The notes beneath the pieces are model-generated. The model saw nothing but the letters and a program-made list of their open reading frames with translations, did not search any database and was not told where the DNA came from. A program made the translations under genes and the position numbers. From the NCBI RefSeq assembly GCF_024228675.1, contig NZ_CP100461.1, forward strand, positions 1,116,001-1,180,000: DNA of 64,000 nt. Reading direction: 5' to 3'. Position 1 is the stretch's first letter. Each line of letters begins with the position of its first letter. Of the stretch, positions 1 to 64,000 are shown in pieces. The stretch comes from Salinigranum marinum. GTDB taxonomy: Archaea > Halobacteriota > Halobacteria > Halobacteriales > Haloferacaceae.

Positions 1-295
1 AGACGATCCGGAGGTCGACCGCGTCTCGTCCACGCGTCAGTCGGTCGAGCGCGACCCGGCCGGTCTCCGTGAGATCGTAGAGGCGTCCTTTCTGTTGTGA
101 CTCGGGGACGAGGAGTTCGACCACGTCGTGCTCGCGGAGTTCCGACAGCGCCCGGGAGACGTGCGGCTGGGCGAGGTCGGTGTCCGACGAGATCTCCGAC
201 GGCAACCCGGGACCGTATTCGGAGAGGTACTCGCAGACGGAGAGCCGGTAGCGCGAACTCGCGACGTAGCCCGCCGCGTCCCATGTGTCAGTCAT
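1..295 (-). CDS. winged helix-turn-helix transcriptional regulator (3' end outside window)
   Basis: Read on the minus strand from an ATG at 295-293, the frame stays open to the window edge, giving 98 residues of a protein cut off at its C-terminus. It begins MTDTWDAAGYVASSRYRLS and contains a typical winged-helix fold: a helix around residues 15-28, a recognition helix near residues 42-55 (AQPHVSRALSELREHDV) and a wing (GRLYDLTETG, about 70-79). This matches small haloarchaeal ArsR/MarR-type DNA-binding proteins. Its target is unknown. Its start faces the lipoprotein gene at 527, leaving a 231-bp divergent intergenic region, so it could regulate that gene; this is inference from position only. 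Confidence 0.75.
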   Translation of the reverse strand, partial: MTDTWDAAGYVASSRYRLSVCEYLSEYGPGLPSEISSDTDLAQPHVSRALSELREHDVVELLVPESQQKGRLYDLTETGRVALDRLTRGRDAVDLRIV

Positions 296-526
296 TCGTG
301 ATCGTCTCTCAGTTTGTTGTTCTTCCGACGCCCTCGTATAGTATTTTCGTGTGGTATCTATCGAAGGAAACACGGCTCGAACGGGCACGCCGGCCGCTGC
401 CGGGCGTTCGGCTGTCGTCGTCGACGCCTCGCGGGACGGTCGTCCCGACGAACTGTCAGTGACAGTATCGGTCGCGAGTCGTTCGTGTGCGGTATACTTA
501 TTTGCACACCGACAGGAGGGGTGGAC

Positions 527-1534
527 ATGGATCGACGCTCGTTCCTCACCGTCTCGGCGGCGTTTCTCGCCGGGTGCGGTCAACTACCCTCCAACGACTC
601 GACGGCGACGCCGACGGCGACGACGACGACGACGGCGACGACGACGACAGAACCCGCGACAGACACCCCGACTGAAACCGAGACCCCGACGGCGACAGAG
701 ACCGAAACCGCGACCGACGCTCCGACCGAAACCGAGACGCCGGAGCTGAGCGCACGCGAGGAGAACGCCGCGCTGGCGTTCGATCGGGCCATCAGGGAGT
801 TGAACCAGGCCGTCTACACGTACGCCGGGAGCGAGGACGGCTCGCTTCTCGACGTGTCCGCCGCGGACGGGTCGTTCCCCCGCGTTTCGATCATCGGGGA
901 CCTCTCGGACGCCGACGACTACATCGAGGACGCCCGCGCGTCCGCGAGCGAGCGGCAACAGCCACGGCTCGCCGCTATCGTGGAGGCGAGGCGGTTCCTC
1001 TCGCTCAGCGTCGACACACAGAGCCGCGTCATCGCGGCGTTCGACGAGGCCGAGCGCGCACGCGACGCCGTCGACGGCGAACAAGAGGGGGAGATCGAGA
1101 ACGCGGCCAGGGACCTCCGTGACGGACGTCGTCGGGCCGCCCAGCCGCTCCAGACCATCCAGGACGAGACGAGCGCCGAGAACGTCTCCGTGGTCCCCGC
1201 GATTCCCGCCGCGGACTACGAGGCCAAGGTCGGGCAGTTCGACGCCGAGATCGGTGGATTTGAGTCGCTCGCCGACTTCTTCGACAGGCTACAGGCGGCC
1301 GTCGTCGACCTCAACGACGCCGAGCGGTTCGACCGGGTCGAGAGCGAGCGGAACGCCCGGACGCGGGCCCAAGAGGCGGCCGAGGCGTTCGAGACGCTCG
1401 CGACGGAGCTCGAAGAGTTCGCGACCGGGCTTCCTGACGGCGGGACCTCGATCAGCGACCTCGCGACCGACCTCGCAGACATCGCGGCGTCGAAAGCCGA
1501 AGAGGCGCGCGAGATCGAGGAGGACAACTCGTAA
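527..1534 (+). CDS. Tat-exported lipoprotein with threonine-rich linker, function unknown
   Basis: This 335-residue protein starts with MDRRSFLTVSAAFLAGC: an RR signal followed by a lipobox ending at Cys17, the haloarchaeal Tat-lipoprotein pattern. Residues roughly 23-75 are a low-complexity linker of Thr, Pro, Glu and Asp, probably a glycosylated spacer that holds the rest off the membrane. The remaining 260 residues are Glu/Ala-rich and predicted mostly helical, without a family I recognise. I chose the ATG at 527 rather than the longer frame from 314 because the upstream part is Arg-rich and noncoding in character, a GGAGG lies 7-8 bases before 527, and the signal peptide begins exactly there. 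The linker DNA is a GAC/CGA-type trinucleotide repeat and could slip. Confidence 0.8.
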   Translation: MDRRSFLTVSAAFLAGCGQLPSNDSTATPTATTTTTATTTTEPATDTPTETETPTATETETATDAPTETETPELSAREENAALAFDRAIRELNQAVYTYAGSEDGSLLDVSAADGSFPRVSIIGDLSDADDYIEDARASASERQQPRLAAIVEARRFLSLSVDTQSRVIAAFDEAERARDAVDGEQEGEIENAARDLRDGRRRAAQPLQTIQDETSAENVSVVPAIPAADYEAKVGQFDAEIGGFESLADFFDRLQAAVVDLNDAERFDRVESERNARTRAQEAAEAFETLATELEEFATGLPDGGTSISDLATDLADIAASKAEEAREIEEDNS

Positions 1535-1626
1535 CCCCGGCGCGTCGAACGAGCAGTCGCCGGTGGACGCCTCACCCAGCGTGCCAGTGGCATCGGCGTT
1601 ACCCGGTGACACCAATGTCAGGGAAC

Positions 1627-1636
1627 TTATATATTT
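1627..1636 (+). promoter_or_regulatory. TATA-like box upstream of the DoxX gene
   Basis: The AT-only stretch TTATATATTT stands out in GC-rich surroundings 60 bases before the GTG start at 1696. Together with the GGAGG at 1680-1684 it suggests a short leadered transcript starting near 1655-1660. Confidence 0.6.
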
Positions 1637-1695
1637 GGCCGGCTCGTCGACTAACCTGTGACGCAACAACCGGCCAACTCGGAGGCACACCCCCT

Positions 1696-2142
1696 GTGAG
1701 TACCGATGTCGTCCTGCAGAGCACTCAGCTGTTCGGCTCGCCCGGCGCGGAGCTCGTCTTCCTCGGCGCGCGCGTCCTCTTCGGAGCCGTCATCGCCTTC
1801 ACGGGACTGAACCACTTCGTCAACGCCGAGACGATGGCGGGGTACGCGGGAGCGAAAGGCATCCCCGCGCCCGACCTCGCCGTGCCCTTCACCGGTGGGA
1901 TGCTGCTCTTCGGTGGCCTCGGCCTCCTCCTCGGTGCGTTCACCGCGCTGGCCGCCGGTGCCGTCGTCGTCTTCCTCGTCGTGGCGACGCCGAAGATGCA
2001 CGACTTCTGGGCCGCCCCCGAGGAGGAACGGATGACGGAGATGACGCAGTTCCTCAAGAACGTCGCGCTGCTCGGCACGGCGCTGGGCTTCCTCGCCGTG
2101 AGCGGGACGCAGTGGCCCCTCGCGGTCGGCATCGGCCTGTAA
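1696..2142 (+). CDS. DoxX family membrane protein
   Basis: This 148-residue protein has the DoxX layout: one membrane helix at about 14-38 with the motif ARVLFGAVIAFTGLNHF, two close helices at about 56-95, and a last helix at about 120-148. The segment GYAGAKGIPAPDLAVPFTGG between helices 1 and 2 is typical of the family. DoxX proteins act in the membrane, some as parts of quinone-linked oxidoreductases; the substrate here cannot be told. The longer frame from 1606 was rejected because a TATA box (1627) lies inside it and a ribosome-binding GGAGG sits 11 bases before the GTG at 1696. The next gene, a VOC protein, starts 39 bases downstream. Confidence 0.8.
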   Translation: MSTDVVLQSTQLFGSPGAELVFLGARVLFGAVIAFTGLNHFVNAETMAGYAGAKGIPAPDLAVPFTGGMLLFGGLGLLLGAFTALAAGAVVVFLVVATPKMHDFWAAPEEERMTEMTQFLKNVALLGTALGFLAVSGTQWPLAVGIGL

Positions 2143-2181
2143 CCGAACGACGCTTTTGCACCCCTCCCCCATACGACACCC

Positions 2182-2679
2182 ATGACCGACGCACCCCCGA
2201 CGACCGGACTGCACCACGTGACGAACATCTGTACGGACATGTCAGATACCCGTTCGTTCTACGAGGATGTCCTCGGGTGGCACACGGTGAAACGAACGCA
2301 GAACTACGACGACCCCGGGACGCCGCACTACTACTTCTCGCCGACGTCGGCGGGCGATCCGGGGACGAACGTGACGTACTTCGAGTACCCCCACGGACGG
2401 GGCCAGCCGGGGCCAGGCGCGAGCCACCACTTCGCCTTCGGCGTCGAGGACGAGGCCACCCTGGAGGAGTGGCGTGCCCACCTCCAGGCGCACGACATCC
2501 GCGTCTCCGAGGTGAAAGACCGGACGTACTTCAAGAGCATCTACTTCAGCGACCCCGACGGCCTCGTCTTCGAGCTCGCCACGATGGGGCCAGGCTTCGC
2601 GGTCGACGAAGCGGTCCTCGGCTCGGACGCCATCGACCCGTACGACGAGGGGTACGCCGACGACGGTGGAGAACACTGA
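2182..2679 (+). CDS. VOC-superfamily (glyoxalase/ring-cleaving dioxygenase-like) protein
   Basis: The 165-residue protein has one vicinal oxygen chelate unit. Candidate metal ligands are His11/His12 in LHHVTNICTD, a second His pair near residues 79-80 (SHHFAFGVED) and the Glu of LVFELA near residue 130. The text SFYEDVLGWHTVKRTQ followed by YYFSP resembles the N-terminal half of MhqO/LinE-type ring-cleaving dioxygenases, which usually have two such units and are about twice as long. It may therefore act as a dimer, or be a detoxification or isomerase relative. Its stop overlaps the start of the flavin reductase-like gene (TGATG), so the pair is almost certainly co-translated; an aromatic or quinone redox role would fit both. 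Confidence 0.75.
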   Translation: MTDAPPTTGLHHVTNICTDMSDTRSFYEDVLGWHTVKRTQNYDDPGTPHYYFSPTSAGDPGTNVTYFEYPHGRGQPGPGASHHFAFGVEDEATLEEWRAHLQAHDIRVSEVKDRTYFKSIYFSDPDGLVFELATMGPGFAVDEAVLGSDAIDPYDEGYADDGGEH

Positions 2680-3260
2680 TGGACGGCCCACCGGAGACGT
2701 TCGGCTCTCCCTACCGGCTGTTGTCGGCGGCGGTCGTCCCGCGACCGATCGCGTGGGTCTCCTCGCGCGGGCCGCGCGGCGAGAACCTCGCTCCCTTTAG
2801 CTTCTTCAACGTCGTCGCCATCGATCCCCCGATCGTCATGGTCGCGCCGGTCGGCGTCGGCGAGGACAGGAAAGACACCCCCGAGAACGTCCTCGCGACC
2901 GAGGCGTTCGCCGTCAACGTCGTCACGGGCGATCTGGTCGAGGCGATGAACGAGACGGCGGCGACGCTCGCCCCCGGCGAGAGCGAGTTCGAGCGCGCGG
3001 GCGTGACGGCGGTCGAGGCGACGGCCGTCGACGCTCCGCGCGTCGCCGAGGCGCACGTCTCGTTCGAGTGCACGCTGTCCGAGTCGATGGAACTGGGCGG
3101 GTCGACCCTGCTGTTCGGCGAGGTCGTCCACGCCCACGTCGACGACGACCTCCTCGTCGACGGCAAACTCGACGTGACGAAACTCGACGCTGTCGGCCGG
3201 CTCGCCGGCGGCTACTACGCGTCGACCCGCGACCGGTACCACCTCGAACGGCCGCCCTGA
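2679..3260 (+). CDS. flavin reductase-like (FMN-binding split barrel) protein
   Basis: This 193-residue protein has the flavin reductase-like core: VVPRPIAWVSSRGPRGENLAPFSF at about residues 18-41, where the main-chain and Ser/Arg contacts bind FMN phosphate, then DPPIVMV, then ENVLATEAFAVNVV. Family members reduce flavin for partner oxygenases or bind flavin as a cofactor; the partner is not shown. Its ATG overlaps the stop of the VOC gene by one base. The frame is open further upstream (from 2112), but that part overlaps the VOC gene and has shadow-like Arg-rich composition. Likely expressed as a two-gene unit with the VOC protein. Confidence 0.8.
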   Translation: MDGPPETFGSPYRLLSAAVVPRPIAWVSSRGPRGENLAPFSFFNVVAIDPPIVMVAPVGVGEDRKDTPENVLATEAFAVNVVTGDLVEAMNETAATLAPGESEFERAGVTAVEATAVDAPRVAEAHVSFECTLSESMELGGSTLLFGEVVHAHVDDDLLVDGKLDVTKLDAVGRLAGGYYASTRDRYHLERPP

Positions 3261-3310
3261 CGGTCTGCCGTTATCGGTGGGGTTTTGCCGGCGGCTGGAC
3301 GAGCGGTTGT

Positions 3311-4483
3311 ATGAGTACCGGGTCGGCGTCGGAGACGCGCCCGTGGCTGGTACTCGCGGGCTGTTTCCTGATCGCCACCGGGTTCAACGCCTACGTCTTC
3401 GCCCCCGCGAGCATCATGCCGCCGTTCGTCGCGGCGTTCGACATCGACAAGCCCGCGGCGGGGCTGTCGATCAGCGTCGTCTTCTTCGCGTGGGTGCTGC
3501 TGCAAGTCCCCGGCGGTCTTCTGATGGACCGGTACGACAACCGACGGCTGGTGTGGGGTGGCGTGCTCGTGTTCCTCGCGGCCGCCGTCGCGGGACTGTT
3601 CGCACCGACGTATCCGGCGTTTCTGGCGACACGGTTCGTCGGTGGTGCCACGGCGGTGTTCCTCTGGACGGCGAACGCCAACATCGTCGGTCGGTCGTTC
3701 CCCTCGGCACGACGAGCCGTCGGGACGAGCCTCTTCGTCGCCAGCGCACCCGCCGGGGTGACGCTCGCACAGGCCGCCGGTCCGACGCTCGAAGCCGTCA
3801 TCGGCTGGCGCGGGGTCGTGGCCGCATACGCCGTCATCGCCGTCTGTGGAGTACCACCGTTCGTCGGGGCGCTCGACGCGCCCATCAGGAACGAGTCGGC
3901 CCTCTCGGTGGAGACGTTCGCCGCCGCACTGGGCGACCGGCGGGTGCTGGCGGTCGCCCTGAGCAGCTTCTGTGCGTACTCGCTCTTCGTCTTCTTCAAC
4001 TCGTGGATGCCGACGTACGCCACCGAGGTCATCGGCGTCGACGCCGGCACCGCGGGGACGCTCGCGGCACTCCTGCCCGCGATGGGCCTGGCGGCACGAC
4101 CGGGTGGTGGCTGGCTCTCCGACCGGATCGACGGTCGCCGCCGTCCGGTGATCGTCGCGGCGTTTCTGGTGGTGATACCGGCACTCGTCTTCGCGGCCAT
4201 CACCACGTCCGTGGTTGGGTTCGCGGCGGCACTGCTTTTCGCCGGCGTCGGCTCGCAGTTGGGGACGGGCGTCTTCTACGTCTACGTCGAGGAGTTGTCT
4301 CCGGCAGAATCGGGCGGGACGAGCCTCGCGGTGTTGCTGACGCTCTCGGTCGCGGGCTCGCTCGTCGCTCCGGTCGCCGCTGGGTGGCTCGTCGAGAGCG
4401 TCTCGTGGATGGCAGCGTTCGGGTTCGGCGGCCTGCTCGCGGTCGGCGGGATCGTCGCCATTGTCCTCGTCCCTGAGGCGTGA
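3311..4483 (+). CDS. MFS transporter (nitrate/sugar-phosphate-type carrier)
   Basis: The 390-residue membrane protein has about twelve hydrophobic helices and two MFS loop motifs: LLMDRYDNRR after helix 2 (about residue 73) and the equivalent GGWLSDRIDGRRRP after helix 8 (about residue 270). It begins MSTGSASETRPWLVLAGCF; the ATG at 3311 is preferred over the frame start at 3068, which lies in the flavin reductase-like gene. MFS carriers move small solutes by uniport, symport or antiport, and sequence alone does not give the substrate. It lies 50 bases after the flavin reductase-like gene and could be its co-transcribed exporter or importer. Confidence 0.82.
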   Translation: MSTGSASETRPWLVLAGCFLIATGFNAYVFAPASIMPPFVAAFDIDKPAAGLSISVVFFAWVLLQVPGGLLMDRYDNRRLVWGGVLVFLAAAVAGLFAPTYPAFLATRFVGGATAVFLWTANANIVGRSFPSARRAVGTSLFVASAPAGVTLAQAAGPTLEAVIGWRGVVAAYAVIAVCGVPPFVGALDAPIRNESALSVETFAAALGDRRVLAVALSSFCAYSLFVFFNSWMPTYATEVIGVDAGTAGTLAALLPAMGLAARPGGGWLSDRIDGRRRPVIVAAFLVVIPALVFAAITTSVVGFAAALLFAGVGSQLGTGVFYVYVEELSPAESGGTSLAVLLTLSVAGSLVAPVAAGWLVESVSWMAAFGFGGLLAVGGIVAIVLVPEA

Positions 4484-4559
4484 GCCCGCTGGCGGGTGGC
4501 CTTCTCCGTCCGAGGCCCCGGAGAGTGGCGTTCGCCTCCCGACCTGACGGTAGCTCGGG

Positions 4560-5006
4560 TCAGTCGTCGTCCAGCGTCGTGGCGACCGAAGCGATGCGGT
4601 CGAGCGCCCGCCGACAGACGACCGCGTAACCCGCCGCGAGCGCTGGGATCTCGAACGTCACGCGACACTGGTCGCCGAGGGCGTCGACGCGGTGGCCGGT
4701 CGCCGGGAGGCGCGCGACCGACCACGTCCACCGTCTCTCCGCCCCGTCGGCGTACGACTCGATCTCGAACGGCACCCAGAGCCCGACGCCGGCGAGCTTC
4801 ACCCGCCCCGTGGTTCCCGCGTCGATGAACCGCGTCGGACAGTCGACGGCGGCGACGCTCGGACCCCACTCTGGCCACCGGGTCGTGTCCGTGAGTAGCG
4901 CCCATACTGCGTCCGCGGGCGCGTCGACGACGCGCGACACCGTGATCCGTCGCCCCTCCGGTGTCCGCTCGACCCCGACGGCGTGTGAGTATGTATCCCC
5001 GGGCAT
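4560..5006 (-). CDS. SRPBCC (START/Bet v1-like) family protein
   Basis: This 148-residue protein has the SRPBCC signature: ITVSRVVDAPADAVWALLTDTTRWPEWGPSV at about residues 20-51, followed by beta strands with RVKLAGVGLWVPFEI and a C-terminal helix (ALAAGYAVVCRRALDRI). The fold makes a deep hydrophobic cavity, and members are polyketide cyclase-like enzymes or lipid/small-molecule binders. The ligand is unknown. It is transcribed away from the 43-residue ORF at 5071, with which it shares a 64-bp promoter region, and converges on the MFS gene. Confidence 0.8.
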   Translation of the reverse strand: MPGDTYSHAVGVERTPEGRRITVSRVVDAPADAVWALLTDTTRWPEWGPSVAAVDCPTRFIDAGTTGRVKLAGVGLWVPFEIESYADGAERRWTWSVARLPATGHRVDALGDQCRVTFEIPALAAGYAVVCRRALDRIASVATTLDDD

Positions 5007-5070
5007 GATATCGATTCCTTATACGTTCACTCGGGAAAGGATTAAGCTGCCTGCTTACCTCGGACGCACA

Positions 5071-5202
5071 ATGACAGAATATACCACGCCACGGATGAAA
5101 GACGTCAGCCACACACCCCCGGAGGGCGACTCGGTCACGAACGTCTGGCAGCGAGGCCGAGCCGAATCGACCGCGGAGACACCGACGCCCGCGGACGACT
5201 GA
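5071..5202 (+). CDS. small hypothetical protein (43 aa)
   Basis: The ORF beginning MTEYTTPRMKDVSHTPPEGD has acidic, haloarchaeal-type composition, a clean ATG and a stop before the next promoter. A TATA-like CTTATACG at about 5015-5022, followed by AT-rich bases to 5045, supports its own transcript with a short leader. It is rich in Thr, Pro and Glu and probably disordered; no domain is visible. It is divergent from the SRPBCC gene. It is probably real, because the same frame further upstream (from 4810) is merely antisense to that gene whereas this part lies entirely outside it. Confidence 0.5.
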   Translation: MTEYTTPRMKDVSHTPPEGDSVTNVWQRGRAESTAETPTPADD

Positions 5203-5292
5203 GCCCCGGTTTTCCGACCGTCTCTCCCGTCAAGCGACAGCCTTCGGTGCGGTTCCGGGACGTTTAACCCGGCGTCGGATCCCTTCCCATAC

Positions 5293-6264
5293 ATGAAAGC
5301 CACCGCCAGAGCGCACCCGATCCAGGGGCTCGTGAAGTACCACGGGATGCGGGACGCCGAGTTGCGGCTGCCGTACCACGACAGCATCAGCGTCTGCACC
5401 GCACCGTCGCACACGCGCACCACGGTCGCCTTCGACCCCGACGCCGACGGGGACGAGTACCGGATCGACGGCGAGGTCGTCGCCGGGCGTGGGGCCGAGC
5501 GGATCGAACACGTCGTCGACCACGTCCGCGACCTCGCCGGCTTCGACCACCGGGTCCGGGTCGAGTCGGAGAACTCCTTCCCGTCGAACGTCGGCTTCGG
5601 CTCGTCGTCGTCGGGGTTCGCCGCGCTCGCGATGGCCGCCTGCGAGGCCGCCGGGCTCGATCTGAGCCGTCCGGAGGTCTCGACGGTCGCCCGCCGCGGG
5701 TCGTCGTCGGCCGCCCGCGCCGTCACCGGGGCGTTCTCACAGCTGTACACGGGCCTGAACGACGAGGACTGTCGCTCCGAGCGCATCGAGACGGAACTCG
5801 AATCCGAACTCAGGATCGTCACAGGGCTGGTCCCCGCGTACAAGGAGACCGAACAGGCCCACGAGGAGGCCGCCGACTCGCACATGTTCCAGGCGCGGAT
5901 GGCACACATTCACGGCCAGATCGCGGAGATGCGCGATGCCCTTCGAGAGGCAGCGTTCGACCGCGCCTTCGAACTCGCCGAGCACGACTCGCTGTCGCTG
6001 GCGGCGACGACGATGACCGGACCGGCCGGGTGGGTGTACTGGCAGCCCCGGACGATCGCCATCTTCAACGCGGTGCGCGAGCTCCGGTCGGCAGACGTCC
6101 CGGTCTACTTCTCGACCGACACCGGGGCGTCGGTGTACGTCAACACGACCGAAGAACACGTCGACCGCGTCGAGGAGGCCGTTGCCGACTGCGGCGTCGA
6201 TACCGAGGTGTGGGAGGTGGGCGGCCCGGCGCGCGTCTTGGACGAGTCGGAGGCGCTGTTCTAA
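5293..6264 (+). CDS. mvaD: phosphomevalonate decarboxylase (archaeal mevalonate pathway)
   Basis: This 323-residue GHMP-family enzyme starts MKATARAHPIQGLVKYHGM, close to the diphosphomevalonate decarboxylase N-terminal motif. It has the GHMP phosphate-binding loop PSNVGFGSSSSGFA at 97-110 and a C-terminal catalytic-type segment FSTDTGASVYVN (about 275-286) with the conserved Asp. In Haloferax the homologous enzyme acts on mevalonate 5-phosphate to make isopentenyl phosphate, which isopentenyl phosphate kinase then converts to IPP for archaeal lipids; I assign that role by family knowledge. It is cytoplasmic. The last codons and the stop lie inside the first copy of a 58-bp tandem duplication (6226-6341), so unequal crossover here would not alter the protein. 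Confidence 0.88.
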   Translation: MKATARAHPIQGLVKYHGMRDAELRLPYHDSISVCTAPSHTRTTVAFDPDADGDEYRIDGEVVAGRGAERIEHVVDHVRDLAGFDHRVRVESENSFPSNVGFGSSSSGFAALAMAACEAAGLDLSRPEVSTVARRGSSSAARAVTGAFSQLYTGLNDEDCRSERIETELESELRIVTGLVPAYKETEQAHEEAADSHMFQARMAHIHGQIAEMRDALREAAFDRAFELAEHDSLSLAATTMTGPAGWVYWQPRTIAIFNAVRELRSADVPVYFSTDTGASVYVNTTEEHVDRVEEAVADCGVDTEVWEVGGPARVLDESEALF

Positions 6265-6341
6265 CGGGCGGTGGGGCGGAGGGCCGGCGCGCGTCTTGGA
6301 CGAGTCGGAGGCGCTGTTCTAACGGGCGGCAGGGCGGAGGG
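6226..6341 (+). repeat. 58-bp tandem direct duplication across the mvaD stop codon
   Basis: Two adjacent copies (6226-6283 and 6284-6341) have a 58-base period and differ at only two adjacent positions (6272-6273 TG, second copy 6330-6331 CA). A few bases of a third copy follow from 6342. Copy 1 contains the last codons and stop of the decarboxylase gene; copy 2 is noncoding. Near identity indicates a recent duplication. Confidence 0.95.
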
Positions 6342-6350
6342 CCGGCGAGG

Positions 6351-6800
6351 TTAGTTTCCGGCGGCGGGCGGACTCCGTCGGCCCGTGCGCCCGGCGAGCC
6401 AACTCCCGGCTCGCGCGCCGAGCGCGCCCGCGAGCGCGCTGAGACCGAAGCCGACGACGGCGACGACGAGGAGGATCGCGCCGGTGAAGCCGACCCCGAC
6501 AGCCACGAACCAGGCCGGCCCGGAGAGCGCGGACGCGGCCCCGAGGACGTCGGCCAGTATCCAGAGCGCCGGGAGCGCGCCTACGAGCCCCGCCCGGACC
6601 CCGACGCCGTCGGCGGTGCCCGTCGCGCGCCTGGCGAGGTAGCCGGCGACGAGCCCGCCGAGAAGCACCGGCGACAGCGACAGCTCCGACCCTGACTGCC
6701 AGTAGCCGACGGTCGTGAGTGGGATCGAAACCAGGCCGCCGACGAGGGCGTACTTCCACGTGTCGCTCACGGAGGGAGGGAGGGGACCAGTTCGGGTCAT
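6351..6800 (-). CDS. DUF5518-like small membrane protein
   Basis: The 149-residue protein starts MTRTGPLPPSVSDTWKYALV and has about four hydrophobic helices: VGGLVSIPLTTVGY, LSPVLLGGLVAGYLA, a segment around AGLVGALPALWILADVLG, and a long Gly/Val-rich one ending LLVVAVVGFGLSALAGALG. The pattern of a short N-terminus and Gly-rich hairpins resembles the haloarchaeal DUF5518 family of unknown function. The open frame continues far upstream (to 8486) but that part is antisense to the flavoprotein gene and is not coding. It converges on mvaD, and its stop lies 10 bases from the tandem duplication. Confidence 0.7.
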   Translation of the reverse strand: MTRTGPLPPSVSDTWKYALVGGLVSIPLTTVGYWQSGSELSLSPVLLGGLVAGYLARRATGTADGVGVRAGLVGALPALWILADVLGAASALSGPAWFVAVGVGFTGAILLVVAVVGFGLSALAGALGARAGSWLAGRTGRRSPPAAGN

Positions 6801-6920
6801 GACCGGTAGCTGTCGGTGCAGGCACATAAACGCTCCCGTCCGGCCCACGACGCGCTCGAACGAGAGTCGGACTGCCGCCATCGTGAAACGTTCTTTGCCC
6901 TCGCGTCCCTCTACTCGCCC

Positions 6921-8237
6921 ATGCGTGTCGCCGTCCTCGGCGCCGGCTACGCGGGCGTCACCGTCGCCCGCCGTCTCGACGCCAGACTCCCCCCCGAAGT
7001 CGAACTCGTCGTCGTCGACGAGCGTCCCACCCACCTCGTCCAGCACGAACTCCACCGACTGGTCCGCTACCCCGATCTCGAAGACGTGATCCAGGTCCCG
7101 CTTCTGGACCTGTTCGATCGCGCCACGGTCCGGACCGCACGGGTCGAGTCGATCGACCGCGACGCCGGCGTGGTCCATCTCTCCGGCGAGGACGGCGGCG
7201 AACTCGACTACGACTACGCGGCCGTCTGTCTCGGCGCGGAGACGGCGTTCTACGATCTGCCCGGGCTCGAATCGCACGCGATTCCGCTGAAACGCGTCGA
7301 AGACGCCCGCGCGATCCGCGAGTCGTTCTCGGAGACGTGCGACGCCGACGGGATGGCGGTCGTCGGCGGCGCGGGCCTGTCGGGCGTACAGGTCGCGGGC
7401 GAACTCGCGGCGGTGGCCGACGAGGCGGCCGCCGACGTGGACGTGGTCCTGCTCGAACAGTTGGGCGCGGTCGCCCCGTCGTTCCCCGAGAACTTCCAGC
7501 GCGCCGTCCACGACGAACTGGAGCGACAGGGCGTCGACGTCCGGACCGGGACCACGGTCGAACGGGCGACCGCCGACGCCGTCGAGACCGATGCCGGGTC
7601 GATCGCGTACGACACGCTGGTGTGGACCGGCGGCATCAGCGGTCCCGCCGCGATGGACGGCGAGCGCCCGCCCGTCCGGAGCGATCTCCGACTCGACGAC
7701 CGGACGTTCGTCGTGGGCGACGCCGCCCGGGTCGTCGACGCCGACGGAGAGGCCGTGCCGGCGTCGGCCTCCGCGGCGCTCCGCGAGGCGCGCGTCGTCG
7801 CCGACAACCTCCTCACGCTCGTCCGCCACGACCGCGACGCCGACCCGGACGAGTTCCGCCCGCACCTCCAGCAGTACCGCTTCGAGGTGCCGGGGTGGAT
7901 CGTCTCGGTCGGCGACGGCACCGTCGCGCAGGTCGGCCCGACGGTGCTCCGCGGGGGTGCGGCACGGGCGATGAAAGCGACCGTCGGCGCGAGCCACCTC
8001 TCCTCGGTCGGGGCGGTCCGGCAGGCCGCCGAACTCGTCGAGACAGAACTCGGCCCCCGGAGCGTGCGACGCGACCACGCCGCCGAGGCCGAGGCGGCGC
8101 TCGACGACGCCGTCCCCGCCGTCGACGGGGTCCACCCCGAGACCGGGAGCGAACCGACGGATCCGATCGAGATCGAGATCCCCGTCGACGACGAGGATGC
8201 GACGGACGACGCGGACGAGGAAGACGACGCGGCGTAG
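6921..8237 (+). CDS. FAD-dependent NADH dehydrogenase-like (NDH-2 type) oxidoreductase
   Basis: This 438-residue flavoprotein opens with the FAD-binding Rossmann motif VAVLGAGYAGVTVARRL (3-19), has a second dinucleotide motif VVGGAGLSGVQVAGEL near 145-160, and a distal FAD motif FVVGDAARV near 258. The N-terminal block HLVQHELHRLVRYPD is typical of NDH-2/Ndh-like enzymes, which pass electrons from NADH to membrane quinone. The final 30 residues are almost all acidic (DDEDATDDADEEDDAA), a haloarchaeal tail that would not bind a membrane strongly. The ATG at 6921 follows about 20 bases of moderately AT-rich leader. It could also be a sulfide:quinone-type relative, but I see no cysteine pair for that. 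Confidence 0.78.
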   Translation: MRVAVLGAGYAGVTVARRLDARLPPEVELVVVDERPTHLVQHELHRLVRYPDLEDVIQVPLLDLFDRATVRTARVESIDRDAGVVHLSGEDGGELDYDYAAVCLGAETAFYDLPGLESHAIPLKRVEDARAIRESFSETCDADGMAVVGGAGLSGVQVAGELAAVADEAAADVDVVLLEQLGAVAPSFPENFQRAVHDELERQGVDVRTGTTVERATADAVETDAGSIAYDTLVWTGGISGPAAMDGERPPVRSDLRLDDRTFVVGDAARVVDADGEAVPASASAALREARVVADNLLTLVRHDRDADPDEFRPHLQQYRFEVPGWIVSVGDGTVAQVGPTVLRGGAARAMKATVGASHLSSVGAVRQAAELVETELGPRSVRRDHAAEAEAALDDAVPAVDGVHPETGSEPTDPIEIEIPVDDEDATDDADEEDDAA

Positions 8238-8304
8238 CGGCGTCGCGGGCCGGCCGACGGACCGCGGCTGACGGCCGACGGCTGCCGCGTGATCTTCGGA
8301 GCGA

Positions 8305-9108
8305 CTACCCTTCGTGAGCGGCGTCGACGACCGCCCGGACGCGGTCTTCGGCGACGACGTTCGTCGTCTCGCCGCCCGCTTTGAGCGCCGTCCCGACCAC
8401 GACGCCGTCGGCGTGCGCGAGACAGTCGCCGACCGCCTCGGCGGTGACGCCGCTCCCGACGAACAGCGGGGCGTCGTGGCGGGCACAGGCGGCCGCGGCG
8501 CGTTCGAGCCGCGCCGGGTCGACCGCGTGGCCGGTCCCCCGGCCCGAGACGACGACTGCGTCGGCGAGGCCGCGCGTCACGACGTCGTCGACCGACTCGT
8601 CGAGCGACCGCCGCTCGCCCAGCGGCGCGGAGTGTTTGACCCCGACGTCTGCCATGATCTCGATGTCGGCCGCCAGCCGTGAACGGAGTCGGACGGTCTC
8701 GTGGGCGCGACCCTCGATCAGGCCCTGGTCAGTCACGCGCGCGCCGGCGTGGACGTTGACGCGGATGAACGACGCCCCGGTTGCGGCCGCGACCGAGAGG
8801 GCGGCGTCGGCGTCGTTCCGGAGCACGTTCACGCCGACGGGGACGTCGACGGCCTCGACCACCCGGCCGACCGCGTCGGTCATCGACGCGACGACGTGTG
8901 TGGGGACCGACTCGGGGTAGAACGGGACGTCCCCGAAGTTCTCGACCATCACGCCGTCGACGCCGCCGGCGGCGAGCGCGCGGGCGTCAGAAACGGCGCG
9001 CTCGCGGATCCGGTCGCGGTCACCGTCGAAGCCGGGCGCACCGGGCAAGGGCTGGAGGTGGACCATACCGACGACGAGCGCGTCGGCATCGGAGTCGAGG
9101 AGTGTCAT
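8305..9108 (-). CDS. BtpA/SgcQ family protein (TIM barrel)
   Basis: The 267-residue protein begins MTLLDSDADALVVGMVHLQP and carries the BtpA-family landmarks: VGMVHLQPLPGAPGF at 13-27, DGVMVENFGDVPF near 50-62, ASFIRVNVHAGARVTDQGLIEG near 120-141, ADVGVKHS near 157 and an FVGSGVTAEAV phosphate-binding turn near 219. BtpA was found as a photosystem I biogenesis factor in cyanobacteria, but homologues in archaea must do something else; the fold and phosphate-binding turn suggest an aldolase- or isomerase-like enzyme on a phosphorylated substrate. It is divergent from the DUF429-like gene with 108 bases between starts. Confidence 0.78.
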   Translation of the reverse strand: MTLLDSDADALVVGMVHLQPLPGAPGFDGDRDRIRERAVSDARALAAGGVDGVMVENFGDVPFYPESVPTHVVASMTDAVGRVVEAVDVPVGVNVLRNDADAALSVAAATGASFIRVNVHAGARVTDQGLIEGRAHETVRLRSRLAADIEIMADVGVKHSAPLGERRSLDESVDDVVTRGLADAVVVSGRGTGHAVDPARLERAAAACARHDAPLFVGSGVTAEAVGDCLAHADGVVVGTALKAGGETTNVVAEDRVRAVVDAAHEG

Positions 9109-9216
9109 GGGCGAGGCTCTCGGTCGCGGCTCAAAGGCCGTTCGGTCGACCGCTCGTTCCGCGTCCAGCCGTGGGCCGTCCAAAGACTCTTTCGGTCCCC
9201 TTTCGTCCGAACCACT

Positions 9217-9942
9217 GTGTCCCGCTACGTCGGCGTCGACGGCTGTTCGAGCGGGTGGTTCGCGGTCACGTGCGACCCCGACGAGGGGCTCGACTACGCG
9301 CTCCGCTCGGACTTCGCGGCCGTCGTCGACGCCGTCCCGACGGCCGACCGACTGCTCGTCGACATGCCGATCGGCCTCCCCGAGCGCGGCCGCCGGGCGT
9401 GTGACGAGGCCGCCCGGGAGCGACTGGGGTCTCGCGCGTCGACCGTCTTCTTCGCGCCGTGTCGCGCCGTCCTCGACGCCCGGGACCACGAGGCGGCGTC
9501 GGCGGTGAACCGCGACCGGACGGGCTACGGGCTCTCCATCCAGGCGTGGCATCTCGTCCCCCGCATCCGGGAGGTCGACGCGACCCTCCGGTCCTCGCGG
9601 GCGATCCCGCCCGTGGTCGAGGCACACCCGGAACTGTGTTTCGCCACGCTAGGTGACGGACCCGTCTCGGCGTCGAAGGCGACGGCGGCCGGTCGGACGG
9701 AACGGCTCGACCGTCTCCGCGCCGTGCTTCCCGACGTCGACAGGACGTACGAGGCCTGGCTCGACGCGACCCTGCGGAAGGACGTGGCGCGGGACGACGT
9801 CCTCGACGCGCTCGTGCTCGCCGTCAGCGCCGCGGGGCCGCTCGCTCGCGTCCCCGCCGTCCCGGACGAGCAGGTCCCCCGCGACGCCGTCGGGCTCCCG
9901 ATGGAGATTCGGTACCTGGCCGACCACGCGTTCGACACGTGA
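9217..9942 (+). CDS. DUF429 family protein (predicted RNase H-like nuclease fold)
   Basis: This 241-residue protein starts at GTG (VSRYVGVDGCSSGWF) and carries the DUF429 motifs: an N-terminal Asp in YVGVDGCSSGW, LLVDMPIGLPERGRRACD near 47-64, FFAPCRAVL near 77, and a C-terminal DVLDALVLAVSA with conserved Asp residues. The Asp placement resembles the RNase H/retroviral integrase-like fold, so a metal-dependent nuclease role has been predicted for the family; activity is not established. The GTG is chosen because the segment before it is antisense leader of the BtpA-like gene and the fold's first strand begins exactly there. Confidence 0.75.
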   Translation: MSRYVGVDGCSSGWFAVTCDPDEGLDYALRSDFAAVVDAVPTADRLLVDMPIGLPERGRRACDEAARERLGSRASTVFFAPCRAVLDARDHEAASAVNRDRTGYGLSIQAWHLVPRIREVDATLRSSRAIPPVVEAHPELCFATLGDGPVSASKATAAGRTERLDRLRAVLPDVDRTYEAWLDATLRKDVARDDVLDALVLAVSAAGPLARVPAVPDEQVPRDAVGLPMEIRYLADHAFDT

Positions 9943-9987
9943 TGCCGGGAATTTTAGCCGATTAAAACAGTATATACGATATATAAT

Positions 9988-10001
9988 GTTCATATATGAA
10001 C
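9988..10001. promoter_or_regulatory. 14-bp perfect palindrome in AT-rich promoter region
   Basis: GTTCATATATGAAC reads the same on both strands. It sits in an unusually AT-rich stretch (about 9950-10025) just upstream of a haloarchaeal promoter at 10005-10020. Its length and position fit a dimeric regulator's operator overlapping or preceding the BRE; it could also be a chance product of local ATAT repeats. Confidence 0.5.
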
Positions 10002-10004
10002 TCG

Positions 10005-10020
10005 CGAAAGGCTTTTATTG
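10005..10020 (+). promoter_or_regulatory. BRE/TATA promoter
   Basis: CGAAAGG followed directly by CTTTTATTG matches the haloarchaeal BRE-plus-TATA arrangement, predicting a transcript start near 10043. That is about 160 bases before the next convincing start codon (10206), so the transcript would have a long leader or include a short unannotated ORF (GTG 10045 to TAA 10182). Confidence 0.6.
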
Positions 10021-10205
10021 TATAACCCACTACGAAGAGTTGGCGTGAACGACGCATCGACCCACCGCAACCCACCGTGTGTCTCAGTACCTGCCACGTC
10101 GTTGCGCCACAGTCTTCCCGAGCGACCGCGGGAGCGCCATCACCCTGCCATTACCGCTCCCCTTCGCCGCGAAAGTCACTAATCCGTTCCGTCCTCAGGG
10201 CCGGT

Positions 10206-10670
10206 ATGTACACCGGCCGGACGGAACAACCCTGCTGTCTCTGCGACGACGTCGACACCGTCGCCAGACTCGACCTGCCCCCACGAGCCGTGACGCTGAT
10301 GCGGAACTCCGGTCCCATCGCGTGGCGGGACATCGTCGGGGAGGTCTCGATCCACTTCTGCGAGAGCGACTGGGAACTCGTCCGCGAACTCGTTCTCGAC
10401 ATGGGAATGCAACCGCTGTCGCGGTGTAACGTCGCGCGCGCGTCGTTCTCGCTCCGCGAGGACTTCGAGGCGCTGTTGAACGAGACGCGGGACGAACCCG
10501 ATCAGACGGCGCTCGAACGTCGAGTGGTCGACCGGAGTCGGTCGGTCGTCGACGACCCTGACGCCGAACCGCAAGCGGCGGTCCAAGCGCGCGTCGTCCT
10601 CCGCGCGCTCGACGAACTCGGCGTCGTGAGCGAGGACGACCCGGGTACACGCCCCCCGGACCACGCGTAA
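10206..10670 (+). CDS. small haloarchaeal protein with clustered cysteines, function unknown
   Basis: The 154-residue protein begins MYTGRTEQPCCLCDDVDTV. Cys10, Cys11 and Cys13 together with Cys52 (HFCESDWELVRELV) could make a zinc site. The second half (FSLREDFEALLNETRDEP onward) is helical and acidic and resembles the tail of small regulatory or adaptor proteins, but I do not recognise a family. The first Met is used because the frame further upstream has a different, basic composition. It lies 58 bases before the DICT-like gene and may share its promoter at 10005-10020, which carries a palindrome; that would make it a controlled gene. Confidence 0.6.
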   Translation: MYTGRTEQPCCLCDDVDTVARLDLPPRAVTLMRNSGPIAWRDIVGEVSIHFCESDWELVRELVLDMGMQPLSRCNVARASFSLREDFEALLNETRDEPDQTALERRVVDRSRSVVDDPDAEPQAAVQARVVLRALDELGVVSEDDPGTRPPDHA

Positions 10671-10728
10671 CGTCCCGCCACGGCCCGCACGCGAACGGTT
10701 ATCTCCCAGTTCACCGTAGCCGAACCGA

Positions 10729-11412
10729 ATGTCGCTGGGAGCCATCATCGACCGGGTCGAACGGTCCCAGCGTCGCCTGACGCTCGTGTCGCCCCCGTCG
10801 CGGGCGGTCGTGGATCGGGTCGAGCGGGCCTTCGCTCCGCTGTGGGTCCGCGTCGACGTCGAGGAGGGGACGGACCGGCCGACCGCGATGGTTCACGACG
10901 GCACGGATGTCGTCTCGGTCGTCCCGCTCGACGAGAGCGACGCGGGGCTCGAATCGGCGACCGACGCACTGACGTCCGCGCTGTCGACGCCGGAGTGCAC
11001 GACGTTCGCCTCCGCCGACCGCCGGGGGATGGTCGCCGCGACCCGGGAGATCGAAGACCGTGCCTGGCGCGTCCGCCGCGGCCGCCTCCGCGCCGGCTTC
11101 CAACACGTCCGTGCGCTCGTCGACCAGCGCGCGGTCTACGCACGGCTCTCGCTGGTGCTCGACGTGCACGCGTACGCCGCCCCCGACGGTCGCCGTCACC
11201 CACCCGACGTGGGCTCCGCGATCGTCCACCTCGACGCCGCGCCGGAGATCGAACGCTCCTGGTTCGTCGTCTACGACGGCGGCGACGGGGCGAACGAGTA
11301 CAAGTGTACGCTCCTCGCCGAGGAGCGCGACGACGGCCGGTTCTCGGGCTTTCTGACGTACGCACCCGACCTCGTCGACGAGATCGACGCGTACCTAGCC
11401 GCGGCGTACTGA
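10729..11412 (+). CDS. DICT-like sensory domain protein
   Basis: The 227-residue protein starts MSLGAIIDRVERSQRRLTLVSP and consists almost wholly of what looks like a DICT domain: an N-terminal strand-helix block, a central FASADRRGMVAATREIEDRAWR (about 91-112), and a C-terminal RSWFVVYDGGDGANEYKCTLLAEER strand block. DICT domains occur in diguanylate cyclases and two-component proteins and are thought to sense light or ligands. No kinase or output domain is present here, so it must act as a separate sensor or adaptor. Assignment is by overall pattern and is moderate. Confidence 0.6.
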   Translation: MSLGAIIDRVERSQRRLTLVSPPSRAVVDRVERAFAPLWVRVDVEEGTDRPTAMVHDGTDVVSVVPLDESDAGLESATDALTSALSTPECTTFASADRRGMVAATREIEDRAWRVRRGRLRAGFQHVRALVDQRAVYARLSLVLDVHAYAAPDGRRHPPDVGSAIVHLDAAPEIERSWFVVYDGGDGANEYKCTLLAEERDDGRFSGFLTYAPDLVDEIDAYLAAAY

Positions 11413-11419
11413 CTCACCG

Positions 11420-11716
11420 TCACCAGCGGACCCGAAAGCCCGACTCCCCCTCGGGCGGGTCGTAGCGCACGTCGACGTCCTCGACGACGGCCGCGGCGCT
11501 CCCGGTGTGACACCACTCGACGAGCGCCTCAACGTCCGCCTCTCGTCCCTCGAACACCGCCTCGACCCGCCCGTCGTCGAGGTTTCGGACCCAGCCGTCG
11601 ACGTCGCGTTCACCCGCCGCCTCGCGGGTGCTGGCACGGTAGTAGACGCCCTGTACGCGGCCGGAGACGAACACGTGTGCGCGAACCCGGTCGTCGTCCG
11701 CGTCGGCTTCGCTCAT
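11420..11716 (-). CDS. acyP: acylphosphatase
   Basis: This 98-residue enzyme hydrolyses acyl phosphates to carboxylate and phosphate in the cytoplasm. The catalytic signature is complete: HVFVSGRVQGVYYRAS with catalytic Arg27, and GWVRNLDDGRVEAVFEG with catalytic Asn45. Length is that of the family plus an acidic N-terminal extension of about 10 residues. The start at 11716 is preferred over the long antisense frame. It converges on the DICT-like gene (7 bases apart) and is divergent from the mutase gene with 117 bases between starts, where CAGTATAAGT at about 11801-11810 is a probable TATA box for the mutase. Confidence 0.93.
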   Translation of the reverse strand: MSEADADDDRVRAHVFVSGRVQGVYYRASTREAAGERDVDGWVRNLDDGRVEAVFEGREADVEALVEWCHTGSAAAVVEDVDVRYDPPEGESGFRVRW

Positions 11717-11833
11717 ACCCCTCGTTCGTGCGCGGTGCGTAATGAACCCTCGTGGCCCGACCCGTGCCTGCCCCTCCTCGGGCCGGTGATCGATGACCGA
11801 CAGTATAAGTGCAGCCCCCGAGTGGGGTCCGGT

Positions 11834-13207
11834 ATGGAGCTGTTCGGTACCGCGGGGATCCGCGGTGACACGACATCGCGTGTGACGCCCGAGCTCGCGC
11901 TCGCGGTGGGCCGTGCGGCGGGCCTCGCCGCGGTGGCGACGGGCGACGCGGAGTTCGTCGTCGGGCGAGATGGGCGGACGACGGGCGAGGCGCTGGCGTC
12001 GGCGGTCGAGGCCGGACTGCTGTCCGCGGGTGCGACGGTTCGGCGCGCCGGCGTCGTCCCGACGCCGACGCTGGCGTTTGCCTCCCGCGGTCGGCGCGGC
12101 GTGATGCTCACCGCGAGCCACAACCCACCGGCCGACAACGGGCTCAAGCTGTTCGTCGACGGCGTCGAGTACGACCGCTCGATGGAGGAGGTCGTCGAGT
12201 CGCGCGTCGAGGAGGACGCCCCGCCGGTCTCGTGGGATCGCTGGGGCGCCACCGAACACGTCGCCCCGTTGCCGCGGTACCGTCGCGCGGTCGTCTCGTA
12301 CGCCCGGGGCGTGGGCGGGGCGCTCGACGGCCTCCCGGTGGCGGTCGACTGCGGTAACGGTATGGGGTCGCTCGGGACGCCGGGCGTGCTCCGCGAACTC
12401 GGCGCGCGCGTCGTCGGCCTCAACGACAACGTCGACGGTCACTTCCCCGGGCGGGAGTCGAAACCGACGCCCGAATCGCTCGCTGACCTCCGTGCGTTCG
12501 TCGCCGACGGCGACGTCTCGCTCGGGATCGGTCACGACGGCGACGCCGACCGGATCGTCGTGGTCAACGCCGACGGCGAGGTCGTTCACGAGGACACGGT
12601 CGTCGCGATCCTCGCGTCGGCGTACGTCCGTGCGGCGGTTGCCGACGGGATCGAGACGCCCGTAGTCGTGACGACGCCGAACGCCTCGGGCCGCATCGAC
12701 GAACAGGTCGCCGCGGCTGGCGGGCGGGTCGAACGGGTCCGCCTGGGGGCGCTCCACGAGGGCATCGCCAGCGCCCGTGCGGCGGGCGGTCACGTCGCCT
12801 TCGCCGCCGAACCGTGGAAACACGTCCACACCGCGTTCGGCGGCTGGATCGACGGGATCTGCTCGGCCGCGGTCGTCGCCCGCCTCGTCGCCGGCCACGA
12901 CGAGGGGCTGGCGGGGCTCCGTGCGCCGGTCACGGAACGGCCCTACCGGAAGGTGTCTGTCCCCTGTCCCGACGCGGCCAAGCGGACGGCCATGGGTCGG
13001 CTCGAAACCGACCTCCCGGAGGCGTTCCCCGGGGCGGACGTCGACACCGAACACGGCGTCAGGGTGGAGTTCCCCGACGCCTCGTGGCTCCTCGTTCGAC
13101 CCTCGGGCACGGAGCCGTACGTCCGGATCTACGCCGAGAGCGACGCCGTCGACGCGCTCGTCGCGGAGGCGCGCGAGGTCGTCGAACGCGCCGTCGACGA
13201 CGCCTGA
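11834..13207 (+). CDS. glmM: phosphohexomutase, GlmM/ManB type
   Basis: The 457-residue alpha-D-phosphohexomutase has the phosphoserine loop TASHNPP (Ser95), the metal loop GHDGDADR (Asp235, Asp237, Asp239) and the phosphate-binding loop RPSGTEPYVRIY near 422-433. It interconverts hexosamine or hexose 6- and 1-phosphates for nucleotide-sugar synthesis, hence glycoprotein and cell-surface glycan supply. The sugar-recognition loop reads AEPWKHVH instead of the usual GEQSGH-type sequence, so the exact sugar (glucosamine or mannose/glucose) is uncertain. The ATG at 11834 gives a standard MELFGTAGIRG start; the frame upstream overlaps acylphosphatase. Confidence 0.85.
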   Translation: MELFGTAGIRGDTTSRVTPELALAVGRAAGLAAVATGDAEFVVGRDGRTTGEALASAVEAGLLSAGATVRRAGVVPTPTLAFASRGRRGVMLTASHNPPADNGLKLFVDGVEYDRSMEEVVESRVEEDAPPVSWDRWGATEHVAPLPRYRRAVVSYARGVGGALDGLPVAVDCGNGMGSLGTPGVLRELGARVVGLNDNVDGHFPGRESKPTPESLADLRAFVADGDVSLGIGHDGDADRIVVVNADGEVVHEDTVVAILASAYVRAAVADGIETPVVVTTPNASGRIDEQVAAAGGRVERVRLGALHEGIASARAAGGHVAFAAEPWKHVHTAFGGWIDGICSAAVVARLVAGHDEGLAGLRAPVTERPYRKVSVPCPDAAKRTAMGRLETDLPEAFPGADVDTEHGVRVEFPDASWLLVRPSGTEPYVRIYAESDAVDALVAEAREVVERAVDDA

Positions 13208-13240
13208 GCCGCCCGTTTCGCGTGGTCCACTAAACGACGG

Positions 13241-13249
13241 ATTTATTGA
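13241..13249 (+). promoter_or_regulatory. TATA box of the BMP lipoprotein gene
   Basis: ATTTATTGA lies 24-32 bases before the ATG at 13273, the spacing of a leaderless haloarchaeal promoter. It supports 13273 rather than any upstream start. Confidence 0.65.
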
Positions 13250-13272
13250 CGGCACGCCGCCTGGTGTTGCGT

Positions 13273-14358
13273 ATGCCTCTCGAAAACGTGGATAGACGGA
13301 CGTTCGTCAAGGGAACCGGGGTCGTCGGCCTCGCTGGACTCGCCGGCTGTGCCGGTGGCGCCTCCGGTGGCGGAGGCGACGGCGGAAGCGGCGAAGACGC
13401 GACCAACGTCGGGATGGTGTACGCGACCGGCGGCCTCGGCGACGGCTCGTTCAACGACCAGGCCCAGCAGGGGGCGTTCCGCGCTCGCGACGAACTCGGC
13501 GTCCAGATCGGCGAGACCCAGCCGGACGAGGTGGCCCAGTTCAGCACGTTCCAACAGCAGTTCGCCCAGTCGTCGGACCCGACGTACGAACTCATCTGCT
13601 GCATCGGCTTCCTCCAGACCGACGCGCTGAGCGCCACGGCCGAGGAGTACCCCGACCAGAACTTCATGCTCGTCGACTCGGTCGTCGACGCGTCGAACGT
13701 CGCCAACTACGTGTTCGCCGAACACGAGGGGTCGTATCTGGTCGGGCAGATGGCGGGGCTGCTCACGACGATGGACTTCTCGGCCGGCGCGGGGTCGACG
13801 GCTCCCGACTCGTCGACCGTCGGCTTCGTCGGCGGCGTCGAGTCCGACCTCATCCGGAAGTTCCAGGCCGGCTACGAGGCCGGCGTCGCGGCCGCGAACG
13901 AGGATATCGAGGTGTTGACGAACTACACGGGGAGCTTCAATGACCCCGCCGCGGGCAAGGAGGCGGCGCTCGCGATGTACAACAACGGCGCGGACGTCGT
14001 CTACCACGCCTCGGGCAACACCGGGACGGGCGTCTTCCAGGCGGCCCAGGAACAGAGCCGGTTCGCCATCGGCGTCGACCGCGACCAGTCCGTCACCAAG
14101 GACTCCTTCGCGGACGTCATCCTCGCCAGCATGGTCAAGCGCGTCGACACCGCCGTGTACGACGCCATCGAGTCGATCGTCAACGACGAGTTCCAGGGAG
14201 GGAGCACGGTCACGCTCGGCCTCGACGCCGAGGGCGTCGCCGCCGTCTACGGCTCCGAACTCGGCAGCGAACTCCCCCAAGAGGTCACGGACGCAGTCAC
14301 CGCCTCCCGGGAGTCGATCATCGCCGGCGACGTGTCGGTGCCGACCAGCCCGCAGTAA
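13273..14358 (+). CDS. BMP family ABC transporter substrate-binding lipoprotein
   Basis: This 361-residue extracellular protein has a Tat-type signal (RR at 8-9) and a lipobox ending at Cys26, then a Gly/Ser linker. The mature part is a Med/BMP (PnrA-like) binding protein: GMVYATGGLGDGSFNDQAQQG near 47-67 is the family's hallmark, followed by VGFVGGVES near 187 and VVYHASGNTGTGVFQAAQ near 246. BMP proteins mostly bind purine or other nucleosides and hand them to a RbsA-like ATPase and two permeases; those genes lie at 17156-21043 in the same direction, beyond a lower-GC insertion. The original operon therefore seems to have been split. Confidence 0.9.
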   Translation: MPLENVDRRTFVKGTGVVGLAGLAGCAGGASGGGGDGGSGEDATNVGMVYATGGLGDGSFNDQAQQGAFRARDELGVQIGETQPDEVAQFSTFQQQFAQSSDPTYELICCIGFLQTDALSATAEEYPDQNFMLVDSVVDASNVANYVFAEHEGSYLVGQMAGLLTTMDFSAGAGSTAPDSSTVGFVGGVESDLIRKFQAGYEAGVAAANEDIEVLTNYTGSFNDPAAGKEAALAMYNNGADVVYHASGNTGTGVFQAAQEQSRFAIGVDRDQSVTKDSFADVILASMVKRVDTAVYDAIESIVNDEFQGGSTVTLGLDAEGVAAVYGSELGSELPQEVTDAVTASRESIIAGDVSVPTSPQ

Positions 14359-14471
14359 GGCCGAGTCCGAGGCGGACGCCGACCGTTACCGGTTTCTCGA
14401 GGAGATGGTGGCCCGTACCGAACCCTTGTTTCGTAGGTATCGACTCTTCGAGAAGGAGTCGGTTGGACCCG

Positions 14472-14492
14472 AGCGTCAGGAGACCTGACGCT
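14472..14492. repeat. perfect 9-bp inverted repeat with 3-base loop
   Basis: AGCGTCAGG and CCTGACGCT flank AGA. It lies 114 bases after the BMP gene stop, at the edge of the lower-GC block. No T-run follows directly, so a terminator role is weak; it may be a remnant of a mobile element end. Confidence 0.5.
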
Positions 14493-14580
14493 GTTGATTC
14501 CGTCGTACCCTGTCAGAACCAGCCTGCTGGACACCGAGGTCGAGTCGGTCAGTCTGGATACTGGTGGATGCTACTCCGTT

Positions 14581-14739
14581 TCACTCCGTAAGCAGAGCCA
14601 GCAGTCCGAAACGTGAGTTAATTCTCCGCCTGTCGAAACTCTGGTTGGTACGCGACGAGTCCGTCCCCCCGTCGAATGCACGCCGATGCACCTCGTAGAC
14701 AGCATCAGCATCGCCTGCAGTAAACGGTCGCATCTGCAT
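14581..14739 (-). pseudogene. possible N-terminal remnant of a GNAT acetyltransferase
   Basis: The minus-strand ORF starts MQMRPFTAGDADAVYEVHRR, which resembles the first strand and helix of GNAT N-acetyltransferases (MxxRPxTxxDAxAVxxVHR). After residue 24 the similarity fades into Ser/Arg-rich sequence and it stops at 52 residues, far short of the usual 140-160. No acetyl-CoA binding loop is present. It is best read as the decayed end of a gene, but a match this short could be chance. Confidence 0.35.
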
Positions 14740-15041
14740 GAACCGTTCTCTCGTATTGGAGGATGGCTCCGCACAGCAAGAACTCCTCGAATCTGCACGG
14801 TGCTGATTCCCGTCCCCGGTCGGCAATTCCGCCAGTCGCTCAGTTGATCGGTAGCGACCGACTCGCGCTTCGTGTTCGGCACCAGTTGAACGACCCTCAG
14901 CGTCCAGTCAGAACCCGTGTGACCGATACAGAGGCTCTAGCGGGTGCGGGAGACGACCCGCAGAATACGGAGAGCGTCTTCAGCACGCAAACGCCGGTAC
15001 CCCGCTGCGTTCCCCATGAGTTGGCTTCGGAGAAACGACTC

Positions 15042-16409
15042 TCACTCGTCCACGTCGTCCCTGGCGTGAATCTTAGCCTGTTCGCGAGCACTGGGATTGA
15101 CCGACTCTTTGAACGGAACCTTCGCCAGCGTCGCATAGACGGGGTCGCCGGACTCCTCGGCGTACTCGTCCGGGAGATGTACCTCGAACTCCAGGTCGAG
15201 GTCCGCGTCGTATATCGAGTCGTCGAGCGGGACGTCGGTTGCGGCCTGCAGCGTCGCCGCTGGCACGAACCCGAGGCCGATGTTGGCCTCGAGGTCCGGA
15301 TTCCAGCCCGCCGACGTCAGGTAGCCACATTCGTCGCCCGTCTCCGGGTCCGAGATGAGCCAGAAGTCCGAGGCCCACTCCAGAATCGGTTCGCCTGCCA
15401 TTTTCAGGCCGACCAGTTTGTGCGTGAACGGGAACTCGCCGTTTTCGATGGCTTCCTTCTGGCGTTCCAGTTCGGCTTTGCCGACGTAGTCCGCGTCCTT
15501 GTCGTCGGGGACCTGATAGCCGAGATTGACCTGGAACGGCGACGTCTCGTGGTCCATGTCCTGCCCCAACGACAGGATTCCGGCCGCGATCCGTCGACGA
15601 CCGTTAACTGGCGTCGCGGCACCGCCGTGACCTTTGACCGTTTCGAGCACCGGCTCCCACACTGCTTCGGCGTTCGTCGTCGCCTCGCGGACGTATATCT
15701 CGAACCCCGCCTCTCCGGAGAAGCCCGTTTGGCTCACCAACACCGGGACGCCGTTGATCGTCGCGTCCAACAATCCGTAGTACGGAACGTCTTCGACCGC
15801 GTCGTCGATGAGCGACTCGATCACATCGGGCGATTTCGGGCCCTGAACCTGCATCGGCGAGACGTCGATCTCGTCGATGTCGACCTCGAAGTCGTTCCCA
15901 ACCGTGACCCCTTGCAACCACTGTAGCAGGTCCGAATCGGCGATGGAGAACCAGAACTCGTCGTCGTCGGGTCGCAACAAGACGAAGTCGTTGAGGATGC
16001 CGCCGTCCTCGTTGCAGCAAATGGCGTACTTGCCACGCATCGGCTCGATGTCGGTGGCGTCCCGCGTGATGACGTAGTCGACGAACGCCTCGGCGTCGGG
16101 CCCCTCGACACGAATCTGGCGCTCGACCGCGACGTCCCACAGCGCTACGTGGTTGACCAGCAGCTCGTACTCGGCTTCCGAACCGCCGTCTTCGGGGTCG
16201 ATGTACGCCCGAGGGTGGTACATGTGGTTGTACACGGTCGCCTCGTGACAGCCTTCCTCGACGGAGAGGTGCCAGAACGGTGACTTCCGGACCCGGTTCG
16301 AGATCACGAGGTCGATGTCTGCGTCGCCCGTTTGGCGCAGATTTCGGGGAACGGTGCGATCCGACTGGTCGACGCTGGGGTGGTTCGGATTGCGTTCGTT
16401 TTCAGACAT
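15042..16409 (-). CDS. GcvT-family methyltransferase, dimethylsulfoniopropionate demethylase (DmdA)-like
   Basis: The 455-residue protein belongs to the aminomethyltransferase (GcvT) folate-binding family. Its N-terminus, RVRKSPFWHLSVEEGC then ATVYNHMYHPRAY, is close to the DmdA pattern (SRRxRxTPF ... xxVYNHM), and it keeps LVNHVALWDVAVERQIRVEG, QVQGPKSPDV, SQTGFSGEAGFEIYV and a C-terminal barrel. DmdA transfers a methyl group from dimethylsulfoniopropionate to tetrahydrofolate; related members demethylate glycine betaine derivatives or aromatic ethers, so the substrate is a guess. It is about 85 residues longer than bacterial DmdA, mainly from an N-terminal tail and C-terminal insertions. 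It probably shares a transcript with the small ORF just upstream and lies in a lower-GC block inside the BMP transporter locus, suggesting acquisition. Confidence 0.75.
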   Translation of the reverse strand: MSENERNPNHPSVDQSDRTVPRNLRQTGDADIDLVISNRVRKSPFWHLSVEEGCHEATVYNHMYHPRAYIDPEDGGSEAEYELLVNHVALWDVAVERQIRVEGPDAEAFVDYVITRDATDIEPMRGKYAICCNEDGGILNDFVLLRPDDDEFWFSIADSDLLQWLQGVTVGNDFEVDIDEIDVSPMQVQGPKSPDVIESLIDDAVEDVPYYGLLDATINGVPVLVSQTGFSGEAGFEIYVREATTNAEAVWEPVLETVKGHGGAATPVNGRRRIAAGILSLGQDMDHETSPFQVNLGYQVPDDKDADYVGKAELERQKEAIENGEFPFTHKLVGLKMAGEPILEWASDFWLISDPETGDECGYLTSAGWNPDLEANIGLGFVPAATLQAATDVPLDDSIYDADLDLEFEVHLPDEYAEESGDPVYATLAKVPFKESVNPSAREQAKIHARDDVDE

Positions 16410-16415
16410 TACTGT

Positions 16416-16565
16416 CTATTTCAGTGGTCCTACGCCGTGGTTGAACAGCCGTCCCCAGAGACGCTCGAACCGACTGGTTTCGACCGGCGAGGTGACACCG
16501 GCGGGGAGGTAGAGTTCAGGCTCGGTCGCTCTGTCTCGATCGTCGGCACGGGTTCTTGCTGCCAT
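16416..16565 (-). CDS. novel small protein (49 aa) upstream of the DmdA-like gene
   Basis: Reading the minus strand from the ATG at 16565 gives 49 residues beginning MAARTRADDRDRATEPELYL and ending in RLFNHGVGPLK, with the stop six bases before the DmdA-like ATG. A clear TATAAATAG box (16619-16627) lies 54-62 bases upstream, predicting a leader of about 30 bases. Promoter, short leader, ORF and tight spacing together make it a likely translated gene and the first of a two-gene operon. It has no membrane segment, Cys or known motif: an Arg/Asp-rich N-terminus, then a hydrophobic/aromatic stretch that could bind a partner. It may instead be only a leader peptide. Confidence 0.5.
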   Translation of the reverse strand: MAARTRADDRDRATEPELYLPAGVTSPVETSRFERLWGRLFNHGVGPLK

Positions 16566-16618
16566 ACGGCCCAGTGGACGACCCGTGACCACATCGGTTT
16601 GCAGCTTATTCGTATAAT

Positions 16619-16627
16619 CTATTTATA
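16619..16627 (-). promoter_or_regulatory. TATA box for the small ORF and DmdA-like gene
   Basis: On the minus strand the sequence is TATAAATAG preceded by CCGG, a strong archaeal TATA element. It predicts transcription starting near 16595 and running into 16565-15042. Confidence 0.65.
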
Positions 16628-17123
16628 CCGGGTTCGGAGGAATCCGTGGATTCTTCACCCCGTCCGTACCTCGCTGGGTGAGAGCGGTGAGGCTGACGAG
16701 TGGCGAGCACCGAGGCGGCTGTCGTCACAGCACTGGTGTTCGGTTAACAGTATGAGTACTAGTCGGTGTCTGCGTGAACGGCCGACTTCGGTCGTCTGGA
16801 TACGTTGCAGACCACCCAAAGTCCGAGAGTTCGTCACACACAGCCGTAACCGAACACGGCTGATCGGCACAGAGAATGCCCCGAGAGAGCGTCGACACTC
16901 GCCGTCTTCGTTCTGAGTGTACCGTCGCTCCGACGAGTCGTGCGCTCGTTCTGTCCCTCCAGCGGCCACCGTACCACGGACTCACAGAGCAGCGCCCGAC
17001 TGCTGGATACGCGCCCTGTATTCAGCACGGGCTCTACAACCTCTCACGCGTCGAGGACTTCGATCGTATCAGCGTGCCAGAACTGTCAGTCGACGCGATA
17101 GATCGCTCGAAGCGAACCCGCGG
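16628..17123. other. 496-bp intergenic stretch without a supported gene
   Basis: From the minus-strand promoter to the promoter of the ABC ATPase gene no reading frame has haloarchaeal composition; short ORFs on both strands are rich in Arg, Ser and Cys. The composition is lower in GC than the flanking genes. I see no terminal inverted repeats of a known insertion sequence. It is probably the decayed other edge of the block inserted into the transporter locus. Confidence 0.55.
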
Positions 17124-17130
17124 GTTTAAA
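17124..17130 (+). promoter_or_regulatory. TATA-like box of the ABC ATPase operon
   Basis: GTTTAAA lies 26-32 bases before the ATG at 17156 and is the likely promoter for the three ABC genes. It means they are transcribed independently of the distant BMP gene. Confidence 0.55.
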
Positions 17131-17155
17131 CGATTCGTGTCCGAGGTGGAAGCCA

Positions 17156-18739
17156 ATGACTCTCGCCGTCCATCTCGACGGCATCACGAAACGGTTCCCC
17201 GGCGTGGTGGCCAACGACGAGGTCACCCTTCGGGTCGAGGAAGGCTCCGTCCACGCCCTCCTCGGCGAGAACGGCGCGGGGAAGACGACGCTGATGAACG
17301 TCCTGTACGGGCTGTACCAACCCACCGACGGCCGCGTCGTCGTCGACGGCACGGAGCGGGACTTCGACTCGCCGCGCGATGCGATCGACGCCGGCGTGGG
17401 GATGATCCACCAGCACTTCATGCTGGTCGACCCGATGACCGTCGCGGAGAACATCACGCTCGGCAACGAACCCCGCAAGTGGGGCGGCCTCGCCGTCGAC
17501 CGCGAGCAGGCGCGGCGAGAGGTGGCGGCGCTCTCCGATCGCTTCGGCTTCGACGTCGACCCCGATTCGCGGATCGAGGACGTCTCGGTCGGCGTCCAAC
17601 AGCGCGTGGAGATCCTCAAGGCGCTGTACCGCGGGGCCGACGTGCTCATCCTCGACGAGCCCACCGCGGTGCTCACCCCGCAGGAGGTCGAGGAACTGTT
17701 CGCCGTCTTCGAGGAACTCACCGCACAGGGGAAGACGATCGTCTTCATCAGCCACAAGCTGAGCGAGGCGATGCACGCCGCCGACGAGATCACCGTCCTC
17801 CGCGACGGCGTGAACGTCGGGACCGTTCGGGGTGACGAGACGACGAGAGAGGAGCTGGCCGAGCTGATGGTCGGCCGCGAGGTGATCCTCGACGTCGAGA
17901 AACGGCCTGCGAGCGCTGGGGAACGGACCCTCGGCGTCGAGGGATGCGTCGCCGAGGACGAACGCGGCGTCCGCGCCGTCGACGACGTCTCGTTCGACGT
18001 CCGCGCGGGCGAGGTGTTCGGGATCGCAGGCGTCGACGGCAACGGCCAGTCCGAACTCGTCGAGACGATCACCGGCCTCCGGACACCGGAGGCGGGCCGC
18101 ATCGTCTTCGACGCCGAGGAGATCACCGACTGGTCGCGGCGCGACCGCATCGACGCCGGGATGTCGTACGTCCCCGAGGACCGCCAGGAACGGGGGCTCG
18201 TCATGCCGTTCGACCTGGTCGAGAACGGCATGCTCGGCAGTCAACACCGCGCGCCCTTCGCGCGCTCGGGTCGGCTCGACTGGCCGGCCGCGCGCGACCA
18301 CGCCGAATCCGTCATCGAGCAGTACGACGTCCGACCGCCGACCGCCGACACGACCGCCGAATCGCTGTCGGGGGGGAACCAGCAGAAGTTCATCGTCGGT
18401 CGGGAGTTCGAGCGCGACCCGACGCTCGTCGTCGCGGCCCACCCCACCAGAGGCGTCGACGTCGGCTCCATCGAGTTCATCCACGAGCGCCTGCTCGACC
18501 TCCGCGAACGGGGCGTCGCCGTGCTCCTCGTCTCCTCGAAACTCGAGGAGGTCCAGGGCCTCTCCGACCGGCTCGCGGTGATGCACGACGGGACGATCAT
18601 GGACACGGTCGATCCGGCAGCCGTGACCGAAGAAGAGATCGGCCTCTTGATGGGCGGTGAGTACCCCGACGGGTGGGACGATCGGTCGGCCGAGGAGCGA
18701 CCGCCCGACGAAGTCGCGACGGACGGTGAGGGGCGATGA
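17156..18739 (+). CDS. ABC transporter ATPase, duplicated (RbsA/NupA-like), BMP-type importer
   Basis: The 527-residue protein has two fused ATPase domains, as in sugar and nucleoside importers. Domain 1 has Walker A GENGAGKTT (37-45), a signature SVGVQQR (about 144-150) and Walker B LILDEPT (about 164-170). Domain 2 has a degenerate Walker A (GIAGVDGNGQSEL near 287) and a canonical LSGGNQQK (about 402). One intact and one altered site is normal for this family. It powers the permeases encoded directly downstream (4-bp ATGA overlap) for import of nucleosides or similar ligands delivered by a BMP lipoprotein, presumably that at 13273. Confidence 0.9.
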   Translation: MTLAVHLDGITKRFPGVVANDEVTLRVEEGSVHALLGENGAGKTTLMNVLYGLYQPTDGRVVVDGTERDFDSPRDAIDAGVGMIHQHFMLVDPMTVAENITLGNEPRKWGGLAVDREQARREVAALSDRFGFDVDPDSRIEDVSVGVQQRVEILKALYRGADVLILDEPTAVLTPQEVEELFAVFEELTAQGKTIVFISHKLSEAMHAADEITVLRDGVNVGTVRGDETTREELAELMVGREVILDVEKRPASAGERTLGVEGCVAEDERGVRAVDDVSFDVRAGEVFGIAGVDGNGQSELVETITGLRTPEAGRIVFDAEEITDWSRRDRIDAGMSYVPEDRQERGLVMPFDLVENGMLGSQHRAPFARSGRLDWPAARDHAESVIEQYDVRPPTADTTAESLSGGNQQKFIVGREFERDPTLVVAAHPTRGVDVGSIEFIHERLLDLRERGVAVLLVSSKLEEVQGLSDRLAVMHDGTIMDTVDPAAVTEEEIGLLMGGEYPDGWDDRSAEERPPDEVATDGEGR

Positions 18740-19980
18740 GCGCGCGCGACGGCGTCGTGGCGGCGCTCGAACGGCTCGTCGGGGCCTCTCGGCTGGAGCG
18801 GGCGCTCATCTCGCTCGCCTCGCTCGCGCTCGCGATGGTCGTCGGGACGGGCATCATCCTCGTCTCGGGGCGGATGACGACCTGTTCGCCCGCGCAGGCG
18901 GCGTACTACCTCGGGATCAGTTTCTGTTACGACCCCGTCGTCGTCTACGACCGGCTGTTCCTCGGCGCGCTCGGCGACCCGCTTCGGGCTGGGTGGTCGC
19001 CGCTCAACAGCCAGCTCGCGGTGACGCTCCGCGAGACGACCGTCCTGATCTTTACCGGGCTGTCGGTCGCTATCGCGTTCCGCGCGGGCATCTTCAACAT
19101 CGGGACCCAGGGACAGCTCGTCGTCGGCGCGCTCGCGACAGGCCTGGGCGTGCTCTGGGCCTCCCCGCTCGTTTCGGGCGTCGTCGGGACCGTGCTCTTG
19201 ATCCCGCTCGGGCTCGCGATCGGCGGGACGTTCGGCGCGCTCTACGGCGCGATTCCGGGACTTCTGAAGGCGTACGCCGAGGCGAACGAGGTGATCACGA
19301 CGATCATGCTCAACTTCATCGCGACGGGCGTGACGCTGTATCTCGTCTCCGACGTGTTCAAAGACCCAAACAGCCAGGCGAACCAGACGGTCCCACTCCC
19401 GGAGTTCGCGAGCTTCCCCGCCCTCCTGTTCGACTCCTCGACCGACTTCTCGCTCGTCGCGCTCCTCGTCGGCGTCGTCGCGCTCTGGGTCCTCTACGTC
19501 CTCATCGAGCGGACGACGTTCGGCTACGACGTTCGAACATCGGGGCTCCAGCCCGAGGCCGCGGAGTACGGCGGGGTCGACGCCGGCCGGACGATCGTCG
19601 CCAGCATGATGCTCTCGGGTGCGCTCGGGGGGATCGGTGGCGCGATGTACGTGCTGATGATCCTCGGGAAGTTCCAGACCGGCGTCCCGGCGTACGGCTT
19701 CGACGGCATCACCGTCTCGATCCTCGCGGGCAACAACCCGCTCGGCGTGGGCTTCGCAGCCCTGTTGTTCGGCGTCCTCAAGAGCGGGACCACCGTAGTG
19801 CAGTTCGCGACCGACGTCCCACCCCAGCTCGTCGGGGTGCTCCGCGGGCTCATCATCCTCTTCGTCGCGATGCCGGAGTTCTTCCGGCTCGTCGGCCGTC
19901 GGTTCCTCGACGTCGGCGGCAGCGGCCCCGAGCCGGTCGCCACCGACGGCGGCCGAGCGGGGGGTGGGTCCGATGAGTGA
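18736..19980 (+). CDS. ABC transporter permease (BMP/nucleoside type) 1
   Basis: This 414-residue membrane protein has about ten hydrophobic helices and the family blocks VTLRETTVLIFTGLSVAIAFRAGIFNIG (near 95-122) and ANEVITTIMLNFIATG (near 183-198), with the EAA-like loop TSGLQPEAAEYGG near 266. It forms half of the transmembrane channel of the importer. It overlaps the ATPase gene by four bases (ATGA) and its stop overlaps the next permease, so the three are translationally coupled. Its C-terminus has a haloarchaeal Gly/Asp tail. Confidence 0.9.
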   Translation: MSARDGVVAALERLVGASRLERALISLASLALAMVVGTGIILVSGRMTTCSPAQAAYYLGISFCYDPVVVYDRLFLGALGDPLRAGWSPLNSQLAVTLRETTVLIFTGLSVAIAFRAGIFNIGTQGQLVVGALATGLGVLWASPLVSGVVGTVLLIPLGLAIGGTFGALYGAIPGLLKAYAEANEVITTIMLNFIATGVTLYLVSDVFKDPNSQANQTVPLPEFASFPALLFDSSTDFSLVALLVGVVALWVLYVLIERTTFGYDVRTSGLQPEAAEYGGVDAGRTIVASMMLSGALGGIGGAMYVLMILGKFQTGVPAYGFDGITVSILAGNNPLGVGFAALLFGVLKSGTTVVQFATDVPPQLVGVLRGLIILFVAMPEFFRLVGRRFLDVGGSGPEPVATDGGRAGGGSDE

Positions 19981-21043
19981 GCGGACGGTGTCGCAGGGGC
20001 GGCTCGCGGCGCTGTCCCCGCGAGCGATCACCGCCGCGGCCGCGATCGGCGCGCTCCTCGTCGTCTTCGTCGCCGGCTTCCTCGCCCCTGGCTCCGTCGC
20101 CGGGACGCTGGTGGAGATCCTCACCAGCGAGGGGACGCTCTCGTCGGCGCTCCGGCTCTCCGTGCCGATCGCGCTGGCGGCGCTCGGCGGCATCTTCTCC
20201 GAGAAAGCGGGCGTCATCAACATCGGCCTCGAGGGGCTGTTGATCATCTCGGCGTTCTCGGCGATCTACGTCGCCGACGTGACGGACGGGGTCTGGATCG
20301 GCTTCGCCGGCGGCGTCGTCGCCTCGATCCTCCTCGCGGGGCTGTTCGCGGTCGTCGTCATCGAGTTCCGCGCCGACCAGATCATCGCCGGGCTCGCGGT
20401 GTGGCTCATCGCGCTCGGCCTCGCCCCCTTCGCCTCGCAGGTCATCTACGGCCGGCCGAACTCGCCCAGCGTGTCGACGCCCGGCACGATCACGGTGCCC
20501 GTCCTGTCGGAGCTTCCGTTCTTCGGCGCGCTGTTCGACGCCTCGCCAACCGTCTACCTGATGTTCGTCGCCGTCGCCGCCTCGTGGTACCTGCTCAACC
20601 GGACGCGCTTCGGCCGGTGGGTGCGCGCCTCCGGGGAGAACCCCAAGGCGCTCGACACCGCCGGCGTGAGCGTCTCCCGCGTGCGCTACGCCGCCGTGCT
20701 CCTCTCGGGCCTCCTCGCGGGGATGGGCGGCGCGGCGCTGTCGCTCGACCTCGGGCAGTTCACGGGGAACGGCCCCACGATGGTCAACGGCAAGGGGTTC
20801 ATCGCCATCGTCGCGTACCTCTTCGGCAACTACAACCCGATCGGAGCGTTCCTCTCGACGCTCCTCTTCGCGGGGCTCGACGCGATGCAGACCGCCCTCC
20901 AGTTACAGAACGTCGGCGTGCCGAACCAGCTGATCCGGGTGCTCCCGTTCGTGACCGTCATCGTCGTCCTCGCGCTGGTCGGCCGGACGCGGATCCCCGA
21001 GGCCGCCGGGGAACACTACGAGTCGGGCGACGACAGCCGGTAA
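19973..21043 (+). CDS. ABC transporter permease (BMP/nucleoside type) 2
   Basis: The 356-residue membrane protein has about eight to nine helices. It begins MSERTVSQGRLAALSPR and carries SVPIALAALGGIFSEKAGVINIGLEGL near 65-91, the hallmark of the second BMP-type permease, plus the loop RASGENPKALDTAGV near 217. With permease 1 it makes the heterodimeric channel. I use the ATG at 19973, which overlaps the preceding stop by eight bases; an ATG nine bases earlier is possible. It is the last gene of the transporter unit. Confidence 0.9.
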   Translation: MSERTVSQGRLAALSPRAITAAAAIGALLVVFVAGFLAPGSVAGTLVEILTSEGTLSSALRLSVPIALAALGGIFSEKAGVINIGLEGLLIISAFSAIYVADVTDGVWIGFAGGVVASILLAGLFAVVVIEFRADQIIAGLAVWLIALGLAPFASQVIYGRPNSPSVSTPGTITVPVLSELPFFGALFDASPTVYLMFVAVAASWYLLNRTRFGRWVRASGENPKALDTAGVSVSRVRYAAVLLSGLLAGMGGAALSLDLGQFTGNGPTMVNGKGFIAIVAYLFGNYNPIGAFLSTLLFAGLDAMQTALQLQNVGVPNQLIRVLPFVTVIVVLALVGRTRIPEAAGEHYESGDDSR

Positions 21044-21127
21044 CGGCGGCCCGCACTCGCCGCACGGGGCCGACGGCCGCGTGCCGGAACACGCGCGTTC
21101 AAGTGCTCGGCGGCTCTGCTCGAAGCA

Positions 21128-22318
21128 GTGACCGAACCGGCCGCCGCCCGCGACGACGAGCGCCTCGTGACCGGTTACAGCGGACGGCTGTTGATCGCCG
21201 TCTCGATCGGCTGGGGGCTCATCCAGACCGGCCGGCTGGTCGTCTCGCCGCTGTTACCCGCGATCAGCGCCGACCTCGCCATCTCCAGTACGCGCGCGGG
21301 GTTCGCGCTCACCGTCCTCTGGGGGCTGTACGCGCTCTTGCAGTACCCCAGCGGTCGGCTCTCCGATCGGCTCTCCCGCAAGACGCTCCTCGTCGGCGGG
21401 CTCGTGTTGCTCTGCGCCGGCTTCGTCGCGCTCTCGACCGCGCCGACCTACCCCGTCTTCCTCGTCGGTGCGGCGGTCGTCGGCGTCGGCGCGGGGCTCT
21501 ATCCGACGCCCGCCCGCGGGCTGGTCTCGGACCTCTTCGTCGACCGGCGCGGCCAGGCGTTCGGCATCCACACCGCGTCGGGCGACACGGGCGGCGTGGT
21601 CGCGGCCGTCCTGGCGACGCTCGTGCTCGGCCTGGCCACGTGGCGCGCGGCCTTTCTCCCCGTCGTCGTCGTCGTAGCCGCGGTGGCGCTCGCGCTCCAC
21701 TGGTGGAGCCGCGAGACGTACGTCCTCGAACGGGTCGATCTCGCGGTCGTCGACACCGGTCGCCGCCTCCTGAGAGAGCCCCAGCTCCGGTGGCTGCTCC
21801 TCTCGTACTCGCTGTACGCGTTCACCTGGCAGTCGATGGTCGGCTTCCTCCCGACGTTCCTCCGGGTCAGCAAGGGGCTCTCGCCGGCGCTCGCCAACAC
21901 CGGGTTCGCGGCGCTGTTCGTCGTCGGCGCGGTCGCCAAACCCGTCGCCGGCGGCGTGGGCGACCGGCTCTCGCGCGGCCTGCTCGCGACGGTCGTCCTG
22001 GCGGTCGCCGCCGCGATGTTGACCGTGATGCTCCTCGCGTCGACGCCGGCCGTCGTGCTCGGTGCCGTCGTCGCGTTCGCCCTCGGGCTCATGGCGTTCC
22101 CGCCGGTGATGCAGGCGTACCTCATGGACTCGTTTCCGACCGACAGCATGGGTGGGGATCTCGGCGCGATGCGAACCGTCTACATCGGGGTTGGCGCGCT
22201 CGGCCCGACGTACGTGGGCGTCGTGGCCGACGCGGCCGACTACGCCGTGGCGTTCACCGGGCTCGTCGGCTGTCTCCTCGTGAGCTGTCTCCTGCTCCTC
22301 ACCGTCGGGCGTCGGTGA
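21128..22318 (+). CDS. MFS transporter
   Basis: This 396-residue carrier starts at GTG (VTEPAAARDDERL) and has about twelve helices with two MFS loop motifs: GRLSDRLSRKTL near 74-85 and the repeat GGVGDRLSRGL near 276. The R-x3-G-x2-SD pattern and the twelve-helix layout resemble drug or organic-solute carriers; the substrate is unknown. It sits 84 bases after the permease gene on the same strand, so it may be on the same transcript and connected to nucleoside or base export, but a short GC-rich gap with no clear TATA box leaves this open. Confidence 0.82.
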   Translation: MTEPAAARDDERLVTGYSGRLLIAVSIGWGLIQTGRLVVSPLLPAISADLAISSTRAGFALTVLWGLYALLQYPSGRLSDRLSRKTLLVGGLVLLCAGFVALSTAPTYPVFLVGAAVVGVGAGLYPTPARGLVSDLFVDRRGQAFGIHTASGDTGGVVAAVLATLVLGLATWRAAFLPVVVVVAAVALALHWWSRETYVLERVDLAVVDTGRRLLREPQLRWLLLSYSLYAFTWQSMVGFLPTFLRVSKGLSPALANTGFAALFVVGAVAKPVAGGVGDRLSRGLLATVVLAVAAAMLTVMLLASTPAVVLGAVVAFALGLMAFPPVMQAYLMDSFPTDSMGGDLGAMRTVYIGVGALGPTYVGVVADAADYAVAFTGLVGCLLVSCLLLLTVGRR

Positions 22319-22393
22319 CCGCGATCGTGTCGCCTTGGAAGCGACCGGATCGGGAGTAAAGAGTTTTCCTGCCGCACTCGGGAAAGAGTACCA

Positions 22394-23761
22394 ATGAGTA
22401 CACACGAGTGCGACCTCGTCGTCGTCGGGGCCGGGACCGCCGGCTGCTACGCCGCGGCGACGGCCGCGGACGCAGGGCTCGACGTCGTCATCGTCGAGCG
22501 GAAGACCGAGGAAGAGGCCGGCCACATCGCCTGTGGCGACGCCCTCAAGGGCGCGGACAACTTCCCCGACGCCATCCCGAAGTCGCAGCTCGAACCTGCC
22601 TTTACCAACACGGGCGTCGACCACGGCCGCTTCGAGATCCCGCAAGAAGACACCGTCCTCGAGATCCCCGTCCCGGGGGAGCTCGCGGTCATCGACCGCT
22701 GGGAGTACGGCCGCCGGATCATCGAGGGAGCCTCGCGAGCAGGCGCGGAGTTCCACTACGACACCGTCGTCCAGGACGTCACCCAGGAGGAGGGCCGGGT
22801 GACGGGCGTCCGCGCCAAGCACAACGGCGACGTGATCGAGTACGACGCCGAGGTGACGCTCGACGGGGCAGGGTCGCTCTCGCTGCTCCAGGACAAGGCC
22901 GACCTCTCGGGGGCGACGTTCGACACCAACGTCTCGTACTCGCAGTTCTCCTCGGCGTACCGCGAGATCGTCGAGGTCGAAGAGGAGGTGCCGTGGAAGG
23001 ACGCGCTCGTGTTCAAGCCCACCCAGCGCGCCGCGGGCTACCTCTGGTACTTCCCGCGCACGGGGACGGAGATCAACGCCGGGCTCGGCTTCCAGATGAA
23101 CGAACAGCCGATGAAGCTCGTCGAGGACCTCAAGCGCGATCTCCACGACCGGCCGGAATTCGAGAACGCCCGGGTCACGGACAAACTGGGCGCGGCCCTG
23201 CCGACGAGACGGCCGTACGATTCGGCGGTCGCGCCGGGGTTCGTCGCCGCCGGCGACGCCGCCGGTCTCGTCAACCCGACCACGGGCGGCGGCATCGCCG
23301 GGGCCGCCTACTCCGGGCAGTACGCCGCCGAGCAGATAATCGAGGCCGTGAGCGACGGCGACGTGAGCGAGGAGAACCTCTGGCGCTACAACGAGCGCGT
23401 CATGGACCACTTCGGCGCGCGCTACGCCGCGCTCGACGTCTACAACATCCTCTCTACTGCTGTCGACGTCGACGGGCTAATGGGCCTGCTCGCGTCGCTC
23501 CCGGGCGAGAAGATCGCCGAGGCGCTGTACGACGGCTCCACCTCGATGTCGCCGCTACTGGTCGCGAAAACCATCAAGGAGAGCTACGGTCACTGGGAGC
23601 AGATCTGGAACTTCTTCCAGACGAAACGCGTCGCCGACGAACTGCTGAGCCACTACGAGCGCTACCCGTCGCGGCCCGGGGCGCTCGGCGGCTGGCAGGC
23701 CGGACGCGACGGGATCATGGACCGCGTGTACGAGACGACCGGGGCCGAGGCGAAGTACTGA
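22394..23761 (+). CDS. geranylgeranyl reductase family FAD protein
   Basis: The 455-residue flavoprotein has the N-terminal FAD motif VVVGAGTAGCYAAATAA (8-24), a Cys-containing HIACGDALKG near 46, the family block GYLWYFPRTG near 218-227 that forms the lipid pocket, and the FAD motif FVAAGDAAGLVNPTTGGG near 280. Such enzymes saturate the isoprenoid chains of archaeal membrane lipids (digeranylgeranylglycerophospholipid reductase) or related terpenoids; several paralogues exist in haloarchaea and I cannot tell which this is. The AAGAGTTTTCC at about 22360-22370 may be its promoter; the ATG at 22394 is 24-34 bases downstream. Confidence 0.85.
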   Translation: MSTHECDLVVVGAGTAGCYAAATAADAGLDVVIVERKTEEEAGHIACGDALKGADNFPDAIPKSQLEPAFTNTGVDHGRFEIPQEDTVLEIPVPGELAVIDRWEYGRRIIEGASRAGAEFHYDTVVQDVTQEEGRVTGVRAKHNGDVIEYDAEVTLDGAGSLSLLQDKADLSGATFDTNVSYSQFSSAYREIVEVEEEVPWKDALVFKPTQRAAGYLWYFPRTGTEINAGLGFQMNEQPMKLVEDLKRDLHDRPEFENARVTDKLGAALPTRRPYDSAVAPGFVAAGDAAGLVNPTTGGGIAGAAYSGQYAAEQIIEAVSDGDVSEENLWRYNERVMDHFGARYAALDVYNILSTAVDVDGLMGLLASLPGEKIAEALYDGSTSMSPLLVAKTIKESYGHWEQIWNFFQTKRVADELLSHYERYPSRPGALGGWQAGRDGIMDRVYETTGAEAKY

Positions 23762-23813
23762 CGCGCCACCCACCGGGTCGCTTATTGATCTGGTGGTCGT
23801 TAGGCACGCCCGG

Positions 23814-24929
23814 ATGGGGGGACCTCGGGGAGCCGACGGGCCGATAGGGCGCGCCGTGTCCAGCCTGCCGACCTGGGCCGGCGCGGCCGTCGCCGTGGTC
23901 GCGTTCCTGTTCGCCGTCCGTCTCCTCGGCACGGCCACCGGAGCCGGCGCACCCACACTCGGACGGCTCCTCGGGGCCGTCCTCGTCTCCGACCCGCCGG
24001 CCCTGGGCTTGGGGTGGGTCGCGGCGGCCACGCTCGGGAACGGGACGATCGTCGCCGCCGTCTCGCTCTCGCTTCACGCGACCGGGCTCGTCACGGCCCC
24101 TCAGCTGTTCCTCCTGATCGTCGGGTCCCGCCTCGGCGCGACCGGGATCGTCATCTTCATCGGCGGTGTCGACCACCTCCGGGGACGGCCCGAGGCGGTC
24201 GGCGAGTCGCTCGAACTCGGACTGCTCGCCGCCGGCCTCACCGCGGCCGTCTACCTCCCGACCGCCGTCGCCGGATACGTCCTGACGCGGTCGGACACGG
24301 TCGTCGATGCGATCGGCCGGACGGCGGACGCCCCCATCGGCATCGGCATAGGCGTCGACGGCGGGCTCTCGCCACCGACCGTCTTCGAGCCCGTGGCCGT
24401 CTCGCTGACGAACCTGATCGGCGCACCGGCGACCGCGCTCTGTGCCGTCGGGCTCGTGTTCGTCGCGCTTGACCTCTTCGACCGCGTGCTCGGGGCGGCC
24501 GACACGGACCGCGTCCGGTCCACCGTCGCGGTGTGGCTCGACGGCCGCTGGCGCGCCGCGGCCGTCGGCGGCGTCGTGACCGCGCTCACGACGAGCGTCG
24601 CGTTCTCGCTCGGGGTGATCGTCCCGCTGTACAACCGCGGCTACGTCAGTCGCCGCGAGACGGTGCCGTACGTCCTCGGCGCGAACGTCGGGACGCTCGC
24701 CGACACGCTCGCGGTCGCGGTGCTCATCGGCGACGGGGTGGGCGTCGCGACCGTGTTGGCGGTCACAGTCACGGCGGGCGTCGCGACGACGTTCGCGCTC
24801 GTGGCCTTTCGCCCCTTCCTCCGACTCGCCACGGGCGTCCTCGACGAGGTACTCGTCTCGTGGCGACGAACGATCGCCGCGCTCGTCGGCTTCGTCGGGA
24901 CGCCCCTGGGCCTCGTCCTGTTCGGCTGA
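23814..24929 (+). CDS. Na/Pi cotransporter-like membrane protein
   Basis: The 371-residue protein has eight or nine hydrophobic helices and an internal repeat. GWVAAATLGNGTIVAAVSLSLHATGLV near 63-89 and YVLGANVGTLADTLAVAVLI near 283-302 match, loosely, the two signature regions of type II Na+/phosphate cotransporters (GANIGTT-type). The Ser-rich QSSSA motif of true NptA-like proteins is not conserved, so ion selectivity may differ. I choose the ATG at 23814 because TATA-like CTTATTGA (23781-23788) sits 26-33 bases upstream, typical of leaderless genes; the frame from 23793 would begin inside this promoter spacing. Confidence 0.6.
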   Translation: MGGPRGADGPIGRAVSSLPTWAGAAVAVVAFLFAVRLLGTATGAGAPTLGRLLGAVLVSDPPALGLGWVAAATLGNGTIVAAVSLSLHATGLVTAPQLFLLIVGSRLGATGIVIFIGGVDHLRGRPEAVGESLELGLLAAGLTAAVYLPTAVAGYVLTRSDTVVDAIGRTADAPIGIGIGVDGGLSPPTVFEPVAVSLTNLIGAPATALCAVGLVFVALDLFDRVLGAADTDRVRSTVAVWLDGRWRAAAVGGVVTALTTSVAFSLGVIVPLYNRGYVSRRETVPYVLGANVGTLADTLAVAVLIGDGVGVATVLAVTVTAGVATTFALVAFRPFLRLATGVLDEVLVSWRRTIAALVGFVGTPLGLVLFG

Positions 24930-24971
24930 GACGGGGGATCGACGCCCGCGTCCGCGGCGCGGGCGGAGCCG

Positions 24972-25979
24972 TCAGCGAGCCTCGGTGAACTCGATCCGGG
25001 CCCCGCTCCGGCTCCCGTCGGTCGTGTCGATCGACCAGCCGTGCATCGTGGCGATCTCGTCGACGATCGCCAGCCCGAGCCCCGTCCCCTCGGGACTCCT
25101 CGACATGCCGGCCTCGAGGACGGACCTGTCCTCGTCGTCGGGGTACCCCGGCCCGTCGTCCTCGACGAAAAAGCCCCTGTCGAGCGGGCCGACCCGGACC
25201 GTCACCGCCGGCCCGGCGTGGTGGAGGGCGTTGTCGAAGAGGTTCTCCAGCACCTGCCGGAGCAGGGCCCGATCGGTCATGACCGTGCCGGTGTCGTCGA
25301 CCTCGAGGGCCGCGTCTCCGGTGGGGACCGACCGCCAGACGGCCCAGGCGAGGTTGCCCACGTCGACCGGTTCGAGGTCCTCGATCACGCCGCCGAACGA
25401 CGTCAGCCCGAGCAGGTCGTCGACGACTTGCTCGATCCGCTCGTGTGCGTCGACCACCCGCTGGTAGTGTGCCTCGGTCCCCGTCTCGTGGTACGCGTCG
25501 AGCCACCCGGCCGCGACCGACAGCGGCGTCCTGATGTCGTGTGAGACGAACTCCGCGAACTCCTGGAGGCGGTCGCTCTTGTGCTCCAGCACGCGCTCGT
25601 ACACCCAGCGTTCGCTGATATCGCGGCCGACGACGACCCGCCCGATCACGCTCCCGTCGGCGTCAGTCAGCAGGTCGGAGTACAGTTCGTGCGGCACCGT
25701 CTCGCCGTTCTTCGTGACGAGTCGGACCTCGACCGTGCTCCGCCCGGTCTGGTGGACGTCCCGGAGGTAGCTCCTGAGCGTCGGCAGGTCCGCATCCGCG
25801 ACCAATTGCTCCGGGCGCATCCCGGCCAACTCCTCGGCCGAGTAGCCCGACCGCCGCTCGGAGTGGGCGTTCCAGTAGACGAGTCGGTTATGATCGTCGA
25901 ACACGGCGAACACGTCCCTGATGCGGTCGAGCGCTCTGAGGAGGTGTTCGTCGTCGAGGTCACAGCTGTCGGCTTGCAT
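24972..25979 (-). CDS. PAS domain sensor histidine kinase
   Basis: This soluble 335-residue kinase has a PAS domain at about 15-122 (FAVFDDHNRLVYWNAHSERRSGYSAEE motif; the PAC end reads GRDISER), a HisKA domain with FVSHDIRTPL and phospho-acceptor His147, and a HATPase domain with N-box ENLFDNALHHA (about 240), G1 DDGPGYP and G2 GTGLGLAIV. It would autophosphorylate and pass phosphate to a response regulator; none is encoded nearby. No membrane segment is visible, so it senses a cytoplasmic signal. The ATG at 25979 (MQADSCDL) is used; a longer frame to 26051 looks noncoding. Confidence 0.88.
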   Translation of the reverse strand: MQADSCDLDDEHLLRALDRIRDVFAVFDDHNRLVYWNAHSERRSGYSAEELAGMRPEQLVADADLPTLRSYLRDVHQTGRSTVEVRLVTKNGETVPHELYSDLLTDADGSVIGRVVVGRDISERWVYERVLEHKSDRLQEFAEFVSHDIRTPLSVAAGWLDAYHETGTEAHYQRVVDAHERIEQVVDDLLGLTSFGGVIEDLEPVDVGNLAWAVWRSVPTGDAALEVDDTGTVMTDRALLRQVLENLFDNALHHAGPAVTVRVGPLDRGFFVEDDGPGYPDDEDRSVLEAGMSRSPEGTGLGLAIVDEIATMHGWSIDTTDGSRSGARIEFTEAR

Positions 25980-26140
25980 CCGGATTCTGGTGACAACATG
26001 GCGAGGCCCCTCAAAAATGTACGTGTACTGACCGGAACGGCGACAGGTCACTGGCGGCGACAGTCCTGCGTCAATGATTGTCCCGCGTCGGGCGACCGTC
26101 GCGCGCGCGTCGGCGGCGCTACCGTCGGGCGACCGTCTCG

Positions 26141-27412
26141 CTACGGTCGCTGGGCGGCGATCCTCGTGATCGCCCCCGCGAGCGTCTCGATCCCGATCCG
26201 GATCGACTCCTCGTCCACGTCGAACCGCGAGGTGTGGTGACCGGTCGGGTGGTCGGTGCCGATGCCGACGTACGCGGCCTTACCGCCGCGCTCTTGGACG
26301 TGGCGCATGAGGAACGTCGCGTCCTCGCTCCCGCCGAGGTCGTCCGCCGGGAGGATCGAGTCGACGCCGTCGACGCTCGACGCGACCGCGCCGACGACGT
26401 CGGCGAGTTCGGGGTCGCTCGTCGCCGACGGGGCGCTGGCGACGCTCTCGACGTCGACCGAACAGTCGTGCATCTGCCCCGCTGCGCGGACGACCCGCTC
26501 GCCGTGGGCGAGCATGTACTCCATCAGTTCGGTGGTCTCGCCGCGCACCTCCGCTTCGAGTTCGGCCTCCTCGGCGACGATGTTCGACGCCGTGCCGCCC
26601 GAGATCACGCCGGCGTTCACCCGGGTCGCGCCGTCGGCGTGCCGGGGGATGGCGTGGAGGTTCTGGACCGCCGCGGCGAGCGCGAGGTTCGCGTTCCGCC
26701 CGCCCTCGGGACGGGCCCCCGCGTGGGAGGACTCTCCGTGGAAGGCGACCGAGAGGTGGTTCACCGCGAGGAAGCCGTCGACGCCCGCCACGACCTCCCC
26801 GGTGGGGTGATCCAGGCCGACGTGCACCGCGAGGAGGTAGTCGACGTCGTCGAGGTGGCCGCCGGCGACGACGGGTTCGCCGCCCGCGATGACCTCCTCG
26901 CTCGGCTGGAACACGATCTTGAGCGTGCCCTCGAAGTCGCTCTCCACGAGCGCGTCGAGGACGCCGATGCCGATCGTCGCGTGGGCGTCGTGGCCGCAGG
27001 CGTGCATGAACCCCTCGTTCTCCGAGCGGAAGCCTGCCCGGGCCGGGTGATGGTCGTCCCCCTCCGCCTCGCGGATCGGGAGGGCGTCGATGTCGACGCG
27101 GAGGGCGATCGTGGGCCCCTCACCGCGTTCGAGCACGGCGACGGCACCGGTGTAGCCGCCCGTGAGTCGGTCGAGGACGTCCTCGCGGGCACCTGCCTCG
27201 CGGGCCCGCGCCAGCCACGCCTTGAGGTCGGCGTCGTCGGGAACCGCGCGGCGCTCCTCGCCGAGCACCTCGGGGCCGACGTAGAGCGCGTCGAGCGGGC
27301 GCGTTTCGAGTTCGTCGACGATGCGAGCGGTGGTGTAAAACTCCCGCCAGGCCGGCTCGGGGTGACGGTGGAGGTCACGACGGAGGGTTCGGAGATCCTC
27401 GATACTGCTCAT
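26141..27412 (-). CDS. M20 family amidohydrolase (AbgA/AbgB-like aminoacyl-amide hydrolase)
   Basis: This 423-residue metal-dependent hydrolase has the M20D metal site: HACGHDAHAT (Cys139, His141, His144), FQPSEEV near 172-178, and GTDHPTGHHTSRFDV near 390 with a C-terminal His. The lid domain contains VNHLSVAFHGESSHAGARPEGGRNA near 221-245. Relatives hydrolyse p-aminobenzoyl-glutamate, N-acyl amino acids or indole-3-acetyl-amino acids; substrate cannot be read from sequence. The region ETRPLDALYVGPEVLGEERRAV near 35-58, longer than in simple N-acyl aminohydrolases, is AbgA/B-like. The start is the ATG at 27412; the ORF's GTG five codons earlier is possible. Confidence 0.82.
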   Translation of the reverse strand: MSSIEDLRTLRRDLHRHPEPAWREFYTTARIVDELETRPLDALYVGPEVLGEERRAVPDDADLKAWLARAREAGAREDVLDRLTGGYTGAVAVLERGEGPTIALRVDIDALPIREAEGDDHHPARAGFRSENEGFMHACGHDAHATIGIGVLDALVESDFEGTLKIVFQPSEEVIAGGEPVVAGGHLDDVDYLLAVHVGLDHPTGEVVAGVDGFLAVNHLSVAFHGESSHAGARPEGGRNANLALAAAVQNLHAIPRHADGATRVNAGVISGGTASNIVAEEAELEAEVRGETTELMEYMLAHGERVVRAAGQMHDCSVDVESVASAPSATSDPELADVVGAVASSVDGVDSILPADDLGGSEDATFLMRHVQERGGKAAYVGIGTDHPTGHHTSRFDVDEESIRIGIETLAGAITRIAAQRP

Positions 27413-27562
27413 ACCGGGTGGAAACACCCACCCGTCTAAGAGGTTCCGGCGTACGAGCGTGGGCGGCTTCTTGTGCGTCGCTGACGAGATACGTGTATAC
27501 GAGTCATCCTCACAGACGGGTCAGAACTGTCCTGCCGGAATTTCAAGGCCATCGATTCGGGG

Positions 27563-28294
27563 GTGTTGCTCACGAAGGACGAGAAACGGAAGAAGGTCAT
27601 CGGGTTCGTCCCGAACCACCAACTGCGATACGTCGTCCCGGACGACCTCGAACTGACGGTCGGCGGCGAAGCCACACCGGTCGAGACGGAACGGGAGGCC
27701 GCCGGGTCGGCCGACGACCACGAGGAACGCGTCGAGAACGCGACCGGCGACGATCTGGTCGTCGGTCCGCCGGCGAGCGCTACAGAACCCGCCGCGGAAC
27801 TGGGCGGAGACGGAACCGTGGCCGTGAGCGAGGGCAGAGATGGAGACGCGGACGCCGTCGAGCTCCGTCCCGAACCGGCCGCGGACGCCTCAGCGGAGGA
27901 GAGCGAACTGTGTCGACTCGGCGGCCTCGGGTCGACCTACGCCGAACGGTTGCAGGCGGCCGGATACGAGACGCTCGCGGACCTCGCGGTGTCTGACCCC
28001 GTCGCCGTCGCCGAGGCCGCGTCCGTTGCACCGGGGCGGGGTCGACGGTGGGTCAACGCCGCCGAGCGAGCGGTTGCCTCGGAAGTGCCCGAGGAGGGTG
28101 AAGCCGAGGCAGCGCGCGAACGAGAGGGCGAACCGGGTGGAGAGGAGATAGAGCCGTCGGAAGGAGACGACGCGAGCGGAGCGGAGACAGGTGAAGGCGA
28201 CGGGGACGAAGACGCGGAAGGCGACGGGGAGGAAAAGGACGCGGCGGACGGGCGAGAGGAAGAACACGCGGAGGACGAAGAGACCGAAGCGTAA
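27563..28294 (+). CDS. helix-hairpin-helix/ Rad51 N-terminal-like domain protein, start unresolved
   Basis: From the GTG at 27563 the frame gives 243 residues, but the true protein very likely begins upstream: codons 27485-27562 read RDTCIRVILTDGSELSCRNF and onward into KAIDSGVLLT, a strand-turn-strand block continuous with what follows. No ATG, GTG or TTG lies between the in-frame stop at 27482 and 27563. After an N-terminal beta-rich domain and an acidic linker, residues about 115-170 form a helical HhH-like unit (LCRLGGLGSTYAERLQAAGYETLADLAVSD), seen in DNA-binding or repair proteins. The last 70 residues are almost wholly Glu/Asp/Gly. Possible DNA or protein tether; function unknown. Confidence 0.6.
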   Translation: MLLTKDEKRKKVIGFVPNHQLRYVVPDDLELTVGGEATPVETEREAAGSADDHEERVENATGDDLVVGPPASATEPAAELGGDGTVAVSEGRDGDADAVELRPEPAADASAEESELCRLGGLGSTYAERLQAAGYETLADLAVSDPVAVAEAASVAPGRGRRWVNAAERAVASEVPEEGEAEAAREREGEPGGEEIEPSEGDDASGAETGEGDGDEDAEGDGEEKDAADGREEEHAEDEETEA

Positions 28295-28420
28295 GATTCG
28301 GGCGGGAGGAACGGACGTCCAGCGGGGTTCACCCGCACAGGCGAACGAAGCACGTCAACACGAGTCACAGAAGCGGCAATCCGTACGATTTTATCAGCCA
28401 CCTCACCTCGATAGGCATAG

Positions 28421-29944
28421 ATGAGTTCCGAACCCGAAGAAGCGACGCGATTACGATTCCGCGGTGGTCCGGCGGTGAGCGCGGTCCCCGTCGTGTTCTT
28501 CGTCGTCTGGGCGGTCGTCCAAAGCGGCGTGCTGGGGATCGGCGACACCACGGGGCTCGTCGTGGGGATGCTCCTCGGGCTGATCGTGGGGCTGTTCCTC
28601 GTCCGCGGCGAGTGGAAGACGTACGCCGACGTGGTGTTCGACGGCATGACGAAACGGGTGGCCGCGACGGCCATCGTCGCGTGGCTCTGGGCCGGGATGT
28701 TCGCGGCGACGATCCAGACGGGCGGCTTCGTCGACGGCCTCGTGTGGGCCGCCGTCGCGCTCGACGTGGGCGCGGCGCTGTTCCCCGCCGCCACGTTCCT
28801 GCTGGCGGCGCTCTTGGCGACGGGTATCGGGACGGGCTACGGGACCGCAATCGCGTTCACCGCGCTCGTCTTCCCCGCGGGCGTCCTGCTCGGGGCATCG
28901 CCCGTCCTGCTGTTCGGGGCCATCCTCTCGGGAGCCGTGTTCGGCGACAACCTCGCGCCCGTCTCGGACACGACCATCGTCTCGGCGGTCACCCAGGACG
29001 CCGACATCGGGGGCGTCGTCGCCTCGCGGTTCAAGTACGCGGTCGTCGCGGCCGTCTTCGCCCTCGGCGGCTACCTCGTCGCGGGGAGCGCGATGTCGGC
29101 CGTGCCGCTCGCGGGGGCCGCGGGGATCGCCGAGACGGCCCGGCCGCTCGGTCTCGTCCACCTCGTCTCCATCGCCGTCGTCATCGGCACGGCGGTCAGC
29201 GGGCGACACATCGTCGAGGCGGTGTCGTGGGGACTCGTCGTCGCCGTCGCACTCAACCTCCTGCTTGGGCTGGCACCGGCGTCGCGGATGCTCGTCTTCC
29301 GCGCGCCCGAGTCGTCGGGCGTCGTACAGGCGATCGACGCCACGCCGGTGGTCGGGGGTGTCGTCGAACTCGTCCCGACCGCGGAGACGGGCGTCGGCGG
29401 CGCGCTGTACACGGGTGCGGCGGACTTCTTCCCCCTCATCGTGCTCGTGCTCCTGATCGTCGCCGGCGCGGAGGTGATGCAGCGCGGCGGCGGCTTCGAC
29501 GCCGTCCAGTCGTTCCTGCTCGACCGGGTGGCGACGAACGTCAGGCGAGCGGAGACGACGATGGTGCTCGGCACCGCCACGGTCAACGCCGCCATCACGA
29601 TCAACACCGCCGCGGAGATCGCCGTCGCGCCGTACGTCGCCCGCCTCGGCACGCGGTTCAACATCAACGGCTACCGCCGGGCGAACATCCTCGACGCCAA
29701 CACCTCTGCGCTGGGGTACATCTTCCCGTGGGGCGGCGGCGTCCTCGCCGGGTTCACCGCGATGCAACGGCTCCCCGCGGAGTACGAGTGGTTCACCCAA
29801 TCGATGCTCGTCAACCCCGCCGCGGTGTGGCCGTTCGTCTTTCACGGCTGGTTCCTCGTCGCGGTGTTCCTCCTCGCGGCGTGGACGGGCTACGGCCGCG
29901 AGTACGTCTCGGACCGCCGGTCGGGGGAGGTGAGCCGCGTATGA
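28421..29944 (+). CDS. nhaC: Na+/H+ antiporter, NhaC family
   Basis: The 507-residue membrane protein has about eleven to twelve helices. The NhaC hallmark GAILSGAVFGDNLAPVSDTTIVSAV is near 165-189, and other conserved segments include GVGGALYTGAADFF and AITINTAAEIAV. It exchanges cytoplasmic Na+ for H+, important in a high-salt cell. TTTTATCAG at about 28388-28396 is a likely promoter, and the ATG at 28421 is 25-33 bases downstream. Its stop overlaps the start of the next small gene (ATGA), implying coupled translation. Confidence 0.87.
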   Translation: MSSEPEEATRLRFRGGPAVSAVPVVFFVVWAVVQSGVLGIGDTTGLVVGMLLGLIVGLFLVRGEWKTYADVVFDGMTKRVAATAIVAWLWAGMFAATIQTGGFVDGLVWAAVALDVGAALFPAATFLLAALLATGIGTGYGTAIAFTALVFPAGVLLGASPVLLFGAILSGAVFGDNLAPVSDTTIVSAVTQDADIGGVVASRFKYAVVAAVFALGGYLVAGSAMSAVPLAGAAGIAETARPLGLVHLVSIAVVIGTAVSGRHIVEAVSWGLVVAVALNLLLGLAPASRMLVFRAPESSGVVQAIDATPVVGGVVELVPTAETGVGGALYTGAADFFPLIVLVLLIVAGAEVMQRGGGFDAVQSFLLDRVATNVRRAETTMVLGTATVNAAITINTAAEIAVAPYVARLGTRFNINGYRRANILDANTSALGYIFPWGGGVLAGFTAMQRLPAEYEWFTQSMLVNPAAVWPFVFHGWFLVAVFLLAAWTGYGREYVSDRRSGEVSRV

Positions 29945-30201
29945 GCCTGCTGGAGACGGTGCTGGCGGGACTGACCTTTCGGACCTCGACGCCCGCGTTC
30001 GAGGCGGGCGAGGAGTTCACGGCCTACGTCACCGGAACGGACGGGACGGACGCGCTGGTCCGGATCGGCGACTCGGTGCTCCGACTCGAGGGCGGCAACG
30101 AGTCGCTCGTCGATCGCCGGGTCCGCCTCCGCGTCGAGTCGTTCGACACCCAGGCCCACGAGGGGCGGGCGGAACTCCGCTCGGTCGTCGACGCGGACTG
30201 A
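29941..30201 (+). CDS. small conserved haloarchaeal beta-domain protein, 86 aa
   Basis: The product begins MSLLETVLAGLTFRTSTPAF and continues with short alternating strands (VTGTDGTDALVRIGDSVLRLEGG, RVRLRVESFD), suggesting a small OB/TRAM-like barrel. It overlaps the NhaC stop by four bases (ATGA), so it is probably co-translated and may help or regulate the antiporter; that is inference from position. I think it belongs to a haloarchaeal DUF family of unknown function (possibly DUF7513). No catalytic motif or metal site is visible. Confidence 0.65.
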   Translation: MSLLETVLAGLTFRTSTPAFEAGEEFTAYVTGTDGTDALVRIGDSVLRLEGGNESLVDRRVRLRVESFDTQAHEGRAELRSVVDAD

Positions 30202-30250
30202 CCGGAGGGTCGGGTGCTCGTCCCGTCAGACGGGGTCGCCCGCGCGCCGG

Positions 30251-30583
30251 TCAGGACCGACGGTGGCCCGCGGGTTTGCGGTGTTCGACCTCGATCTCCA
30301 CGTGGAGGCTGTCGGGGAACTCCATGTGGCCCACCTGCCGGGCGATGTGATCGTTGCCGTGGATCTCGAGGCGTCGGGCGTACACCGAGTAGTTCCACGA
30401 CTCGAACCGGTCGCCGGGCGCGAGGCTACGGTACCGCGGCACGGTGAGGTGCTCGGGTGGGTCGTTGAACGGTCCCCGACACTCGGCACCTTTGCGCTCG
30501 ATGAGCGTCTTGATCTCGGAGACGGTCTCTTCGAGTGCGACACGGTCACCGCTCTGGAGCGAGAGTTTCGTGACGTAGGTCAT
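30251..30583 (-). CDS. uS10/mL48-family ribosomal protein-like
   Basis: The 110-residue protein begins MTYVTKLSLQSGDRVALEET and contains the S10-type core with VSEIKTLIERKGAECRGPFNDPPEHLTVPRYR and LEIHGNDHIARQVGHMEFPDSLHVEIEVEH. The S10 fold is a ferredoxin-like layer used in ribosomes and NusE; this divergent homologue is not the main rpsJ product but a paralogue seen in haloarchaea. Whether it binds ribosomes or transcription complexes is unknown. It lies convergent to the preceding gene and is followed upstream by an apparently gene-free 180 bp. Confidence 0.75.
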   Translation of the reverse strand: MTYVTKLSLQSGDRVALEETVSEIKTLIERKGAECRGPFNDPPEHLTVPRYRSLAPGDRFESWNYSVYARRLEIHGNDHIARQVGHMEFPDSLHVEIEVEHRKPAGHRRS

Positions 30584-30762
30584 TGTCCTTCCCTGGGTCC
30601 GCCGGGTTCAAAAACGCACCTAGACGGGTCCTGAGGGTCCCGGCTTATCTCGGCCCGTCCCGTGGCGTCGTCTATCGGGGCCGTCGTCGCGGAGATCGAC
30701 GGGCGAATCGACGGGGCTGCCCTCCGACACCCTCTTAAACGTTGGTATGGTTATCAGAGGTA

Positions 30763-31218
30763 ATGGCAGTGGAAGCGGTCAGCGCTGGAGCGATCCTCTT
30801 CCGCGACACCCGTGGCCACAGGGAGTATTTGCTCCTGAAGAGCCGACCGGGGGACTGGGAGTTCCCCAAAGGCGGGGTCGAAGGGGACGAGGAGCTCCAG
30901 CAGACGGCGATCAGAGAGGTGACCGAGGAAGCCGGGGTGGAGGATTTCCGCCTCATCGACGGCTTCCGCGAGGACTACAGCTACGTGTTCGAGGCGAACG
31001 GGACGACCATCCACAAGACGGTCCACCTGTTCATCGCGCGGTCGTTCGAGGCGAGCGCTGAGCTCTCCCGCGAGCACCGCGACCTGCAGTGGCGCGACTA
31101 CGAGCAGGCGATCAACACCATCACCCAGGACGGCCCCCGCGAGATCCTCGAACGCGCACACGCGTATCTGGACGAACTCGCGGACACCACCGAGGAGGGA
31201 CGGACCTACCTCGCGTAG
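30763..31218 (+). CDS. Nudix hydrolase (diadenosine tetraphosphatase-like)
   Basis: This 151-residue protein has a complete Nudix box at 37-59 (G37, E43, R51, E52, E55, E56, G58) in the sequence from GGVEGDEE to REVTEEAGV. The rest matches archaeal bis(5'-nucleosyl)-tetraphosphatases: a short N-terminus with SAGAILFRD and a C-terminal helix. It would hydrolyse dinucleoside polyphosphates or other nucleotide derivatives with Mg2+ and house-clean the pool. TATA-like CTCTTAAAC at 30731-30739 is 24-32 bases from the ATG at 30763, fitting a leaderless transcript and supporting this start over the frame's 30742. Confidence 0.88.
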   Translation: MAVEAVSAGAILFRDTRGHREYLLLKSRPGDWEFPKGGVEGDEELQQTAIREVTEEAGVEDFRLIDGFREDYSYVFEANGTTIHKTVHLFIARSFEASAELSREHRDLQWRDYEQAINTITQDGPREILERAHAYLDELADTTEEGRTYLA

Positions 31219-31227
31219 CGAGCGCGC

Positions 31228-32199
31228 GTGACGGGCCCCGCCGTCGACTCGGAGTTCACCTTCGAGCTCGTCACCTGCCGGTGGGCCGAACGCGAGTGGC
31301 CGCCGCACCGACGGAGCGACCGCGCCGTCCTCGTGGGCCGCCAGGTCGGCACGCGCGACCGCCGCTGGGACACCCTCGTCGTCGAGTGTGACCGCGACGC
31401 GGTCGCCGTCCGCGACCGGTTCGGGCCCGCGGAGCTCGACTCGGACTTACTGCACGTCGTCCGACACGCGCCCGCGGAGTGGGCGTGGTACCGCGACGCC
31501 CTGCCCCACCCCGGCTACCCCTGGCGCTACGTCCGCGAGGCGGTCCACCGCGCCGCGGCCCGCGACGCCGTCGAGACGCGACGCCGGGGCAACCGGATCG
31601 AACTGCGCCGGGTCGCGCCGTACCCCGACTGGATCTCCCGAATCGTCGCCGTCGAAAACAAGCCCGACCTCGACGCGAGCGCGGCCCGCGCGCTCGCGTC
31701 ACAGATCCGGTACGACGTCGACTGCGGCCTCTTAGACGAGGTGTGGGTCGCCACGCGGGCGACCGACGACCCCGTCCCGCCCGTCCTCTTAGAGGAGTTC
31801 CCCGTCGAGGCCGGCGTCCTCGCGGTCGACCCGCTCGACGGAGCCGCCGAGGTGCTCTGGCACCCCTCGACGCTGTCGCCCGCCGACCACGACCGCCGGC
31901 GAGTCATCGCCGAGCGGGCCTACGGCCGCGGCTGGCGGTCGTACGCCGACGCGATGCGGCCGGACTGCCGGGGGTTCGAACTCCGCGAGGTGGGCGAGAC
32001 GTTCGTCCCCTTCTGCGCGGCGAAAGGGCGGTGTCAGACCGGCGCGGAGTGTTCGGGGTCGTGCCCGTCGTTCGAGCCGGAGCCGCCCGGCTGGCGGACG
32101 CGCGGCTGGCCCATCGAAGGCGGCCCCGGCAAGGGCGTCCGGCTCCTGCTCGATCGTCGGCGCGACCGGGTTCGCGCGTGGGACCGTCGCCGGGAGTGA
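31228..32199 (+). CDS. DUF5787-like protein, possible PD-(D/E)XK nuclease
   Basis: The 323-residue protein starts at GTG (VTGPAVDSEFTFELVTCRW) ten bases after the Nudix gene. It has a nuclease-like core: PYPDWISRIVAVENKPDLD near 130-148, where P-D followed by E-x-K fits the PD-(D/E)XK active site, plus a downstream DEVWVATRA strand. Near the C-terminus four cysteines (CAAKGRCQTGAECSGSC, about 270-286) could bind zinc or an Fe-S cluster. It resembles the haloarchaeal DUF5787 family; DNA cleavage is inferred only from the motif. An upstream ATG is absent. Confidence 0.65.
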   Translation: MTGPAVDSEFTFELVTCRWAEREWPPHRRSDRAVLVGRQVGTRDRRWDTLVVECDRDAVAVRDRFGPAELDSDLLHVVRHAPAEWAWYRDALPHPGYPWRYVREAVHRAAARDAVETRRRGNRIELRRVAPYPDWISRIVAVENKPDLDASAARALASQIRYDVDCGLLDEVWVATRATDDPVPPVLLEEFPVEAGVLAVDPLDGAAEVLWHPSTLSPADHDRRRVIAERAYGRGWRSYADAMRPDCRGFELREVGETFVPFCAAKGRCQTGAECSGSCPSFEPEPPGWRTRGWPIEGGPGKGVRLLLDRRRDRVRAWDRRRE

Positions 32200-32206
32200 C
32201 GGCGGG

Positions 32207-32746
32207 TCAGTCGTCGGCCGTCTCGCGGTCGTCCGTCGCCGGCTCGTCGTCGACGGCTTCGACAGTGACCGCGTCGGCCGCCACCGCCCGGCGGAACGTC
32301 GGGACGGCCCGGTACTCGATCTCGACGACCCCCTTTCGGCGTAGGCTCTGGAGTGCCTGCCGCACCGCCTCGACGGGCGGGTCGAGCGTCGTCGTCCGTC
32401 GGAGCGCGTGGAGCACGCTCACGACGCTCATCGACTCGTCGTCCGGACCGGCGACGGTGTCGAACACGCGCGCTTCGAGCTCCGGCACGCGGATCACCGA
32501 GGGGACGCCCGAGTCGTCGCCGGCCTCGACGCCGGGGTCGACGTCGACGAGATCCGCGGCCTCGGCGGTCGCCCGGATGAGGCTGTTGTCGTCGCGGTAG
32601 TAGTACTCCTTGAGTTCGTTCTCGAGGTACTGGTGGACCTCGCTCCCGCTGTCGAGGCCCCACCGCTCCTGGAGTTCCTTGTTCTTCGTGGGCTGGAGGC
32701 GGACGATGTCGGCCAGCCGTTCCGTGGCCTCCTCGGAGAGCGTCAT
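32207..32746 (-). CDS. DUF5797-like winged-helix protein
   Basis: This 179-residue protein starts MTLSEEATERLADIVRLQPT and reads LQERWGLDSGSEVHQYLENELKEYYYRDDNSLIRAT, a segment I associate with the haloarchaeal DUF5797 family. Two helix-turn-helix-like stretches are seen, one near 12-45 and one in LHALRRTTTLDPPVEAVRQALQSLRRKGVVEIEYR near 115-149, so a DNA-binding regulator is likely. The last 25 residues are acidic. It converges on the DUF5787-like gene with seven bases between stops. Target genes are unknown. Confidence 0.72.
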   Translation of the reverse strand: MTLSEEATERLADIVRLQPTKNKELQERWGLDSGSEVHQYLENELKEYYYRDDNSLIRATAEAADLVDVDPGVEAGDDSGVPSVIRVPELEARVFDTVAGPDDESMSVVSVLHALRRTTTLDPPVEAVRQALQSLRRKGVVEIEYRAVPTFRRAVAADAVTVEAVDDEPATDDRETADD

Positions 32747-32873
32747 CTGTCGTTCGGTGCGGCGGCGTCGTACATGGATGTTCTGTTCTAGACGTGTCCG
32801 TGGTTCTCCGACCCGACAATTATGAACGAGATGATATTTTTCGCCGTCCACGGTTCGGGCGCCGCCCACGACG

Positions 32874-32975
32874 ATCGAGGACGGCCGCGTCGTCGAGATG
32901 TGGCATCAGATGGAGACGGTCGGCCTCATGCGACGAGTCGACGCGATCCCGGAGGAGGCGACGGAGCACGCGTGA
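32874..32975 (+). pseudogene. C-terminal remnant of a SnoaL-like/ester cyclase gene
   Basis: The frame ending at 32975 translates to IEDGRVVEMWHQMETVGLMR and a short acidic end. This is the typical C-terminal strand and helix of SnoaL/NTF2-like polyketide cyclases (xEDGKIVExWxQxDxLGLLxQLG). In-frame sequence upstream decays within about 40 bases and hits a stop at 32832, so the N-terminal 80-100 residues are missing. It lies in the 301-bp gap between the DUF5797-like gene and the crotonase gene, where no other gene is seen. Confidence 0.5.
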
Positions 32976-33047
32976 GCGGGCGGTCGGGGCGGCGTGCGGA
33001 CGGCCGCGGAGCCAACGATTATACCGGCGGCCGACGTGGCCCCGCCC

Positions 33048-33827
33048 ATGGACACCGACTGGGAGACAGTCTCGCTCGACGTCGACGATGACGTGGCGAC
33101 GCTCACCGTTGACCGCCCCGACAGCCTCAACGCCCTCAACACGGAGACGATGGACGCCCTCGAAGCGGCGCTCGACGCCGCCGAGGAGGCCGACGTTCGC
33201 GTGCTCGTGCTCACGGGCGCGGGCGACAAGGCGTTCGTCGCGGGGGCGGACATCGGCTACATGCAGTCGCTCTCGACCGAGGAAGCCGAGGCGTACGCCG
33301 AACAGGGCCACACGATCTGCCGCCGACTCGAACGGTTCCCCGGCGTCACCATCGCCGCCGTCAACGGCTACGCTTTCGGCGGCGGCTGTGAACTCGCGCT
33401 TGCCTGTGACCTGCGGGTGGCCTCGGAGCGCGCGGTGCTCGGCCAGACCGAGATCGACCTCGGGATCATCCCCGGCTGGGGCGGCACCCAGCGCCTCCCG
33501 GCACTCGTCGGCGACGAGGTCGCCCGCCGGCTGATCTTCTTCGGCGAGCGGATCGACGCCGGCGACGCGTACGAACACGGGCTCGTCGGCGAGGTCGTCG
33601 CCCACGACCAGCTCAACGATCACGTCGCCGAGATGGCCACGGAACTCGCCGCGAAGCCGAAGTTCGCGATCCGGGCGGCGAAGGAGGCGCTGAACACGGC
33701 CCACGAGGCCCCCCGCGACGTCGGCCTCGACTTCGAGCGCCGCGCCTGGTCGGGGCTGTTTGGAACCCCGGACCAGCGCGAGGGGATGGAGGCGTTCGTC
33801 GAGAAGCGCGATCCGGAGTTCGAGTAG
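33048..33827 (+). CDS. enoyl-CoA hydratase/isomerase (crotonase family)
   Basis: The 259-residue enzyme hydrates 2-enoyl-CoA in fatty acid or polyester metabolism. Both catalytic acids are present: Glu115 in FGGGCELALACDLR and Glu135 in LGQTEIDLGIIPGWGG. The oxyanion-hole segments FVAGADIGYM (63-72) and VNGYAFGGG (105-113) are conserved. TTATACC at about 33019-33025 lies 23-29 bases before the ATG at 33048, indicating a leaderless start rather than the frame's 32994. It converges on a broken MFS gene. Its dehydratase activity on short chains (as in butanoyl/crotonyl-CoA) is likely but unproven. Confidence 0.88.
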   Translation: MDTDWETVSLDVDDDVATLTVDRPDSLNALNTETMDALEAALDAAEEADVRVLVLTGAGDKAFVAGADIGYMQSLSTEEAEAYAEQGHTICRRLERFPGVTIAAVNGYAFGGGCELALACDLRVASERAVLGQTEIDLGIIPGWGGTQRLPALVGDEVARRLIFFGERIDAGDAYEHGLVGEVVAHDQLNDHVAEMATELAAKPKFAIRAAKEALNTAHEAPRDVGLDFERRAWSGLFGTPDQREGMEAFVEKRDPEFE

Positions 33828-33834
33828 GGCGGAC

Positions 33835-35100
33835 TCAGTCGTCCTGCGGGGAGGGGCGGCCCAGGCCTCGCGCGTCGCCGACGGTCTCGTCGACCTGGCT
33901 GTAGGTGACGACGAGCGCCACGACTGCCAGCGCCGCGCCGAAGGCGAACGGGACGGCGAAGCCGAACCGTTCGAGGAAGCCCGAGACGAGCGGGCCGACG
34001 GCGACGCCGAGGCCGAACGCCATCGTCAGGACGGACAGCGTGGTGCCGGACTCCCCTTCGCCCGCGAGATCGCCGGCCAGCGCGAGCGACGGGGCGAACA
34101 CCATCGCCACCGCCGCCCCCTGGACGAACCGTGCCACCACCATCGACAGCGAGTCGGTGACGAACCCCTAGACGAGCACCGACGGGACGAGCAGGACGAA
34201 GCCGGCGAGGAGGAACGGGCGGCGGCCGTAGCGGTCGGAGGCGCGGCACACCGGGATCTGAAAGGCCACGTTGGCGATGACGACCGCGCCGAACTGGACA
34301 CCGAAGAGAAAGGTCCCCTGCGAGAACCGCTCGTTGATCTGTCCCTCGAGCGTCGCGAACAGCGCGATGCCGATGGCCATGCAGAACGTGCCGAGTCCGA
34401 GCGCGAAGACGGGGTCGAACAGGGAGTCGGTCCCGCGAACGGCGACCGAGAGGTCGTCGGCCGCGCGCGTCTCGGTCCGGTCGGGATCCTCGACGAGGAT
34501 CACCACCAGGAGGAACGACAGCAGCGCGCCAACGACGGCGACGGCGAACGCGGCGTCGACGCTGACCGTCTCGATGACCACCCCGGCGACGATGGGGCCG
34601 AAGCCGAAGCCGACCAGCCGGAGCGTGTTGAACACGCCGAAGTTGCCGCCGCGGTCCTCCGACGTTGCGACCTCGTTCACGAGCGCGACGGTCGACGGAA
34701 TGGTAAAGCCGGCCGCGAGCCCCTGGAGCGCGCGCAGGACGAGCACCATCCAGTACGAGGTGACGACGAGGTAGGCGGCGCTGGCGACCGCGAGGAGTCC
34801 GAGGCCGAAGAGGATGTAGACGCGGCGGCGGCCGGTCCGGTCAGAGAGCCGCCCGGTAAATGGCTGTGAGAAGGAGTTCAGGAAGCCGAACAGCGAGAGC
34901 ACGACGCCGATGAGGAGCGACTCGGTCACCAGGAACGAGACGGGGCCGGCCGTGAGGCGAACGCCGGCGATGCCGGCCAGCGAGACCCGACCGCTGGCGA
35001 CGAACAACGGGAGAACGACGATGAGAAAGGAGTTGCCGAGCGCGTCGGCCATCCGGGCGACACCGAGTGCGAGGATGCGGCGGTCGGTTCCGAGAACCAT
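33835..35100 (-). pseudogene. MFS transporter gene interrupted by one in-frame amber codon
   Basis: The frame encodes an MFS carrier of about 421 residues beginning MVLGTDRRILALGVARMADA, with GRLSDRTGRRRVY near residue 85 and a second SDRYGRRPF near 298. A single TAG at 34170-34168 cuts it after residue 310. The frame then continues unbroken (GFVTDSLSMVVARFVQG) for another 111 residues containing helices 10-12, to the stop at 33835. No other defect is visible. This is a recently inactivated gene or a sequencing error. Readthrough as pyrrolysine would be unusual in this group and there is no evidence for it. Confidence 0.85.
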
Positions 35101-35229
35101 CTACCCCCAGGTGTGGCCCCGGCGGAAAGACGATTCCGGGTCGTCCGGACGTGGACCGACCGTGGTCGATGCTATGAGTTTCGTTGACACGACCGGCGAG
35201 GCTAAGTACGATCACGATTAATAGTGTGC

Positions 35230-35487
35230 ATGGAATCGGAACTCAAACTCAACACTGTCATCGAGGAGTTCGAGACGCTCGACTACCCGATCGACCGCGA
35301 GGCGGCGGCCGACGCGTTCGACGACTCGACGCTGTTGATGGCCGACGGCGAGACGAACCTCGGGTCGCTCATCGAGCGGACGCACACCCGGTCGTTCGCG
35401 TCGGCCGAAGACCTCTTCGTCGAACTCCAGACGGTGCTCCCGATCGAGGCCGTCGGCGAACCGGGCCAGTCCGACGGCGACGCCTGA
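35230..35487 (+). CDS. DUF5789-like small protein
   Basis: The 85-residue acidic protein begins MESELKLNTVIEEFETLDYP and has the family core YPIDREAAADAFDDSTLLMADGETNLG followed by an acidic helix. A paralogue with the same GETNLGxxI element lies at 36859. DUF5789 proteins are short, haloarchaea-specific and of unknown function. AT-rich GCTAAGTACGATCACGATTAATAGTG just upstream supports a promoter. I use the ATG at 35230, six bases after a possible GTG. Confidence 0.75.
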   Translation: MESELKLNTVIEEFETLDYPIDREAAADAFDDSTLLMADGETNLGSLIERTHTRSFASAEDLFVELQTVLPIEAVGEPGQSDGDA

Positions 35488-35693
35488 TCGACTGCCGCCA
35501 CGGGTCTGCGTTGGGAGTCGGTCGTCCGACCCGCCGGGTTGGTCAGACTTTTGAACCGTGGCGAACGACGTAGGCCGATGGTGAGGACGCGACGGATCGG
35601 GGGGTCCAACGACACCACGACCGCGGCCCGTGAGGAGCGCACGAACACGACGCTGTCGAGGACGCCGGCGTCTCGGACGGCCCGGCCGGTCCG

Positions 35694-36749
35694 ATGACCG
35701 ACGACGACGGGCGAACGACCGAACAGTACGCGCGACTCGTCGAGCGCCTGCCGGTCGGCGTCTTCCGCAGCCGGTTCGACGGGACACTCGTCGACGTCAA
35801 CCCGGCGTTCGTCTCGCTGCTGCGCGCCGACTCGGCGGAGCGACTGGTGGGACGGGACGCGAGCGAATTTTACCACGACGCCGACAGTCGCCGTCGGCTG
35901 CTCGGGAAGCTCGAACGGGAGGGGACGGTCTCCGACGAAGAGATCCGACTCACCGCGCTCTCCGGCGAGCGGATCTGGGTGTCGACGACGCTGACGCTGA
36001 CCGACTGCGGCGACGAGCGCTTCCTCGAAGGCTTCTCCTGGGAGGTGACCGAACGGAAGGAGCGCGAGCGGGAACTCCGGCGGACCAACGAGCGGCTGGA
36101 GGCGTTCTCGGGCATCGTCAGCCACGACCTCCGGAACCCACTCGGGGTGGCCGACGGCCGGCTGGCGTTGGCCCGCCAGGAGTGCGACAGCGATCACCTC
36201 CACCACGTCGCACAGGCGCACGACCGGATGGCGACGCTGATCGAGGATCTCCTGACGCTGGCGCGGGAGGCCGGTTCGACGGTCGAAGTGGATCCGGTCG
36301 ATCTCGCCGCGCTCGTCGAAGCCAGCTGGAAGAACGTCCGAACCGACGGGGCGACTCTCGCCACGAGGACCGAGGCCACGATCCTCGCCGACCGCCCCCG
36401 GCTCCAGCGGCTGTTCGAGAACTTGTTTCGGAACGCCGTGGAACACGGTTCCACGGACCCTCGTTCGCAGACTCACGAGGACGACGGTGCGAACGGCGAC
36501 GTGGCGGTGGCCGTGACGGTCGGCGACCTCGACGACGGGTTCTACGTCGAGGACGACGGTCCGGGTATCGTTCCCGCGGACCGCGACCGCATCTTCGAGA
36601 ACGGCTACTCGACGCACGAGACGGGGACGGGATTCGGGCTCTCGATCGTCGAGTCGGTCGCCGAGGCACACGGCTGGACGGTCGCCGTGACACGGGGCGA
36701 CAGCGGCGGGGCGCGATTCGAGATCGCCGGCGTCGCGCGTGACGTGTGA
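35694..36749 (+). CDS. PAS domain sensor histidine kinase
   Basis: This soluble 351-residue kinase has a PAS domain (about 10-122: GVFRSRFDGTLVDVNPAFVSLL, ending with FSWEVTERKERE), a HisKA domain with FSGIVSHDLRNPLG and phospho-acceptor His144, and a HATPase domain with N-box ENLFRNAVEHG, G1 DDGPGIV and G2 GTGFGLSIV. Arrangement parallels the kinase at 24972, but sequence differs widely. No response regulator is adjacent. It lies between two DUF5789-like genes. It would sense a cytoplasmic ligand or redox state and signal to a distant regulator or a methyl-accepting pathway. Confidence 0.87.
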   Translation: MTDDDGRTTEQYARLVERLPVGVFRSRFDGTLVDVNPAFVSLLRADSAERLVGRDASEFYHDADSRRRLLGKLEREGTVSDEEIRLTALSGERIWVSTTLTLTDCGDERFLEGFSWEVTERKERERELRRTNERLEAFSGIVSHDLRNPLGVADGRLALARQECDSDHLHHVAQAHDRMATLIEDLLTLAREAGSTVEVDPVDLAALVEASWKNVRTDGATLATRTEATILADRPRLQRLFENLFRNAVEHGSTDPRSQTHEDDGANGDVAVAVTVGDLDDGFYVEDDGPGIVPADRDRIFENGYSTHETGTGFGLSIVESVAEAHGWTVAVTRGDSGGARFEIAGVARDV

Positions 36750-36858
36750 CGCGTCGCGCGCGGCGTGTGGCCCAGGGGGCGGCCTCTGGAACGGTCGTCT
36801 GCGTATCACTGCGCCGAGAGGTCCATAGAGCCAAGTCGGTCGCCGCCGTGGGCCGCGT

Positions 36859-37098
36859 ATGGACGACACGCTCGGCTCGACCGACCTCAGGGCACGCTGC
36901 GAGCGACAGCAGTACCCCCTGTTGCGGGCCGATGCGGCTGCGGCCTTCGCCGACGTGACGGTCGAGACCGACGACGGGGAGACGAACCTCGGCGTCGTCA
37001 TCTCGGAGTTAGCCTGCGATTCGTTCACCGGCCCGGACGACCTGTACGACGAACTCGTGGCGTCTGTCGAGGCCGGTTCCGAACTCCGAGGAGCTTAA
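36859..37098 (+). CDS. DUF5789-like small protein (paralogue of the gene at 35230)
   Basis: This 79-residue protein starts MDDTLGSTDLRARCERQQYP and shares with the 35230 product the central DGETNLGxxI element and the order helix, YPxxRxxAAxAFxxxT, GETNLG, helix. Function is unknown. It ends 27 bases before the TFS gene, whose own TATA-like box (GCTTAAGTG, 37093-37101) lies across its stop, so the two are probably separate transcripts. Confidence 0.72.
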   Translation: MDDTLGSTDLRARCERQQYPLLRADAAAAFADVTVETDDGETNLGVVISELACDSFTGPDDLYDELVASVEAGSELRGA

Positions 37099-37125
37099 GT
37101 GCGCCAACCAAGTGAATCCCATACT

Positions 37126-37452
37126 ATGGAGTTCTGTGACGAATGTGGCTCGATGATGAAGACCGAGGGGGACAAGTGGGTCTGTCCGAACGGACACGAG
37201 AAGCTGCGGAACGAGGCGACCGAGGCCACGATGACGACGACCCAGGGTCAAGAACACAGCAGTGCGGTCGACATGTCGGACGTCGACGACGCCGAGATCG
37301 GTCCGACGACCCGGGTCAACTGCCCGAACCCCGACTGTGACAACGACCGCGCCCGCTACGAGATGAAGCAGATCCGGTCGGCCGACGAGAGCGAGACGCG
37401 CTTTTTCACGTGTACCGAGTGCGGCCAGAAGTGGCGGGAGGACGACCACTGA
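37126..37452 (+). CDS. tfs: transcription factor S (TFIIS-like RNA cleavage factor)
   Basis: The 108-residue protein has two zinc ribbons. The N-terminal one uses Cys4, Cys7, Cys20 and His24 (CDEC ... CPNGH); the C-terminal one has CPNPDCD and CTECGQKW. The acidic tip is present in the loop IRSADESE, the Asp-Glu pair that enters the RNA polymerase secondary channel and triggers cleavage of backtracked transcripts. Length is typical for archaeal TFS. A TATA-like element at 37093-37101 gives a leaderless or nearly leaderless transcript. The next gene starts 1 base after its stop. Confidence 0.93.
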   Translation: MEFCDECGSMMKTEGDKWVCPNGHEKLRNEATEATMTTTQGQEHSSAVDMSDVDDAEIGPTTRVNCPNPDCDNDRARYEMKQIRSADESETRFFTCTECGQKWREDDH

Positions 37453-37453
37453 G

Positions 37454-38050
37454 ATGGCCCGCCCCCCCGCTCCGACGCTCCCTGCGCTCGACGGGCGGGG
37501 GTGGACGCTCGCGGCCGACCGCGAGGAGGTCCGCTTCGAGCTGCCGACGATGCGGGTGCTGGCGCACACGCTCGTCTACCACGACGACGCCCTCCGCGAG
37601 CGAGTGCGCGAGGCGACCGGCATCGACCACACCTGGCGCTTCTTCTTCGCGACCCGGCTCGGCTTCGAGCCGCCGCTCCCGCCGCTGACGGGGACGGCCT
37701 CGGTGTACGGCTCGGTGCGGTCGGAGTCGCGCGACGCGTTCGTCGAGGACCTCCGCGAGCGCGGCGTCGGGGCGATCGAGCGCGGGCGAACCGAGCGGGC
37801 CCGGACCGAGACGGGCGACCGGGTCTCGCTGACTCGCTACCGGGGTCGGTACCGACTCGAAGAGGACGGCGGCCCGCTCGACGTCCCGATTGCAGGCCTG
37901 CTCGGGGTGTGGACCCACGACGGCGACTTCCGCCTCGCGGGCGGGTGGTACCCCGAGCAGTCGCTCGCGAGCACGCTCAACGGCGCGCCGGAGACCGACC
38001 CGAACGAGTTCCGGAACGAACTGATCGACCTCGTCCGGGGGACCCGATGA
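37454..38050 (+). CDS. conserved haloarchaeal protein, tandem paralogue A
   Basis: This 198-residue protein begins MARPPAPTLPALDGRGWTLA. It shares with the next product the order: an N-terminal strand pair ending in TLVYHDDALRERVREATG, a hydrophobic block (WRFFFATRLGFEPPLPP), an Arg-rich central part, a beta block with GGWYPEQSL and the C-terminal FRNELIDLVRGTR. No catalytic motif or metal site is visible, and I do not recognise a family. It begins two bases after the tfs stop and overlaps the next start by four bases (ATGA), so tfs and the two paralogues are a probable operon. Confidence 0.7.
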   Translation: MARPPAPTLPALDGRGWTLAADREEVRFELPTMRVLAHTLVYHDDALRERVREATGIDHTWRFFFATRLGFEPPLPPLTGTASVYGSVRSESRDAFVEDLRERGVGAIERGRTERARTETGDRVSLTRYRGRYRLEEDGGPLDVPIAGLLGVWTHDGDFRLAGGWYPEQSLASTLNGAPETDPNEFRNELIDLVRGTR

Positions 38051-38616
38051 GCGCCGAGGACGACCCGCGGCCCCCGTCGGTGGAGGTGCCCGACGGCTGG
38101 GTCGAACTGGAGACGACGACCGAACGCGTCTTCTCGGTGAGCAAGGTGACCGTCACGGCGACGACGGTCGTCTACGAGGACGAGCGCCTCCGCGAGCGGG
38201 TCGAACGGGAGACCGACGCGGCTTTTCACCGGTTCGTCTTCGCCAGTCGACTCCGGCTCCGTCCGTCGGCGACGCCGTCCAAGCCGCTGACGAAGCTCGT
38301 CACGTCGCGCGCGAAGGCGGGGTTCGCCGACCGCCTCGAAGCGCGGGGGATGGCCGACGTCGACGCGTGCGAGACGCGACGGTTCCGCGTCGACGGGACC
38401 GACGCCCCGCTCGTCGGCTACGACGCGACCTGTACGATCGAGGGGACGACCCTCGCCGTCGACGGCTGGGTCGCTGTCTGGCCCGGGGCGGACGGCGAAT
38501 ACTTCGTCGCCGGGGGGGCCTACCCGACGCACGTCCTCGAGGGCGACCTGAGCGAGGTGCTCGAACCGAACCGGTTCAGGAACGACCTCTTTTCCATCCT
38601 GCGGAGCGTCCGCTGA
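38047..38616 (+). CDS. conserved haloarchaeal protein, tandem paralogue B
   Basis: The 189-residue protein begins MSAEDDPRPPSVEVPDGWVE and is a diverged copy of the preceding gene: VVYEDERLRERVERETD, FHRFVFASRLRLRPS, the beta block GGAYPTHVLEG and the ending FRNDLFSILRSVR correspond one for one. This tandem duplication is old, as only key positions remain. Function is unknown; such pairs often form heteromers. ATGA overlap with paralogue A indicates coupling. It ends 88 bases before the PhoD gene. Confidence 0.7.
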   Translation: MSAEDDPRPPSVEVPDGWVELETTTERVFSVSKVTVTATTVVYEDERLRERVERETDAAFHRFVFASRLRLRPSATPSKPLTKLVTSRAKAGFADRLEARGMADVDACETRRFRVDGTDAPLVGYDATCTIEGTTLAVDGWVAVWPGADGEYFVAGGAYPTHVLEGDLSEVLEPNRFRNDLFSILRSVR

Positions 38617-38704
38617 CCACACACCGCGTCGCTCCCGGTGAGCGTGGTGACGGCGGGGTCGGAGAGCCGTAACGGGCAAGTCCTGCCGGGTCGAACGGTC
38701 GGCG

Positions 38705-40459
<1,755 letters not shown>

Positions 40460-41003
40460 CTGGTGGGTGTCGATTCCAGTACGAGGTCGTCACGTGTCAT
40501 GCTCAGCGACGGACTGCACGTGGGAGCGGTTTCTGAGGTAACGGGCTACGTATCGTTCTCGGAGACGGACCGCACGAGAGGCGAGCGTCAGGGCGGTGAT
40601 ACCACGGCACTGAATGGGCCCGGTCGCTTCGACCCCGCACTCGTTTTACCCGTGAGGACCTCCCCAGCCGGTTGCGGTGCGCGCTCGCTGCACCCCTCAT
40701 CCCTCGCGCGCGCGTTGCCGGACGGAGCCGGCGACGGCACGCGCCACGGCACCGCAGTTCAAAAGCGGTCGGCGCGCGAGGAGCGATCGGCCGGAGGGAT
40801 TGAGCGACCGTGCGAGGGGCCTGCTCGCGCCTCCGTGCGCGAGCGACCCGGCTGGGGAGGGTGAGGCCGTTCGTCGCGCCCCGGCTACTGCGCCTTCGTT
40901 CCCCGTATCGGTGATCCTCATATCCTCGATCCCCAATCCTCTCGCGGGCATCCCTCCGAGACAGATCGATGTCGATCACGAGAACTCGCAACCGTCTCGC
41001 CGA
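40460..41003. other. 544-bp gene-free region with an inverted-repeat element
   Basis: No reading frame here has haloarchaeal character; the minus-strand frame of 162 residues is Arg-rich and rejected. The only structure seen is the element at 40659-40860. The segment 40460-40658 and the segment 40861-41003 appear to be ordinary spacer. Confidence 0.6.
40659..40860. repeat. inverted-repeat element, about 202 bp, MITE- or dispersed-repeat-like
   Basis: A perfect 13-bp inverted repeat bounds it: CCTCCCCAGCCGG at 40659-40671 and CCGGCTGGGGAGG at 40848-40860. The interior is rich in CGCGC and GCTCGC-type alternations with further short internal palindromes, unlike neighbouring DNA. It contains no ORF. 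I recall similar CCTCCCCA-type noncoding repeats scattered in haloarchaeal genomes, but I cannot search for copies here. It could be a non-autonomous mobile element or an extended RNA hairpin. Confidence 0.65.
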
Positions 41004-41726
41004 TCAGCGCCGCCCGAACAGGAGGTAGCCGGTGTGGCCGACGCCCGCGGTCGACGGCCGGGAGCCGCGCTCGCCGAAGTCCATGCGGCGCTGGATCGTC
41101 TCGAACGTCTGGACCTCCGACAGGCCCGCCTCGCGGGCGGCCTCGTGGGCGGCGCGGGTCCCCTCAACGAACGGCGAGTAGACGGCGACGAACCCGCCCG
41201 AAACCAGGAGGTCCGGCGCGCGCGCGACGACCGCCGGTGCGTCTTCGGTGTCGAGGGTGAGGAGGTCGTACTCCCCATCGAGCGAGTTGAGGTCGTCAGT
41301 GAGGTCGCCGGTTCGGACCTCGACCCGGTCGGTGACGCCCGCGAGGGTCATGTTCTCGCGGGCCACGTCGGCGAAGTCCGGGTCGCGCTCGTAGCTCACC
41401 ACGTCGGCACCGACTCTCCCCAGATAGGCGGCGAGGACCCCCGTGCCCGTGCCGGCGTCGAGGACGCGGTCGCCGCGAGAGGCACCCGTGTGGCCGACGA
41501 CGAGGCCGATGTCGCGCGGCATCATCGGCGCGCCGGTGCGCTCGAAGTGGTCGAAGAGGTCGGGGCCACGCGGCTCGCGCACCTGGAAGCGCTCGCCGAG
41601 ATGCGTCTCGACGGTGTCGCCAGCCGCGACGTCGTCGGGCACGTCGATGACGCCGAGATCGGTCCCGAACTCCGCGCCGGGTTCGAGGAGGTACTCGCGG
41701 TCGCCGTTGACGAAGAGGAGCCTCAC
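41004..41726 (-). CDS. trmI: tRNA (adenine-N1) methyltransferase, TrmI type
   Basis: The 240-residue enzyme starts at GTG (VRLLFVNGDREYLLEPGAEF), four bases after the NAC stop. It has a small beta N-terminal domain and a SAM-binding core with RVLDAGTGTGVLAAYLGRVG (motif I), then DVVSYERDPDF and an Asp in DLLTLDTEDAP. Archaeal TrmI makes 1-methyladenine at positions 57/58 of tRNA T-loops, stabilising tRNA. Its size and its place beside NAC are common in archaea. Upstream frame extension was rejected because it runs antisense into NAC coding sequence. Confidence 0.87.
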   Translation of the reverse strand: MRLLFVNGDREYLLEPGAEFGTDLGVIDVPDDVAAGDTVETHLGERFQVREPRGPDLFDHFERTGAPMMPRDIGLVVGHTGASRGDRVLDAGTGTGVLAAYLGRVGADVVSYERDPDFADVARENMTLAGVTDRVEVRTGDLTDDLNSLDGEYDLLTLDTEDAPAVVARAPDLLVSGGFVAVYSPFVEGTRAAHEAAREAGLSEVQTFETIQRRMDFGERGSRPSTAGVGHTGYLLFGRR

Positions 41727-41730
41727 CGCG

Positions 41731-42129
41731 TCACTGGAACCGGGCGATCGCCGCCGCCAGGTCGCCGTCCTCCGTGGCGAGCGCCTCGCGGGCCTCGTCG
41801 GGGGTGACGCCGGCGCGCTCGACGACGAGCTGAACGTCCTCGTCGGGGATCGCGTCGTCGACTCCCGTCGTGCCGTCGTCGGCATCGTCGACAGCATCGG
41901 CGTCGCTCGCCTCACCGGCTCCGCGCTCTCGCGTCTCGGGCTCGCCGACGACCTGGTACGTCTGGGTCCCCTGGGCGTCCATCCGGGTGACCTGTGCGTC
42001 GGAGAAGACGAGTTCCTCGTCTCCGGTCCGGATGATCACCTCTTCGGCATCGAGTTCGGTGACGTCGATGCCCATCTGTTTCATCATCTGCTGCATCTTC
42101 CGCGGGTTCATGCCGCCGCCTCCAAACAT
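41731..42129 (-). CDS. nac: nascent polypeptide-associated complex protein (NAC alpha)
   Basis: This 132-residue protein begins [20 protein letters not shown], the archaeal NAC N-terminus that contacts ribosomal RNA, followed by a NAC beta-barrel ([28 protein letters not shown]) at about 20-70, an acidic linker, and a C-terminal UBA helix bundle ([19 protein letters not shown]) at about 97-132. It binds emerging nascent chains at the ribosome and protects them. It precedes TrmI by four bases, an arrangement widely kept in archaea. Confidence 0.92.
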
Positions 42130-42200
42130 ATCTCGCGAGAGGGTGTGGGTCGGCAAAAGCGTGGCGAACCACGGGAGCGCGTCCGCCGGCGCGAGAGAGC

Positions 42201-42974
42201 TCAGACGTGGTCTTTCGGCAACAGCGCCTCGAACTCCCGGGTTGCGAGCCACTCACAGAGCTCGACGAGCTGGGTCGTCGCGGCCTCGAACAGCCGCTCG
42301 CCCGTCTCGGCGGAGGCGTCGGTCTGGTCGCCCAGCACGCCGTTGTCCGTGTTGTCGATGGCGTCGTAGAACGTCCGCGCGCCGTTCTGGACGGCCTCGG
42401 GGTGGTTCTCCCAGTCGACGAGGCCGCCGTCTCGCGCGTCCGCTAACCGCTCGTCGTGGACGAGTTCGGGGTGGAGGTACTGGATGAGCGACGTCTCCTT
42501 CGGGCCGCCGTGGGGGCCGGGCTGGGCGAAGGCGTCCTCGATCAGGTCGGGGATCGATTCGTCCCACATCCACTCGATGGCGTAGGCGTCGCCGGCGTCG
42601 CGGAGGCGGCGACCGACTTCACGGAGATGGACGACGTTGCCGCCGTGGGCGTTGACGTAGACGACGCGGTCGATTCCGTGGTAGGTGAGGTTCCGCGTCA
42701 GCGACTCGACGTAGTCTCTGAAGGCGGGCGCGTCCGCCCACATCGTGCCGTGGAACTGCCGGTGGTGTGGGCTGACGCCGACGGTTATCGTCGGGGTGCA
42801 GAGGTAGCCGGTGCGCTCGGCGGCCTCGCGCGCGAAGGCCTCGGCGATGAGGTGATCCGTGCCCTCGGGGAGATGTGGGCCGTGCTGTTCGGTCGAGCCG
42901 AGCGGGACGATCGCCAGCGACTCCGCTTCGAAGTAGGTTTCGAGGTCGGGCCACGCCTCGTCTGCGAGATACAT
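42201..42974 (-). CDS. creatininase family protein (possibly ArfB-like formamide hydrolase)
   Basis: The 257-residue metal-dependent amidase has the creatininase core: [21 protein letters not shown] near 20-40 with Glu, His and His ligands, then [10 protein letters not shown] near 104-113, and [13 protein letters not shown] near 153. Archaeal family members include ArfB, which removes the formyl group from a flavin/F420 precursor, and creatinine or mycofactocin-type hydrolases; I cannot distinguish them. TTATACGTA on the minus strand (about 42997-43005) lies 24-30 bases before the ATG at 42974, a leaderless promoter. It follows NAC on the same strand, but the 70-base gap includes a separate promoter region for NAC. 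Confidence 0.78.
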
Positions 42975-43027
42975 CGACTGAACATCCGTCGTCGGGTACG
43001 TATAAGTTGGGCCCGCGCCGGCGCGCC

Positions 43028-44242
43028 TCACTCGATGGTGTAGGCGGTCGTGTCGTCACCGCCGACGAGGAGGGTGTCGTCGTACACGGCGAGATCGCTC
43101 ACGTCCTGCGTCGACCGGTGAACGACAGACCCACCGTCCCGGGCGAACCCGGTGAGGCCGTTTGCCTGGTTGGCTGCCCAGACGTGCGACACCGAGAGCG
43201 CCACTGATTCGACGGTTTCGTCGACACTCGCCTGCCAGCGCACCGTTCCGGTGTCCCGCTCGATCGCGTAGACCGTCCCGGCGACCGTCCCGCAGACGAC
43301 CAGCGTGTTGTCGACGACGGGCTGGGCCACGATGCGGTCGTCGACGTCTGTCGACCACCGCGTGCTCCCGTCGTCGAGGCTGTAAGCGGCCATCTGGTCG
43401 AACGCGCACGGGTAGTAACTGCTGCCCGAGACGGCCGCGCCGTCGGTCGACATCCTGATCCTGTCGTAGTGCTTGACGATCTCACCCGTCGCCGGGTCGA
43501 GAAGCGTTATTCCCGCGTCGGACGTCCCGGTTGACCCCACACAGATGGCTCCGTCGTACGTCGCGATGTCGACGAGATAGCGGCCACCGACCTCGGCGAG
43601 GTGAGTGTCCCACACCTGCTCGCCCGTTTGCATGTCGACGCCAGTGACGAGCGGGTCGTAGTCGATGTCCATCCCGTAGGTGTGGCTTCCGACCGCCGCG
43701 ACACCGTCGACGACCGCGACGCCCCGGGCGTAGTTGTGTCGCGCGTCGGGTGGTGCGTCGAAGCGCCACGCCTTCTCGCCGGCGGGGTGGTCGTACGCGT
43801 AGAACTGCGCCCCGACCTCGGGCGAGTAACCCTCGCCGTCCGGGTCGGGGCTCAGGCCGAACACCGCCCGACCACCACTGATTCCGAACGCCTCGGTGCC
43901 GAGGACGTCGTCGTCGGCGAGTTCGGCGGTCCAGCCCATCTCCGACTGATGTGCCGTCCCCACGCCGTCGGTCCCGCTGAGGTAGAACGTCTGGTTCGAC
44001 ACCCAGCCGTCGTTCACGTGCCACCCGTCGGTCCAGCGTTCGGTGAGCGTCACCTCGCCGATTCCGACCGTGTCTCCAGTGTCCTCCTCGCCGGTGGACG
44101 GCTCGGTGTCCGCGTCGTCGCCGTCGGGGCCTCCGGTCGCCGGGGTCGTCGTATCGGCCGCTGCCGGGCCGCTCTCCTGTAGTCGAAGACACCCGCTCGT
44201 TCCCGCCATCCCGACGAGAGCCAACAGATCTCGTCTGTGCAT
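43028..44242 (-). CDS. PQQ-like beta-propeller lipoprotein
   Basis: This 404-residue extracellular lipoprotein has an RR signal (MHRRDLLALVGMAGTSGC) with lipobox Cys18, then an acidic and Thr-rich linker to about residue 58. The rest is a beta-propeller built from PQQ-type repeats: GEQVWDTHLAEVGGR, GSTRWSTDVDDRIVAQP, GTVRWQASVDETVES and others, each with a Trp near the end of a blade. These propellers are scaffolds, some with a metal or quinone cofactor; here no cofactor ligands are evident, so a sensor or assembly role is plausible (BamB-like). It is divergent from the membrane module at 44345. Confidence 0.82.
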   Translation of the reverse strand: MHRRDLLALVGMAGTSGCLRLQESGPAAADTTTPATGGPDGDDADTEPSTGEEDTGDTVGIGEVTLTERWTDGWHVNDGWVSNQTFYLSGTDGVGTAHQSEMGWTAELADDDVLGTEAFGISGGRAVFGLSPDPDGEGYSPEVGAQFYAYDHPAGEKAWRFDAPPDARHNYARGVAVVDGVAAVGSHTYGMDIDYDPLVTGVDMQTGEQVWDTHLAEVGGRYLVDIATYDGAICVGSTGTSDAGITLLDPATGEIVKHYDRIRMSTDGAAVSGSSYYPCAFDQMAAYSLDDGSTRWSTDVDDRIVAQPVVDNTLVVCGTVAGTVYAIERDTGTVRWQASVDETVESVALSVSHVWAANQANGLTGFARDGGSVVHRSTQDVSDLAVYDDTLLVGGDDTTAYTIE

Positions 44243-44344
44243 AGGGTACGGTACGGCTCGGCTGACATATAGCTTGAGTAGACGATATCGATTCTGATTA
44301 TTTCTCGGAACTGTTATATTCAGTACTTCCGACCATTACTCCGT
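44243..44344. promoter_or_regulatory. divergent promoter between lipoprotein and membrane module
   Basis: This 102-bp spacer is AT-rich. On the plus strand TTATATT (44314-44320) is 25-31 bases before the ATG at 44345. On the minus strand AAGCTATATG (44275-44266) is 24-33 bases before the ATG at 44242. Both directions look leaderless; shared regulation is plausible. Confidence 0.65.
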
Positions 44345-45151
44345 ATGCGTCGTCTCGTGACGACTGGTGTCGTCGGCAGTACCTACAACGCGGTGGTTCG
44401 CCCCTCGCGGTTCGTCCGGGCGGACGTCGCTCGTGCCAGCGGCTCGCTCGGAGCAACTGTCTCGGGGAGTCGCCGTCTCCTTACGGTGTTCGTCGTCAAT
44501 CTCGTGATCTACGCGGTCCCGATCACGCTGGCCGGGTTCGGCTCGACGTTCACCGCTACCGCGCCGCCGTCGGCGATCGCGGCGGTCACGCGGGTCGGCG
44601 GCCTCTCGCCGATCGAGGCGTGGGATTTCGCACAACGGTTCGTGCAGAACTCGTTGTACATCTCGCTCGGGGCCGCGCTTACGTTTCTCGCGTTCCATGG
44701 CAGCGTCTGGTTGACCCGGAGTTCCGCCGGCGTCCTCCCGTCGTTACACACGGTCGTCTACAGCACGAGTGCGTACCTCGCGGGCGTGTTCAGCGTCGTC
44801 TGGTTCATCGCGACCGCTCCGTCGGTGGTCGTCGTCGACCAGTTCGTGCTGAACGTCCAGAAGCGGTTCATCTACACCCTCATCGACGCCACGGGGGCCG
44901 GCCTCGAACTCCCGTCTGGGCGTCCGACCGCAGTCGACCTCGCGGGGGCGACGCCCACCGGGCAGCTCGCACTCGCTACGCTCGTCGTCACCGTCGGGTA
45001 CTTCGTCTACTCGATGTACCTCGGGTCGCGGCTCAACCACGGCGCGTCGCAGACGACGGCAGCGATAACGGTCGTCACGGTCGGGGCGACCCCGGCAGCG
45101 TTCGTGCTCGGGTCCATCGCGCTCACCCTCACTGGAGGCAGTCTCGTATGA
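44345..45151 (+). CDS. multi-pass membrane protein (Yip1-like topology), unknown function
   Basis: The 268-residue protein begins MRRLVTTGVVGSTYNAVVRP, has a cytoplasmic N-terminal stretch, then five or six hydrophobic helices (LLTVFVVNLVIYAVPITLAGF, LYISLGAALTFLAFHG, TSAYLAGVFSVVWFIATAP, LALATLVVTVGYFVYSMYLG, AAFVLGSIALTLTG). The spacing resembles Yip1/DUF-type integral proteins, but similarity is weak. It heads a three-gene unit with the PH-like and 4-TM proteins (ATGA overlap with the next) and shares a divergent promoter region with a beta-propeller lipoprotein. A membrane complex is a reasonable guess. Confidence 0.65.
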   Translation: MRRLVTTGVVGSTYNAVVRPSRFVRADVARASGSLGATVSGSRRLLTVFVVNLVIYAVPITLAGFGSTFTATAPPSAIAAVTRVGGLSPIEAWDFAQRFVQNSLYISLGAALTFLAFHGSVWLTRSSAGVLPSLHTVVYSTSAYLAGVFSVVWFIATAPSVVVVDQFVLNVQKRFIYTLIDATGAGLELPSGRPTAVDLAGATPTGQLALATLVVTVGYFVYSMYLGSRLNHGASQTTAAITVVTVGATPAAFVLGSIALTLTGGSLV

Positions 45152-45732
45152 CAGATGCGAATCAGCGGACGACGGCAGAACAGCTCGCAGACACCGACGG
45201 GAAGCGAACCGACGGTGACCCGACGAACGGGAGCCACGCCGACCAGGGAGCGTCCGGCGTCCTGTTCGTCACGAACCCGTCGGCCAAACCGACCGCGGTC
45301 AAACTCGGACTCACCGCCCTCGTCGGACTCGCGGTCGTCGGGTACCTCCTGTCCAGGCCGGACCTGCTCGGCGGGCCAGAGGCCACACAGATCGGCGTGT
45401 ACGTCGTCGCGTTCGTGTTCGTGGTCGCCGTCGCGCGACTGCTGGTCCGGGTCTACCTTCTCACACGGTTCCGGTACGTGGTCACGGAAGACGCGCTTCG
45501 CCGGGAGTACTCGCTGTTGTACTCTTCGAAGTCGCGCGAACTCCCGCTCGAGAAGGTCCGTGGATACGAACGGACACAGAGTCGCGTCCAGACCGCCCTC
45601 AACGTCGGAACGGTCGGGTTCCTCACGGCCGCGGACGCCCGCGGTATCGGGTTCCTCGCGTTCGAGAACGTCCCCGAGTCCGAACGGGTCCAGGCACTGA
45701 TCCGACGGCACGTCGAACGGGAGCAGTACTGA
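45148..45732 (+). CDS. membrane protein with bacterial PH-like (bPH2/YdbS-type) domain
   Basis: The 194-residue protein has an acidic, probably disordered N-terminus (1-38), two membrane helices (about 51-67 and 78-95) and then a PH-like barrel: TRFRYVVTEDALRREYSLLYSSKSRELPLEKVRGYERTQS, FLTAADARGIGFLAFENV and a C-terminal helix. The YVVTEDALR and R-G-Y/E patterns match bPH2 domains of YdbS/YdbT-type proteins, whose role is unclear but linked to envelope stress or lipid binding. It overlaps the preceding membrane gene by four bases (ATGA). Confidence 0.75.
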   Translation: MTDANQRTTAEQLADTDGKRTDGDPTNGSHADQGASGVLFVTNPSAKPTAVKLGLTALVGLAVVGYLLSRPDLLGGPEATQIGVYVVAFVFVVAVARLLVRVYLLTRFRYVVTEDALRREYSLLYSSKSRELPLEKVRGYERTQSRVQTALNVGTVGFLTAADARGIGFLAFENVPESERVQALIRRHVEREQY

Positions 45733-45785
45733 CCGATGCCCGGACGTCACCTCACGGCACTGGTCGCTCGGACGGGAGCGCGCTG

Positions 45786-46265
45786 ATGTCGACGGAGCCA
45801 CGCGAGCGAGACGGGCACAGAACCGACGGGGACGTGACACCGACGCCGGGCCCGGTCCTGCGGTTCGGAGTCGCGCTTCTCGCCGGCGGCGTCACCGCAC
45901 TCGTGACCCTCCTGCTCACCCCGGTGGTCGAGGCCACGACGCCGCTCCAGTTCTCGCTCGCGCAACTCGGTGCCCTCGCCGCGGGCACGGGGCTCCTCGT
46001 CGCGGTCGACGGCGCGAGACAGCCCGCTCCGCGCTTCGTCGTCGTTCGGACGTCGTACGTCGTCGCGGCGCTCGTGGTCTGTGGTGGGGTCGCGCTGGGC
46101 GTCTCACTCTGGTTGCAACCCACACCCACCCCGAGGACGGGACAGACGTCTGCACTCGAATACGCGCCGCTGATTCCCGTGGTCGTCGGTGCGTTCCTCG
46201 GACTGCTCGTCGCCGGTTTCGGTGTGTTGTACCGGCGGCGGACGACCTTCGACGCGTCCGAGTAA
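45786..46265 (+). CDS. four-helix membrane protein, unknown function
   Basis: This 159-residue protein begins MSTEPRERDGHRTDGDVTPT and after that acidic lead has four hydrophobic stretches (LRFGVALLAGGVTALVTLLL, FSLAQLGALAAGTGLLVAV, VVAALVVCGGVALGVSLWL, LIPVVVGAFLGLLVAGFGVLY). No motif is recognised. It follows the PH-like gene by 53 bases on the same strand and is probably the third gene of that operon. The stop is 29 bases from the convergent methyltransferase gene. Confidence 0.65.
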   Translation: MSTEPRERDGHRTDGDVTPTPGPVLRFGVALLAGGVTALVTLLLTPVVEATTPLQFSLAQLGALAAGTGLLVAVDGARQPAPRFVVVRTSYVVAALVVCGGVALGVSLWLQPTPTPRTGQTSALEYAPLIPVVVGAFLGLLVAGFGVLYRRRTTFDASE

Positions 46266-46294
46266 TCCCTCCCCCGCACGCGTCGACGGAGCGA

Positions 46295-46966
46295 CTACCC
46301 GACCCGAACACTGACCGCCACGCCCTCCCCGGCCGGGAGGACGACCGTCTCGAGCGCCGGATCGCTCCGAACGAGGTCCAGGTACGACGCGATCCCTTCG
46401 GTCGTCGTGTCGACGTCCCACGGCTCGTCGCGCGTGACCAGTGGATCTTCCTCGGTGTCGAGCATCACGGAGAGGGTCTCGGCGTCGACGGGGCCGGCAG
46501 TCACGTTGTCGGCGACGACGACACCGCCGGGTTCGAGTTTCTCGCGAACCCGCGCGAGCGCCGGCGCGTAGCGTGCCCCCTCGTGGTCGAGCAATACCAC
46601 GTCGAACGGGCCGTCGTACCGGCCGACCGCGGCCATCGCGTCGCCCGACTCGAAGACGAAGTCGACACCGTACGCGCCGTCGAGGAACTCCCGTGCGAGC
46701 GCGAGTTCCTCGTCGTCGTACTCCGTGAGGACGATCCGACCGCCGTCCATCCCGCGGGCGAACCACGAGGCGGAGTAGCCGAACCCCGACCCGAACTCGA
46801 AGACGTCGGTGGCGTCCGTGAGTCGCGCGAGGAGGCGGAGGACGCCCCCGACCTGCGGCCCGACGGTCGGGAAGCCCTCGGCCACGCCGTGGTCGAGCAT
46901 CCGGGACTGCCGGTCGTCGTGTGTCGGCGCGACCGCCCCGAGGAGTCGACGGAGTTGTTCGTCCAT
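46295..46966 (-). CDS. O-methyltransferase (class I SAM-dependent)
   Basis: The 223-residue enzyme has a class I SAM fold: VFEFGSGFGYSASWFARG (motif I, about 55-72), IVLTEYDDEELALAREFL, then YDGPFDVVLLDHEGARYAPALARV and VVVADNVTAG near 150. That layout and the DHEGARY segment match the caffeoyl-CoA/catechol O-methyltransferase-like (family 3) group, which methylates phenols with a divalent metal. Its substrate in a haloarchaeon is unknown. It is transcribed away from the 42-residue gene at 47114. Confidence 0.8.
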   Translation of the reverse strand: MDEQLRRLLGAVAPTHDDRQSRMLDHGVAEGFPTVGPQVGGVLRLLARLTDATDVFEFGSGFGYSASWFARGMDGGRIVLTEYDDEELALAREFLDGAYGVDFVFESGDAMAAVGRYDGPFDVVLLDHEGARYAPALARVREKLEPGGVVVADNVTAGPVDAETLSVMLDTEEDPLVTRDEPWDVDTTTEGIASYLDLVRSDPALETVVLPAGEGVAVSVRVG

Positions 46967-47113
46967 ACCTCACCGGTTGCCCCGGTCCGGGATTAACCCT
47001 CCCCCGTGGGTGTCGTCGCCGGCGGCCGTCGATCAACCCCGTCTCCCCGTCCGAGAAGGACAACTATTATCACCTGACGGGGAGTTGTCGAGAACCGAAC
47101 GGAGGATACACAG

Positions 47114-47242
47114 ATGCCACTCGTTCCGTACGACCCCTCAGACGAGCCCGAACGAGACCCGTACCTCCCGGACTTCGACGAGATCCTTGACCGCATCCTG
47201 AACGGCGACAACGACCCCTCGACGCCGTCCGGCGGCGCGTAG
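47114..47242 (+). CDS. small acidic protein (42 aa)
   Basis: The ORF begins MPLVPYDPSDEPERDPYLPD and ends NDPSTPSGGA, with strong acidic composition. GGAGG at 47100-47104 precedes the ATG by 9 bases, and TATA-like AACTATTATC lies at about 47061-47070, so it has a promoter and ribosome-binding site. A short helix (FDEILDRILNG) sits in the middle. Short haloarchaeal proteins of this kind are usually conserved but functionally unknown. It is co-oriented with the methylmalonyl-CoA mutase gene 165 bases downstream, which has its own TATA-like box (CGTTAAGTC). Confidence 0.55.
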   Translation: MPLVPYDPSDEPERDPYLPDFDEILDRILNGDNDPSTPSGGA

Positions 47243-47406
47243 ACGACCGAAGTCGCGTCCGGCCGCGTCAGGCCCGCCCAGCGACCGGGACCCAGTCTCG
47301 TTCTCCCGTACTTTCGCGTCTCGTCCCACCCTCGCCTCGCCCGAGTCGCGCGTTCGCGGTCCGCCAACGACCACCGTTAAGTCCGCCCCGACCGTCACGG
47401 TAGTCG

Positions 47407-49086
47407 ATGTACGACCCCGCAGACCTCGAACGCATTCGCGCTGCGAAATCCGAGTGGGAGGAAGAGACGCTCGGTCCGACGCTGGACCGGTTCGGGGAGC
47501 GCGAGGAGACGTTCACGACCGATACCGGCGGGCAGGAGGTCGACCGACTGTACACGCCCGCGGACGTCGAGACGGACTACCGCGAGGACCTGGGATTCCC
47601 CGGGGAGGAGCCCTACACCAGGGGCGTCTACCCGACGATGCACCGCGGCCGGCTGTGGACGATGCGACAGTACGCCGGCTTCGGCACCGCCCGCGAGACG
47701 AACGAGCGGTTCCGCTACCTCATCGACAACGGCTCGTCGGGGCTGTCTCTCGCTTTCGACCTCCCGACGCAGATGGGCTACGACTCCGACGCCGACATGG
47801 CCGCGGGCGAGGTCGGCAAGTCCGGCGTCGCCATCGACACGCTCGACGACATGCAGACGGTATTCGACGGGATCCCGCTCGACGAGGTCTCCACGTCGAT
47901 GACGATCAACGCGCCTGCGGCGGTCCTGCTCGCGATGTACATCGCGGTGGGCGACGAGCAGGGCGTCCCGCGCGAGAAGCTCCGGGGGACGATCCAGAAC
48001 GACATCATGAAGGAGTACGTCGCGCGGAACCTCTACATCTACCCGCCGGAGCCCTCCATGAGGCTCATCACCGACATCTTCGAGTTCTGTGCCGCCGAGA
48101 CGCCGAAGTTCAACACCATCTCCATCTCGGGGTACCACATCCGCGAGGCCGGCTCGACGGCAGCCCAGGAGATCGCCTTCACGCTCGGTAACGGGATCGA
48201 GTACGTCCAGGCCGCCGTGGACGCGGGGCTCGACGTGGACTCGTTCGCGCCGCAGCTGTCGTTTTTCTTCAACGCCCACAACAACGTCTTAGAGGAGGTC
48301 GCGAAGTTCCGCGCGGCGCGGCGGATGTGGGCGACGATCATGGACGAGCGGTTCGGGGCCGAGAACCCCAAGTCGAAACAGCTGAAGTTCCACACCCAGA
48401 CCGGCGGCTCCACCCTCACGGCACAGCAGGTCGACAACAACATCGTCCGCGTCGCCTACCAGGCGCTGGCGGCCGTGCTCGGCGGCACGCAGAGCCTCCA
48501 CACCAACGGGAAGGACGAGGCGCTCTCACTGCCCACGGAGAAGTCGGTTCGGACCGCGCTCCGGACCCAGCAGATCCTCGCTCACGAGTCCGGCGCGGCC
48601 GACACGATCGACCCGCTCGCGGGCTCGTACTACGTCGAGTCGCTCACCGACCGCGTCGAGGAGGACGCCTTCGCGCTCCTCGACGAGATCGACGAGCGCG
48701 GCGGGATGCTCGACTGCGTCAAGAACCAGTGGGTCCAGCGGCAGATCCAGGACGTCGCCTTCGAGCGCCAGCGCGAGATAGAAGCAGGCGACCGGGTCAT
48801 CGTCGGCGTCAACGAGTTCCGCGTCGACGAGGAACCGCAGGTCGACATCGAGGAGGTCTCCGAGGAGGACGAACGCCGCCAGGTCGAGCATCTGAACGGG
48901 GTCCGAAACGACCGCGACGAGGCGGCGGTCGAGGACGCGCTCGCGACGGTGCGCGACGTCGCCCGCAGTGACGGAAACCTCATGCCGCCGATCATCGAGG
49001 CGGTGAAGGCGTCCGCGACGGTCGGCGAGGTGTGCGGCGTGCTCCGCGACGAGTTCGGCGAGTATCAGCCCGGAAGCGCGCTCTGA
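47407..49086 (+). CDS. mcmA1: methylmalonyl-CoA mutase, large (catalytic) subunit
   Basis: This 559-residue TIM-barrel subunit converts (R)-methylmalonyl-CoA to succinyl-CoA with adenosylcobalamin. It has the substrate barrel hallmarks: [30 protein letters not shown] (with active-site Tyr and His), [43 protein letters not shown] and [17 protein letters not shown]. It lacks the C-terminal B12-binding domain, as in haloarchaea where a separate small subunit supplies it; that gene is not in this window. The epimerase gene lies 324 bases downstream, supporting a propionyl-CoA route to the citric acid cycle. Confidence 0.93.
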
Positions 49087-49115
49087 GCCGAAAAAGCGAC
49101 GACTGAACTGCCCGG

Positions 49116-49286
49116 TCAGGAGTCGAGTACGCTCACCGTGCGGCGGGTGGAGGCGGTCTCGACGGCCGCCAGCAGTTCGTCCGTGATCGCACTCTTGCGG
49201 TGTTCACACATGAGGTGAACCCTGAGATCAGTGCGGTTCTCGAAGCGTTGTGAACACATCGGGCACGGTGCGTATTCCTTCATCAT
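49116..49286 (-). CDS. small C2H2-type zinc finger protein
   Basis: This 56-residue protein begins MMKEYAPCPMCSQRFENRTD and has one finger with Cys8, Cys11, His24 and His29 (RVHLMCEHRKS). Its C-terminal helix carries hydrophobic residues. Haloarchaea have many such short finger proteins, which usually act as regulators or protein binders. The ATG at 49286 is chosen because TATA-like GTATTTG on the minus strand (about 49322-49316) gives about 28 bases of spacing; a longer frame to 49334 also exists, starting MVPTGICSSC with two further Cys. It converges with the mutase gene. Confidence 0.65.
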   Translation of the reverse strand: MMKEYAPCPMCSQRFENRTDLRVHLMCEHRKSAITDELLAAVETASTRRTVSVLDS

Positions 49287-49409
49287 CGTTAATGATGTAT
49301 CTGCACAGGAAGAACAAATACCTGTCGGTACCATTCACCATCGGAAACTCTCCGGCCGGCGCGGCTGTTCGGCGGTGGAGTTTATCCGACGGGGCGAGAC
49401 CACCGAGGC

Positions 49410-49793
49410 ATGGAGTTTGACCACATCGGTGTCGCGACCACCGCTGCCGCCGACCTCGCTGACCTGTACGCCGATCTGCTCGGGACGCCGGTCGCACACG
49501 AAGAGACGTTCGAGGGGATGTCGGTCGTCTTTCTCGAACTGGACACCGGCTACTTCGAGTTGCTGGAGCCACGGGACGACGGGGCGATCGCCCGCTACCT
49601 CGAACGGAACGGAGCCGGGATCCACCACGTCGCGTTGCGGACGCCGGACATCGACAGCTCGCTCGAACGGGCCCGGGAGCTGGGCGTCGACCTCGTCGAC
49701 GAGGAGCCCCGCCCGGGGGCGTGGGGACACACGGTCGCGTTCCTCCATCCGAAGTCGACGGGCGGCGTCCTCGTGGAGTTCGTCGAGCACTGA
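49410..49793 (+). CDS. mce: methylmalonyl-CoA epimerase
   Basis: The 127-residue VOC enzyme racemises methylmalonyl-CoA so that the mutase can use it. It has the metal and catalytic pattern: His5 (EFDHIGVAT), Glu in LELDTGYFELLEP, GAGIHHVALRTPDID with a ligand His near 72, and the C-terminal GGVLVEFVEH with the last Glu. Size is typical. TATA-like GTTTATC (about 49378-49385) is 25-32 bases before the ATG. It lies beside the mutase large subunit, which fixes its pathway. Confidence 0.9.
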   Translation: MEFDHIGVATTAAADLADLYADLLGTPVAHEETFEGMSVVFLELDTGYFELLEPRDDGAIARYLERNGAGIHHVALRTPDIDSSLERARELGVDLVDEEPRPGAWGHTVAFLHPKSTGGVLVEFVEH

Positions 49794-50028
49794 GAGGCCG
49801 TCGCGAGTCGTCACCGGTGTCTCGCCGGATCGCGGTGACGAGGCACCGGTACACACGGCTGCGACAGTCCCGCTGTGACGCGGCCGACCGCAGGGAGACC
49901 GGTACGTCGACGATCCGACGGCTCCCGTCGGCGTCTCCGAGCCTGCCGTGGGCGGTTCCGCCGGATCGGCCGCCGGGCGACGCCGAGAGAAAGACAGTAG
50001 TGGCCGGGTGGCGACGTTGGAGTCACGG

Positions 50029-51975
50029 ATGTATGACTGGCTCTCTCACCGGGCACAAGCGGCTCCCGAGCGCACGGCGCTCGTCCGCGCAGCGACCGGC
50101 GAGACGCTCTCCTTCGCGGGTCTCGACGCCATGGTCGACGACCTCGCCGGCCGGCTGACCGCACTCGGTGTCGAGGCCGGCGACCATCTCGGAACGGTCC
50201 TCGAAACCCGACTGGCCGCGGTCTGTGCGATCCACGCGGCCGACCGACTCGGCGTCGTGTTGGCCCCGCTCAGCCATCGGCTCACCGCTGACGAGCTGAG
50301 AGACCAGATCGACGCGGCGGACGTGACCACCCTCGTCTGTTCGGAAACGACCGAAGCGCGTGCGATCGAGGCGTTCGACGGGCCGATCTGTTCGGTCGAC
50401 GACCCCACGACCGACGACGCCGTCGCGCTCGCGGAGACGACCCCCGCGGCGGTCGAATCCGTCGACTGGGACCTCGGCGACACGCGGCTTCTGCTGTTTA
50501 CCTCCGGGACGACCGGCGAGCCGAAGGTCGTCCGCCTCACGACCGGCAACCTCCTGTGGAACGCCGTCGCCTCGGCGTTCAGGCTCGGACTGCACCGCGA
50601 CGACCGCTGGCTGGTGTGTCTCCCGCTCAGCCACATGGGCGGCCTGTCGCCCGTCATCCGGATGCCGCTGTACGGGACGACCGTCGTGCTCCGGGAGTCG
50701 TTCGACGCGGGGCGGACCGCCGACGACATCGGGAACTACGACGTCACCTGCATCTCGCTCGTCCCGACGATGTTGAGGCGGATGCTCGACCTCCGGGGGA
50801 CGCTCGCGGACTCGCTCCGGGTGGTGTTGCTGGGTGGCGCGCCCGCCCCGGACGAACTCCTCGAACGCTGTCGTGACTTCTCCGTGCCGATCCACCCGAC
50901 GTACGGGATGACCGAGACCGCATCCCAGGCCGCCACGGCCACGCCGAACGAGGCGTTCGACGACATCGGGACTGTCGGCCGGCCGCTGTTTTGGACCTCG
51001 GTGTCCATCCGTGGCGACGACGACGCGCCCCTCGGTCCCGGTGAGATCGGCGAGATCGTCGTCGACGGCCCGACGGTGTCGCCGGGCTACTACGGAAACC
51101 CCGAGGCGACGGCGGCGGCGTTCGGCCCGCACGGGCTCCGGACGGGCGACGTGGGCTACCGCGACGAGGACGGCCACCTCTTTCTCGTCGGCCGGGTCGA
51201 CGACCGGATCATCACCGGCGGGGAGAACGTCTACCCCCGCGAGGTCGCCGACGTGCTCCGCTCGCATCCGATGGTCGCCGACACGGCCGTCGTGGGCGTG
51301 CCCGACGACGAGTGGGGGCAGCTGGTCGGTGCGCTCGTCGTGCCCGTCGGGGACGATCTGACGGTCGACGAACTCGACAGCCACTGCCGCGAGCGACTCT
51401 CGGGGTTCAAACTCCCCCGAGTGGTGTCGTTCGCCGACGAGCTCCCACGAACCGAGTCGGGGACCGTCCGGCGCGACGCCGTTCGGGACCGCCTGGCGGA
51501 GGGGACGGCGATCCCGGACGCCGAGGCCGCCGCCGACACGGCGGTGGCCGGCGGGTCCGACGAGAGCGAGACCGACCCGTCCGACTCCGCCGCGCCCGAG
51601 ACACTGATCGACGACGACCGGACCGTCGGCGGCGGGGCGGAGTCGGCCGCCGACGCGAACGGCGACGGGTTCCTCGGCGGCGGGTCGGCCTGGGGGCTGG
51701 GCGACGAACCGGCCGAGGACTCCGTCGGGGCGGACGACGCGACCGACGCGCCGGACGACGCGGAGCCCGAGCCGGATCCACCTGACTTCGTTCGGGAGGT
51801 GCTTCCGGAGGACCCCGCCGACGGTTCGAACGTCGAAGCCGACCCCGACGAGCGAACAGACAGCGCTGGCGACACGGACGGAGACGACTCCGAGGGACAG
51901 GACGATCACGACGGAGCCGACGACGCCGAGGCGGACGATCGGGCGGCGTCGGACGCCGAGCCACACGAGAACTGA
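50029..51975 (+). CDS. AMP-dependent acyl-CoA ligase (MenE-like) with acidic C-terminal tail
   Basis: The 648-residue protein has an adenylating domain at 1-490: LLFTSGTTGEPKVV (A3, about 155-168), TYGMTETAS (A5, about 292), TGDVGYRDEDGHLFLVGRVDDRIITGGENVYP (A7-A8, about 372-402) and a C-terminal subdomain ending PRTESGTVRRDAVRDRL (A10 Lys replaced by Arg within SGTVRRD). It resembles o-succinylbenzoate-CoA ligase (menaquinone pathway) but other acyl substrates are possible. Residues about 495-648 are a low-complexity Asp/Glu/Ala/Ser tail unlike any ligase I know. The ATG at 50029 is used; the upstream frame is basic and intergenic. Confidence 0.75.
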   Translation: MYDWLSHRAQAAPERTALVRAATGETLSFAGLDAMVDDLAGRLTALGVEAGDHLGTVLETRLAAVCAIHAADRLGVVLAPLSHRLTADELRDQIDAADVTTLVCSETTEARAIEAFDGPICSVDDPTTDDAVALAETTPAAVESVDWDLGDTRLLLFTSGTTGEPKVVRLTTGNLLWNAVASAFRLGLHRDDRWLVCLPLSHMGGLSPVIRMPLYGTTVVLRESFDAGRTADDIGNYDVTCISLVPTMLRRMLDLRGTLADSLRVVLLGGAPAPDELLERCRDFSVPIHPTYGMTETASQAATATPNEAFDDIGTVGRPLFWTSVSIRGDDDAPLGPGEIGEIVVDGPTVSPGYYGNPEATAAAFGPHGLRTGDVGYRDEDGHLFLVGRVDDRIITGGENVYPREVADVLRSHPMVADTAVVGVPDDEWGQLVGALVVPVGDDLTVDELDSHCRERLSGFKLPRVVSFADELPRTESGTVRRDAVRDRLAEGTAIPDAEAAADTAVAGGSDESETDPSDSAAPETLIDDDRTVGGGAESAADANGDGFLGGGSAWGLGDEPAEDSVGADDATDAPDDAEPEPDPPDFVREVLPEDPADGSNVEADPDERTDSAGDTDGDDSEGQDDHDGADDAEADDRAASDAEPHEN

Positions 51976-52021
51976 GCCGTCTCGGAGGAACAATCATTAT
52001 GGTTCCGTGTCAGTTGGAGCT

Positions 52022-53677
52022 ATGGTAGGGACGACAGCCCAGACGTTACGACCGTTCCTGTGGCGGGCGGCGAAACTGTACCCCGACCGTGAGATCGTCT
52101 CGCGTACACACGAGGGGATCGATCGGACGACGTACGCGGCGTACGACCGTCGGGTGGCCCAACTCGCGAACGCGCTCGACGGGGTGGGGATCGACGACGG
52201 AGAGCGGGTCGCGACGTTCTGCTGGAACCACACCCGGCACTTCGAGACGTACTTCGCGGTCCCCTCCCGCGGATCACAGCTCCACACCATCAACCCCCTG
52301 TTGCCGGACCACCACGTCAAGTACATCGTCGAGAACGCCGCGGACAGACTCCTGTTCGTCGACCCGTCGCTCGTGGAGAAACTCGAGGGCGCGGCCGCAG
52401 AGGCCGACGGCGCGTTCGACACCGTCGAGCGGTTCGTCGTGATGGGGAGCGACGTGCCCGAGACGTCGCTCGACCCCGTGGTCGACTACGAGTCGTTCGT
52501 CGGGGGGCACGCGGAGACGTACGACTGGCCCGCGCTCGACGACGAGACGCCCGCCGGGATGTGTTACACATCGGGGACGACGGGCAAACCGAAAGGCGTC
52601 GAGTACAGCCAGGGGATGATGTGGGCGCACACGATGGGGATCCTCCCGGAGGCGGGGCTGGATTTCCGCGCCGACAGCGTCGTGATGCCCGTCGTGCCGA
52701 TGTTCCACGTGATGGCGTGGGGGTTCCCGTACGCGACGACGGCCGCCGGCGCGAAACACGTCTATCCGGGGCCCGCGCCCGACCCGGCCGACCTCGCCCG
52801 GCTCATCGAGACCGAGGGCGTGACGTTCTCGGCGGGCGTCCCCACCGTCTGGCTGGGTCTGCTCGAGTATCTCGAGGAGAACGAGGCGGACCTCTCGTCG
52901 CTCGAACGGGTCGCCATCGGCGGGGCCGCGGCACCGAAGTCGCTCGTCCGCACGTACGAGGAGGAGTACGACGTGCAGGTGGTGCACGCGTGGGGGATGA
53001 CCGAGACCTCGCCCGTCGCCGCCGTCGCCCACCTCAAACCGGGGATGGAGTCGTTGCCCCCCGAACGACGCGACGAGAAACGGGTCAAACAGGGGCTCGT
53101 GCTCCCCGGACTGGAGTTCAAAGTCATGAGCGACGAGGGCGAGGTGCCGTGGGACGGCGAGCAGTTCGGCGAGCTCTGGATCCGCGGGCCCTGGGTGACG
53201 ACGGAGTACTTCCGCCGCCCGGACGCCAACGAGACGGACTTCGCCGACGGGTGGCTGAAGACCGGTGACGTCGTCACCGTCGACCCCGACGGATACATCC
53301 AGATCGTCGACCGCGCGACGGACGTGATCAAGTCGGGCGGCGAGTGGATCTCCAGCCAGGAACTGGAGAACGCCATCATGGCTCACGACGACGTGGTCGA
53401 GGCGACCGTCATCGGCGTCCCACACGAGAAGTGGCAGGAGCGGCCGGTGGCGTTCGTGGTCCCGCGCGAGGGCGTCGGTGAGGGACCGCTCCGGAGCGAC
53501 ATCGCCGACCTGCTCGAAGGGGACTACCCGACGTGGTGGGTCCCCGACGACGTCGTCTACATCGACGCGGTGCCGAAGACCGCGACCGGGAAGTTCGACA
53601 AGAAGGTGCTCCGCGAGGAGTACGCCGATCACGACGTCGACGACGTGCCCGAGGGGGCCGCACCCGACGACGACTGA
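52022..53677 (+). CDS. long-chain/medium-chain acyl-CoA ligase (AMP-binding)
   Basis: The 551-residue enzyme activates carboxylic acids as CoA thioesters. Motifs: CYTSGTTGKPKGVEYSQ (A3, about 182-198), VVHAWGMTETSPV (A5, about 320), WLKTGDVVTVDPDGYIQIVDRATDVIKSGGEWIS (A7-A8, about 413-446) and PKTATGKFDKKVLR with catalytic Lys (A10). FCWNHTRHFETYFAVP near 64 is typical of medium/long-chain ligases. TATA-like ATCATTATGG at 51988-51997 is 25-34 bases before the ATG at 52022, so the gene is leaderless. It lies with acyl-CoA dehydrogenase in an apparent catabolic cluster. Confidence 0.87.
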   Translation: MVGTTAQTLRPFLWRAAKLYPDREIVSRTHEGIDRTTYAAYDRRVAQLANALDGVGIDDGERVATFCWNHTRHFETYFAVPSRGSQLHTINPLLPDHHVKYIVENAADRLLFVDPSLVEKLEGAAAEADGAFDTVERFVVMGSDVPETSLDPVVDYESFVGGHAETYDWPALDDETPAGMCYTSGTTGKPKGVEYSQGMMWAHTMGILPEAGLDFRADSVVMPVVPMFHVMAWGFPYATTAAGAKHVYPGPAPDPADLARLIETEGVTFSAGVPTVWLGLLEYLEENEADLSSLERVAIGGAAAPKSLVRTYEEEYDVQVVHAWGMTETSPVAAVAHLKPGMESLPPERRDEKRVKQGLVLPGLEFKVMSDEGEVPWDGEQFGELWIRGPWVTTEYFRRPDANETDFADGWLKTGDVVTVDPDGYIQIVDRATDVIKSGGEWISSQELENAIMAHDDVVEATVIGVPHEKWQERPVAFVVPREGVGEGPLRSDIADLLEGDYPTWWVPDDVVYIDAVPKTATGKFDKKVLREEYADHDVDDVPEGAAPDDD

Positions 53678-53821
53678 GACGGTCTGTCGTCGCTGGTTCC
53701 CGGTCGTCGCCGCCCCTGGGGTCGGCGATAGCCGGCACCGACTGACGACAGACCTGATGAACCGCCGGCCGGTTCGGTAACGTTCACGAACTATTTTGAT
53801 CGTTCATCCCTACCGCGAGAC

Positions 53822-54970
53822 ATGGACCTCCTCGACGACTCCGTCGTGCCCGAACGTGCCCGCGAGATCAAGCGTCGTGCCCGCGAGTTCGCCGCCGAAC
53901 GGATCGAGCCCGTGGCCGCCGACTACCACGCCTCGGGCGCGTACCCGTGGGACGTGCTCGAAGCCGGGATGGACGCCGGGCTCGTCGCGGGCGACATCGG
54001 CGAACGGTGGGGTGGGTCGGGGTTCGACCTCGCACAGCAGTTGGCCATCGCCGAGGAACTGTACCGGGCGGACGCGGGAATCGCACTCACCCTCCAACTC
54101 GCGAGCTTCGGCTGTAGTATCGTGGAGTCGTACGGCGACGAGGCCCAGAAGCAGACGTGGCTCGAACCGGTCGCCGCCAACGACCAGCTCTCGGGGCTCG
54201 CGGTCTCGGAGCCGGAGACGGGAAGCGACATGGCCGGGATGACCACCTCGGCCGAGCGAACCGACGACGGCTGGGTGCTGAACGGCGAGAAGTACTGGGT
54301 CGGCAACGCGGTCGAGGCCGACTGGCTCACGGTCTACGCGAAGACGGACGACACCGACAAGGCCCACGCGAACTACTCGCTGTTCATCGTCGACACCGAC
54401 CGCGAGGGGTACCACGCCGAGCACATCCCGGAGAAGATCGGGATGCGGGCCTCCAAACAGGGCCACATCGTCCTCGACGACTGTACCGTCCCGGCCGAGC
54501 ACCTCGTCGGCGCGCGGGGCGAGGGCTTCGGGATGCTCGCGGACTTCTTCAACAAGGGTCGGGTGATCGTCGGCGGTCACGGTCTCGGACTGGCCGCGGC
54601 GGCCATCGAGGAGGCGTGGGCGTTCGTCCACGATCGGCAGGCGTTCGACCGCTCGGTGAGCGAGTTCCAGGCCGTCCAGCACACGCTCGCCGACATGCGG
54701 ACGGAGTTCGAGGCCGCCCGGGCGCTCACCTGGCGCGCCGCCGAGAAGGTCCACGACGCCGACCAGCCCGGGCTGTGGGCCGCGATGACGAAGCTGAAGG
54801 CGACCGAGGTCGCGATGGACTGTGCCGAACGCGGTATGCAACTGCACGGCGGACGCTCGATCCTCGCGGAGAACCGGATCTCACGGGTGTACCGGGACGT
54901 CCGTATCCCCGTCATCTACGAGGGGGCGAACGAGATCCAGCGGGACCTGGTCTACCGACAGTCACGGTGA
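53822..54970 (+). CDS. acyl-CoA dehydrogenase
   Basis: This 382-residue flavoenzyme oxidises acyl-CoA to 2-enoyl-CoA. It has SEPETGSDMAGM (FAD/substrate loop, about 131-142), YWVGNAVEADWLTVYA, GMRASKQGHIVLDDCTVP, the arginine-containing LHGGRSILAENRISRVYRDVR and the catalytic-base context VIYEGANEIQRDL near residue 365 (Glu in YEG). Length is normal. ACTATTTTGATCG at about 53789-53801 provides a TATA element 21-33 bases before the ATG. It is followed by the SDR gene in the same orientation. Confidence 0.9.
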   Translation: MDLLDDSVVPERAREIKRRAREFAAERIEPVAADYHASGAYPWDVLEAGMDAGLVAGDIGERWGGSGFDLAQQLAIAEELYRADAGIALTLQLASFGCSIVESYGDEAQKQTWLEPVAANDQLSGLAVSEPETGSDMAGMTTSAERTDDGWVLNGEKYWVGNAVEADWLTVYAKTDDTDKAHANYSLFIVDTDREGYHAEHIPEKIGMRASKQGHIVLDDCTVPAEHLVGARGEGFGMLADFFNKGRVIVGGHGLGLAAAAIEEAWAFVHDRQAFDRSVSEFQAVQHTLADMRTEFEAARALTWRAAEKVHDADQPGLWAAMTKLKATEVAMDCAERGMQLHGGRSILAENRISRVYRDVRIPVIYEGANEIQRDLVYRQSR

Positions 54971-55064
54971 CCGATAGTCGCAGTGACCGACAGTCACAGA
55001 GAGACGATACTCAGCCGAACGATGAGAGTGTTATTTGATACCGTCAGACATACACTCGGTGCGC

Positions 55065-55877
55065 ATGTCGACAACAGAACTCGACGGGAAGACGGCGGTC
55101 GTGACCGGGGCGGGAGGACAGATCGGCGGCGGCATCGCCCGTGAACTGGCACGGGCGGGCAGTGACGTCGTCCTCGCGGACGTGGACGTCCTCGACACGG
55201 CGTACAACCAGCAGGGCAGCGAGGATGTCCACGGCGCGGAGACCGCGCACGCGCTCGCCGACGAGATCGAGACGATGGGCCGGCGCTCGATGGTGGTCGA
55301 GTGTGACGTGACGAAGGCCGACCAGGTCGAATCGATGGTCGACCGTACGGTCGAGGAGTTCGGCGCGCTCGACGTCATGGTGAACAACGCCGGCATCATC
55401 ACGCTCTCGCCGGTCGAAGAGCTGGACGAAGCGGAGTGGGACTCGGTCATGGACGTCAATGTCAAGGGCGTCTACCTCTGTGCGAAGGCGTCCATCCCGG
55501 AGCTCCGCAAGAGCACGGGCACGATGATCAACACGGCGTCGATCGCGGGCGAGATCGGCGCGGCGGGACTCGGGCACTACGTCGCGTCGAAACACGCCGT
55601 CATGGGGCTGACGAAGTGTCTCGCGCTCGAACTCGCGCCGGACGACGTGACGGTCAACGCCATCTGTCCCGGGATCGTGAACACGCCGATGTGGGAGAAG
55701 GTGCTCACACCGGCGATGGAGGGGAGCTACGACGAGATCATCGGCGACGTGATCCCCCTGGGCCGCGACCAGACGCCCGAAGACATGGGCCGGCTCGCGG
55801 TCTACTTCGCGACCAACCGGAACGTGACGGGCGAGGCCGTCAAAGTCGACGGCGGCATCACCCAGAACGTCATCTAA
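55065..55877 (+). CDS. short-chain dehydrogenase/reductase (3-oxoacyl/3-hydroxyacyl type)
   Basis: The 270-residue SDR has the NAD(P) motif TGAGGQIGGG (about 15-24), Asp in ADVDVLDT (prefers NAD+), NNAG near 103, Ser (INTASIAG) and YVASK (Tyr and Lys of the active site, about 171-175), ending with VDGGITQNVI. It likely oxidises or reduces a beta-hydroxyacyl or sugar-like substrate; position after acyl-CoA dehydrogenase fits beta-oxidation-type chemistry but does not prove it. GTTATTTGATACC at about 55029-55040 is a probable promoter giving a short leader. Confidence 0.85.
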   Translation: MSTTELDGKTAVVTGAGGQIGGGIARELARAGSDVVLADVDVLDTAYNQQGSEDVHGAETAHALADEIETMGRRSMVVECDVTKADQVESMVDRTVEEFGALDVMVNNAGIITLSPVEELDEAEWDSVMDVNVKGVYLCAKASIPELRKSTGTMINTASIAGEIGAAGLGHYVASKHAVMGLTKCLALELAPDDVTVNAICPGIVNTPMWEKVLTPAMEGSYDEIIGDVIPLGRDQTPEDMGRLAVYFATNRNVTGEAVKVDGGITQNVI

Positions 55878-55924
55878 CCGCCACACTCCCAACGTTTATT
55901 TCATGACGGTCGGTCTCGACGAGC

Positions 55925-56818
55925 ATGACCCCGTATCCAGTGTACCCGCCGCTCGTGACCCCGTTCACCGACGACGACGCGGTCGACGCCGAGGCGCTCG
56001 CGTCGCTCGTCGACAGCGTCGAACACCGGGGGACGGACGGCGTCGTCCCCTGCGGGACGACCGGCGAGTTCGCTAGCCTCTCCCGTGACGAGTACCGCCG
56101 AGTCGTCGAGACGACGGCCGACGCCGCCAGCGGTCGCGTGATCGCGGGGGTGGCGGACACGAGCGTCGCCGGCGTCCGGTCGCGGATGGAGACCGCGGCG
56201 GCGGCTGGCTGTGACGCGGTGCTCCTGACAGGACCGTACTTCCACACCGAGAATGCGACCGGCGGGACGACCGCGTTCCTCCGCGCCGCCGTCGACGACG
56301 CCCCCCTCCCGGTGTACCTCTACAACATCCCCGTCTACGTCGGCACGGAGCTCGATCCCGAGACGGTCGTGGCACTGGCCGCCGACGAACGCGTCCAGGG
56401 ACTCAAAGACTCCAGCGGCGACCTCGACTACCTGCTCAGAGTGGTGCGCGAGACGCCCGACGACTTCGGGCTGTTCTGTGGCTCCGACAGCGTCCTCGTT
56501 CCGGCGCTGGCGAGCGGCGCGACGGGCGGCATCAACGCCCTCGCCAACGTCGTTCCCGAGGTGTTCGAGGCGGCTACGTCGGCGCTCGCGGCCGGCGACA
56601 TCGAGCGGGCAGTGACGATCTCGCAGACGGCGATCGGCCCGCTCTTCGAACAGTGTGCGACTCACGGCTTCGCTCCGGCGACGAAGGCGGCGGCCGCCTC
56701 GCGGGGCTTTCTGGAGTCGACGGCGGTCCGCCCGCCGCTCGTCGAACTCGACGGCGACGCGCAGGCGGCGGTCGGTGAGGCCGTCGAAAACTCGCTGGCA
56801 GTGGTCGACGCCGACTGA
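55925..56818 (+). CDS. dihydrodipicolinate synthase/N-acetylneuraminate lyase family protein
   Basis: The 297-residue TIM-barrel aldolase has the DapA-family signature: GVVPCGTTGEFASLS near 40-54, PVYLYNIPVYVGTEL near 131-145 (catalytic Tyr) and VQGLKDSSGDL near 156-166, where Lys160 forms the Schiff base with pyruvate or a keto acid. The family covers DHDPS, KDG aldolase and neuraminate lyases; the absence of the usual DHDPS Arg-context and the location among acyl-CoA genes make a sugar-acid or keto-acid aldolase as likely as lysine synthesis. TATA-like CGTTTATTTC (about 55893-55902) precedes the ATG by about 23-32 bases. Confidence 0.82.
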   Translation: MTPYPVYPPLVTPFTDDDAVDAEALASLVDSVEHRGTDGVVPCGTTGEFASLSRDEYRRVVETTADAASGRVIAGVADTSVAGVRSRMETAAAAGCDAVLLTGPYFHTENATGGTTAFLRAAVDDAPLPVYLYNIPVYVGTELDPETVVALAADERVQGLKDSSGDLDYLLRVVRETPDDFGLFCGSDSVLVPALASGATGGINALANVVPEVFEAATSALAAGDIERAVTISQTAIGPLFEQCATHGFAPATKAAAASRGFLESTAVRPPLVELDGDAQAAVGEAVENSLAVVDAD

Positions 56819-56973
56819 TCCGGGCGAGGGTTCATCTCCGATCCCGCGGCCAGCGGTCCCGTGACCTGACCGCTGTCACGGGCCGTCCGCGGTCGTGCGG
56901 CGCACCGGTCCGTGTCGCCCGTCCGCCACACCCGCGGCTGAACGCTTATTCCCGCCCGTCCCTACCCGGTGGT

Positions 56974-57783
56974 ATGGTCGACGCCTCCGTCCACCTCCTC
57001 GACCGCGGCCGCGTCCACGCCGACCGTGGGTACGTGGTCGACGGCTACTCGATGGCCTCCGCGCAGGAACCGAACCCCGACCACGAGCGAGACGAGTTCG
57101 TCGTCTGGAGCGCGGTCGTCGATCACCCCGACTGCACGGTGCTGTGGGACACGGGCTCACACCCCGACGCGGGCGGCGGCTACTGGCCCGAGCCGTTGTA
57201 CGCGGCGTTCGAGCACGTCGACGCCGCCGATCACGACCTGGAGTCGGATCTCGCCGCCGCGGGGTTCGGCCTCGACGACATCGACGCCGTCGTGATGAGC
57301 CACCTCCACCTCGACCACGCGGGCGGCCTCGCGGCTTTCGCGGGGACCGACACACCGGTCTACGTCCACGAGGAGGAACTGAAGTTCGCGTACTACTCGG
57401 CGAAGACAACCGAGGGCTCGATCGCGTACCTCGCCTCGGACTTCGATCACGACCTCGCCTGGGAGGTCGTCCACCGCGACCGCCACACCCTCGCAGCCGA
57501 CTTCGAACTCATCCACCTCCCGGGTCACACGCCCGGCGTGCTGGGGGCCCGAATCGACCTCCCCGACGTGACGGTGCTCGTCGCCGGCGACGAGTGTTAC
57601 GTCGACGCCAACTACGCCCAGGAGGTGCCGCTGGGGCCGGGACTGCTCTGGAGCGAACCCCACTGGTTCGACAGCCTCCAGCGGCTGAAAGAGGAAGTCC
57701 GCCGGACGGACGGGAGGGTGGACGTGCTGTACGGCCACGACCTCGACCGCTTCGACTCGTTCGCGGGGGGCTGGAACCGCTGA
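56974..57783 (+). CDS. metallo-beta-lactamase fold lactonase-like protein (AiiA/AHL lactonase type)
   Basis: This 269-residue protein has the metal-binding motif VMSHLHLDHAGGL (HxHxDH, about 107-119), a His in LIHLPGHTPGV (about 178-188), Asp in VLVAGDECY and a C-terminal YGHD. The tyrosine and layout with a leading long N-terminus fit AiiA-like N-acyl-homoserine lactonases and related lactonases; glyoxalase II or phosphodiesterase activities are also possible. Quorum quenching is only a guess, since no signal synthase is near. TTATTCCC at about 56946-56953 may be the promoter. Confidence 0.78.
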   Translation: MVDASVHLLDRGRVHADRGYVVDGYSMASAQEPNPDHERDEFVVWSAVVDHPDCTVLWDTGSHPDAGGGYWPEPLYAAFEHVDAADHDLESDLAAAGFGLDDIDAVVMSHLHLDHAGGLAAFAGTDTPVYVHEEELKFAYYSAKTTEGSIAYLASDFDHDLAWEVVHRDRHTLAADFELIHLPGHTPGVLGARIDLPDVTVLVAGDECYVDANYAQEVPLGPGLLWSEPHWFDSLQRLKEEVRRTDGRVDVLYGHDLDRFDSFAGGWNR

Positions 57784-57922
57784 GCAGACGCCCAGCAGCG
57801 GCCGATCGGCGGACGCTCGCCGCCGAACCCCGGCGTCGGCCGTCGACGACCCGTCGTTCGTCGATCAGTCGTGTGCGAAGAGGACAAACCCTTTTACACA
57901 CGGGATTCCTACTCGTTTACCA

Positions 57923-58321
57923 ATGCCGAGTTCGATGGCCGAGTATCTGCGGGCCGATATGGAGTGTGAGGGGCTCCTCGAGTGTTTCCACGGGCTCAAG
58001 GACCTCGACAGGCAGGTCTTTCAGCTGCTCGTCGACGCGGACGAACGCCTGACTGTCGACCAGATCGCAGACCGGGTCGAGCGGGAACGGTCGACCGCGT
58101 ACCGGAGCGTCCAGCGCCTCCTCCAGGCGGGCCTCGTTCAGAAAGAACAGGTCAACTACGAGCAGGGCGGTTACTACCACGTCTACCGCCCGGTGAGCGC
58201 GGACGAAGTGACCGACGACATGCAGCGGATGCTCAACGACTGGTACGCGAAGATGGGGCAGCTCATCCAGGAGTTCCGCGACAAGTACGACGACGAACTG
58301 GAGACCACCGTCGCCGACTAA
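57923..58321 (+). CDS. TrmB-like winged-helix transcriptional regulator
   Basis: The 132-residue protein begins MPSSMAEYLRADMECEGLLE and has a winged helix at about 30-92: LKDLDRQVFQLLVDADERLTVDQIADRVERERSTAYRSVQRLLQAGLVQKEQVNY. It ends with a helix (NDWYAKMGQLIQEFRDKYD) for dimerisation. The block YEQGGYYHVYRPV is characteristic of a haloarchaeal family related to TrmB. TTTTACACA at about 57892-57900 is the TATA box for a leaderless start at 57923; ATG at 57935 is an alternative. Which genes it controls is not shown. Confidence 0.8.
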   Translation: MPSSMAEYLRADMECEGLLECFHGLKDLDRQVFQLLVDADERLTVDQIADRVERERSTAYRSVQRLLQAGLVQKEQVNYEQGGYYHVYRPVSADEVTDDMQRMLNDWYAKMGQLIQEFRDKYDDELETTVAD

Positions 58322-58406
58322 CGGCCGGTCGGGAGGCCGAGCCGAGTCAGGAGGCCACGCACCCCACCGTGTGCTTTAGGCTGTTCGAGCCCCTATCAGC
58401 ACTGAT

Positions 58407-58658
58407 ATGAACAAGAACGAACTCGTCCACCTCCACGCCCTCCTGGCACGGGTGGCCGAGGACTACGTCGAACGGGGTCTCGCGACGCCCGACGACTTCA
58501 CCACGTACAACGCCCTTGGGACGACCCCGATGGCCCTTCGGCGGTCGCGTGCCGACCACGAGGCGGCCACGCGAGCGCTCGCTTGCGCCCTCGCACGCCA
58601 GTCGACGGCGCAGTCACGCCGGTCGGACCGCACGCTCGAAGAGTCGACGACGATCTGA
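58407..58658 (+). CDS. UPF0058 family protein
   Basis: The 83-residue helical protein begins MNKNELVHLHALLARVAEDY and has the UPF0058 pattern: MxKxELxHLHxLL, then a hairpin (TPDDFTTYNALGTTPMALRRSRADHEAATRAL). Function is unknown; the fold is a helical bundle found across archaea. ACTGATATG at the start and upstream CTTTAGGC (58373-58380) suggest a leaderless transcript. It lies between the TrmB-like and MutS-related genes. Confidence 0.78.
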   Translation: MNKNELVHLHALLARVAEDYVERGLATPDDFTTYNALGTTPMALRRSRADHEAATRALACALARQSTAQSRRSDRTLEESTTI

Positions 58659-58716
58659 GCGGTCCCGGTACACGCGTTCTGCAAACCACTAAGGGACACC
58701 CGGCGTAGCCACGAGT

Positions 58717-60447
58717 ATGTCACTGGAGGAGTTCTGGGGAGTCGGGCCGAAGACGGCGGCACGACTCCGTGAGGCACTCGGGGAAGCGGCCGCCGTCGAC
58801 GCGATCGAATCGGCGGACGTGCGGCGGTTGGTCGACGCTGGCGTCACCCGTGGACGAGCGACGCGAATCCTCAGGCGGGCACAGGGCGGCGCGGGGATGG
58901 ACCTGCTCGCGACGCGCGACGCTCGGAACGTTTACGACGACCTCGTCACGCGGGCGGCGTCGTACGCCATCACCGCGCACGCGGCCGACCGGATCAGGGT
59001 CATGACTCCGGTCGCCGACGCCGAGACGCGCGAGGCCCGCCTGGACAGGGTGCTCGCCGCCCGGGACGCGTGGCGCGCGCTGGACGACGGCGAACGAACC
59101 GGGGTACTGGACGCGTTCGAGGCGTACGACGAGGCCGAAACCGCCCGCCCGGCGGCGGTCAGAGCCGCGCTCGCACTCCGCAACGTGGGGCTCAGCGGGG
59201 AGACGTTCGCAGCGCTCGACGGGGTCGACGAGCGCGCGCTCGCCGAGGCCGCCACGGCGCTCGAGGCGCTCGATGTGGACGACGGAGACGGGGTCGCACG
59301 GGGCGTCGACGACGACCTCGACCGGCTCCGAGCGCGACTGGCCGCCGCCGAGGAGCTAGAGGGGAGCGCGTTCGACGTCATCGACACGATCCGTGAGCGC
59401 GGCGTCCGCGACCTCGCGGCGTTCCGGGGCGCGTTCGCCGAGTACGTCGCCGAGGAGACCGAACTCACGCGCGGTGAGGTGACCGCCGCGACGGCCGACG
59501 ACGCGGTCGATGCCGCCGACTTCGTGTCGAGTTCGCTCCGGACGCTCGTGGCCGATCTCCGCGAGCAGGTCGACGAGCGCGAGGCGGTCGTGAGCGCCGA
59601 CCTCGAAGCCGCCGTCGACCAGGTCCGCGAGGACGTCGAACGCGCGGTCGACGCGGTCGACGACATCGCCGTCGCGCTGTCGCTCGGGCGGTTCGCCGAC
59701 GCGAACGACCTCATCCGGCCGACGTTCGTCGCGGACGGACTCGCCGTCGACGCGGCCCGGAACCTCTCGATCTCCGATCCGCAGCCGATCTCGTACGGGA
59801 TCGGGAGCCACTCGCTGTCGGCACCGACTACGGATCGGGTCGCGGTTCTCACGGGGGCGAACAGCGGCGGGAAGACGACCCTCTTGGAGACGCTCTGTCA
59901 GGTCGTCCTGCTGGCGTCGATGGGGCTGCCGGTCCCGGCCGACGCGGCCGAGGTGGGTGCGTTCGACGCCGTCGTGTTCCACCGGCGGCACGCGTCGTTC
60001 AACGCGGGCGTCCTCGAATCGACGCTGAAAACCATCGTGCCGCCGCTGTCGCGCGAGGGTCGCACGCTGATGCTCGTCGACGAGTTCGAGGCGATCACGG
60101 AGCCCGGCCGGGCTGCCGACCTCCTCAACGGGCTGGTCTCGCTCACGGTCGACCGGGACGCTCTGGGCGTGTACGTCACCCACCTCGCCGACGACCTCGC
60201 GCCGCTCCCCCCCGAGGCGCGGACCGACGGCATCTTCGCCGAGGGGCTCACCACCGACCTCGAACTCGAAGTGGACTACCAGCCGCGGTTCGGAACCGTC
60301 GGCAAGTCCACACCGGAGTTCATCGTCTCCCGACTGGTGGCGAACGCTCGCGACCGAACCGAGCGCCAGGGGTTCGAGGCGCTCGCCGCGGCGGTCGGCG
60401 AGGAGGCCGTCCAGGGGACGCTCTCGGACGCGCGCTGGTCGGGGTGA
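58717..60447 (+). CDS. MutS-related ATPase with N-terminal HhH region
   Basis: The 576-residue protein has an N-terminal helix-hairpin-helix-like segment (FWGVGPKTAARLREALGEAAAVDAIESADVRRLVDAGV, about 6-43), a long coiled-coil or lever region rich in Asp and Ala (about 115-345), and a MutS-type ABC ATPase with Walker A TGANSGGKTTLLE near 380, the Q-loop region and Walker B LMLVDEFEAI near 448, and a His-loop YVTHLADDL near 485. It lacks the mismatch-recognition domain and an Smr nuclease, so it is closer to archaeal MutS-like/MutS2-core proteins involved in recombination or repair. Substrates are unknown. CACTAAGGG upstream (58687-58695) supports the start at 58717. Confidence 0.82.
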   Translation: MSLEEFWGVGPKTAARLREALGEAAAVDAIESADVRRLVDAGVTRGRATRILRRAQGGAGMDLLATRDARNVYDDLVTRAASYAITAHAADRIRVMTPVADAETREARLDRVLAARDAWRALDDGERTGVLDAFEAYDEAETARPAAVRAALALRNVGLSGETFAALDGVDERALAEAATALEALDVDDGDGVARGVDDDLDRLRARLAAAEELEGSAFDVIDTIRERGVRDLAAFRGAFAEYVAEETELTRGEVTAATADDAVDAADFVSSSLRTLVADLREQVDEREAVVSADLEAAVDQVREDVERAVDAVDDIAVALSLGRFADANDLIRPTFVADGLAVDAARNLSISDPQPISYGIGSHSLSAPTTDRVAVLTGANSGGKTTLLETLCQVVLLASMGLPVPADAAEVGAFDAVVFHRRHASFNAGVLESTLKTIVPPLSREGRTLMLVDEFEAITEPGRAADLLNGLVSLTVDRDALGVYVTHLADDLAPLPPEARTDGIFAEGLTTDLELEVDYQPRFGTVGKSTPEFIVSRLVANARDRTERQGFEALAAAVGEEAVQGTLSDARWSG

Positions 60448-60547
60448 GCAGCTATCTGGCCTGAAACGAAACATCCACTGGTGAAAATTCACTAAAACAG
60501 TGTTATCATACACATATATGGACAAAAAATGACGAATTTTATTTACT

Positions 60548-60563
60548 GTTGCAAAGGTTTTAG
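60548..60563 (+). promoter_or_regulatory. promoter in AT-rich spacer after the MutS-related gene
   Basis: GTTGCAAAGGTTTTAG (BRE-like plus TTTTAG) lies 25-40 bases before a GTG start at 60588. The preceding 110 bases are highly AT-rich and contain short inverted repeats (GTGAA-AA-TTCAC, CATATATG). Confidence 0.5.
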
Positions 60564-60587
60564 TACATACAGCTATTGATCGATATT

Positions 60588-60821
60588 GTGAACTCAGAGT
60601 CCCTCCTCCGCGTCGGCTGCCTCCCCGACTGCGGCTACGAAGTCGAGTCGACCGACGAGCAGACTGCCGTCGAACGGATGACGACACACATGTGGGAGGC
60701 GCACAGGCTGCCGGTCGACCCACTCGACGTCCGCGAGATGGTGCGACCGACTCACCGCATCTCGCGGAGCGAGACGAACGCGGTGGCGTCGGCCGACAGC
60801 CACGTCTCCAGACGGTCGTGA
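60588..60821 (+). CDS. DUF1059-like small protein
   Basis: From the GTG at 60588 the product is 77 residues: VNSESLLRVGCLPDCGYEVE, then DEQTAVERMTTHMWEAHRLPVDPLDV. Cys11, Cys15 and a His pair (HMWEAH) resemble the short DUF1059 domain (CGxxxxTDDExxxxxxxxxHxxxxH), which may bind metal. Function is unknown. The TATA element at about 60556-60561 fits a leaderless GTG start better than the longer frame from 60576. The last 70 bases overlap antisense with the gene at 60752. Confidence 0.65.
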   Translation: MNSESLLRVGCLPDCGYEVESTDEQTAVERMTTHMWEAHRLPVDPLDVREMVRPTHRISRSETNAVASADSHVSRRS

Positions 60822-60937
60822 CGTGAGCGACCCCGGCGATAGATCGTACACCGATCCGGCCCGTTCTCGTCGCTGACCACGACGCCGTGGAGATCGAACC
60901 GACGCTGGCAGGTCGCCGTCTCCGAGTGGAGGCTCAT
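60752..60937 (-). CDS. DUF7511-like small protein
   Basis: This 61-residue product begins MSLHSETATCQRRFDLHGVV and continues DENGPDRCTIYRRGRSRHDRLETWLSADATAFVSLREMR. The ending DRCTIYRRG ... LxTWLSADATAFVSLREMR matches the compact haloarchaeal DUF7511 pattern. Function unknown. I prefer the ATG at 60937 over a longer start at 60955. Its 3' 70 bases overlap antisense with the 3' end of the DUF1059-like gene (60752-60821). Confidence 0.6.
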   Translation of the reverse strand: MSLHSETATCQRRFDLHGVVVSDENGPDRCTIYRRGRSRHDRLETWLSADATAFVSLREMR

Positions 60938-61078
60938 CACCTCAGGGCGCGTCACGGACGGTCATGAACCCTGCTAAGTCGACTACGTAGTTCGCGGGAG
61001 GATTACTGTGAGGACCGTCCTCGTCTCTCGTGGTCGTTCCACCGGTGGGCTGTAGTGGACGGCGGCTGTTCGACTGGT

Positions 61079-61369
61079 ATGGTCATCGACTCCGACTCCG
61101 AGTTCGAGTTGATCCCGCTCACGGAGTTCGACCGCCTCCGCGACGCGCTCGATCGGTTCTGTGCGGGGGGCGTCGACGGTGACGACGAGCGGATCCGGTG
61201 TCGGTTCGGCGGGGCGACGTTCTCCGTCAGCCGGACGGGCGCGGTCGAGGCGGGCATGCCGCTGCACGGCTTCGAGGCCGCCGACGTCGAGGCGATCGGC
61301 GTCGACCCCGCCGCGGGGAAGCTCCTCGTCGAGACTGCAGCGGCCCGGTACGTCTTCCGCCATCCCTGA
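61079..61369 (+). CDS. small acidic hypothetical protein (96 aa)
   Basis: The product begins MVIDSDSEFELIPLTEFDRL and shows a helix (DRLRDALDRFCAGGVDGDDER), a strand-turn-strand block (IRCRFGGATFSVSRTGAVEAGMPLHGFEAADVEAIGV) and a last strand (LLVETAAARYVFR). It looks like a small alpha/beta fold. No known motif is seen. The start at 61079 (ATG after GGTATGG) is chosen over 61055, where the residues are Cys/Gly-rich. Confidence 0.55.
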   Translation: MVIDSDSEFELIPLTEFDRLRDALDRFCAGGVDGDDERIRCRFGGATFSVSRTGAVEAGMPLHGFEAADVEAIGVDPAAGKLLVETAAARYVFRHP

Positions 61370-61432
61370 CGGCGAGAGAGTCGACGACGAAAGTGCCGGT
61401 TTGAAGTACCAGCGCGGGCCTCACTCCGAGAG

Positions 61433-61627
61433 ATGGTAGACCCGACCTCCGACCTCGACGAGGACGTCGACGAGAGCAACGCCCCGGCGTGTGTGGTCTG
61501 CGGCGAGAAGTTGATCCGCGATCCGGCCCACCACGTCGTCACCTGGGTCGCCGACGGATCGATTCAGGTGCGGCACTTCTGTAGCGAGGACTGTCGCGGC
61601 GCGTGGGACGACAGCGAGCGTTCTTGA
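61433..61627 (+). CDS. small zinc-ribbon protein (DUF7576-like)
   Basis: This 64-residue protein begins MVDPTSDLDEDVDESNAPAC and carries a four-cysteine metal site: Cys20, Cys23, Cys50 and Cys54 (CVVC ... FCSEDC). The middle (DPAHHVVTWVADGSIQVRHFC) is a beta hairpin. Its acidic N-terminus is disordered. Similar short haloarchaeal proteins are grouped in a DUF family (I think DUF7576) and may bind nucleic acid or protein. It converges on the helicase gene seven bases away. Confidence 0.65.
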   Translation: MVDPTSDLDEDVDESNAPACVVCGEKLIRDPAHHVVTWVADGSIQVRHFCSEDCRGAWDDSERS

Positions 61628-61633
61628 GGCCGC

Positions 61634-63994
61634 TCACCAGAACCGATCGAGGGCGAGCGAGAGCATATCGGCGCTGACCGGCCGGAACTCCTCGCGTTCG
61701 GACGGCGGGAGGAAGCCGCGAACGCTGTCCCAGCTCTCCCGCGCGTAGCGTTCGTCGACCAGGACGCGGACACCGCGCTCGTCGGCCCCCCGGATCACTC
61801 GCCCCAGTGCCTGTCTGGCCTTCCGGACCGCGGGGACGAGCAGTGCGGTCCGGAAGCCGTCGCCGAACGCCCGATCGTACGCCGCCCGCACGGCCTTCGT
61901 TCGCGGGCTCGACGTGTCGACGATCGGGACGCCACAGACGACGGCCGCGGCGAGGCGGTCGCCGCGGTAGTCGACGCCCTCGGTCAGGGTTCCGCGGAGG
62001 CTCGTCACCAGCACCTTGCCGGGGCCGGCGAAGAACTCGCTTTTCAACGACTCGGTGGCGGTGTCGTCCGACGACTCGTCGAGCAGGACGGTCTTGTCGA
62101 TCCGGTCGTGGAGGCGCTCGGCCAGCCAGCGCGCTTCGGCGTAGTTCGGCATCCCGACGAGGACGTTTCCGGGTGAGCGTGCGACTTCGCAGACGGCGTC
62201 GACGTACACCTCCCGCGTCTCGGAGTTCGATCCCACCGAGCCGCGGTTCTCGTAGGTGTACTTCGGCGCGTCGACGGCGAAGCTCGCACGGTGTTGCTCG
62301 GGGAAGCCGAGCCCGTAGGTCCGCTCGACGACCGGTCGGCCCGCGGCCGAGAGCGCGTCGAGCCCCGTCACCTGCCGGAAGACGGCCGTCGGTTCGAGCG
62401 TCGCGCTCATCAACACGCCGCCGCCGAACTCCCCGAGGCGGTCGGCGATCGCGTCTCCGGGGAGGCAGTTGTGGAGCGCGAGGCGGGCGTTGTAGCCGCG
62501 ACGCCACTCTCTCGACCCCTCGTCCCACGTCCGTTCGAGTTCGATCTCGCGGAAGTAGTTCCCGTGGTCGAGCGAGCGCCAGGCGGTGAGGGCGTGGCCG
62601 GCGGCCGTCACTGCCCGAGAGCGGTCCTCGTCGTCGAGTTCGTCGAGGACGCGAGCGACCACTGCCCCGACGGCCTCGGCGCGGGTCCACGCGTCGAGGT
62701 GGCCCGCCTCGCGCGCCCACCGGGTAAGTTCGTCCTCATCGGTCGCAGTGGGGTCTCTGAGAGGGAGCTCGTGGTCGTCGAACGTCTCGGGCGCGTCGGC
62801 GAGCGACGCGCGCCAGTCCGGGCGTTCGCGATCGAGGTAGGCACGGACGCGTCGGTCGATCTCCTCCCGGAGTGCCTCGATCGCGTCCCGGACGGCGCGG
62901 ACCTCGTCGAGAGTGACGTCCGCGTCGGCGAACCCCGCCCGGACAAGTTCGGCCCCCTCGGTCTCGTGGCCCGCGTCGTCGAACTCCAAGGGCGTGACGA
63001 TCCGGTTCAGCTCCGTGGCGGCGTCCCGGAGCGTCGCGTCGCCGACGCCGTCGCTCACGAGATCCCTGACCCGTGGTTCGAGCATGTGCGCCTCGTCGCA
63101 GACGACGAACGTCGACTCGTCCAAGAGCGCACCCGTGAACGTCGCGGCCGTCGTGGGGTCGAAGGCGTGGTAGTAGTTGCCGATGACGACCTCCATCTCG
63201 GGGAGGAGCGCGCCCATCACGGAGTGGGGACAGGAGCCGCGTGAGGCCGCGAGACCCACGAGTGTCTCGGTGTCGACGAGCCCCCGGTCGTCGAACGCGA
63301 ACGGGACGGCCTCGACGGGATCGCCGTCCTCGGGGAGATCTTCGAGGTAGCCCGCGTAGAAGGGACAGAACTCCGTCCCGTCGAACTCGGGCGTCTCGGG
63401 GAGATACGGCGTCGGCTCCGCGGCGGTTTCGAGGTATCGCACGCCGTCGGCCCCGGAGTCGGCGAGTCCGGTCTGTGCCCGTCGAGCCTCCTGGACGAGC
63501 GCGTTCGTGGTGGCGGGACCGTTCTCACCGGCGAGGTTGCGGGTCCGCTCGCGGAGCCCCTCACACCGCTCGTACACGTTCGTCGGGTCGACCCCGCCGG
63601 TGCGCTCGCGTGCGTACGGACAGACGTCGGCCTTGCCGACGAGCGTCAGCCCCGAGACGGGGCGCCACTCGTCGGGGAGGTTCTCGTTGATCGCGTCGAG
63701 GTCGGACTCGAACTGGCGGAGTTGCTGTTTGACGCTCGTCAGCACGACGACGCGCTCGTAGTCGGTGTCGGGGTCCCGGACGAGGTCGATCCCCGCTGTC
63801 AGGGCGAGCATCGTCTTGCCCGTCCCGCACGCGCCTTCGAGCACGGTGAAGCCGCCCCGGCGCGCCGTCTCGATCGCGGTCTCGATGCCGTCGACCTGCT
63901 CGGGGTACGGCGAGTCGTGGCCGAACACCTCCTCCCACTGCACGCTCGCCCCTCGCTCCTCGACGTAGAAAGCGGTGTCGCCCTCGGTTCTCAC
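61634..63994 (-). CDS. XPD/Rad3-type ATP-dependent DNA helicase (start may lie outside window)
   Basis: The frame gives 786 residues ending at 61634. Walker A is EGACGTGKTM (53-62), DEAH is at 300-303 and the last motifs include LVPAVRKARQALGRVIRGADERGVRVLVDERYA (motif VI type Q-x-x-G-R-x-x-R). Four cysteines fit the 4Fe-4S cluster of XPD-family helicases: Cys125, Cys144, Cys210 and Cys255. The family opens DNA 5'-3' in nucleotide excision repair or related processes. The first codon in the window is GTG at 63994, only 6 bases from the end, and the frame stays open beyond, so the true start may be further upstream. Confidence 0.88.
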   Translation of the reverse strand: MRTEGDTAFYVEERGASVQWEEVFGHDSPYPEQVDGIETAIETARRGGFTVLEGACGTGKTMLALTAGIDLVRDPDTDYERVVVLTSVKQQLRQFESDLDAINENLPDEWRPVSGLTLVGKADVCPYARERTGGVDPTNVYERCEGLRERTRNLAGENGPATTNALVQEARRAQTGLADSGADGVRYLETAAEPTPYLPETPEFDGTEFCPFYAGYLEDLPEDGDPVEAVPFAFDDRGLVDTETLVGLAASRGSCPHSVMGALLPEMEVVIGNYYHAFDPTTAATFTGALLDESTFVVCDEAHMLEPRVRDLVSDGVGDATLRDAATELNRIVTPLEFDDAGHETEGAELVRAGFADADVTLDEVRAVRDAIEALREEIDRRVRAYLDRERPDWRASLADAPETFDDHELPLRDPTATDEDELTRWAREAGHLDAWTRAEAVGAVVARVLDELDDEDRSRAVTAAGHALTAWRSLDHGNYFREIELERTWDEGSREWRRGYNARLALHNCLPGDAIADRLGEFGGGVLMSATLEPTAVFRQVTGLDALSAAGRPVVERTYGLGFPEQHRASFAVDAPKYTYENRGSVGSNSETREVYVDAVCEVARSPGNVLVGMPNYAEARWLAERLHDRIDKTVLLDESSDDTATESLKSEFFAGPGKVLVTSLRGTLTEGVDYRGDRLAAAVVCGVPIVDTSSPRTKAVRAAYDRAFGDGFRTALLVPAVRKARQALGRVIRGADERGVRVLVDERYARESWDSVRGFLPPSEREEFRPVSADMLSLALDRFW

Positions 63995-64000
63995 GGGAGC

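Follow-up and report, generated by a model that had tools for sequence, protein, structure and literature searches.

The window, as the whole stretch of DNA analysed here is called, comprises 64,000 nucleotides of Salinigranum marinum and is placed on a contig of 4.0 Mb, the whole genome being 4.9 Mb. On its plus strand we identified the genes of an ABC importer of the BMP/PnrA (nucleoside-type) group. These include the gene encoding the substrate-binding lipoprotein (13273..14358; PF02608, 204 bits) and, further downstream, three genes assigned by domain matches (17156..21043) which encode a double (tandem ABC) ATPase (17156-18739) and two BPD_transp_2 permeases (PF02653; 18736-19980 and 19973-21043). 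This is the full set of components found in importers of this type, but unlike the usual arrangement it is interrupted by an unrelated transcription unit, placed on the minus strand and containing a single called gene, which encodes a protein of 455 aa.

The importer and the block inserted in it

The original prediction was that the genes of such importers are normally contiguous and that about 2.8 kb separates the binding protein from the ATPase and permeases in this case, and both statements agree with our results. Genes for the binding protein and the ATPase were both present in 41 relatives, and the gap between them measures 18-239 bp in 35, with a median of 110 bp over all 41; it exceeds 500 bp in only six, three of which are Salinigranum. 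The congener G002 has an empty site at this point, and in most relatives the importer is likewise contiguous without the insert; in no relative examined was the inserted block found at the same spot. The DNA match (blastn) with congeners extends on the binding-protein side to position 14362, where that with G002 ends, and the latter restarts at about 17106, the right breakpoint being 17103 against G001 and 17113 against G003. From these breakpoints, others of the same kind and the table of spacers, the insert can be placed at about 14363..17102 (approximately 2.74 kb, no strand assigned). The last 20 or so bases of the interval originally delimited, 14359-17123, are native and form part of the promoter region of the ATPase. 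The promoter element of the ATPase-permease operon, TTTAAA (17125..17130, plus strand), is kept in all four congeners, and the block therefore fell between two units that can be transcribed separately.

The composition of the block is unusual for the region. Segment 14359-17123 has a GC content of 0.611, whereas the whole window reaches 0.690, and among 245 segments of that length there is none with a lower value; moreover the GC3 of the 455-aa gene is 0.829, the value for genes of 150 aa or longer being 0.899 +/- 0.038. The low GC and the orientation opposite to that of the importer were both correctly anticipated, as were the degenerate edges, which contain no intact gene. The left edge (14363..14917, no strand assigned) is non-coding or decayed DNA with a GC content of 0.59 that is not found in the corresponding cassettes of the congeners. 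Its longest minus-strand frame gave no Pfam match, and a likeness by eye to the N-terminus of a GNAT protein was dropped on that ground. The right edge holds a degenerate copy of a dispersed repeat, CCGTGCTGAATACAGNGNGCGTATC (16996..17061, minus strand), with partial copies in G000, G001, G002 and G003. Neither a transposase gene nor terminal inverted repeats nor a target-site duplication accompany the insertion, and no pair of inverted repeats bounds the block; a transposase or bounding terminal inverted repeats, by which an insertion sequence or composite transposon would be recognised, were thus not found.

The same spot is repeatedly interrupted in Salinigranum, with different DNA each time: the spacer of G001 measures 1.4 kb and includes a gene for an alpha/beta hydrolase, and that of G003 measures about 0.7 kb and has no called gene. 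Moreover, G037 and G042, which belong to two other families, have genes for a nucleoside hydrolase and for a kinase of the PfkB type in the same gap, to which G042 adds a DeoC-family aldolase (the Pfam matches were obtained with the G042 proteins, and those of G037 were assigned from similar starts). The presence of nucleoside-catabolic genes in the gap suggests a nucleoside importer, and on this gene context in two relatives the BMP-type importer is probably of that kind.

The protein encoded by the block

The 455-aa protein (15042..16409, minus strand) is predicted to be a DmdA-like folate-dependent demethylase, and the haloarchaeal DmdA relatives that group with it are called clade A in what follows. 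The domain search gave GCV_T and GCV_T_C only (PF01571 and PF08669), with no FAD-dependent oxidoreductase domain, which distinguishes it from dimethylglycine oxidase and dehydrogenase (1PJ5, 4PAB), whose folate domain is homologous. GCV_T, GCV_T_C and the folate-binding core are also common to GcvT, and clade A might be regarded as a displaced or duplicated native GcvT, given the identical Pfam domains and the 31% identity to the GcvT of the host. However, the host retains that GcvT (C1:523681), the GcvT models score only 158 and 138 bits, and the 138.5 bits obtained with TIGR00528 lie below its curated cut-off of 235.85 bits. Moreover the tree places clade A and a second group, clade B, with DmdA and apart from host GcvT and DMGO with support of 99/99, albeit on very long branches and with a single DmdA. 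We therefore consider the native GcvT explanation hardly credible, and the position outside the native haloarchaeal GcvT clade accords with the acquisition that had been predicted.

The best named match of the protein is the DMSP demethylase model NF009133 (NCBIfam), with 241.7 bits, under the cut-off of 410 bits; no protein anywhere in the host genome exceeds this cut-off. When a profile was built from 30 clade A and clade B proteins, its best PDB match was the DmdA structure 3TFH, the alignment spanning the N-terminal part that GcvT matches do not reach. The AlphaFold model is weak (pLDDT 62) and was not relied on, its best PDB match, again DmdA, being in agreement with the sequence. Compared with DmdA of Pelagibacter and Ruegeria (3TFH, NF009133), which is the best match in both sequence and structure, fold and domain order are alike, including the N-terminal R-x-R...YNHM region, and the motifs ND, SIADSD and YNHM are common to both. 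The folate-binding Glu and Tyr (E204 and Y206 of 3TFH) correspond to E237 and Y239, which are invariant. The differences lie in the low identity (about 26%), in the score below the cut-off and in one residue of the binding site. W171 of DmdA has been described as DMSP-specific (PMC7487153), and we equated it with W197 of 3TFH by its spacing to E204 and Y206. The corresponding residue of the 455-aa protein is F230, and the 30 proteins of clades A and B all have Phe here; Phe at this position has also been reported for the dimethylglycine oxidase clade (PMC7487153). Unlike DmdA, clade A is archaeal, and its cassette holds a single gene that is paired with an HTH-10 regulator.

Judging from these residues and matches, the protein probably acts like DmdA at the folate end, and we do not class it as DmdA. 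A score short of the DmdA cut-off and a Phe in place of the DMSP-specific Trp make DMSP doubtful as the substrate of clade A, and the original suggestion of dimethylsulfoniopropionate is disfavoured. That clade A is a genuine haloarchaeal DMSP demethylase which moves as a single gene is unlikely for the same reasons, even though the DMSP demethylase model and 3TFH come first in the searches and the three motifs are shared; in addition, no gene family of the dmdB, dmdC or dmdD type recurs beside clade A loci. The window also contains a CoA ligase gene (52022-53677) whose best model is methylthiopropionyl-CoA ligase. As a partner in a DMSP pathway it was rejected because of its score below the cut-off and its distance of 35 kb.

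A nomadic cassette with its leader and regulator

Comparison with congeners defines a mobile cassette core (14918..16825, minus strand) composed of the clade A gene with about 120 bp downstream and 290-416 bp upstream of it; the cassettes of G001 and G003, which occupy other loci, are 92-94% identical to it at the DNA level. Three Salinigranum genomes carry clade A, at three different loci, and G002 is without it. The copy of G001 lies between fba and hbd, two genes that are adjacent in G002 and have no clade A between them in G000, and the copy of G003 occupies yet another locus. In none of the eight other clade A genomes among 60 relatives is the gene found between these importer genes and, apart from the regulator described below, no neighbouring gene family is shared by more than four of the clade A loci.

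Relatives with 80-96% identity were found in Halobellus, Natronococcus, Halorubrum, Halogeometricum, Halobacterium, Halomicroarcula and others, and families are intermixed in the clade A tree. At fourfold-degenerate sites, the clade A gene of the window is 88% identical to that of S. salinum, 78-81% to those of Halobellus rarus, H. inordinatus and H. rufus, 77% to that of Halobacterium and 71-75% to those of Natronococcus. Importer genes compared in the same way reach only 63-73% among congeners and 49-62% with other genera. The silent sites of clade A diverge less across families than those of the importer typically do between congeners, for which horizontal transfer is the best explanation. 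Clade A is a nomadic gene: within the Halobacteria it has changed locus and has passed from family to family.

As three of the four Salinigranum genomes show some interruption between binding protein and ATPase, the block could instead be ancestral to this position and lost from the importer in the other genomes. The interrupting DNA, however, is different in each case (clade A, the alpha/beta hydrolase of G001 and the 0.7 kb of G003), and clade A stands at unrelated loci in G001 and G003, which makes this reading highly improbable. The same gene order with matching GC in all relatives, named beforehand as the pattern to be expected of a native arrangement, was not found.

The strong TATA box that had been noted upstream of the gene (16620-16627, minus strand) belongs to the clade A transcription unit, and an aligned TATA element precedes nearly all of the relatives examined. 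Between it and the gene we found a conserved ORF of 49 codons (16416..16565, minus strand), possibly a small or leader protein, which ends 6 nt before the clade A start. All 24 relatives have the ATG, and in 23 the frame is open. Mismatches are nearly equal over the three codon positions (4086/3946/4622) and, because there is no codon-position bias, the ORF can be called a translated gene with probability only, though frame, start and stop are mostly kept. A riboswitch or other structured leader was also considered for this region and rejected: Rfam gave nothing above the gathering score, RNAalifold found no common structure in 24 leaders, and the leader holds the 49-codon ORF.

In many genomes clade A is followed by a gene encoding a BAT/HTH-10 regulator of 222 aa. 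An orthologue of this regulator is present in all nine clade A genomes and in only two of the 51 others (60 genomes; Fisher p=4e-9), and one of these two, which lack an intact clade A, has a clade A remnant just upstream of it. The regulator is unlinked in the host, where it lies at C1:2579693, 1.45 Mb away from clade A. It is also unlinked in G001 and G003, where a copy of the clade A leader (72-78%) stands upstream of the regulator gene, as if clade A had formerly stood in between. Signs of decay were seen in two genomes: the clade A copy of G035 is broken into two overlapping frames, and the remnant in G027, a match of 38 residues only, lies directly ahead of the regulator gene.

Folate chemistry and the role of the importer

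Clade B is a paralogue of clade A with about 70% identity. The genomes that carry clade B are exactly those that carry an MTHFR-like gene (the same 20 of 60; p=2e-16), and wherever a clade B locus shows both (42 loci), they are separated by a distance of four genes at most. DMGO, serine/threonine dehydratase, FolD, GlyA, Fhs and BCCT transporters are also encoded in many of these loci. In the host, the two DMGO-like proteins are encoded by separate genes on C2. Clade A occurs within clade B genomes in eight of nine cases (p=4e-4). The exception is G003, which has clade A and lacks both clade B and the MTHFR homologue, and clade A therefore does not always feed that pathway.

MTHFR would be needed for oxidising 5-methyl-THF, which is formed in a DmdA-type reaction but not by GcvT (PMC5395565). 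DMGO does not form it either. The match between clade B and MTHFR, together with the DMGO and folate genes nearby, points to a betaine-like compound being demethylated in a folate-dependent reaction that yields 5-methyl-THF. A route from betaine to dimethylglycine, sarcosine, glycine, serine and finally pyruvate, with the methyl groups oxidised via folate, would employ all of these genes.

A survey of 2011 reported haloarchaeal DMGO-like genes near BCCT transporters without an enzyme for the first step, and considered the use of betaine only possible (PMC3102087). For bacteria, corrinoid, Rieske and BHMT routes of betaine demethylation are known (PMC12478193), and no relevant report of a haloarchaeal DmdA-like protein emerged from the literature searched. 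It is tempting to suggest, though we hold the idea only tentatively, that the two clades form a haloarchaeal family of cobalamin-independent, THF-dependent demethylases for glycine betaine or a similar onium compound, supplying the as yet unassigned initial step ahead of DMGO. Clade B, with the MTHFR gene nearby, would be its core member, and clade A a nomadic paralogue, paired with a regulator and preceded by the small upstream ORF, that spreads on its own through the class.

The idea that the importer and the inserted gene work together as one module, DMSP or a betaine being taken up by the BMP importer and demethylated by the DmdA-like enzyme, draws on their physical adjacency and on the position of the enzyme on the DmdA branch. 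Against it, the adjacency is unique to the window genome, the other clade A genes lying elsewhere; importer and clade A are on opposite strands with separate promoters, that of the ATPase operon being its own; the same gap in relatives carries nucleoside-catabolic genes; BCCT transporters of the betaine type are instead found near clade B; and the DMSP-specific Trp is Phe. We regard such a module as very unlikely. The observation behind the original prediction is confirmed and its interpretation partly supported: the acquisition of a DmdA-related gene beside the importer is supported and extended, and its functional coupling to the importer is not.

The explanation that we consider likely is a lineage-specific arrival of the nomadic clade A cassette between separately promoted halves of the importer, with a betaine-like substrate more probable than DMSP and the adjacency incidental. 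The cassette, with its TATA element, the conserved 49-codon ORF and the gene for the 455-aa protein, a GcvT-superfamily member grouping with DmdA, would have landed in the spacer between the two halves of a BMP-type, probably nucleoside, importer; the genomes that host it also bear the putative cognate HTH-10 regulator. The methyl donor of the predicted enzyme would be a small onium compound carrying methyl groups, more likely betaine-like than DMSP, and the acceptor tetrahydrofolate; the resulting 5-methyl-THF could then be oxidised by the clade B/MTHFR/FolD/Fhs pathway, located on another replicon of the host. The site inside the importer would be incidental, the two having no function in common.

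This locus calls for caution with the importer, given that adjacency arising from a recent insertion is not evidence for a common function. In addition, annotation by domains only would label both clade A and clade B as glycine-cleavage T-proteins. The perfect match of clade B with the MTHFR-like gene over 60 genomes provides a testable candidate for a corrinoid-free entry step of methyl groups into folate, and the inserted clade A gene would mean that the same chemistry is also spread by a cassette of one gene, whose regulator is unlinked but co-inherited.

Inserts in the importer spacer

The spacer between the binding protein and ATPase genes of the BMP-type importer carries, in two other Salinigranum genomes, inserts that differ from that of the window. 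In G001 an alpha/beta hydrolase gene is inserted (locus L035:18007-19397), and in G003 the insert is about 0.7 kb long and has short direct repeats (L038:9081-9784). Among further haloarchaea, the same gap holds a nucleoside hydrolase and a PfkB kinase in G037 (L146:3031-7711), and these two genes together with a DeoC-family aldolase and other genes in G042 (L145:3056-11542).

Surroundings and decayed copies of the clade A gene

A conserved 49-codon ORF (window 16416-16565, minus strand), for which no Pfam match was found, ends with its stop 6 nt upstream of the start of the DmdA-like clade A gene. A degenerate dispersed repeat (16996-17061, minus strand), of which four Salinigranum genomes carry partial copies, is possibly a mobile-element end. 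Downstream of the Natronococcus clade A cassettes (L061:11410-11529 and L062:11410-11529) lies TTAC, followed by sequence with a short palindrome, CACGACTTCAGTCGTGG, which by eye appears to resemble an IS200/IS605-type end.

Decayed clade A copies were also identified. That of G035 (C5:185258-186585) is broken into two overlapping frames, and that of G027 (C4:348725-348841) retains only a 38-residue match, immediately upstream of the gene for the BAT/HTH-10 regulator.

The acyl-CoA ligase and the clade B cluster

Elsewhere in the window, an acyl-CoA ligase gene (52022-53677, plus strand), adjoined by an acyl-CoA dehydrogenase gene, has methylthiopropionyl-CoA ligase as its top NCBIfam model, at 576.7 bits, below the cut-off of 822.

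The clade B paralogue is placed in a cluster on host replicon C2 (G000:C2:122641-140101; loci L046 and L047) with genes encoding a BCCT transporter, a serine/threonine dehydratase, two DMGO-like proteins, Fhs, FolD and an MTHFR-like protein. Among the 60 genomes compared for presence, clade B and the MTHFR-like protein are held by the same 20.
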